In this document: piece after piece, positions 1 to 25,068 of the stretch
Position numbering within the stretch: the first letter of the stretch is position 1
How the letters are laid out: each line of letters opens with the position of its first letter
Origin: a virus
Reading direction: 5' to 3' (one strand)
DNA length: 25,068 nucleotides
Virus record (IMG/VR): IMGVR_UViG_3300005935_000126
Location: 1-25,068 of that record
Translations under genes and position numbers: made by a program
The notes under the pieces: generated by a model
What the model was told of the DNA's origin: nothing
Databases searched by the model: none
The model's input: only the letters and a program-made list of their open reading frames with translations

Positions 1-411
1 TAAATTAAATAAGTTATGTATTTCAGAAGCACAATAATCTATGCCCTCTAAATATACAGCGTTCATGAATTGTTTTAACGCAAAATTATTTCTTTCATCC
101 ACAGACCTGTATAATTGGGGTAATCTTTCATACATAAAATCTTTCATACCCAAATTTGAGTACTCAAAAGTACTATCATTTGTTTCAGATATAGAAGATG
201 ACACTTTCACATTAGCTGTTACTTCTTTATACCTATATCTTATACACGTACCTGTTACAACATTAGAAGCACTCAATACACTTTTAGATACTTCTCTACT
301 CACAACTCCCGAAACTAATACTGAAGCACCCAATAAATCTTTAGTTACTGCTCTATTCACAACTCCCGAAACTTCGGAAGTACTGGTTATAGTTCTTGGA
401 GTTTCACTCAT
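1..411 (-). CDS. Baseplate/tail protein, P2 gpI-like candidate, with N-terminal 19-residue repeats (partial, 3' end outside window)
   Basis: An ATG at 409-411 overlaps the TAA stop of the baseplate J gene by one base, with GGGGG eight bases upstream, and the frame stays open for 137 codons to the window edge, so the C-terminus is missing. Residues 6-75 form a repeat with a period of exactly 19: glycines at 16, 35 and 54 and lysines at 24, 43 and 62 stay in register. After that comes a different segment (about residues 90-137) containing MYERLPQLYR and LKQFMNAVYLEGID, which resembles the start of P2 gpI-type tail proteins. Gene order gp25-J-this gene matches the P2 order W-J-I. The gpI assignment is an inference from position and a short similarity. 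The repeats look like those of the protein at the right end of the window. Confidence 0.65.
   Translation of the reverse strand, partial: MSETPRTITSTSEVSGVVNRAVTKDLLGASVLVSGVVSREVSKSVLSASNVVTGTCIRYRYKEVTANVKVSSSISETNDSTFEYSNLGMKDFMYERLPQLYRSVDERNNFALKQFMNAVYLEGIDYCASEIHNLFNL
301..373. repeat. Direct repeat pair, 57-bp offset, in the gpI-like gene
   Basis: The 16-mer cacaactcccgaaact occurs at 301-316 and 358-373. The offset of 57 bases equals one 19-residue protein repeat, and the flanking bases are also similar. Confidence 0.75.
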
Positions 412-2021
412 TATGTACCCCCTGTAACAGTAGCCCCTATTGTTCCAGCTATTATTATAGTATTCTCATCTACCTCTACATCAGAAGCAGGGTCAGTAAC
501 AGTTATGGAATAAATACCTTCTACTTCAGACAAAGCAACTACTAAATTTGATGCATTTAAATCGGCACCAAAATCATACATCCCCACAGCTAATAAATCA
601 GCTGCTAAAGTTTCAAGTAATACTTTAAGGTCAGCATTAACATAATCAGAAGTAGTTTTTGCAGTAATAGTAATATCCTGCTCTAAATACACAGGAGAAT
701 TAACGTTATAGTAAGTTCCCATAACTTGTCGTTCTGTGTATAAAGTTTCTGCTGCTGTTTCATCAGCCGTTGCAAGTTCGGTTGTCAATTCAGGAAGTAA
801 ATACACACAAACGTAATTTGTTACGTCTGTCCAATCTGCTGTAACACTATAATCTTCTGTAGCTAGAGCTGTTGAGCCTAAAGCTGTTACGGCTTTATAG
901 TAATGTCCTACTGTTCCTCCACCTGATGACACAGGTGTATTTAATACAATCTCATCTTTTTTCAAAACTATAGTTCCATCTGTGGTAATATAATTTGCGG
1001 TATTAAAAATAGCACTTGCTTTCCTACTACTCAATTCGGATATGGCTAAATCCTCATAATCAGTAAGAGTAACTGCTCTCCACATAGCTCTTGCTAATGC
1101 TAAAGCATGAATTTTAGCTTGTTCTACTGTTTCTTTATCTATACCTAAAGTATCTGCTGTCCCAAAATTAAATGTGCTTAATACTTCTGGTAAAGGAACT
1201 TCTAATTCGGAAATTGCTTCATTGGCTACATTACCAATTACTCCTCCACCTACTCTATATGTTGCAGTTATTCCTTCGTTATAAAGAAGAGGTATTTTTC
1301 CATTAGTTCCATCTCCTAAAGTTATACTCGAAATATCATTTTCATCTGTGGATAGTATATAATCTTTATCCGTGGATATACTATCTATAAAACTGTCAAC
1401 TCTATTCCACTTTATAAATCCTGTTCCTTCATCTATTAACAATATGAAATAGTCATCATTAGTTGCATCTACAGCTAAAGGGTAATAGTTCATTCTGAAC
1501 TTTTGATTTGCTGAAGCATTGCTACTACCTAAAATATCTTGTGTCACAGTATAACCATGAGTCACTAAAGATTGATAAGTGTATGTTGCTGCTGGTTTTT
1601 CTATGCCTGTATCACCTGCAGCAATTACAACATCTGCATCAAGTTCATAAAATTCAGAAGGTTCTGAATCTGTTTCAGGAGTCTTGACTCTTGTCCCTGC
1701 TGGAATAGTATAGTCTAATGCTTGAGGTGTTATCTCGAACACTTGATAGAATTTGGCAGGAGAATTGCCCTGTAGTGAGTAACCCAATACACTTGTGAGT
1801 TTAATAACACTTGCTCTTTCTTGTGCAGTTTCAAGAAAAACTTCTCCAGAAACTACATCTAAATAGTAACTTATTAAATCTAGCATATAAGCCATCGTTT
1901 CAATGATAACTATCCCTGCATCAGATGATGAAGTATCTGTATAAGAAGGAAGTAATTCCTGTAACTTTGCTATCATTGCTGTTCTAAATCCTTCATAATC
2001 TCTTACGGCATAATCTAACAT
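411..2021 (-). CDS. Baseplate J-like protein (baseplate wedge, gpJ/T4 gp6 type)
   Basis: This 536-residue protein should form part of the baseplate wedge ring that triggers sheath contraction. The N-terminus (YEGFRTAMIAKLQELLPSYTD, then SSDAGIVIIETMAYMLDLISYYLD) is the typical start of Baseplate_J family proteins. It is followed by a conserved stretch with an IPAGTRVKT motif near residues 120-130. The central region (about 240-330) carries GDGTNGKIP and the segment ARAMWRAVTLTDYEDLA, the usual J-domain signature. The start overlaps the stop of the gp25-like gene (TAATG), so the two are probably translationally coupled, and the stop overlaps the next start in the same way. Length is within the usual range for the family. 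Confidence 0.92.
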   Translation of the reverse strand: MLDYAVRDYEGFRTAMIAKLQELLPSYTDTSSSDAGIVIIETMAYMLDLISYYLDVVSGEVFLETAQERASVIKLTSVLGYSLQGNSPAKFYQVFEITPQALDYTIPAGTRVKTPETDSEPSEFYELDADVVIAAGDTGIEKPAATYTYQSLVTHGYTVTQDILGSSNASANQKFRMNYYPLAVDATNDDYFILLIDEGTGFIKWNRVDSFIDSISTDKDYILSTDENDISSITLGDGTNGKIPLLYNEGITATYRVGGGVIGNVANEAISELEVPLPEVLSTFNFGTADTLGIDKETVEQAKIHALALARAMWRAVTLTDYEDLAISELSSRKASAIFNTANYITTDGTIVLKKDEIVLNTPVSSGGGTVGHYYKAVTALGSTALATEDYSVTADWTDVTNYVCVYLLPELTTELATADETAAETLYTERQVMGTYYNVNSPVYLEQDITITAKTTSDYVNADLKVLLETLAADLLAVGMYDFGADLNASNLVVALSEVEGIYSITVTDPASDVEVDENTIIIAGTIGATVTGGT

Positions 2022-2413
2022 TATATTCCTCCTCCCATACTTACTTGGATTGTCTCTGTTGAATTGTCAATTAAATTAGTAAAACTAACAGTTGTTACAA
2101 TTTCACCTTCATTGTCTCCCTCAGTAACTACTATATCATTAATATCTACATTGATTCTATCATCATATTTGTTTACCGCGTCTTGAATTTCATACTGTAT
2201 TAAAGTTACAGCAGAAGTATCACAAGGTTCAAAAACAGCCCTTGAAATATTACTTCCAAACTCTTCCATTACTCTTTCATTAACATTGGTTCCTATAATC
2301 TGAACAACACTCTCTTTTAAATGTGTATTATCGTTAGAGGTTGCCTGACTCATTACTGTCCCACCTTTTACACCTACTCTAAAAGGAAAACTTATACCTC
2401 TTATTGTTGACAA
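2021..2413 (-). CDS. Baseplate wedge protein, GPW/gp25 family
   Basis: A 130-residue protein of the T4 gp25 / P2 gpW type, a small wedge component that in known systems helps initiate sheath assembly on the baseplate. It starts with ISFPFRVGVKGG and contains the characteristic core ERVMEEFGSNISRAVFEPCDTS followed by a helix and a strand-rich C-terminus. The start is a TTG preceded by GGAGG with seven bases of spacing; no ATG in frame fits that ribosome binding site. It ends in GGG-rich sequence whose TAA overlaps the ATG of the baseplate J gene. Confidence 0.88.
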   Translation of the reverse strand: MSTIRGISFPFRVGVKGGTVMSQATSNDNTHLKESVVQIIGTNVNERVMEEFGSNISRAVFEPCDTSAVTLIQYEIQDAVNKYDDRINVDINDIVVTEGDNEGEIVTTVSFTNLIDNSTETIQVSMGGGI

Positions 2414-2428
2414 AATATCTCCTCCTAA

Positions 2429-2890
2429 CTATGGGTGAGTATGATTATTAGTATTACCTGTAGTATCAATAATAGTTTTAGATGATGTAATATCTCCTGT
2501 AACATTTAAATCGCCTGTTATTGTTGTGTCACCTGTGACTTCTATTGTATTTTTAAGAGAGTTGATAACTATCTTTGCTCCTGTTGCAGTAGTGATTACT
2601 ATTTTCTCGGTTGAATAATCTGTTGCAAATGGAGTCTTACGACTTTGCCAAAATCCACCAACCCATATAGGATAATCTACATCACCTTCTTCAAACTCAA
2701 TCCATACTGAGTCACCGATAGATGGAAACATAAAAATACCAATACCATCCCCTACACATGGCATACATGGAGTACACCAAGGACTTTCATTAACTCCATA
2801 TATAGTAGGACATTTAACTTTTATTCTTCCCATATTCTCTTCTGTGTCATTTATCTTACTCACAAGTGCTCTAAATTTTCCGTATTGCAT
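2429..2890 (-). CDS. Baseplate spike protein, gpV/gp5-like OB fold with short C-terminal beta-helix
   Basis: At 153 residues this is a short tail spike of the P2 gpV type, with no lysozyme domain. Residues 1-90 form the OB-fold (MGRIKVKCPTIYG, then a region with GDSVWIEFEEGDVDYPIWVGGFW, typical of gpV/VgrG/gp5). Residues 95-145 have repeating short strands (VTGDTTITGDLNVTGDI), as expected of a triple-stranded beta-helix. The protein ends NNHTHP. An H-x-H at the spike tip binds iron in characterised phage spikes, so the ending may be a metal site (inference). The start ATG has GGAGG five bases upstream. It lies next to the hub genes, as expected for a spike that sits on the hub. Confidence 0.9.
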   Translation of the reverse strand: MQYGKFRALVSKINDTEENMGRIKVKCPTIYGVNESPWCTPCMPCVGDGIGIFMFPSIGDSVWIEFEEGDVDYPIWVGGFWQSRKTPFATDYSTEKIVITTATGAKIVINSLKNTIEVTGDTTITGDLNVTGDITSSKTIIDTTGNTNNHTHP

Positions 2891-2905
2891 ACTCTCCTCC
2901 TAGCT

Positions 2906-3556
2906 CTAAGGTATGATTAAACTCTTACCTATTGTCAGTATATCTGTTGTTTTCATATTGTTAGCTGTAGCTATTTTTGCATATAAATTACTTTTACCAT
3001 AAAATTTCAAGGAAATTCGGCTTAAAGTATCCCCTGAAACAATCTTATATTTTCTAAGCTTAACTGTAGGTGTGACAGCAACTTTACTTGTGTTCCTAGT
3101 GGCTACTTTAGGTACAGTAGATTTTAAAGAAACAACATGACCTTTTTTAATATAATCACCAGTAGCATTTCTAATGAGAGAAGCAGTTTTTGTATGCCCA
3201 GAATCTTTACTAAATGTGTGGGTAACAGACTCTACAAAGTATGTCCCATTCAATATTGCTCCTACACCATTTACTCTAATAGTTGTTAGTGATTTAACAT
3301 TAACAGTTGGGTCAATATTTGCGTCACCTGTTAAAGTAGTCAACTCTCTTGCAATATATTCTTTTGTGGCTGTACTACCTTTACTCCCTGCACTAGCTCC
3401 TACAGCAGTTGCAGTACCCCCACCTTTGGGTGTGGCTGAAACAGGTTTCTTTGGTTTTGTAGGAGTAACTGACCTTACAGGTGGTGCTACTACTTTTTTC
3501 TTTTGTCTTCCCCATTTAGGGTCCCAAGAACCTGGTCCATCTGTCATTTTAAACAA
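2906..3556 (-). CDS. Baseplate hub, C-terminal part, with proline-rich linker and C-terminal LysM domain
   Basis: The 216-residue product has three regions. Residues 1-65 are basic, Pro-, Ala- and Gly-rich and probably a linker. Residues 68-145 (LTGDANIDPTVNVKS... GTYFVESVTHTFSKDSGH) look like the C-terminal domain of hub proteins of the gpD/gp27/XkdQ type. Residues 168-216 form a LysM module (YKIVSGDTLSRISLKFYG to IGKSLIIP). The gene immediately upstream encodes the hub N-terminal half, so the hub is made as two polypeptides. The start is a TTG five bases after GAGGTG; an ATG three codons later is too far from the site. Confidence 0.72.
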   Translation of the reverse strand: MFKMTDGPGSWDPKWGRQKKKVVAPPVRSVTPTKPKKPVSATPKGGGTATAVGASAGSKGSTATKEYIARELTTLTGDANIDPTVNVKSLTTIRVNGVGAILNGTYFVESVTHTFSKDSGHTKTASLIRNATGDYIKKGHVVSLKSTVPKVATRNTSKVAVTPTVKLRKYKIVSGDTLSRISLKFYGKSNLYAKIATANNMKTTDILTIGKSLIIP

Positions 3557-3569
3557 ATTATCACCTCGT

Positions 3570-4319
3570 TTATTTACCCTGTAAATCTCTAGGTGTGGAA
3601 CTATTAGCAGTACTTGTTTTAACTGTTTTAGTGCTTAAATCCACATCTGAGGTTTCAACTTCTTCTTGTTTTGTTTCTTTATTGAGTCTAGGACTAAAAC
3701 TTAACAACTTACCCTCATTAGTTCTATAGTCTACAGTGATTTTAGGGGTCATCATTAAGGGCATTTTTTTAAAGTAACCTACACCATTTCTAACACCTGT
3801 AATACATTTAAAATCCATAACTTTATCAGTCATAGAAATAAGAAATTCAATATCTGTCTGATTACTTTGAGAAATAGTCTTTTGTGCTTTACCTGAACTT
3901 GTTATATCCGCACTGAAACCATACTCAATAAATATTGCTTTTGCAACATCACTATATTTTTTATTATTCCAACTTCTTTTCTTCTTTTTTCTATTCATTG
4001 CGTGAGTTTGATCCATACAATTAAGAACCATTGAAGGATTACCACTTTCGGGAAAAGAAAAATCTATAACACTTATATATCCCCTGAATGTGTTTTTGGG
4101 CATACCTATAAACCCACCTACAAATTTTATAGTGGCTTCTTCTATCAATATTTTTTCATACTGAGAAAAGAAAAAAGTAGGGTCTGACATTGTTACCGTT
4201 AATGTGTCAGAACCATTACTATTTTCTTTAAAAACTATTGTCTCTACAAAAGCTCTATATCCCTCAAAGTGGAAGCCTGAAACCCATAAATCGTAGTAAG
4301 TACTTAATACGTTATCCAT
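3570..4319 (-). CDS. Baseplate hub, N-terminal part (gpD/gp27/XkdQ-like)
   Basis: The 249-residue product resembles the first domains of late-control gpD / XkdQ hub proteins: a beta-barrel with FRGYISVIDFSFPESGNPSMVLNCMDQTHAMNRKKKKRSW, then DVAKAIFIEYGFSADI and QSNQTDIEFLISMTDKVMDFKC, a typical hub order. It ends in a Thr/Ser-rich tail instead of continuing into the last barrel, which is encoded by the next gene. The 13 bases between the stop and the TTG of that gene hold its ribosome binding site. The start overlaps the end of the LysM gene by 16 bases and uses a GAGGTG inside that gene. In known tails the hub connects the tube to the spike. Confidence 0.8.
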   Translation of the reverse strand: MDNVLSTYYDLWVSGFHFEGYRAFVETIVFKENSNGSDTLTVTMSDPTFFFSQYEKILIEEATIKFVGGFIGMPKNTFRGYISVIDFSFPESGNPSMVLNCMDQTHAMNRKKKKRSWNNKKYSDVAKAIFIEYGFSADITSSGKAQKTISQSNQTDIEFLISMTDKVMDFKCITGVRNGVGYFKKMPLMMTPKITVDYRTNEGKLLSFSPRLNKETKQEEVETSDVDLSTKTVKTSTANSSTPRDLQGK

Positions 4320-4591
4320 GCCTCCACCTCTTCACGTTTAGGGATAGTTAAAACAGTACCCGGTGTTATGTCTAGTTCTGTTCTAAACTGTGGATTTGCT
4401 TCTAAAAATATCCACCATAATTGTTTGTCTTCATAAAATCTACTTGCAAGTAAATCAAGTCTGTCTCCCTGTACAAAAACATAATAGTTAGAAGTATCAA
4501 CAAACGTTAATCTTCTCCTTATTTCAAATACAAGTTCACCCTCGTTGCTTCTTAAATTGGTCTTAGTATATCGTGAATTTGAGTAAATCAA
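4304..4591 (-). CDS. Small LysM-fold baseplate protein (gp53/gpX-like)
   Basis: A 95-residue protein. After about 35 residues comes a LysM-like fold: YYVFVQGDRLDLLASRFYEDKQLWWIFLEAN, then ELDITPGTVLTIPKREEV. LysM-fold proteins at this locus (T4 gp53, P2 gpX, the C-terminal part of CIS tube adaptor proteins) bind the baseplate core rather than peptidoglycan. The start is taken as TTG, nine bases after a GGAGG inside the last codons of the upstream gene; no ATG is available. Together with the preceding 160-residue protein it may be a split version of a single tube-adaptor-LysM protein. Confidence 0.78.
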   Translation of the reverse strand: MIYSNSRYTKTNLRSNEGELVFEIRRRLTFVDTSNYYVFVQGDRLDLLASRFYEDKQLWWIFLEANPQFRTELDITPGTVLTIPKREEVEAWITY

Positions 4592-4592
4592 T

Positions 4593-5075
4593 TTAAGGCA
4601 CCTCCAATAAAGTTAAACTTATAGTCATTTCTCTACAGGTCAACTCATAGTAAAAATCAGACCAGTCTCTCGCTATGGTTGTGACTAAAAACTTCTTTAT
4701 ATATTTTCCATAGCTAAGTATCATGTATGGTGGTGGATGAAACCTTAATCGTCTATCAGGTAAAAAATCTTCTATAAAGTTTTTAAGGCTATCAATAGTT
4801 TCAAATCGTGTATCCCTTAAAAACAATTCTATAGATGTTGTTCTATTGCCACCACCTGCATATTGATAGTATAAATAACTTCCTCCAATACTGCCTACTT
4901 CTGAATATTTTGTAGTAACAGTATCACTAAATTTAGGAGGGTTGTAGATAAACTTTTTAACATTACCATTCTGTGAATTTTTAATAAAAGCTTTAAATAC
5001 TATCTGCCTTATTGGAACTACAGCAGGTATTTGTGGCGTTATGTATGAGTTGATATATTTGTAGTCTATATCCAT
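4593..5075 (-). CDS. CIS tube adaptor-like tail protein (XkdP/Afp7 N-terminal type)
   Basis: A 160-residue protein with no recognisable enzyme motif. The pattern VFKAFIKNSQNGNVKKFIYNPPKFSDTV... SEVGSIGG... YQYAGGGNRTTSIELFLRDTR resembles the N-terminal domain of contractile injection system tube adaptor proteins and XkdP, which join the tail tube to the hub and usually continue into a LysM domain. Here the LysM module is the next, separate gene. The ATG start has GGAGG spaced eight bases upstream, directly after the tape-measure stop. The family call rests on recalled motif resemblance plus position between tape measure and hub. Confidence 0.68.
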   Translation of the reverse strand: MDIDYKYINSYITPQIPAVVPIRQIVFKAFIKNSQNGNVKKFIYNPPKFSDTVTTKYSEVGSIGGSYLYYQYAGGGNRTTSIELFLRDTRFETIDSLKNFIEDFLPDRRLRFHPPPYMILSYGKYIKKFLVTTIARDWSDFYYELTCREMTISLTLLEVP

Positions 5076-5088
5076 AAGTATTCCCCTC

Positions 5089-8000
5089 CTAGCTAGGTAA
5101 TTTATAACTCATTATATTACTTAGTTGTCTTTGTTTATCTATTTCTTGTATTACTTCTCTTGCCAATTTCTTAGCTTCTTGTGACGAAGAGTTACTTGCC
5201 ATTATGTTAATAGAACCCTCTGAAAAAGTGACACTACTTGCTTGGTTATTATTAGTAGTCCCTCCTAGAAATCCTGCTAATTTTTGCGTAAGAGAATCAT
5301 TAACTAATAATTCGTTAGGATGAACATACATACTACCTTCACCTTTAATAAGTCCACCTGTTGCTCCTTGTGTTTGTTCCCAAGGTGCTAAGAGTTGAGA
5401 ACTAGGTTTTCCTGAATATGGTGCTACAGCTTTTGGTACATACCCTGCTGCTTTATCATACATTCCTTTACCTGTTTTAATTTGTTTAGCTGCATTAGAT
5501 GTCCAACTGGATATCCAACTACCTACAGTATTGAATATATCTTTAACTCCTTGAGCTAATGGTGCAAGTGCTCCTACAACTCCGTCAACGATAGCTTTTC
5601 CTACTGCTTTCGCTGCTTTAGTTAGCAAATCAACTGCTCCAAGTATAGCTTTACCTAATAATTCCATTGCTTTATCCATCATTTTCTTTAATTTAGGACC
5701 CCACTTGAGAACAAAGGCTTTAATCTTTCCCCAAAGTTTATCCCAGTTTTCTATTATATATGGAACACCCATTACGATAGCAATTCCTATATCTAGTAAT
5801 AAGCTTCCAAAATCCATTAAGAATTCAGGTGCCCAAGTTGTAAATGCTGTCCATGTGTCATCTAACCACTTTTTAACATCTTCTATAAATTTAGGAACCC
5901 ATTCTACAAAACTTGTCCAAGTATCGTTTAACCAAGTATCTATAGATTCATTCATTTGTGTTTCCCACTCAACCATTTGAGTGTTAGAATCTGCTACACC
6001 TTTAACAAAAGCTTCACCAAACTCAAGACCTTTAGCACCAGCATTTTTTACCCAACCGTCTATGGTGGTATTTAATTCTGTCTCCCACACTATTAATTTA
6101 GCATCTAAATCATTAAAGCCTTTCACAACATCATCAGCAAAATCTAATTCCATGTATCTAAGGAAAAAACCGAGACCTCTTAAAGCGGCATTACCTAGCT
6201 CTTCCATTCCTTTTTCGTATTTTTCTTTGTATGTTGGTAAATCTTCTATAAATGTACCTACTGCTTTACTCGCTATTTTAAAAGCTTTTTTTATCTCGTC
6301 TCTAAAATACCATGCTGTAGCTAACATAGCTAAAACAGCTAAAACCCAACCTATTACTGGGAACGACAACCCTAAACTTACCATTGCAACTCTTAATAGA
6401 TTTGCCGCTAACTTTACACCAGATATAGTATTCTTTATAATGGTAAATATTTTCTTCAAACTCTTAATGGCTACTACTGCATTGTTAATCCATTTAGGTA
6501 TATTTAATAAAAAATTCCCTATCGGTTTAAACACAGGACCACCAAATTTAAATGCTTCTTTTAACAATCCCATAAGTCGTGGTAAATCTTTTAGAAAGTT
6601 ACCTATTGGTGTCATTATACGACCACCAAAGGCAAACGCATCAAAAAAACTCCATACAGCGTGTCTAGCTCCTAAAGCAGCTCCATTTATTGCCCTTAGA
6701 TAACCAGGTAGTCTCATTATAAAATGTCCAATAGGTGTCATAATGGGACCACCAAATCTGAATAAGTTAAGAAAACTTGCAGTGGCTCTAAAAGCTCCTG
6801 CTGACGCACTACCCACTAATTTAATTGCACTCCATAATACCCCTAATCCTCTACCTATGGCTAAGATAACCCCTGCTACTTTTCCTATTAATAATAATGC
6901 TGTAAGACCTACAACTAAATAGGCTACTCCTTCACCAATGGCTTTCCAATCTGCATCAGCTAAAACATCTGATAGATTTCTTAGACTTTTTATTGTTGCA
7001 TCATCTACACCCATCTTTTCAAGAGTATCTGCTAAGGCTTTGATAAATTTTTCTGCTGCTATTCTTGAATTATCCATCCCTTTAACAAAACCTGATACAA
7101 AGTCTTCAAAATTCGCTTTAAGTTTTACGAGACCATTAACGTATTTAGTTAAATCTTCTGCATCTAATGCTTTTTTAGTTTCTTCTGATAATTTACCATC
7201 GCGTACTACTTCAACAAAACCTTGCCACACTTTTTGTACCTTTGTAATTAACAACTTAATATCTTCTAGGTGATATTTCCAAAGATAAAAAACTACTAAC
7301 CCCACTATGGCAAAGGGCAAAAATTTAGAGAATAGTCCTTTAAGACTTATTGAAGCACCTTCAGCACCTAATTTTACTATACCTAAAGATATTGCTAATT
7401 GTGCCATAGATGCTATTGCTAACAGAGTTATACCAAAAAACTTAAAGAAAGTACCTGTTATTATTAACACTATTCCACCTAGTAAAGTAAACTTAGCTAT
7501 AAGTCCAGCTATTTTAGGATTTTCTTTTAACCAATTGGTAACACCTTTAACTATTCTTACAAACCAATAGGCTAAATCTTTAGCAATTACAGCCATTTCT
7601 TTTAGTGCATCAGAGAATACTTTAGAAGCATCCCCATTACTTACAAACTCAGCCCATTCATTCCCTAACATCTGTAAGGTTTTTCTGAACTCTAAAAATA
7701 CACCTGTTTTTCCTACATTCATTATAAATATAGTCCAGTTATCCTCCATATTAGATAAAATCTGATCCCATGTACCAACCATGTTTTTCATTGCATCAGG
7801 GGCTTTATTCTTTGCTAAATCAACAAACGCCTGCATAAAGGCTTCATTACCTTTACCCAATGCATCTTTTAATTTATTCAGTTCTCTCTTAGGTATGTTA
7901 AATCTAGTCTGCAAAGACATGATTTTTTCATCTGCCGCCATGTTTCCAAGGGCGGTAACCATACCTCTAATTCCTCCTCTGGGACCCATATTAAAGGTAG

Positions 8001-8421
8001 AAAGGTCTCCAACATATTGTAAAAAAGGAACCATTTGACCATTAGCGTTTTCAAATTCTTTTGATACATCTATACCTACCCTAGATAATCCCGCCATTGC
8101 AGAAGTAGTATCTTCTACTAAGAAAGGGGTGTCAGCGGCGAATTCGACTCCCCATTTTAATTTTTTATCTGCTAATTCACCAAATGTAGTTACGAAAGAT
8201 GCTCTTAATGTTTCCATTTTAGCACTTGTATCTATAAATGCTTTAAATATTCCCCCAAAAGCACCTACTATTTTCTTACCAGCATTAACCATAGAATTAC
8301 CCACTTGGGTAAAGGCAAAACCTGCTACAGTTAAATTCTGTAAAGCACTTTGAGTTCTATTTATTCCTGCGGTAGCTTGGTCATTCCAAGTTACAACAAA
8401 GTTCAAACCAAACATACTCAT
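5089..8421 (-). CDS. Tape measure protein
   Basis: The largest tail gene, 1110 residues, located just after the tail assembly chaperone. The N-terminus (about 1-300) is alpha-helical and carries the usual TMP segment with ETLRASFVTTFGELADKKLKWG and AADTPFLVEDTTSAMAGL. Hydrophobic, probably membrane-active helices lie near residues 308-348, 366-381, 500-525 and 680-703. Three copies of FGG[PR][IV][MF][TK]PIG[HN]F occur at about 556, 598 and 626, and Trp-rich helical repeats (for example DTWTSFVEWVPKF, DTWTAFTTWAPEF) at about 770-875. The C-terminus has GGLIKGEGSMYVHPNELLVND, a common TMP ending. At roughly 0.15 nm per residue the tail would be about 165 nm (inference). The first ATG is chosen, seven bases after GGAGGT. 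Confidence 0.93.
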   Translation of the reverse strand: MSMFGLNFVVTWNDQATAGINRTQSALQNLTVAGFAFTQVGNSMVNAGKKIVGAFGGIFKAFIDTSAKMETLRASFVTTFGELADKKLKWGVEFAADTPFLVEDTTSAMAGLSRVGIDVSKEFENANGQMVPFLQYVGDLSTFNMGPRGGIRGMVTALGNMAADEKIMSLQTRFNIPKRELNKLKDALGKGNEAFMQAFVDLAKNKAPDAMKNMVGTWDQILSNMEDNWTIFIMNVGKTGVFLEFRKTLQMLGNEWAEFVSNGDASKVFSDALKEMAVIAKDLAYWFVRIVKGVTNWLKENPKIAGLIAKFTLLGGIVLIITGTFFKFFGITLLAIASMAQLAISLGIVKLGAEGASISLKGLFSKFLPFAIVGLVVFYLWKYHLEDIKLLITKVQKVWQGFVEVVRDGKLSEETKKALDAEDLTKYVNGLVKLKANFEDFVSGFVKGMDNSRIAAEKFIKALADTLEKMGVDDATIKSLRNLSDVLADADWKAIGEGVAYLVVGLTALLLIGKVAGVILAIGRGLGVLWSAIKLVGSASAGAFRATASFLNLFRFGGPIMTPIGHFIMRLPGYLRAINGAALGARHAVWSFFDAFAFGGRIMTPIGNFLKDLPRLMGLLKEAFKFGGPVFKPIGNFLLNIPKWINNAVVAIKSLKKIFTIIKNTISGVKLAANLLRVAMVSLGLSFPVIGWVLAVLAMLATAWYFRDEIKKAFKIASKAVGTFIEDLPTYKEKYEKGMEELGNAALRGLGFFLRYMELDFADDVVKGFNDLDAKLIVWETELNTTIDGWVKNAGAKGLEFGEAFVKGVADSNTQMVEWETQMNESIDTWLNDTWTSFVEWVPKFIEDVKKWLDDTWTAFTTWAPEFLMDFGSLLLDIGIAIVMGVPYIIENWDKLWGKIKAFVLKWGPKLKKMMDKAMELLGKAILGAVDLLTKAAKAVGKAIVDGVVGALAPLAQGVKDIFNTVGSWISSWTSNAAKQIKTGKGMYDKAAGYVPKAVAPYSGKPSSQLLAPWEQTQGATGGLIKGEGSMYVHPNELLVNDSLTQKLAGFLGGTTNNNQASSVTFSEGSINIMASNSSSQEAKKLAREVIQEIDKQRQLSNIMSYKLPS

Positions 8422-8443
8422 TACTCACACCTCCTTGACTGTA

Positions 8444-8638
8444 TTACTGTTTGTTTTCTGCATCTTTTTGTGCGAGTATTTTATCCACCCATATTCTTCT
8501 TTCTGACAAAGAAAGACTAAACAAAGTATCACGGCTCCAATGATACACATACGCTATCAAATGCATCTCGTCAATTGCCATACTCCAATTTAGTCTGTTC
8601 TTAAAGTCATTCCCAATAAAGGTGGCTATATAAAATTT
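8444..8638 (-). CDS. Minus-1 frameshift extension of the tail assembly chaperone
   Basis: After the slippery heptamer the -1 frame is open to a TAA at 8444-8446, adding 62 residues (YIATFIGNDF at the start; DEMHLIAYVYHWSRDTLFSL in the middle; SERRIWVDKI near the end). This fills the otherwise empty 204-base gap before the tape measure. The predicted long product has 327 residues. In lambda, P2 and many other tailed phages the second chaperone form is made by frameshifting at just this place and links tube subunits to the tape measure. An internal ATG would give a 45-residue product, but GGAG lies only one base from it, so independent initiation looks poor. Sequence support for the frameshift is strong; efficiency and frame usage are not shown. 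Confidence 0.8.
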   Translation of the reverse strand, partial: KFYIATFIGNDFKNRLNWSMAIDEMHLIAYVYHWSRDTLFSLSLSERRIWVDKILAQKDAENKQ

Positions 8639-9426
8639 ATCGAAGTAAGTGGTGCTACAAAACTATGTCCACATTCATGACAATCTACATCAATTTCTTC
8701 TTTCAATCCAAATTCATTTTCTGCCATCAATTTAAAAAGATAAGTTCTATCTTTAAATGATAATTGTTTCATCATTAAATCTGTTACAGGTCTTCCCTCT
8801 AGCTCTTTAATACATCTCACTAACATCATAGTATTAGCTTGACCCACATTTCTTTGTACTATAGGTGAAAGAACTTCTCTGTCATAACCATTAGGATATG
8901 TTATAGTTCCTTTTTTCAATCTGTTCCCGTCTTTGTCTTTGAAACCTCTAGGTAATTCAAAACTCATTATTCTATTTCCGTTGAATTCTTTTATCTCTAA
9001 GTCCTCAATTTTTATCTGGACTTTCAAATCAGCCTCACAAGCAGGACATTTGTATGCTACATCCATTGTTTCACTCATAGATATTTCCCTTAATTTAATG
9101 GACATATAATCTTGGTCTGCAACAAGTAAATTCTGTATGATACTTTTCCAAGCATCAGCTCTCATGTCTTTTTTGTAAAAAGTGCCTATTCTTATACAAC
9201 ATCTCTCTAAAAGAACTCTTACAATCTTTCCTGCATTTGAACTTATATCTTTTTTAGCAATAGCTTCTTCGTCTGCTCCTGTTATTTCTTCAAGTTCAAA
9301 AGTCTTATGTGTCTTACCTTCTTTATCAAGGTATCCTGCTAACATTTCAAACTCTTCATTCTCGATACTTTCATTTTCCATCATTGCTTTTTCGTTAATT
9401 TCTGCAATTTTTACACTCTCTGACAT
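8626..9426 (-). CDS. Tail assembly chaperone, short (0-frame) form, with zinc-ribbon cysteines
   Basis: The 266-residue protein lies between tail tube and tape measure, where tail assembly chaperones are found. It has an acidic N-terminus (residues 1-60), a helical middle and two cysteine pairs, CPAC at 127-130 and CHEC at 249-252, which could bind zinc. Residues 158-230 (LPRGFKDKDGNRLKKGTITY... IKELEGRPVTDLMM) resemble chaperones of the T4 gp26 / phage baseplate-chaperone group. It terminates with N-F-I one codon after the slippery site. An ATG with GGAGG (gGGAGGaaattatt spacing) gives a clear start. A hairpin lies just upstream, after the tube gene. Confidence 0.82.
   Translation of the reverse strand: MSESVKIAEINEKAMMENESIENEEFEMLAGYLDKEGKTHKTFELEEITGADEEAIAKKDISSNAGKIVRVLLERCCIRIGTFYKKDMRADAWKSIIQNLLVADQDYMSIKLREISMSETMDVAYKCPACEADLKVQIKIEDLEIKEFNGNRIMSFELPRGFKDKDGNRLKKGTITYPNGYDREVLSPIVQRNVGQANTMMLVRCIKELEGRPVTDLMMKQLSFKDRTYLFKLMAENEFGLKEEIDVDCHECGHSFVAPLTSINFI
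8632..8638 (-). promoter_or_regulatory. Slippery heptamer for programmed -1 ribosomal frameshift
   Basis: Read on the minus strand in the chaperone frame the bases are A AAT TTT, which fits X XXY YYZ: both tRNAs can re-pair as AAA and TTT in the -1 frame. The 0-frame stop TAG follows one codon later, and the -1 frame is open for 62 codons. No strong downstream pseudoknot or stem is apparent by eye. Confidence 0.8.
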
Positions 9427-9455
9427 AATAATTTCCTCCAGTTTTCTATAAAGTT

Positions 9456-9479
9456 AAGGGACACTAAACTGTGTCCCTT
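9456..9479 (-). terminator. Hairpin between tail tube and chaperone genes
   Basis: A perfect 9-bp stem, AAGGGACAC paired with GTGTCCCTT, closes a 6-base loop. On the transcribed strand it is followed by AACTTTATAG rather than a long U run, so it is at best a weak terminator or an RNA-processing/stability element. It would fit the expected drop from abundant tube protein to scarce chaperone and tape measure (inference). Just upstream, between the tube stop and the hairpin, the 10-mer aatactatat (plus strand) occurs twice, at 9484 and 9501. Confidence 0.5.
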
Positions 9480-9509
9480 CTTTAATACTATATCATTATG
9501 AATACTATA

Positions 9510-9983
9510 TTAGTCTATGTAGTATTCAGCTTCCACAATTATTTTTTCAATTGCAACATCTTCAGACATTGCATCTAAGTCGGAACCTTCCCAACTTTTA
9601 ACCCAAGCTTCACCCAAAGTCCATGTTCTTGCTGTAGTATCTTGCTTGTCAAGCAATTCAATGGTTATGGTTGTTCTTGAAGTTGCACTAGAAAGAGAGT
9701 CCACATATAACTGTTGCAAATCTTTATCTGCGAACATTCCACGTTCTAAGACAATAGGTTCAATTTTCTCTTTACCTTTCATCTTACGAACAGCAGAGTA
9801 ACCACCTTCTGAATATTCTAGGATACCCATTTCTCTTTTTAATCCAGATACTTTCTGAAAACCAATTCCTGTTGCAAGTCCCGGAATTGTAACTCTGAAT
9901 TTATACTTATTCAATGGGTCATTTGCCACGGAACGAACTGCGTGAACTTTCATTATCATCTTGTTAAGTATAGTTTTTAACAT
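9510..9983 (-). CDS. Tail tube protein (T4 gp19-like)
   Basis: The 157-residue product forms the inner tube of the contractile tail. The body is typical of the gp19-like family: DPLNKYKFRVTIPGLATGIGFQKVSGLKREMGILEYSEGG, a K-x-K-G-K-E segment, ERGMFADKDLQQLYVDS and a C-terminal strand pair ending VEAEYYID. Residues 1-15 precede the usual tube fold and are a leader (ILNKMIMKVHA at 5-15) that also begins the scaffold and capsid proteins. The ATG has GGAGG eight bases upstream. It directly follows the sheath gene. Confidence 0.92.
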   Translation of the reverse strand: MLKTILNKMIMKVHAVRSVANDPLNKYKFRVTIPGLATGIGFQKVSGLKREMGILEYSEGGYSAVRKMKGKEKIEPIVLERGMFADKDLQQLYVDSLSSATSRTTITIELLDKQDTTARTWTLGEAWVKSWEGSDLDAMSEDVAIEKIIVEAEYYID

Positions 9984-10000
9984 ATGTTTAACCTCCCTTC

Positions 10001-11440
10001 TTAGGTTTTATGCATTACTTTAATTATTACGAACTCAGCAGGAGTTTTTCTTGCGTAACCTATCTCGGCTATAACTTGTCCTAATGCTATTGTATCACTA
10101 GTATTCAATTCAGCATCACATTTTACATAGTAAGCGTCTGCTTTTATAAGACCCTTCAATGAACGTGCATCTTTCCACTGAGAATACAAAAATGATTCTA
10201 AAGCACTTGAAAATCTAGTCCAGAGGTCTTCGTCATTAGGCTCAAACACAACCCATGCTGTTCCTGCAACAACAGAAGTTTCAATATTAATATCAAATCG
10301 TGTATCACTTACATAAGGTTTACCACCTGTGGATAATGTTCTCGCTCCCCAAATAACTGTACCATATCCTGTTTTGTAAACAATTGCATTTACTGCCGCA
10401 GGATTAAGAGTATCAAGGTCAGTGGTGGAGAAAGTACGCTCCATTGAAATGACACCTTTTAATGCGGTTTCAATTCCTGCAGGTGCTTTATGCACACCTC
10501 TATTTGTATCAGTTTCTGCCATCTTACCCATAACAAACCCACTTGGAGGAATTAATCTCACAGCTTTAGAAGCCGAAAGAGGGTCTGTTACATTCACCCA
10601 AGGGTAGTAAAGTGCTGAATAATCTGTTGCAGTCAACGAAGCTTTATAAATTACTGCATTAGCAACATTAGTTGTTGATGGAACATCAAGTACACCAAAA
10701 GCTTGATTAGCCGCACAAAAAGTAGATATTGCATCATTAACAGTTGTTGATGTTTGTCCTGGTACTGCAACAATATTTACTCCTGTTCCTGCAAGTAAAG
10801 CTAAAGCATCTGTATAATCTGTATCATCAACATCAGATTTACCGTCTACTCCTGCCGCGAAAACTTCGGAAGTAGCAGCTTCTAAAGTAGAGCCTATTGT
10901 AACATCAAAATATTTACTTACTCCATTATACATAACACCATAATATCTATCACTAGTTGTAGTGTTAGATACATTACTGATTGTTTCTAAAAGAGTTCCT
11001 GTTGTATCTGGGTTTCCATCATAAGTTGCTACATCAAAATTTGCCGCAGTTATAGCATTAGCTGTAACTTTAACATAAAATCCATTTGCCCAAGTACCTT
11101 GGTCAATTGCTGTAAATACTGCTCCTGTAGTTACTGGACATTTAGCAGTCCCATATTCAGCAGTTGAATGAGCTGCTCTTGAAATATAACAACTATTTCC
11201 ACCATTTAAAAAGAAAGTATAAACGGCGTAAGCTAGGTCATAAGTTGCCATAAAAGGTGAACTTAATCCAAGTGATGTTTTATTCACAAATTCTGTCCAA
11301 GAGTCACACTTAAAAGGAACAGTCAAACTTCCTCTATGTGCTATACCTACAAAACCAGCCAAAGAAGTTCCTAAGACTTTTATAGGTTTTTCTTGATTTA
11401 CTATCTCTTCAAAATATACATCTGGTCTATTATAAGCCAT
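10001..11440 (-). CDS. Contractile tail sheath protein
   Basis: The 479-residue protein has the usual sheath architecture. N-terminal RPDVYFEEIVNQEKPIKVLGTSLAGFVGIAHRGSLTVPFKCDSWTEFVNKTSLG is a hallmark of sheath proteins. A variable insertion follows (about 100-220), then the conserved C-terminal half with YYPWVNVTDPLS, IPPSGFVMGKMAETDTNRGVHKAPAG, NPAAVNAIVYKTGYGTVIWGARTLS and ETSVVAGTAWVVFEPNDEDLWTRF. It lies directly before the tube gene, as in most contractile phages, and confirms a myovirus-type tail. The start ATG has GGAGGT seven bases upstream. Confidence 0.96.
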   Translation of the reverse strand: MAYNRPDVYFEEIVNQEKPIKVLGTSLAGFVGIAHRGSLTVPFKCDSWTEFVNKTSLGLSSPFMATYDLAYAVYTFFLNGGNSCYISRAAHSTAEYGTAKCPVTTGAVFTAIDQGTWANGFYVKVTANAITAANFDVATYDGNPDTTGTLLETISNVSNTTTSDRYYGVMYNGVSKYFDVTIGSTLEAATSEVFAAGVDGKSDVDDTDYTDALALLAGTGVNIVAVPGQTSTTVNDAISTFCAANQAFGVLDVPSTTNVANAVIYKASLTATDYSALYYPWVNVTDPLSASKAVRLIPPSGFVMGKMAETDTNRGVHKAPAGIETALKGVISMERTFSTTDLDTLNPAAVNAIVYKTGYGTVIWGARTLSTGGKPYVSDTRFDINIETSVVAGTAWVVFEPNDEDLWTRFSSALESFLYSQWKDARSLKGLIKADAYYVKCDAELNTSDTIALGQVIAEIGYARKTPAEFVIIKVMHKT

Positions 11441-11467
11441 ATATATTACCTCCTAACTTTTAATATT

Positions 11468-12037
11468 TTAAGCATTATCTAAATTACCTGTATTGTTTAT
11501 TGTTACTGTAGTTATCATGGATTTAGTCTCCGCTGGGATTTCGTCGAGTTCAACCCATATTTCATAGATAAAAATATTGTGATACATTATTTCACCTTCA
11601 TCGCCCTCTGTCGAGTTTACAACATCTCTTAGTTTAACTTTACAATAACGTGTATTTCCTTCGGTATCTTCTACAGTGAGGACGTAATCTTTTCCTATTT
11701 TTCCTTGCCACTTTCTTGTCAATTCATCTGAATCTGCTAAATATTCTGTCCAGATATTTATTTGATATATAAGATTATAAGGTTTAGCTGGCTCCTCCAC
11801 TTCACAAGTAAATTCTGTTGGATTAGTGCTAACTACCTCTGATACATTATTAAATCTTGCTGTTGCAAACTCCTCTGGATGTTTGCTCACACTACAAGAA
11901 GGATATACAGAAACAACATATTCCCTCTCAGGATTAGTTATATACACGGGTATGGCTGTAACACCTATTGTCAATATAGTAGGTATCAATGTCAATAAAG
12001 CAGTATCTACTTCTTTGTACCATACACTTCCATTCAT
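11468..12037 (-). CDS. Putative tail terminator / neck protein
   Basis: This 189-residue protein lies between the gp10-like protein and the sheath, the usual place of the tail terminator that caps the tube and sheath and joins the neck. It is mostly beta with short helices (KEVDTALLTLIPTILTIG at the N-terminus, VYPSCSVSKHPEEFATARF, YNLIYQINIWTEYLADSDELTRKW, YHNIFIYEIWVELDE), broadly compatible with such folds. No diagnostic motif was recognised, so the function comes from gene order. AGGAGG precedes the ATG and overlaps the end of the previous gene, whose stop at 12041 lies only a few bases upstream. Confidence 0.55.
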   Translation of the reverse strand: MNGSVWYKEVDTALLTLIPTILTIGVTAIPVYITNPEREYVVSVYPSCSVSKHPEEFATARFNNVSEVVSTNPTEFTCEVEEPAKPYNLIYQINIWTEYLADSDELTRKWQGKIGKDYVLTVEDTEGNTRYCKVKLRDVVNSTEGDEGEIMYHNIFIYEIWVELDEIPAETKSMITTVTINNTGNLDNA

Positions 12038-12040
12038 ATA

Positions 12041-12547
12041 CTAACCTCCTGACCTTTTCACCATATAAAACATAGCTTCTTTAAATATTTTTATTACTTC
12101 ACTATTCACTGCTTTAAATACAGGAACTAATAAAGGTCTTCCTTCCATTCTAGTAGTTCCATACTCTAAATAGGTCATTAAATCACTAAACTTTAAGGCT
12201 CTTCCTGCTCTTGCTACACTTGGATGAGTTTTCCAAGGACTAGCACCTATTATTACAGTTTTTCCACCCATTCCTGATTGCATATTCGTTAGTTTACGTA
12301 TATCTAAATTCTTTTTTAACCATCCAGACTCTATATAAATTGTATCATGACCTTTAAGTTTTACTGTTCTTTCTTCAAGTGGTTTCCAATCTGAATCTCC
12401 ACTGTCAATTCTTTCTCTCAATCTTTTTAAAACTAACTCAGCGGATTCTTGCATTGCATCATCCATCTCTTTTGTTATGTTTCTGGATAAATTAGTTAAA
12501 AATATGTTTGCTTCTCTCCACTGACCTCTTCTATTCAATGACATCAT
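12041..12547 (-). CDS. HK97 gp10-like head-tail joining / neck protein
   Basis: A 168-residue protein with the pattern of HK97-gp10-like and related virion morphogenesis proteins. It has an N-terminal helix (NLSRNITKEMDDAMQESAELVLKRLRERIDSGDSDWKPL), a central SGWLKKNLDIR region, then LEYGTTRMEGRPLLVPVFKA and a C-terminal helix. The YGT-x(4)-RP-x-L motif is characteristic. It probably acts at the head-tail interface. Two ATG codons stand in tandem at the start, and the ribosome binding site is weaker than that of the neighbours (AGGGATGTGAAG just upstream, across the previous stop). Confidence 0.75.
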   Translation of the reverse strand: MMSLNRRGQWREANIFLTNLSRNITKEMDDAMQESAELVLKRLRERIDSGDSDWKPLEERTVKLKGHDTIYIESGWLKKNLDIRKLTNMQSGMGGKTVIIGASPWKTHPSVARAGRALKFSDLMTYLEYGTTRMEGRPLLVPVFKAVNSEVIKIFKEAMFYMVKRSGG

Positions 12548-12549
12548 AG

Positions 12550-12972
12550 TTACTTCACATCCCTACACTCAAACATATAAAAAGTTGGTATGTCTTGTAC
12601 AAATGCAACCTTCAATATATTAACAATACGATAAGTTTTTGAAGCATATGTAATCTTTCCCTTTATTAATTCTGGTATAGAAACCTCATGTAGTTCATTT
12701 AACTTAACAGAATAATAAGGAATTCTAAACAAGATGATAACTTTATGGGTCACACCTACACCCGATAACTGAGTAATTTTAGGATAATGTAATGCTTTAC
12801 CAAATAACGATTTAGCTACACCATAAGTTTTTACTTTTTCCTCAGTATAAGGATTTCCACTAGTTAACGAAGTAGTAAAAGGATAATAATTTATACAATT
12901 ATCTCCTTGAAATTGAAATACTTCTTTATGAACATCTTCAAAATATTGTTTATCTGCATCAGTAAATTGCAT
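12550..12972 (-). CDS. Putative head-closure / stopper protein
   Basis: A 140-residue, mostly beta protein placed between a head-tail adaptor candidate and the gp10-like protein, the position of the head-closure (stopper) protein in many phages. Visible features are an N-terminal acidic helix (TDADKQYFEDVHKEVFQF), VTHKVIILFRIPYYSVKLNEL and ITYASKTYRIVNILKVAF. These resemble the small beta-barrel of stopper proteins only loosely. The call is based mainly on order and size. The ATG has GAGGGGAG eight bases upstream. Confidence 0.5.
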   Translation of the reverse strand: MQFTDADKQYFEDVHKEVFQFQGDNCINYYPFTTSLTSGNPYTEEKVKTYGVAKSLFGKALHYPKITQLSGVGVTHKVIILFRIPYYSVKLNELHEVSIPELIKGKITYASKTYRIVNILKVAFVQDIPTFYMFECRDVK

Positions 12973-12984
12973 ACATTCTCCCCT

Positions 12985-13782
12985 CTAGTCAGTAATAACT
13001 GTTAATTCACTAACAGTGAACTTACCATACCAATCAACAAAAAATAATGCTAAATAGTATGTAGTTCCTGACACTAAATTTTCAATCTTATAAAAATTCT
13101 TATGTAGGTTTCTAATTGTAACAACCAACTCTGCTGAGTCAACTACTACACCTTCTGCATATGTCAATGAGGTATCATTCACTAAATATTTATCATATAC
13201 CGATTCTGTAGTACTCATATACAAAGCATATTTAGTAAACTTAGCAACTGTTAAATCGAACTTATCCCAAGATATTTCTATTTCAGTATCTGTATTATCC
13301 ACTAAACTAAATGCCATACTTGCAGCACTTTGATTATCAGACAAATTGTAATTTCTAGTCGAGAAATATCTGTTACTGGTTGTTACTTCTGCTACAGTCA
13401 CACCTTCTTGAGCACCTGAACTTAATACTGCGGAAGGGTCCTCCATTTTTATTATATAGTTTAAAGATTTGATTAAGTTATAATAATGGTCAAATCTTAT
13501 ATTCTTTTTTGTTTTTACTCCATCAGCTTCTATTTCATAAAGTGGTGCTGTCCTAGTTGATAAAGTTATATATAAATCTCTTTTTGCTAAAAGAGAAATA
13601 TAATATTCTTTTCCCTCAGGTATGGTTGTCCCACTTATAGGAACAGGAAGTTTTAATCCAACTAAAGTAATGACACTAGTAATATGACTATCTGACATTT
13701 CCCCAAATTCAGGGTCATAAGTTCCAGCCATATCTACAAGCATACTCTCTTTAATCATTGTTACTAATGCTGATACCTCCAC
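12985..13782 (-). CDS. Putative head-tail adaptor region fused to a C-terminal fibronectin type III-like domain
   Basis: A 265-residue protein with two parts. Residues 1-115 contain helices and strands (PVPISGTTIPEGKEYYISLLAKRDLYITLS, HYYNLIKSLNYIIKMED) and may be a connector domain. Residues about 145-263 look like a fibronectin type III module: AFSLVDNTDTEIEISWDKF, a central YALYMSTTES strand, and LVSGTTYYLALFFVDWYGKFTVSE at the end. Gene order suggests a head-tail connector with a surface-exposed domain. The start is read as GTG five bases after GGGGTGG; an ATG that overlaps this site is in another frame. Function is not certain. Confidence 0.5.
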   Translation of the reverse strand: MEVSALVTMIKESMLVDMAGTYDPEFGEMSDSHITSVITLVGLKLPVPISGTTIPEGKEYYISLLAKRDLYITLSTRTAPLYEIEADGVKTKKNIRFDHYYNLIKSLNYIIKMEDPSAVLSSGAQEGVTVAEVTTSNRYFSTRNYNLSDNQSAASMAFSLVDNTDTEIEISWDKFDLTVAKFTKYALYMSTTESVYDKYLVNDTSLTYAEGVVVDSAELVVTIRNLHKNFYKIENLVSGTTYYLALFFVDWYGKFTVSELTVITD

Positions 13783-13798
13783 TCATACCACCCCTTTT

Positions 13799-14176
13799 CT
13801 ATAAAGGTCTTAACAAATTTTCTCTTATAAGCATATCTTTAATTTCTTTGTTCACTTTTTGGCTTTCATCTTTAACGAAGTAATACCAAGTACCACCTAT
13901 GTGACACTTATGATTTTTTTTGGGAAGTACACGGAAAAGTGGTTCTTTATTTGGTGCATCTTCTACCACAATCTGTGCTAAATCTTTCGGGTCAGGTTGA
14001 ACAGGTTTTTCAGCCCACATATCTGTTGTAGTGATTGCACCTTTTCTCTTTTCATCTCCCATGTCTTCACTCACCTCTTCTTCTTTATTTTCTATTACTA
14101 CTTCTGCGATAACTTCTTCTACGTCTTCCGACTTATTTTTTCTATTAAATTTACTGATAATTGTCACCCTCCTCAT
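13799..14176 (-). CDS. Small protein of unknown function after the head surface protein (start uncertain)
   Basis: I do not recognise the family. The first about 40 residues are charged and low in complexity (SEDVEEVIAEVVIENKEEEVSED). The last 85 look folded (MGDEKRKGAITTTDMW, LFRVLPKKNHKCHIGGTWYYFVKDESQ, ENLLRPL). Several starts are possible. The ATG at 14174-14176 lacks an upstream site and adjoins a hairpin. A perfect AGGAGG at 14168-14173 lies inside the reading frame and would be well spaced for an ATT at 14159-14161. An ATG at 14060-14062 has GAGGTG nine bases upstream and would give 87 residues. The 125-residue version is listed here. Position suggests a minor head or head-completion role. 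Confidence 0.6.
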   Translation of the reverse strand: MRRVTIISKFNRKNKSEDVEEVIAEVVIENKEEEVSEDMGDEKRKGAITTTDMWAEKPVQPDPKDLAQIVVEDAPNKEPLFRVLPKKNHKCHIGGTWYYFVKDESQKVNKEIKDMLIRENLLRPL

Positions 14177-14181
14177 TATCT

Positions 14182-14208
14182 GGGAGTGAAGCACTTACAC
14201 TTCACCCC
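14182..14208 (-). other. Hairpin between head surface protein and the next gene
   Basis: On the transcribed strand GGGGTGAAG and CTTCACTCCC pair to a 9-bp stem with one G-T wobble around an 8-base loop. No U tract follows, so a terminator is unlikely; it may stabilise the 3' end of the upstream message or mask the start of the following gene. Confidence 0.45.
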
Positions 14209-14219
14209 AGTAAATATTA

Positions 14220-16043
14220 TTACACTATAGTTTCAACACTTGTTACCCCTGCTACAGTAGACTCTTGAATTGTTGCTTGTGCAACAGTTAGAGTATTAGT
14301 TTCAGCTACTACACCATCTGTTGTATCTGCTGATGTTTCAGCAGTTATTACACCTGCTGATGTACCATCAATTAATGCAATGTTTAATGTATCATCTGCC
14401 GCTAAAGCTTCAATAGTTGTTAAGGAAACTAACACTCCTGTCCCACCTACTGTATAGTAATCTGTTATATCAGAGTCCAAATTAAATGCAGCTCTTATTT
14501 TTGTTGCTACATCACTTGCGGTATCTCCTTCTAAAACAGCTACAGTTACAGCACCCGTTGCACTACCGAGAGCAGATGTAACAGTTGCAGTACAGTTTCC
14601 TGATGTTGTAACACTACCTATAATACCAGCTAATGTATTTGTTGATACTCCTGCGGTTACACCACTAGCTATGGTAATAGCAAGTGCTAAAGTTGCATCT
14701 GTACCTGCAGGTGTTAAAGTAGTAAATACTAAAGAAGTCCCAACTCTTTCTGTAATAGCAAAAGCCGCAATAATAACATCTGAATTTAACGCAATAACTA
14801 ATTTATCAATTACTCCTGTAATAGTATCTCCCGCTACTAAATCAACGTAAGTAGTATTTGGAGATCCTGACATATTAGCCGAAGTAACAACAACTTTAAC
14901 TGTTCCACTATTTGTGGCTACTGCTGTTACGGCAATACTTTCTTTCTGATTTATTGCTAGTACACCCGGAGTTGTACTAGTTGAAGCACCAACTGTTACA
15001 CCTGTATCATCAGCATTTGTTAAATCTAATGACAATGTTACATCATCTGCGATTTTAGCATTTGCAGTTAAAATAACGTCAGCCGTACTTGTTGTAATTG
15101 TGTACCAATCAGTTATTGCACTAACTGTTTTTAAGGCGTTCATTATCACAACGGCAACTTTAGTAGCACTATTCGCTGCTGTAAGAATTGGAATATTAAC
15201 AGCTAAAGGTGAACCCACTACACTATCAGATGTAAGGGTAAATACCATAGTTCCAGCAGTACCACTTACATGGTTGGTGACAGACATTGTTTCTACTTGT
15301 GCTGTTCCTACTGCACCACCTAAAGCATCAGTAGAACTTCCTACTGTAATTCCTGTACTTGTTGCAATTGCAATTTCTAAAGCATTATCCGGAGCTAACT
15401 TATTAACAGTTGTTAATACAACATTCGCATCCACAGTGGCATCTATTGTAAATGCTCCTGTTATTGTTGCATCAGCATTTAAAGCTGTTCTGATTGCAGA
15501 AGCAACCAAAGTTGGAGTTGTATGGACCGCAGAAGTTAATGGGACATACAAAGAATGAGGTGAACTTGTACCTAAAGCTACGGCAGTCACAGTTATTTTC
15601 AGAGAACCATTACACGTACACTGATTAGTTATGGTAATAGTCTCAACTTGATTTACTCCTACTAAAACTGTGGCTGTCTCAGCTTGTTTAGTTCCATCTG
15701 ACCATAGAACTGCATCACCTGTTATTACTACACTAGCTTCACCATTAACAAACGTTAATGTAGTGCTTGGTATAGTAGCTGTTCCTACTTCTGATGTTTC
15801 ACCAATTGTAACACCAGAAGCTATTGCATCATTAAACCAAGTACACACATTCCCGTTTTCATCTGTTAATTTTATAGTTACTCGTCTTGTCCAAGTAGCA
15901 GATGTTGTTGCTCTGGTAGTTGTCGTAGGGTCAATCACGAACTTTAATCCAGTACCTAACAATCCACTCTCTACTCCTTGCATCCATTCCATGAATGCAA
16001 CTACATTATCAGAAATACTTCTGACTTGTTTTGAACTTAACAT
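14220..16043 (-). CDS. Large repetitive beta protein, probable capsid decoration or head fibre
   Basis: A 607-residue Thr/Val/Ala-rich protein encoded directly after the capsid gene. Residues 1-35 form an N-terminal segment (KQVRSISDNVVAFMEWMQ). Residues 50-130 look like a Big/invasin-type Ig domain (RRVTIKLTDENGNVCTWF to LTFVNGEASVVIT). Four degenerate repeats of about 105-115 residues follow at roughly 131-243, 246-361, 363-473 and 474-579. Each has a [QV]-E-[ST]-[IM] strand, a V-x-[IV]-x-[VL]-L...T...VA..[IL]...L/F segment, D..I...[FY].[IT], and D-x-[TA]-L-x-[IL]-x-[IL] followed by G[VI]T.G.ST. No membrane segment or enzyme motif is seen. Surface decoration fits its place and composition but is inferred. 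GGAGG precedes the ATG by eight bases. Confidence 0.7.
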   Translation of the reverse strand: MLSSKQVRSISDNVVAFMEWMQGVESGLLGTGLKFVIDPTTTTRATTSATWTRRVTIKLTDENGNVCTWFNDAIASGVTIGETSEVGTATIPSTTLTFVNGEASVVITGDAVLWSDGTKQAETATVLVGVNQVETITITNQCTCNGSLKITVTAVALGTSSPHSLYVPLTSAVHTTPTLVASAIRTALNADATITGAFTIDATVDANVVLTTVNKLAPDNALEIAIATSTGITVGSSTDALGGAVGTAQVETMSVTNHVSGTAGTMVFTLTSDSVVGSPLAVNIPILTAANSATKVAVVIMNALKTVSAITDWYTITTSTADVILTANAKIADDVTLSLDLTNADDTGVTVGASTSTTPGVLAINQKESIAVTAVATNSGTVKVVVTSANMSGSPNTTYVDLVAGDTITGVIDKLVIALNSDVIIAAFAITERVGTSLVFTTLTPAGTDATLALAITIASGVTAGVSTNTLAGIIGSVTTSGNCTATVTSALGSATGAVTVAVLEGDTASDVATKIRAAFNLDSDITDYYTVGGTGVLVSLTTIEALAADDTLNIALIDGTSAGVITAETSADTTDGVVAETNTLTVAQATIQESTVAGVTSVETIV

Positions 16044-16076
16044 ATGTTAATCCTCCTTCCTTTCATTGTGTGGTCA

Positions 16077-16457
16077 TTAAGTAGTTTCAATAACTACTCC
16101 ATAATCATCGTGTAACTTAGCTGTGCCCCAAATTGCATACCAAGCTAAACCTCTTTCTCTTCCGAAATCTACTACGCCATTATCTCTTAACTCAACAGGG
16201 AGGGCAACAGCTAATCCAAAATAAGCTTCACCGAAAATTACTGACTGAAATACGTCAACTGAACCAACAGCAGCATTTACAAGAGCAGCTAGATATGCAG
16301 GGTCAGCAGCACCAACAGCACCATTACGCATAAGAGTAGTTTCAATAAATCTTGTATCATCAATTTTACCAATCTCACCATTAAACAACTGCTCTGGAGC
16401 ACCATATTTGGAAGCTTCAATCCATGCTGAATCATCTCTTAAACCACGTGACTGATG
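16077..16457 (-). CDS. Major capsid protein, exon 2 (N4-gp56 family)
   Basis: The second exon encodes 126 residues, starting HQSRGLRDDSAWIEASKYGAP and continuing EQLFNGEIGKIDDTRFIETT, a strong signature of N4-gp56 family capsid proteins. The C-terminal GEAYFGLAVALPVELRDNGVVDFGRERGLAWYAIWG is also typical. It has no start codon with a ribosome binding site; a TTG exists only across the intron boundary. Joined to exon 1 at ...CFVHP/HQSRGL the reading frame is continuous and the family pattern H-P-[HDY]-Q is restored. It should not be read as a separate or broken gene. Confidence 0.93.
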   Translation of the reverse strand, partial: HQSRGLRDDSAWIEASKYGAPEQLFNGEIGKIDDTRFIETTLMRNGAVGAADPAYLAALVNAAVGSVDVFQSVIFGEAYFGLAVALPVELRDNGVVDFGRERGLAWYAIWGTAKLHDDYGVVIETT

Positions 16458-17423
16458 CAAACTGTTACTTTCCCTCTTGAGAGGTACTGACCAAGTTTTA
16501 ACTTGGCGGAGAAACTACTTCGTTGAAGGTTGTTCACTCCTTCGAGTTTCTCTCTCGTAATTTCTTACGATGTTCAGACTATATCACTATCCCCTTTTCA
16601 AGGATACTTCAGCCCATAGTCGTTGCAAGGGTATTTGGTTTATCAATGGTATAAGGTCTTTTTATCTTATATCTCATTGACGGAATTATAAAAGGCTCAA
16701 TAATATTCAAAAACTTTTGTGTAAACTCAGTACCGATATAAATCTTAATTCTCTGCTTCATAGATTTACTATTTTTCTTTTTAGATATTATTCCAAACTT
16801 TATGTCTAGCATATCTATTAGTAAATCCACTTCACTTTCCTTGTACCTATCTGTGGATAATATTATTACTGAATTTCTTGTTTTCAGTCTAGGTGTTATG
16901 CTTACATACTCACAACCGCCATCATCCATAAACCAATAGGCTAAGCTTCTCTCGGTAACTAAATCTACTACATTATGAGGAACTCCTCTTACATTCCCAC
17001 TCCAAAACATTGAAAGTATTTCTTTTAAATTACTAGAAGATAGTGTGTTAAAATACCATACTGGATATTTTCTATCTTTCTCTTTAGGTGGAGAACCACA
17101 TAAATTTTTAAATATTTTATATTTATGTGTTACATAGTTTTTTTGTTTCAAGCAATGAGTAATTTGAAACCTTGTACTTGTACTTGAAACATTATGTATT
17201 GCTATATCACCTAAACAACACCCTATCAATACTTCTTTCTGTAATTCATTCATATATTTTCTCCTATCTTGTTTTATATAAGAGTAACATATGTTCAATG
17301 TTTTATCTAGTGTCATCAACCTTCTCTCAGGATTGGCGTATATACGTGATTTGATATACTTAGCGTCCCCTGATTTCGCCAAAATTATTCCTTCACGACT
17401 TACGCCGCAATGCCCCCACTATA
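16458..17423 (-). mobile_element. Group I self-splicing intron in the capsid gene (966 nt), carrying a homing endonuclease
   Basis: Exon 1 ends ...GTTCACCCT and the intron begins TATAGTGGGGGC, so CCCU can pair with GGGG (terminal U-G wobble) as P1 over a 6-base loop. The Q-like element CCAATCCTGAG lies near 17325-17336. GACTAT (16616-16621) and ATAGTC (16577-16582, within GATATAGTCTGAACA) can pair as P7 and match R and S element sequences. The 3' part has hairpins typical of P9 (CGTAA-GAAA-TTACG, a long GAGAAACT/AGTTTCTC stem, CCAAGT-TAAA-ACTTGG, CCTC-TCAA-GAGG), and the intron ends in G at 16458. Removing it joins the capsid exons exactly in phase. The splice sites are predicted, not measured. 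Confidence 0.92.
16609..17253 (-). CDS. LAGLIDADG homing endonuclease encoded in the intron
   Basis: The 214-residue protein should cut intron-less capsid alleles and so spread the intron. Two LAGLIDADG motifs are visible: VLIGCCLGDIAI at residues 8-19 (acidic Asp16) and LAYWFMDDGG at 104-113 (Asp110/111). The second has the form common in the LAGLIDADG group of intron-encoded DNA endonucleases, with downstream ILSTDRYKESEVDLLIDML and PFIIPSMRYKI. Start: ATG at 17251-17253 has AGGAG seven bases upstream, and the frame upstream is open but part of the intron core. The last codons overlap the 5' strand of P7. It appears intact. Confidence 0.9.
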   Translation of the reverse strand: MNELQKEVLIGCCLGDIAIHNVSSTSTRFQITHCLKQKNYVTHKYKIFKNLCGSPPKEKDRKYPVWYFNTLSSSNLKEILSMFWSGNVRGVPHNVVDLVTERSLAYWFMDDGGCEYVSITPRLKTRNSVIILSTDRYKESEVDLLIDMLDIKFGIISKKKNSKSMKQRIKIYIGTEFTQKFLNIIEPFIIPSMRYKIKRPYTIDKPNTLATTMG

Positions 17424-18083
17424 AGGGTGAACAAAACAAATCCAGAACCCAAAATTGAATTTTGTTGCATTGTTTGTAGCAAGAACTTCAATAGCATCTT
17501 TAACAGTGGACACTTTAAAAGTACAAGTAACATCCAATGTTGCTCTTGAAGAAATAACTGTTCCTGTGCTTGTTTTTGCATAAACAACATTTGTACCTGT
17601 CAATGCAACATCCCTTAAATCAGTATCAAGAACTAAAGCGTAATCCCTTGCAAGTAATATTGCTGCAGAACCCATAACACTATCAAAAGAAGCAACGATT
17701 AACAACTGTGAAACTGTAACTCCATTACCCTTTTCAAGAACAGTGATAGGTGTCAAGCTACCGCTTAAAGCTTTAGTCTCAATACGAGTTCCCTCTGTTA
17801 ATGTTCCACCCTGTGTAAGATTGTCATACACAAGCATATTAATTGTAAGTCCAGGCTCTACACCTAGCTCAGTTTTAATATCTGTGAATTGAAGAAATCT
17901 CATAATAGGTAATGCCTGAAACTCAATTTCTTTCGAGTAAACTGTCTTAACGGACTCACTGAACGTACCTGCTGTATGACCATCCAAAGCACCTGATACA
18001 CCATCAGTAGTAGTCATAAAACTTGTTGCGTGAGCCTTCATGATAAATTTACTGAATATTGAATTTAAAAATCTTATTTTCAT
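17424..18083 (-). CDS. Major capsid protein, exon 1 (N4-gp56 family)
   Basis: Exon 1 gives 220 residues of the N4-gp56-type capsid protein, and the spliced product would have about 346. The leader IFSKFIMKAHA occupies residues 9-19. The body follows with VYSKEIEFQALPIMRFLQFTDIKTELGVEPG, TINMLVYDNLTQGGTLTEGTRIETKALS, LLARDYALVLDTDLRDVALTGTNVVYA and NNATKFNFGFWICFVHP. Two ATGs lie close together. The one at 18087-18089 abuts GGAGGT with no spacing, while the one at 18081-18083 has six bases, so the latter is chosen. Read unspliced, the frame runs only a few codons into the intron and stops. Confidence 0.92.
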
Positions 18084-18105
18084 CTTCATACCTCCAATTT
18101 AATAT

Positions 18106-18909
18106 TTACTTTCCCATGCCTATCTTCTTTCTGAATTCGGCATATTCTTCTCTACTCATATCTTTTATATCTTGAGGCTTTATATTTTTTAAATCCATTT
18201 TAGATGTACTTACATTTGCTGGAGGAACTTTTGTTGGAGGAACTTTTCCTGCTTTTCCCACTATGTCTGTATATCTGGTTTTTGCAATTACTATAGAAGC
18301 ATCAATTTCTTCCTTGGTTAATCCCATTACAAGTTCAGGAATTAATGTCTCTCCCTCTTCACGAAGTTTAGTTTCTCGGTATAACTTAATTTCATATTCA
18401 GATTTTATTTTATCTTCAATAGCTGTTACATCTGCCGTATTTTTTGTTGCGGTTTCTTCTGCAATTTTAAGTTTACCTGTGAGAGCTTCAACATCTTTAA
18501 GAAGTTTAGTAACCTGTTCTGACTCAGATTTAGTTGAACCGGAGCGTACATCTTTTAACTGAGTTTCTAAACTAGCAACTAGAATTTCCTTCTCTTGAAT
18601 TTTAATCAAGTTCTGGTTATTCTTATCAGTCATTTCCTGTATTTTCCCTTTCAACTCTGTTAGTTGTGGGTAGAGCTTATTCTTTTCCTCAGTTCTTGCT
18701 TTTGCAATTAAATCTTCATAGTTTACACTAATTGGCGGTGGTTCAGTACCTGCAGGTGGTGTTACTGGTGGTACAACTGGCGGTACTACTGGCGGTACTA
18801 CTGGCACAACTGGTGGTGTTCCCCCTACTTCTTCTGCATAAACTTTTAAAATTAATTTCCCGATAATACCTTTGATAGTTTTTCCGTTTAATAGACATGA
18901 TTTCTTCAT
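18106..18909 (-). CDS. Scaffold-like capsid assembly protein
   Basis: A 267-residue protein between portal and capsid genes, where phage scaffolds are found. Residues 15-25 (IIGKLILKVYA) are the leader shared with capsid and tube. Residues 30-57 are a Pro/Val-rich linker with repeated PPVV. Residues 60-165 are charged and predicted coiled coil by eye (LTELKGKIQEMTDKNNQN, VTKLLKDVEALTGKLKIAEE). A short basic C-terminal segment ends MSREEYAEFRKKIGMGK, which fits the capsid-binding tail of scaffolds. The start ATG has AGGAGGT eleven bases upstream, rather far. It is not similar to a protease. Confidence 0.82.
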   Translation of the reverse strand: MKKSCLLNGKTIKGIIGKLILKVYAEEVGGTPPVVPVVPPVVPPVVPPVTPPAGTEPPPISVNYEDLIAKARTEEKNKLYPQLTELKGKIQEMTDKNNQNLIKIQEKEILVASLETQLKDVRSGSTKSESEQVTKLLKDVEALTGKLKIAEETATKNTADVTAIEDKIKSEYEIKLYRETKLREEGETLIPELVMGLTKEEIDASIVIAKTRYTDIVGKAGKVPPTKVPPANVSTSKMDLKNIKPQDIKDMSREEYAEFRKKIGMGK

Positions 18910-18990
18910 AATATACTTCTACCTCCTAGTAATCTTAGTTTAAATTTACCACATATATCTTTTTTTGATAAGTGCTTTCTGAGTTAGTTG

Positions 18991-20508
18991 CTAAACCTTA
19001 CCCGCTTTATTTGCTCCCTTTATTTCTTTTCTTGTTGCTTCAATAGAACTTTCACCATTTTTTAGTCCACTATTTAATTGTTTTTCTTTTGAGGACGTAT
19101 AAATTTCTTCATGTTCTTTTCTATCCTTGTCTATTGCTTTAATTTTAGTTTCTATGTTCTCTTTATTTAATCTCTTCATTGCTCCCATTCTATCTTCTAA
19201 TCCTAGGTTCATTTCTTCACCAATTTGCTGTAACTCAATTATGTTATCTTTTGGCAAAGTATCTGGAAGACTTACCTCATTATGATAAAATACTGCTGGT
19301 TTCATTTTTTCTGGTCTACTCACAAGTCCTTCTTTTAATGAAATAAGTAATATCAAAGCATTTACTTGTTCCAGTCCTACTTTACTTCCCAATCTTTTTA
19401 CTCTTGTTCTTTCTATGATGGGCATATTAACAAACTGCAAAGCTACACCAGAAGTGTTACTTATTGATTGTGTTCCTCCTAATGCTCCCTCTGGAACTCC
19501 CCCTACTTCATACATAGTTTGTTTGAGTTCATCAATGTAATTTACAGCGGCCGTTAAATCTGACTCTAAAGCTAGGTTCTGTACTTTGGCATCTTTAGGT
19601 AATCCACCCCATACTTTATTTACGCCTTTTTCAAGGTTACTTATTTTTGCACCGAAAACTATTGTAATTGGAGCTGCATGATATTCTATTATTTCTGAAA
19701 TATCAGATACCTTTGTATTAAGTTCCACATTCAACGGAATTAAGTCTTCTAGGTCACCTAGTCCTTCACTCCTACCTGCTACTGTGTAATTCTTCATTTG
19801 AATAAATGGTATAATACCATATTTGTTTTCAATATTAAGAACTACTGCTTCACCCTCTTTAATTATTATTCTATCTTTGGTCCATTCTTGCTGGTAAATT
19901 ATTTTCTGCACTTTTGAACTTCCAAAGAAATTCTCTTCTTCTCTATCAATAGGGTATTGAATAATTAGTTTTATAAGTTTATCCTTATCATGCTGGTCAT
20001 AGAATGGGAACGCAACATGAGTTGGAATAACCATTATTCTTATTCTACCGTTTGGGTACTTTTCATACGGGTCATCAATTTCATCTGGAGTAGAGTATCT
20101 CACTTGTACCCAAGCATCTCCTGTTATTGCTTTCATCTGCCCTATCTCTAAACAAAGAGTTTCTCTTAAATTATCATCCCATACATCATCAAGATAATCG
20201 AAAGTATTTCTTCCTTCATCATCAATTTCAAATTCTGCTGCTTCTGCATGAGGTTCAACAACAAACCCTTTACCAAATTCAAAAGCTACAAACTTGTTAA
20301 TAAACGACCTACAATAATTATGTGTTATCTGTGGTCTATCAGTATCAGTAATATTCTCCCAATGGAAACCATCATAGAAATTCCAAGCTGTTCTTATTGA
20401 TTCTATTCTGGCTAAATCTTCTGGAGAAAGATTTCCGTTCACAGATAACAAAGCACCACTTATCACACTGTTATAATTTCTTCTGTTAAATGCCATTAAT
20501 TCACTCAA
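18991..20508 (-). CDS. Portal protein (SPP1 gp6-like)
   Basis: The 505-residue product should form the dodecameric portal through which DNA is packaged and ejected. The N-terminus has AWNFYDGFHWENI, then ITHNYCRSFINKFVAFEFGKGF, typical of SPP1-type portals. The core contains IPFIQMKNYTVAGRSEGLGDLEDLIPLNVELN and EVGGVPEGALGGTQSISNTSGVALQF, the conserved portal stem/crown segment. The charged C-terminus ends in Lys/Glu-rich sequence. The TTG start lies seven bases after a GGAGGT formed by the last codons of the terminase gene; an in-frame ATG four codons later is less well spaced. Confidence 0.93.
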   Translation of the reverse strand: MSELMAFNRRNYNSVISGALLSVNGNLSPEDLARIESIRTAWNFYDGFHWENITDTDRPQITHNYCRSFINKFVAFEFGKGFVVEPHAEAAEFEIDDEGRNTFDYLDDVWDDNLRETLCLEIGQMKAITGDAWVQVRYSTPDEIDDPYEKYPNGRIRIMVIPTHVAFPFYDQHDKDKLIKLIIQYPIDREEENFFGSSKVQKIIYQQEWTKDRIIIKEGEAVVLNIENKYGIIPFIQMKNYTVAGRSEGLGDLEDLIPLNVELNTKVSDISEIIEYHAAPITIVFGAKISNLEKGVNKVWGGLPKDAKVQNLALESDLTAAVNYIDELKQTMYEVGGVPEGALGGTQSISNTSGVALQFVNMPIIERTRVKRLGSKVGLEQVNALILLISLKEGLVSRPEKMKPAVFYHNEVSLPDTLPKDNIIELQQIGEEMNLGLEDRMGAMKRLNKENIETKIKAIDKDRKEHEEIYTSSKEKQLNSGLKNGESSIEATRKEIKGANKAGKV

Positions 20509-20513
20509 TTAGA

Positions 20514-23231
20514 CTACCTCCGTTTCGCTGTTATTTTATTTCTTGAAGTATAAAATCTACTTTGTTTCTTTTTCATTATTATATTTTCCTTCTCAGTCTC
20601 AACTACTACTGTATCAGTTTGGTCTTTTGTTCCATACACAGCTAAAGCATAACTGTCTGGATAATCGTCATGAGCTCCTCTGTTTGGTGGGTGACAAACT
20701 TGCATTACTGCGCCTTTATAGTTCTTCTGCAAATCTCCCATCTGGCTTAGAAATTGTGTGTACTCTCTGGTTCTTACTGTCATTTCTCCTCTTGGGAACA
20801 TTGACCTTTTGGACTTAATTTCTCCATCTAAATACTTGTACATATCAGACTTAGATTGAGTACTAAACACAAAAGGAATTACCTCAAAAGGAACATTGGC
20901 TTTAAACCTATCTGCAAGTGAAGCTTCTTTTGTCGAGTCAATTACTAACCTTACAATATTAAAGTTTTTGAAGAAATCCATGCATATATGATATTGTGCT
21001 TCATAATCTTCACCGAAAATCTCTTTCCAACAAACAATATCTGTATAATAGGCTTTGAAGATTTCCATCTCATTTGTCTCTTCATTGTACCGACCTTCAT
21101 CTATGACAGGGTTATCCCAGTCTACTTTAACAACTGTTATAATTGTACTATCTGTTTTAGCTGCAACATCTATACCTACTACATGGCTATTTAGTCTATT
21201 ATATTCTTCTAATTCTTTCGTTGGGTCACCATTATCTCGTTCATATCTTAGAACATCATCTATGAAAGAACCTCTTTCAAACAACCATTCTAGTTTGTAA
21301 GACATTCTAAACTCATCTGAATGTTCCCCATATCTGAACTTCTCTCCCTCTATGTATTTAGCATATGAAGGATTATATTTACACCCTATTTTGTAATCAA
21401 ACTCATAATGATTCTTTAAGTGTAACTGTCCATTGTCAAAGAACTTTTTATTTCTATCGATTGAATTAAAGAAGTCGCCCTTATAGGTTGAAGAAGTTCC
21501 TATCTTAGCTATACTTGCATTATAAAATGCTCCCATAGGCATGATGCTGTTAGAACTAATCATGTTATTTGCTATAAAATTTCTTCCCTCAGTTTTTAAA
21601 CAATAAGTATGCTTAACTCCCGAACTGACACAAGAAGTAACTTTATAAAATCTTATATTATTACTATAATGTTTAGATTTATTCCTAGTAACTCTATTTT
21701 GTATTTTATTAAGTGCTTCATCTAATAAATGTTGTTTTTTAAACAATTTAATATTATTCCCAAACCTGTTTAAATCTAAAACTGATTTTAGGGTTATTAT
21801 GTGTATTATTTTTGCATTAATACTTAATCCTTTGTTATTTTCTCTACTAAACATAGTAGTATGTATCCCAAATTTTAAGTATACATCCTTTAACTGTTTT
21901 ACAAGTTTCTCTGATATATTTGCAAATGATATATGAGGTTTATTGTAGCAATCTGCAACACAACCATCAGTCTCTATCAATCCCTCAATAACCCCTGTAT
22001 AGAAAGATTTTGAGTACAATTTATCAGGTAAACATTTATTAACACCTGTTACATTGTGCATTCCTATTTCTCTAAACCACACTGTAAGTGGGTTACTGTT
22101 TTTACAATTTGTAGGTGTAGAAAAACAAACTTCCTGCATACCATTGCTTGGATTGTAATTACACTCTGTCATATATACATTTTCACCAAAAACTTTTTTA
22201 ATAATTTCTATAAGTCTTTTATTTGTTGATAAATCACCTATAAAATGAGGTGTTCCTACTAAACAACCATCACCTAAAAAATAACCTAGTATCAAACCTT
22301 TTTCATAATCATTTTCTTGTTCTTGTGCAAAATAAGGTAAAATATCAGGAACTCCAATCCTTAAAGAAGAATATTTATCGAAACTATCTATTATATCTTT
22401 TACAGTCCTGAATTTAGGTCCTCCTTTTTTGGTATTTTTACTATAGGTGTAAAATTGGTGATTTAAAGTGGCTTCAATAGTATCTCCATTGTTCAGTTTT
22501 AACTTGTACACTTCTTGCTTTCCATTATCGTAAAACTCTACGGGAGTTTTAGAAGTAAGATAATTCATACTAGAATTAAAAAGTACTACTTCACCCTTTT
22601 TCTGTTTAACTAAAGTTTCAATATCTAAATATTCTCCGTTACTCATAAGAATTCTAGTATCATAAGTTAAGCATTTCTTAATCTTAAAGTCAGATACATC
22701 CTGGGCTTCTTCTATTATAATAAGCTTTAAACTTTCACCCTCAATATTACTATTTTCGGATGCAGATAATGAAGTTGCCCAAGATCCATTTGACAAAGAA
22801 CAAGTCTGACCATTACTCGTTGTAAAATACAAATTAAATTCGGGGTCTTGTAATATTTTCTTACACGTCTTACTCTGTAGCCTTGCTCTTATTCGATTGA
22901 AGGTAATTTGTGATTGTCTTAATGAAGGAGCGAATATACCTACCCACACACCATCTTCAAATCGCATAATTCTTTTATCTTCTTTAAACATTGGCAAAGT
23001 TGCAAGGTAGGGAAGGAATATCATTACCCCACCTACAGTAACAGCAACTGTTTCCGATTTTCCTATTTGCCTTGAGAACAAGGCTGTCAATTCTTCACCA
23101 TCATTTTCTAGTAAAGACCTTATTAATCTTTTACTAAACTGCTCTTGGTAAAGAAACAACTTTATCCCTGAATACATAGCACAAAAATCATATACTACAT
23201 TGGTTAATTCTGTAATTTTCATTAACGCCAT
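20514..23231 (-). CDS. Terminase large subunit with embedded intein (905-residue precursor, about 530 residues after splicing)
   Basis: The packaging motor has a variant Walker A (SRQIGKSET, residues 53-61), Walker B (LIIIEEAQDV, about 170-179), and the coupling motif GTSS (578-581) right after the intein. The RNase H-like nuclease domain has D688 (VVGIDVAAKTD), D765 (RLVIDSTKEA) and D855/D856/D859 (HDDYPDS). Residues 187-561 form the intein, listed separately. Without it 530 residues remain, normal for TerL. The first ATG is used, five bases after GAGGT. No small terminase subunit is present in the window; it is expected upstream, beyond the right edge. Confidence 0.95.
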   Translation of the reverse strand: MALMKITELTNVVYDFCAMYSGIKLFLYQEQFSKRLIRSLLENDGEELTALFSRQIGKSETVAVTVGGVMIFLPYLATLPMFKEDKRIMRFEDGVWVGIFAPSLRQSQITFNRIRARLQSKTCKKILQDPEFNLYFTTSNGQTCSLSNGSWATSLSASENSNIEGESLKLIIIEEAQDVSDFKIKKCLTYDTRILMSNGEYLDIETLVKQKKGEVVLFNSSMNYLTSKTPVEFYDNGKQEVYKLKLNNGDTIEATLNHQFYTYSKNTKKGGPKFRTVKDIIDSFDKYSSLRIGVPDILPYFAQEQENDYEKGLILGYFLGDGCLVGTPHFIGDLSTNKRLIEIIKKVFGENVYMTECNYNPSNGMQEVCFSTPTNCKNSNPLTVWFREIGMHNVTGVNKCLPDKLYSKSFYTGVIEGLIETDGCVADCYNKPHISFANISEKLVKQLKDVYLKFGIHTTMFSRENNKGLSINAKIIHIITLKSVLDLNRFGNNIKLFKKQHLLDEALNKIQNRVTRNKSKHYSNNIRFYKVTSCVSSGVKHTYCLKTEGRNFIANNMISSNSIMPMGAFYNASIAKIGTSSTYKGDFFNSIDRNKKFFDNGQLHLKNHYEFDYKIGCKYNPSYAKYIEGEKFRYGEHSDEFRMSYKLEWLFERGSFIDDVLRYERDNGDPTKELEEYNRLNSHVVGIDVAAKTDSTIITVVKVDWDNPVIDEGRYNEETNEMEIFKAYYTDIVCWKEIFGEDYEAQYHICMDFFKNFNIVRLVIDSTKEASLADRFKANVPFEVIPFVFSTQSKSDMYKYLDGEIKSKRSMFPRGEMTVRTREYTQFLSQMGDLQKNYKGAVMQVCHPPNRGAHDDYPDSYALAVYGTKDQTDTVVVETEKENIIMKKKQSRFYTSRNKITAKRR
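21549..22673 (-). mobile_element. Intein with LAGLIDADG homing endonuclease inside terminase
   Basis: The 375-residue element starts with Cys187 (CLTYDTRILMSNGEYLDIE, block A) and ends with Asn561, followed by Ser562 as the +1 nucleophile. Block B is TIEATLNHQF (251-260), with the TxxH histidine at 258. LAGLIDADG motifs are LILGYFLGDG (313-322) and GVIEGLIETDG (413-423). Block F/G is NFIANNMISSN. The residue before the terminal Asn is Ser instead of the usual His, an uncommon variant that can slow splicing but does not exclude it. Insertion is between Walker B and the coupling motif, a functionally essential place. Endonuclease and splice blocks look intact. Confidence 0.93.
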
Positions 23232-23256
23232 ATGCTACCTCACAATAAATTCTGCA

Positions 23257-23538
23257 TTAAGTCCACGTAACATCTATTTCACTTCTACCTAATACTACAC
23301 TACCCTCTAATGTCCCAGAAAATTCATAGGAAAGTTCATTATAGCCTAAAGGTATAGTATAATCGTATTTATAAATACCTGTACTTATTTTATGGGTTGA
23401 TATTATGCTTATTGTACTCCCTACTTGCTCATGGTATCTGGTATAAATTTTCAAAGTAATACTTGTAGGGTCTGCATATACATCCTCAAACGTTTTAAAT
23501 TCTGCTGTTAATCTAACGGTATTTCCTCCCAAAGCCAA
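23257..23538 (-). CDS. Small Ig-like beta protein of unknown role upstream of terminase
   Basis: A 93-residue all-beta protein. The pattern GNTVRLTAEFKTFEDVYADPTSITLKIY... ISTGIYKYDYTIPLGYNELSYEFSGTLEGSVVLGRSEIDV resembles small Ig-like proteins found next to terminase or portal genes in Bacillota phages. I know of no assigned function; a head- or fibre-associated role is possible. The start is TTG six bases after GAGGTG and nearly overlaps the stop of the repeat protein (TGATTG), which suggests translational coupling. Confidence 0.6.
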   Translation of the reverse strand: MALGGNTVRLTAEFKTFEDVYADPTSITLKIYTRYHEQVGSTISIISTHKISTGIYKYDYTIPLGYNELSYEFSGTLEGSVVLGRSEIDVTWT

Positions 23539-25068
23539 TCAAATCACCTCTTCATTTTCTGGAATAGTTGTTACTGACATTACGGGTATTCTTTCTGAAA
23601 GTGATAACGTAGGTAGTCTTTCTACACCTGATACAAAACACTGGTAAAAAATTGTTTCTGCAAGGTACTCTATATAGTCTCCAATATTACTATTAGCTGT
23701 TATATTCTTATTAACTACTATTATAACTGAACCTTCAACTTCTATTTCAGCAATTAAATTATGGGTGACATTTTTACCTACAATGGGTATGACTGAAACA
23801 GTACTTGTTACTTCTTTTAACTTTACCCTATATAACTCTCCTGAAACAGTTGTAGTTGCTGTAATTTCTTTAACTCTAGCTCTTGGTATTCTTCCATCAA
23901 TATTAATATATGAAGTTAATGTTTTATAGGTAGTTCGAGTAATATTACCCAAAATATTTGTTAGAGCATCTGGTAACTTAATAATAGCTTTTTGAACAGT
24001 AGATACCACAACAATATTAGAAGTTATATTTTTATATGTAACCCTACTAATTTCTGCACTAATATCTGTATTTGAAAGATAGGACTCTTCTCTACCCTTT
24101 ATTACACTTGCTGATATATTAGTGGTAGTCTGTATTGATTTAGTTATAACTCTTCCTACAGTACTACTTACTAAAGTATTACTCGTTACTGATTTAGCTC
24201 CACCGGATAAAGCATCTATGCTCCCTACAACATTAACATTTGTTAATAAAGTTTTAGGTATTGTTTTATTTACTGCTCCTATAACTTCTGAATTTGACTG
24301 AGTATTTTTCAATGAATTCTTAGTTACAGTAGATACAACGATAGAATTCCCAACAATATCTTTTAAGTAAGAAACTAATTTTATTGGTATAGAAGCCTCA
24401 ACTAAAATATTAGCTACTATACTCTTATTTATTTCTTTACTTAATACCCCACTTACTACATTACTTCCCAAAATATTTTTACTTATTTCTTTGTTAATAT
24501 TACTAGTGGTACTGCTATTTGAAATAATATTTTTATTAACGTGTGTTAATAATGTTCCTGCAACTTCAGTTGATGAAATTATATCTTTAATAGCTTTAGC
24601 CATTGTTCCAGTAACATCTACATTTGCGGTAATGTTTTTATTAACAATTGTTAGTAATGTTCCATTTACAAGACTACTTGAAATTATATTTTTATTAACA
24701 TTTGTTAATACTGTACCTGCAACATCTACATTCGTGGTGATGTTTTTATTAATAATCTTTCCTATGATTGACTCTAAAGTAACGTTTGCAGTAATACCTT
24801 TATTGTAATCAGTAAGTTTTTCTACTGAACCTAGTACTGATACTTCCGAAGTATTACTTTTATTAACATTCGTTAATAGTGTTCCAGTTGTAGCACTATT
24901 CGAGATTACATTTTTACTAGTAATTCTTGTTGTTGTCCCTAAAACATTTACATTCATAGTAACGTTTTTATCAGTAACCCTTACTGTGGTTGACTCTAAA
25001 GTAACATTTGCAGTAATACCTTTATTATAACTAGTAAGTTTTTCTGCTGAACCTAGTACTGATACTTC
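23539..25068 (-). CDS. Repeat-built fibrous protein (partial, 5' end outside window)
   Basis: The frame is open to the right edge of the window (510 codons, 509 residues plus stop). The first ATG in the window (24955-24957) is internal, because the same repeats continue upstream of it in frame without a ribosome binding site. About 17-20-residue repeats fill most of it: consensus G-[TS]-[VLM]-x(3)-[VI]-N-K-[NS]-I-x-[AS]-[NS]-x-x-V-x-G, clearest in the first 170 residues. They become more divergent later, and the last about 55 residues (YLAETIFYQCFVSGVERLPTLSL) are different. Thr, Val, Ile, Asn and Ser dominate; no signal peptide can be judged. A beta-structured fibre or adhesin fits the composition, as inference. 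Similar repeats open the gene at the left edge. Confidence 0.7.
   Translation of the reverse strand, partial: EVSVLGSAEKLTSYNKGITANVTLESTTVRVTDKNVTMNVNVLGTTTRITSKNVISNSATTGTLLTNVNKSNTSEVSVLGSVEKLTDYNKGITANVTLESIIGKIINKNITTNVDVAGTVLTNVNKNIISSSLVNGTLLTIVNKNITANVDVTGTMAKAIKDIISSTEVAGTLLTHVNKNIISNSSTTSNINKEISKNILGSNVVSGVLSKEINKSIVANILVEASIPIKLVSYLKDIVGNSIVVSTVTKNSLKNTQSNSEVIGAVNKTIPKTLLTNVNVVGSIDALSGGAKSVTSNTLVSSTVGRVITKSIQTTTNISASVIKGREESYLSNTDISAEISRVTYKNITSNIVVVSTVQKAIIKLPDALTNILGNITRTTYKTLTSYINIDGRIPRARVKEITATTTVSGELYRVKLKEVTSTVSVIPIVGKNVTHNLIAEIEVEGSVIIVVNKNITANSNIGDYIEYLAETIFYQCFVSGVERLPTLSLSERIPVMSVTTIPENEEVI
24771..25068. repeat. Near-identical direct repeat, 222-bp offset, within the fibrous protein gene
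   Basis: A stretch of about 77 bases at 24771-24847 recurs at 24993-25068 with about five substitutions, an offset of 222 bases (74 codons, about four 18-residue repeats). The second copy runs off the window. This indicates a recent in-frame duplication or gene conversion among the repeat units. Confidence 0.75.

Follow-up and report, generated by a model that had tools for sequence, protein, structure and literature searches.

We analysed a stretch of viral DNA of 25,068 bases, an IMG/VR record that is a single metagenomic virus fragment; the whole stretch is called the window below. Phage structural genes were carried on the minus strand, and sheath, tail tube, chaperone and baseplate proteins were recognised by Pfam. 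The features around the chaperone gene were as follows.

9510..9983, minus strand: tail tube protein, upstream neighbour (Phage_T4_gp19, 110 bits, E 7.5e-32)
8626..9426, minus strand: 0-frame tail assembly chaperone, predicted short form, 266 aa (Pfam and PHROG matches)
8632..8638, minus strand: candidate slippery heptamer A_AAT_TTT, in phase, one codon (ATA) ahead of the 0-frame stop
8626..8628, minus strand: 0-frame stop TAG (read from the sequence)
8444..8632, minus strand: -1 extension of 62 codons plus TAA (8444-8446), gpE'/DUF6760-like domain
5089..8421, minus strand: putative tape measure protein, 1110 aa, downstream neighbour (from position and length; TMP_3 27.7 bits, below the cut-off of 41)

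The product of 8626-9426 was identified from its matches as a T4 gp26/TAC_7-like tail chaperone. Residues 87-255 corresponded to T4_baseplate (PF12322; 48.6 bits, above the cut-off of 24.5), the N-terminus gave a weak Phage_TAC_7 match below the cut-off (19.8 against 25 bits), and the protein matched phrog_150 with an E value of 3e-14. The gene order was tube, chaperone, tape measure. The first-pass annotation had pointed to the chaperone-to-tape-measure position as one where such frameshifts are found, and the gene does lie there, with the gp19 tube upstream and the 1110-aa tape measure-like protein downstream.

The 3' end of the chaperone gene reads ...ACT TCG ATA AAT TTT ATA TAG. The heptamer was in phase and was followed by ATA and TAG, as had been annotated. 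A -1 slip at A_AAT_TTT would read ...TSINF/YIATFIGNDF... (slash at the junction) and give a fusion of 327 residues. The 62-residue extension reached as far as had been claimed, since its TAA at 8444-8446 sat just ahead of AAGGAGG, the Shine-Dalgarno of the tape measure gene, which was strong (duplex of -12.6 kcal/mol). However, the description of the -1 frame as open from well before the heptamer was overstated, because it opened only at 8662, approximately 8 codons upstream. The extension had also been called a well-formed helical segment. This was right from about residue 20, where AlphaFold2 predicted helices with pLDDT 84-94, but the part before it was of low confidence (54-56). A PDB fold search with the extension gave no significant match. 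No stimulatory RNA structure was found in the 80 nt downstream of the heptamer (z = 0.21), in agreement with the first-pass annotation, and an Rfam search of the window gave no match. Some tailed phages frameshift without a stimulatory structure (review PMC5009743).

The heptamer on its own was weak evidence. Of all codon positions in the AT-rich record, 0.75% held an in-phase X_XXY_YYZ heptamer, and the chance of one in the 11-codon overlap was about 8%. When the last 12 residues were fixed and their codons were resampled from the record, 43% of the draws held a heptamer. Among dinucleotide shuffles, 1.5% had one frame or another open for 60 codons or more. Since the heptamer alone was no more than chance would give (8%; 43%), the case rests on the comparison with relatives.

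Several other features of the window were noticed. In the gene before the capsid (18106-18909, minus strand), an in-phase GGGAAAG, which is a lambda-type heptamer, stood just ahead of the stop, probably by chance. Similar leaders were seen on the minus-strand starts at 9983, 18089 and 18909, belonging to the tail tube, capsid-like and scaffold/protease-like proteins and ending in ..NKMIMKVHA, ..SKFIMKAHA and ..GKLILKVYA. This common N-terminal leader is possibly a cleaved propeptide. The tube of one related record (L137) had a similar leader (..KKMFMTTHA), and that of another (L132) started just past that point without a leader. The capsid-like gene at 16077-18089 was apparently split into an ORF at 17400-18089, a LAGLIDADG-like ORF at 16609-17382 and an ORF at 16077-16460. 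This looked like an intron or a homing-endonuclease insertion, and Rfam at its thresholds gave no intron there. By eye, the terminase-like protein at 20514-23231 seemed to hold an intein-like insert (CLTYDTRILMSNGEYL...).

Scans of viral contigs with the single chaperone, extension or tail tube protein found nothing. Relatives were found by alignment-based scans, in which the window protein was aligned with Bacillota and megaphage relatives. These gave four further phage lineages with 32-49% identity, together with more distant loci. The nearest lineage (L132, 49% identity, five records) ended with ACA AAT TTT ATC TAA, and the next (L136, 41% identity, two records) with ACA AAT TTT ATA TAA. 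In both, the spacing from heptamer to stop was that of the window, and a 76-codon -1 extension followed, 44-46% identical to that of the window. In L140 (32% identity) the site read TCA AAT TTT TTC, and in L139 (33% identity) it read GCG GAT TTT TTC; both had a -1 extension, and an overlapping T_TTT_TTC was another possible slip site in these two. Conservation of the heptamer and of the -1 frame in relatives had been named beforehand as a check on the frameshift. A_AAT_TTT and the -1 ORF were kept in three other phage lineages (L132, L136, L140), and the fourth (L139) had G_GAT_TTT with the -1 frame. The conserved frame began right at the slip site. A -1 ORF was also present in LR756511 (L004). 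The RNA fold was not conserved: L132 alone folded well (z -2.8). For the part of the shifted frame past the 0-frame stop, dN/dS was 0.03-0.21 in the -1 and +1 relatives with measurable dS, and it was 0 in one pair of relatives with identical proteins. This meant that the shifted frame was under purifying selection in the measurable relatives; dS was saturated when the window was compared with its closest relatives.

We then considered what the extension is. Its Pfam matches were below the cut-offs, with 19.7 bits against 23 for P2 GpE (PF06528, E 5.9e-4) and 19.0 bits against 27 for DUF6760 (PF20546). Among the phage relatives, L140 passed the DUF6760 cut-off with 30.8 bits and L139, L136 and L132 failed. 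The best matches in phage records were the frameshift extensions of Eganvirus chaperones (186, EtG, PSP3). With tblastn the identity to the Eganvirus gpE' was 35-37% over 62 residues (best E 6e-4, at 37%), and the alignment ran from the slip site on. Profile comparison by hhalign gave probabilities of 98.1% for the DUF6760 set, 95.9% for the gpE' set and 96.5% for the set of +1 relatives described below, while 120 column-shuffled controls all stayed at or below 2.9%. By these comparisons the extension is a homologue of the gpE' frameshift extension known from P2-like phages and of the uncharacterised DUF6760.

In a related clade, the homologous domain was reached in the +1 frame (L003, L007-L009, representatives of L010-L088, L090-L097). 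The clade consisted of the Streptomyces phages BRock, LuckySocke, GiJojo and pSt2308, 34 distinct viral contig groups and eight bacterial genome loci; the last came from a scan of genome contigs, in which all eight were +1. In all 46 distinct +1 loci the aligned Phe codon was TTT and the next base C, mostly as TTT CGN, and this codon aligned with the TTT of the window. TTT was the minor Phe codon (12-35%) in the 12 Streptomyces-phage and bacterial +1 loci. As read from the alignment, this is a UUU_C site like that of PA-X, although its novelty is not proven. The UUU_CGU type of +1 site is known from influenza PA-X (PMC3498833), and TTT-CGC was proposed as a +1 site in the HF1-group haloviruses (PMC7230728). 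Both have the motif type of the sister clade. They are an animal virus and archaeal viruses that shift +1, whereas the window would shift -1; the likeness is one of motif type.

Bacterial loci were reached by genome searches, with a first chaperone alignment and with Pfam DUF6760. In the Clostridia-class loci, a -1 ORF with DUF6760 overlapped a chaperone ORF, which was about 122-171 residues long, and the domain was present in 14 of the 14 genomes that had the chaperone profile (391 Clostridia-class genomes sampled). Like the window, many Clostridia loci used A_AAU_UUU; other members, including most Actinomycetota loci, used G_GGG_GAA (L129 and L155-L175, in which the domain lay mostly in -1). 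In four Actinomycetota loci (L167, L170, L171, L174), the DUF6760 ORF started with an ATG overlapping the 0-frame TGA (ATGA), which suggests coupled reinitiation instead of frameshifting. One Clostridia-class locus (L129, 9658-10032 with the overlapping -1 ORF) contained Pvc16_N, DUF4280, sheath, gp19 tube, chaperone/DUF6760, CIS_tube and gp25. Its gene content identifies it as a contractile injection system operon, and no capsid genes were present in the stretch read. With the Clostridia chaperone alignment as query, just three viral loci were obtained, and phage records searched with one Clostridia chaperone gave no match. A literature search of incomplete coverage found no paper mentioning DUF6760. 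The family looks like a chaperone extension, and in bacterial loci it is mostly encoded out of frame. This was less expected, and its novelty is not proven.

The base preceding the AAT or GAT was tested in 13 phage and bacterial loci, which had been picked for AAT or GAT before TTT. In 12 of the 13 this wobble base agreed with the codon after it (A where AAT followed, G where GAT followed), though the amino acid at that position varied. The expected frequency of a matching base was 0.10-0.54 per locus, and no combined probability was calculated because the loci were not fully independent.

The -1 ORF could also be a separate small gene, begun at an internal start or by termination-reinitiation, whose product would be a free gpE'-like protein without fusion. 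ATGs do lie inside the -1 ORF at 8579-8581 and 8564-8566, several P2-like phages are annotated with the domain as its own ORF, and the ATGA overlap of the four Actinomycetota loci would fit such a gene. However, the anti-SD duplexes were -0.6 kcal/mol at 8579-8581 and -5.9 kcal/mol at 8564-8566, compared with values of -7 to -12.6 at most of the record's true starts, and L132, L136, L139 and L140 had no conserved start preceded by a good Shine-Dalgarno. Independent initiation at an internal ATG was disfavoured because of these weak duplexes and the lack of a conserved good start in the phage relatives. In addition, a separate gene would not need a conserved slip heptamer with a silent wobble base, and the conserved frame begins exactly at the slip site. 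We regard this reading as improbable.

Slippage of the polymerase at the A3T4 run, giving an mRNA subpopulation with an indel that fuses both frames, seems more improbable still. The run is wholly A and T, but stretches of 3 and 4 bases are short for a polymerase to slip on, and in relatives the corresponding place is taken by G_GGG_GAA and other sites. A sequencing error or a decayed gene, with one continuous ORF as the true gene, might be suspected in a single metagenomic fragment. It was effectively excluded because other records have the same arrangement: L132-L135/L138 and L136/L137 share the 0-frame stop and the -1 continuation, and so do many bacterial loci. Readthrough of the TAG was rejected because the conserved ORF lies in -1, not in frame 0.

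With high confidence, we read the locus as a chaperone gene in which a programmed -1 ribosomal frameshift would make a short and a long form. Near the end of this gene, a backward slip of one base by some ribosomes is very probable and would add the conserved 62-residue tail. The sequences show the site and the open frame, their conservation, and the homology of the extension to the P2-type one, while the slippage, its tRNA mechanics, its rate and the roles of the two forms are inferred as follows. Most ribosomes would terminate at the TAG and give the 266-residue chaperone. A fraction would slip by -1 with tRNA-Asn and tRNA-Phe on A_AAU_UUU, re-pairing on AAA and UUU, and would read 62 more codons, giving a long form of 327 residues that carries a gpE'-like helical domain. 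If the two forms work as lambda G and GT do, the tape measure protein would be bound by the short form, the commoner of the two, and tail tube subunits would be brought to it by the rarer long form.

A frameshift of this sort belongs to a well-known kind, represented by lambda G/GT and P2 E/E+E'. Lambda is a siphophage, and its likeness to the window is one of arrangement; its slip site is G_GGA_AAG, unlike the A_AAT_TTT of the window. The lambda pair gpG/gpGT consists of a short chaperone and a frameshift-extended long one, with the tape measure gene directly after them (PMC5009743), as is proposed for the window. The P2 family (P2, 186, EtG, PSP3; Peduoviridae) is closer, with a myovirus chaperone between tube and tape measure, a -1 frameshift and the homologous gpE' extension. 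P2 shifts -1 at TTTTTTG, with no hairpin reported, and its gpE has 91 aa (PMC3091744), in contrast to the A_AAT_TTT and the 266-aa gp26-like short form of the window. The distance from slip to stop is 8 codons in the P2 family and 1-2 here. The DUF6760 loci of Clostridia and Actinomycetota share the homologous domain in a -1 ORF overlapping the chaperone ORF, but their chaperones are far shorter than that of the window. In the Vandenendeviridae/Andersonviridae (Pseudomonas phage Adele), a conserved -1 extension of the chaperone was inferred by comparison (PMC12846349). It is likened to the window by arrangement, as a myovirus chaperone with a -1 extension, and its motif GTTTTT differs. The gp26-like chaperone was a mildly unexpected setting for a frameshift, because T4 is said to lack a conserved frameshift (review PMC5009743) and a title cited in PMC12846349 proposes another mechanism for T4-like chaperones.

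It seems reasonably probable that the P2 gpE', DUF6760 and the extension of the window are one module, serving as the long-isoform domain in P2-like phages, gp26-like phages and non-phage contractile injection systems. The module would normally lie out of frame and be reached by frameshifting, and the direction would have switched between -1 (A_AAU_UUU, G_GGG_GAA) and +1 (UUU_C) at an aligned position. If this is true, selection would act on the ratio of the products and not on the direction in which ribosomes slip. The locus would add to the tail-chaperone frameshift class a divergent phage group whose chaperone is gp26-like. For DUF6760 the hypothesis of function is that it forms the long, frameshift-encoded version of a tube chaperone in injection systems, and culturable bacteria would allow a test of this. 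The aligned position, at which some lineages shift by -1 and others by +1, would be a natural experiment on the evolution of frameshift direction.

Follow-up and report, generated by a model that had tools for sequence, protein, structure and literature searches.

A probable mobile group I intron, carrying its own LAGLIDADG endonuclease gene, in a viral major capsid gene of the N4-gp56 family

The question raised by this locus was whether two partial capsid frames, lying 966 nt apart, are the exons of one gene or two separate genes. In the window, the whole 25,068-nt stretch of viral DNA analyzed here, ORF and profile analysis located a minus-strand N4-gp56 major capsid gene interrupted at 17423..16458. 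Exon 1 (17424..18083, minus strand) ends in CACCCT and matched positions 7-216 of phrog_1357 (E 1.3e-21), and exon 2 (16077..16457, minus strand) begins with CATCAG and matched positions 217-345 (E 5.4e-21). Because these two matches adjoin on one profile (216/217), with E-values of about 1e-21 each, the capsid match was beyond chance; the two N4-gp56 frames and the 966-nt distance given in a preliminary description were right in all coordinates.

Exon 1 starts at ATG 18083; an upstream ATG at 18089 is also open, yet is just 1 nt from GGAGG. The exon 1 frame continues for seven codons into the insert and then meets TAA 17400. Excision of 17423..16458 gives the in-phase junction ...CFVHP|HQSRG... 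and a protein of 346 aa, counted from ATG 18083. The joined protein scored 124.5 bits against TIGR04387 (N4-gp56 major capsid protein), above the curated cut-off of 60 bits, whereas the halves scored 58.1 and 53 bits, each below it; the joined product is an N4-gp56 capsid, as had been proposed. Compared with public phages, it produced one unbroken alignment over the junction (e.g., Streptomyces phage BRock, 44%). Automated gene calling would plausibly list three genes at this split locus.

The capsid junction was uninterrupted at residue 222/223 in 104 of the 108 capsid loci compared in viral contigs. Three of the four remaining loci were overlapping pieces of a single intron-bearing contig, IMGVR_3300025736_000891, the sole other carrier among the 108. 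This sibling contig differed from the window at 6 of 5977 aligned bases, with no difference inside the intron and 99.9% identity over the insert and flanks, and the two may come from the same population. HP|HQ was kept in almost all relatives aligned at the junction, and the junction DNA CACCCT|CATCAG, or a version one base off, occurred in several relatives (identical in L004). The predicted cut after CACCCT (17424) and before CATCAG (16457) restores HPHQ in phase, in agreement with the aligned relatives; a join elsewhere than HP/HQ in relatives had been named as evidence against it, and the aligned relatives join at HP/HQ. Two other placements of the boundaries, shifted by one base 3' from U17424 or using G16452, were discarded: they break the omega-G or produce HPYQ or HPYSSR, which are absent from relatives with an aligned junction. 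The fourth exception among the 108 loci (L029, capsid 901-1918) was rejected as a second split capsid, as it has a frameshift close to the HP|HQ site instead of an insert. That frameshift in an intronless relative is either a sequencing error or a real lesion.

A putative scaffold gene (18106..18909, minus strand) lies directly before the capsid gene. The capsid (17400..18089), putative scaffold and tail tube (9510..9983) frames, all on the minus strand, carry similar short leaders ending in K(A/V)(H/Y)A (SKFIMKAHA, GKLILKVYA and NKMIMKVHA). The leader is also found on the capsids of L001, L004, L005 and L007, and it could be a common protease-processing signal. Directly after the capsid gene, 14220..16043 (minus strand) encodes a seemingly repeat-built protein of 607 aa, which had no family match and is possibly a head decoration. 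Another protein, of 472 aa (23539..24957, minus strand), is composed of short degenerate repeats of the form SNxxVxGTVxxxxxK and had no Pfam match.

A reading of the sequence allowed helices P1 to P9, with three extra 3' hairpins, to be written for the minus strand of the insert in the expected order and with the expected linkers. P1 (17414..17427) pairs CCCU of the exon (17427-17424) with GGGG of the intron (17417-17414) and places U17424 opposite G17417, forming a U.G pair at the 5' splice site. P2 (17393..17410) is a 7-bp stem (UUGCGGC/GUCGUGA) with the GNRA loop GUAA. The 5' strand of P3 (17378..17384, UUUUGGC) has its partner, GCUGAAG, at 16613-16607. P4 (17327..17373; UCAGG 17373-17369 with CCUGA 17331-17327), which contains elements P and Q, encloses P5 (GUAUAU/AUAUAC), and the 5' strand of P6 (17319..17323, AAGGU) pairs with ACCCUU at 16632-16627 with one bulge. 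The 3' catalytic domain (16552..16625) comprises R (CAACGACUA), P7 (16577..16621; GACUAU 16621-16616 with AUAGUC 16582-16577), the 3' strand of P3, P8 (16588..16606; UAUCCUU/GGGGAUA), S (GAUAUAGUC) and P9 (16555..16570; UCGUAA/UUACGA, GAAA loop). Hairpins P9.1-P9.3 follow (16473..16550; GAAACU..AGUUUC, CCAAGU..ACUUGG and CCUCU..AGAGG). P9.0 (16459..16575), as read from the sequence, would pair GAAC 16575-16572 with GUUU 16462-16459 and adjoin the omega-G, the final intron base G16458, whose position is set by the protein junction. P10 (16455..16457), between CAU of exon 2 and GUG of the intron (17419-17417), is weak at 3 bp, and the third G of its GUG strand alternatively pairs in P1. P1 has four pairs only and P3 includes three G.U pairs, which were counted against the structure. 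The P1, Q-, R- and S-like elements and P9-type hairpins announced for the insert were all located, along with P.

Covariance models were searched against the same region. No RF00028 match was obtained over the insert at the curated threshold: the insert reached 26.6 bits, and then only when the 1.2-kb region was searched alone, against a gathering score of 50 bits, which is a search threshold and not a defining biological feature. Neither the Rfam family search of the record nor an E-value search of the whole window found the group I intron. The RF00028 score was low because the endonuclease ORF splits the core, parting Q from R, and the 5' helices are misplaced inside the ORF. Of the RF00028 check that had been suggested, the match itself was present and the curated score was not reached.

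A second covariance model, R1, was made from the 3' domains of 32 other viral introns, gathered from viral contigs by a general R...S pattern and aligned without the window. Its best match in the whole window was 16625..16552 on the minus strand, with every modelled pair formed and standard (53 bits, E 4.3e-13), and this score is partly built in because the training introns were chosen by R/S words that the window shares. The next-best match in the window had an E-value of 0.24. The lack of any group I model match, which had been listed as evidence against an intron, was not what we found. Strong covariation was present at P8 and P9 in the training alignment (140 double-changed cells vs. 38 in shuffles). 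R1 also matched the sibling contig, Microcystis phage MaeS, Klebsiella phage phiKp_21 and Twort, and gave no match in the intronless relatives searched.

The P3 and P4 strands recurred with equal spacing and compensating changes in four other introns (L148, L172, L175 and L195). P3 takes the forms CUUGGC/GCCAAG, CUUUGC/GCAGAG, CUUCAC/GUGAAG and UUUGGC/GCCAAA in these introns, and P4 is UCAGG/CCUGA in the window and L195 and UGCGG/CCGCA in L148 and L172. This covariation is drawn from other phage introns, the window's own lineage providing one further locus at 99.9% identity. A loose pairing descriptor of P3/P4/P7/P8 fitted 36% of shuffles and, with equal G-C pairs, 6 of 3000; shuffling of the helix arrangement is by itself moderately informative, and the loose descriptor was dropped as stand-alone evidence for being too permissive. 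An 18-base match to the R word in L033 was discarded as chance, as it falls in a coding stretch of another gene, and a DNA search of phages with the 5' half of the intron returned no match. Through R1, the P1-P9 core, the U.G pair in P1 and the omega-G, the identification of the insert as a group I intron was borne out.

A decayed copy that no longer splices, or an artefact of assembly, would be compatible with a metagenomic contig and with an Rfam score under the cut-off. This explanation is very improbable, as the second contig has the same insert and flanks with the intron unchanged, the capsid exons and the endonuclease frame are intact, and all modelled core pairs are formed.

The endonuclease gene described inside the insert was recovered by profile searches. 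It encodes a LAGLIDADG homing endonuclease of 214 aa (16609..17253, minus strand), with ATG 17253 after AGGAG and its stop, TGA, in the 3' strand of P3, and it sits in the P6 loop. PF03161 was matched at E 2e-32 by a longer ORF from 17382, and the closest PDB chains were I-SceI-like (E 1e-24 to 3e-17), first the intron-encoded endonuclease 6x1j (1.2e-24) and then I-SceI. Two LAGLIDADG motifs with acidic residues, LIGCCLGDI and LAYWFMDDGG, can be read in the protein. The viral contigs contained one 100% match, in the sibling contig, and weak matches came from one phage record and one plasmid record; no relatives were confirmed in 84,980 genomes. Candidate target sites are intact and nearly identical in the intronless relatives.

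Invasion of the capsid gene by an endonuclease gene could also have left a fractured gene, whose fragments would be made separately and co-assemble without splicing. Such fragments would be accommodated by the exon 1 stop, seven codons beyond the junction, and by TTG 16460, which is in frame with exon 2. We consider this very improbable, since the core is a complete group I core with limits exactly at the in-phase junction, since P1, P9.0, the omega-G and a precise restoration would be unexpected from bare gene invasion, and since no clear ribosome-binding site was seen at a useful distance upstream of TTG 16460. Identity as an intein or as a group II intron can practically be discounted: although the neighboring terminase does carry an intein, the insert is out of frame (TAA 17400; endonuclease stop TGA 16609) and is without an intein splicing domain, its R, S, P7 and P9 are group I elements, and the region had no Rfam group II match. 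The terminase intein occupies about residues 185-561 of the large terminase (20514..23231, minus strand), with an N-terminal Cys, the end ..SSN|S and a LAGLIDADG_3 domain (intein_Nterm 3e-13; Intein_splicing 2.4e-11).

We therefore consider it very likely, at a probability of roughly 0.93, that the major capsid gene contains a mobile group I intron, namely the insert (16458..17423, minus strand), which folds, excises itself and homes by means of its own endonuclease. The split gene, the in-phase junction, the intronless relatives, the core structure and the endonuclease family are established for the capsid locus, and for the chemistry, the splicing in vivo and the homing to the HP|HQ site we infer the following course. 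The transcribed intron RNA would fold through P1-P10, and the first attack would be made by guanosine just 3' of U17424, a base that the U.G pair in P1 holds in place. A second attack, by the released end of exon 1 just after the omega-G at 16458, would then join CACCCT to CATCAG and give the 346-aa capsid. In co-infecting relatives whose capsid allele lacks the intron, the I-SceI-like LAGLIDADG enzyme would cleave that allele near the HP|HQ codons, and its repair would copy the intron in.

The last codons of the endonuclease gene (..LATTMG*) traverse the 3' strand of P6 and the 5' strand of P7, and the stop falls within the 3' strand of P3. Because of this overlap, translation to the end should block folding of the core, and endonuclease translation and ribozyme folding may compete. 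In T4 introns, ribosomes influence splicing. It is conceivable, if doubtful, that endonuclease synthesis and splicing of the capsid message exclude each other and form a built-in switch that times homing against shell production.

Our findings indicate that an intron can go unseen by both family models and a routine Rfam search, even in the gene for a key structural protein. The capsid halves are each under the family cut-off, and the intron is under the RF00028 score because its core is split by an ORF. Capsid genes split like that of the window would enter records as truncated or missing. The pattern CAACGACTA..GATATAGTC retrieved at least 120 viral stretches (L114-L233), of which the ones with a short R-S spacing mostly resemble group I introns. 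Searches by such an R...S pattern offer a quick route to introns missed by Rfam.

Capsid introns with endonucleases have already been published, and the window is a further example of a known element type that adds an N4-gp56 gene to the capsid genes with an intron. A full-text literature search for N4-gp56 and intron returned no report of N4-gp56 capsid introns in the text it covered, and the family may be unreported as a capsid-intron host. Over nearly its full length, including both LAGLIDADG motifs, the window endonuclease is similar to I-SceI and PDB 6x1j. I-SceI comes from yeast mitochondria, and unlike I-SceI, the window enzyme is predicted to target a phage capsid gene. Among viral introns, those of the L195 type, with a short P7-P3-P8, share the R/P3/P8/S/P9 layout of the window, and L195 itself has the same P4 (UCAGG/CCUGA), nearly the same P3 strands and about 1 kb from Q to R. 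The P8-S-P9 sequence also resembles that of the Twort nrdE intron (AF485080) and of the RNA polymerase beta intron of Serratia phage Totoro. Both of these encode HNH instead of LAGLIDADG endonucleases and occupy other host genes, and an additional stretch of about 60 bases separates P7 from P3 in Totoro, whose intron, at 49 bits, is also just under the RF00028 score of 50.

A capsid intron is cited for lactococcal Tuc2009 in PMC3706429. In mycobacteriophage LittleE, splicing of a capsid intron of about 820 nt was shown by RT-PCR and N-terminal sequencing, and its authors considered it most likely group I (PMC3706429). Like the window, LittleE has a major capsid host gene, a final U in exon 1, a final G in the intron and a LAGLIDADG-like endonuclease inside (PMC3706429). 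LittleE is an actinobacteriophage with an HK97-type capsid and its endonuclease gene lies on the opposite strand, whereas the window has an N4-gp56 capsid and an endonuclease on the coding strand within P6. A combination of group I introns in core genes, capsid included, with a terminase intein is described as typical of Delta-group crAss-like phages, and the Delta and Zeta groups share the window's pair of a capsid group I intron and a large terminase intein (PMC7886860). The crAss-like phages are a different lineage, and their introns were recognized mainly by endonuclease domains, whereas the core and splice sites were worked out for the window. With the terminase intein in the same genome, the window repeats the crAss-like phage pattern.

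Follow-up and report, generated by a model that had tools for sequence, protein, structure and literature searches.

Introduction

Among the closest described counterparts of the element reported here are the class 1 inteins of the mycobacteriophage TerL and RDF genes. In those phages, as in the present case, the terminase serves as the host, indeed the main one, and the inteins carry homing endonucleases (PMC5050341). The TerL insertion sites described there, unlike the present one, fall within the P-loop, Walker B, the C-motif, or a helix of low conservation (PMC5050341). The penultimate histidine, at block position G:6, is poorly kept in this group, its place being taken by Gly, Lys, or Ser, and the RDF intein, which has Gly at G:6, splices fully and is slowed by the G316H substitution (PMC5050341).

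Approximately 5% of functional inteins lack the penultimate histidine, and all class 2 inteins have a serine at G:6 (PMC4031507). The cyanobacterial DnaE inteins have a penultimate Ser or Ala (PMC5874633). Both the DnaE inteins and the class 2 intein KlbA are functional, and they share with the intein described below a penultimate residue other than His (PMC5874633, PMC4031507). They differ from it in that DnaE is split and has no endonuclease, and KlbA, as a class 2 member, begins with an alanine. Mutation of the F:13 histidine was harmless in one class 2 intein, and some inteins without the G:6 histidine splice better once it is restored (PMC4031507). An arginine at B:11 has been proposed to assist asparagine cyclization in Ssp DnaE (PMC4031507).

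Here we describe an intein in the gene for the terminase large subunit (TerL) of an uncultured phage. The source record, a virus contig of 25,068 bases, is referred to as the window.

Results

The TerL precursor is encoded by an ORF of 905 amino acids (20514..23231) with the intein inside; all TerL and intein features given below lie on the (-) strand. The N-extein (22674..23231, 186 aa) holds the Walker A and Walker B motifs, and the C-extein (20514..21548, 344 aa) holds the coupling motif, the nuclease domain, and the stop codon. The Walker A region reads SRQIGKSE (23052..23075), where relatives keep SRQSGKSE, and Walker B, located from the sequence and from the relatives, reads LIIIEEAQD (22698..22724). 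The Gly-Thr-Ser coupling motif, part of KIGTSST, was counted from the ORF sequence to 21492..21500, and its Gly-Thr pair is invariant across the C-extein alignment. There is a weak Pfam match of Terminase_6N to residues 51-189 of the ORF, and the C-extein matches phrog_5909, terminase large subunit. No second TerL was seen within the window, and the gene is otherwise intact.

The portal gene (18991-20508) is the next downstream of the TerL ORF, and genes for the major head protein, tail sheath, tape measure, and baseplate are also found in the window, which indicates a contractile-tailed phage. A long ORF at 23539-25068 (-), open-ended because it is cut by the contig end, contains repeated short units (NKNITANVDVTGT-like) and matches nothing in PHROG or Pfam. 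On the (-) strand, the gene for the major head protein is itself split, with part 1 at 17400-18089 and part 2 at 16077-16460, approximately 0.9 kb apart, and a LAGLIDADG endonuclease ORF (16609-17382) lies between them. The two parts are contiguous in approximately 10 relatives (e.g. L011, L014, L017, and L082), and thus the insertion at 16460-17400 probably represents a self-splicing intron that encodes an endonuclease of its own. This candidate gave no Rfam family match, even at E values up to 1.

The intein itself spans 21549..22673 (375 aa, TerL residues 187-561, in frame), and these limits agree exactly with those given in a preliminary description of this DNA. It begins with CLTYDTRI and ends with FIANNMISSN, which is followed by the extein serine. 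As first proposed, it is inserted between Walker B, which ends 8 residues upstream, and the GTS coupling motif; that the TerL motor needs splicing to work is a sound inference. The Pfam Intein_splicing and TIGR01445 intein_Nterm models score 44.1 bits (cut-off 35.8) and 50.5 (cut-off 24.5), respectively, and LAGLIDADG_3 scores 47.3 bits (cut-off 22.5) over TerL residues 410-484. The G+C content of 27.8% in the intein, as compared to 34.1% in the exteins, fits a mobile element.

Scans with alignments of the C-extein and the N-extein yielded approximately 150 related TerL loci, and the empty site was counted in the 143 distinct ORFs that hold both TerL halves. In 137 of these there are no residues at the insertion point, and the site usually reads K|SI.PM, with Lys at -1 in 134 and Ser at +1 in 130 of the 137. 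The nucleophilic Ser+1 is thus one of the ordinary, conserved residues of TerL. Among the uninterrupted TerLs, the closest are 63-67% identical to the N part and about 49-51% identical to the C part. The preliminary description had named relatives with the segment in the normal TerL fold as the observation that would speak against an intein, and the 137 uninterrupted ORFs rule out such a role for the segment. A reading as a natural TerL insertion or extra domain, or as a BIL-type domain, is accordingly extremely unlikely. Nothing favors it except the missing histidine, and it is contradicted by the nucleophiles at both ends, by profile scores above cut-off, and by a full-length match to endonuclease-bearing inteins; moreover, the +1 nucleophile is present, unlike in BILs.

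The complete fold is predicted with confidence. An AlphaFold model, built from the intein sequence together with those of eight related viral inteins, has a pLDDT of 87.1 and a pTM of 0.88, and its residues 1-375 align end to end with endonuclease-bearing inteins. It superimposes on the TliVMA intein (7qsu) with a Z-score of 31.0 (319 aligned residues, 2.9 Å) and on PI-PfuI (1dq3) with a Z-score of 27.3. These two solved structures share the two-domain fold over the full length of the window intein and differ from it in having only ~15-20% sequence identity and archaeal host genes. The model agrees with the splicing domain of Ssp DnaB (1mi8) to within 1.5 Å over 135 residues, and it also aligns with those of Mtu RecA and Npu DnaE. 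When the C-terminal 63 residues were searched against PDB sequences, only chance matches and weak DnaB-intein hits were returned.

The preliminary description held that all splice blocks are present. This stands for Cys1, the TxxH motif, Asn375, and Ser+1; it overlooked that the F:13 histidine is absent and that F:4 is a cysteine. The block A nucleophile, Cys1 (22671..22673), is found in both inteins known at the same site (see below). Block B contains T69-L-N-H72 (22458..22469; B:7 and B:10), of which T69 and H72 are invariant among the same-site inteins, and Gln73 (B:11) and Phe74 (B:12) directly follow. Block F reads TYC358LKTEGR364NF, with Cys358 (21600..21602) at F:4, usually an Asp, and Arg364 (21582..21584), as placed by the alignments, at F:13, usually a His. 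Block G reads M-I-S-S374-N375 and is followed by Ser+1 (21546..21548; G:8), which is contributed by the extein; G:5 is Ser373, and Ser374 (G:6) and Asn375 (G:7) are encoded at 21549..21554. Cys1, TxxH, Asn375 with Ser+1, an empty site in relatives, and a predicted HINT fold, all of which characterize class 1 inteins, are thus in place, and the penultimate histidine, which is usual for the class and not obligatory, is replaced by Ser374. Both LAGLIDADG motifs noted earlier are indeed present, GLILGYFLGDG at 22266..22298 and GVIEGLIETDG at 21963..21995. As expected for a homing endonuclease, each of the two helices keeps its catalytic acidic residue, an Asp, and the embedded enzyme is apparently intact.

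The S-N/S junction, reported in place of H-N/S, was also found in an independent contig, IMGVR_UViG_3300025736_000891, which differs from the window by 8 mismatches over 7,088 bp. The 1,125 bp intein is identical in the two, and a sequencing error at the C-terminal junction is thereby ruled out. The 0 changes, where ~1.3 would be expected, are no sign of selection on the intein. The exact intein sequence is known from a single phage lineage, represented by these two near-identical contigs.

A comparison with inteins at the same TerL site, as the preliminary description had suggested, was possible since inteins occupy the same codon in Bacteroides phage BS162P1 (OP172706.1) and in the IMG/VR contig 3300033146_003279 (hereafter L082). 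Like the window intein, both lie at the K|S codon and have Cys1, TxxH, a double LAGLIDADG region, and Cys at F:4. They differ from it in overall sequence (32-38% identity) and in keeping the F:13 histidine, which is Arg in the window intein. The C-terminal ends read ISSN/S in the window, VSGN/S in BS162P1, and ITHN/S in L082, and the occurrence of Ser, Gly, and His as penultimate residues at one site indicates that some members of a single allele have lost the histidine. In a tree of 12 viral inteins, the three form one clade (support 99/96). Since the penultimate residue is His in L082 and most outgroups, the ancestor of the same-site inteins seems to have had it too, and the pairing of the window intein with that of L082 (84/74) weakly hints that it was lost twice separately. 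One contig scan, using an alignment of the three sequences, found no intein relatives in bacterial genomes.

The F:4 cysteine, which occurs as TYC in each of the three same-site inteins, even the one that has a canonical HN end, might be taken to form a block F branched intermediate, either in place of Cys1 or alongside it, and Ser+1 is common in class 3 inteins (PMC5222942). Class 3 inteins are, however, marked by the lack of a nucleophile at residue 1 and by a WCT triplet (PMC5050341). Cys1 is present here, and of the triplet (B:12 Trp, F:4 Cys, G:5 Thr) only the cysteine is matched by Phe74, Cys358, and Ser373. Across inteins, furthermore, cysteine ranks second in frequency at F:4 (PMC4031507). 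A class 3 assignment is ruled out by Cys1 and the incomplete triplet, and we consider splicing of a class 3 or hybrid type to be very unlikely.

Several TerL relatives are interrupted at other positions. Inteins interrupt the loop of Walker A (RQ|SGKS) in L018, L022, and L017, that of L018 (L018:2397-2801) being a mini-intein of ~135 aa without an endonuclease, and L022 has, besides its Walker A intein, a second one in the nuclease domain (DDY|C). In L008 and L073 a further site lies 8-9 residues downstream of the present one (SIEPMLSA|T and SIHPMGAA|T, respectively), and L111 has another intein inside Walker B. Together with the codon shared by the same-site inteins, these positions amount to at least five intein sites in the TerL family. 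In the cultured Bacteroides phage BS162P1 (L004), the intein-bearing TerL (BS162P1_00018) has only the annotation "hypothetical protein". The TerL of the crAss-like phage cr53_1 (L005), which also has an intein, contains several in-frame TAG codons in both extein and intein, which fits the reported recoding of TAG in crAss-like phages (PMC7886860).

Discussion

The preliminary description implied that a penultimate residue other than His is rare, which overstates the case, for published functional inteins include some with Ser at this position (PMC4031507, PMC5050341, PMC5874633). The missing penultimate histidine is thus not strange, the same variation being documented in functional inteins, and neither the loss of the F:13 histidine nor a cysteine at F:4 is unprecedented. 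In a tally made by eye of 31 phage inteins, His was absent from G:6 in 5 and from F:13 in 9. Other non-His residues at G:6 are Ala in L091, Gly in SPbeta bnrdE and BS162P1, and Ser in L190. The window intein is the sole member of the 31 in which both histidines are missing; with one such case seen and ~1.5 expected by chance, avoidance of the double loss cannot be claimed. Since Gln73 occupies B:11, all three of the named helpers, His G:6, His F:13, and Arg B:11, are missing.

We conclude that the insertion is very probably a mobile class 1 intein with a LAGLIDADG endonuclease, which splices by the class 1 route with an asparagine step that is unassisted or differently assisted. Cys1, together with T69 and H72, would form the N-terminal thioester, and the N-extein would then pass to Ser+1, the residue already in place in uninterrupted TerLs. 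Asn375 would cyclize without the help of a penultimate histidine, and an O-N shift would join the exteins into a normal terminase of 530 amino acids with the junction peptide ..FKIKKSIMPMGAF... The asparagine step is probably aided by active-site strain and by formation of the branched intermediate, in place of the two usual histidines, and Arg364, at the F:13 position, perhaps provides a charged group. This step may be slower than in inteins that bear the histidines, and slow or incomplete splicing is possible given the absence of all three helpers. Splicing, its rate, and the roles of Arg364 and Cys358 are what we infer from these features.

The same losses could be read as decay, with asparagine cyclization becoming very slow or cleavage dominant, and the phage being low in TerL or defective. 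The missing F:13 and G:6 histidines and a B:11 residue other than Arg agree with such a state, as does the improvement seen in some inteins when the G:6 histidine is restored (PMC4031507). Yet the ORF, the endonuclease motifs, and all nucleophiles are intact, the predicted fold is complete, and the intein is unchanged in the second contig. In addition, TerL is required for packaging, so that a dead intein would be expected to disappear rapidly. Decay is therefore unlikely. It is quite improbable, too, that the conserved pair of Cys1 and Cys F:4, with both histidines lost, acts as a condition-dependent (e.g. redox-sensitive) brake on splicing that would allow an active motor only late in infection.

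The preferred reading, a class 1 intein that splices, describes a natural intein without either of the histidines credited with catalyzing asparagine cyclization; one of them is kept in BS162P1 and both in L082. The inteins of the window, BS162P1, and L082 form a natural series that would lend itself to finding out what drives the final step of splicing and by what means inteins survive when a catalytic residue is lost. Otherwise, the locus is another case of the terminase as a favored intein host in phages.
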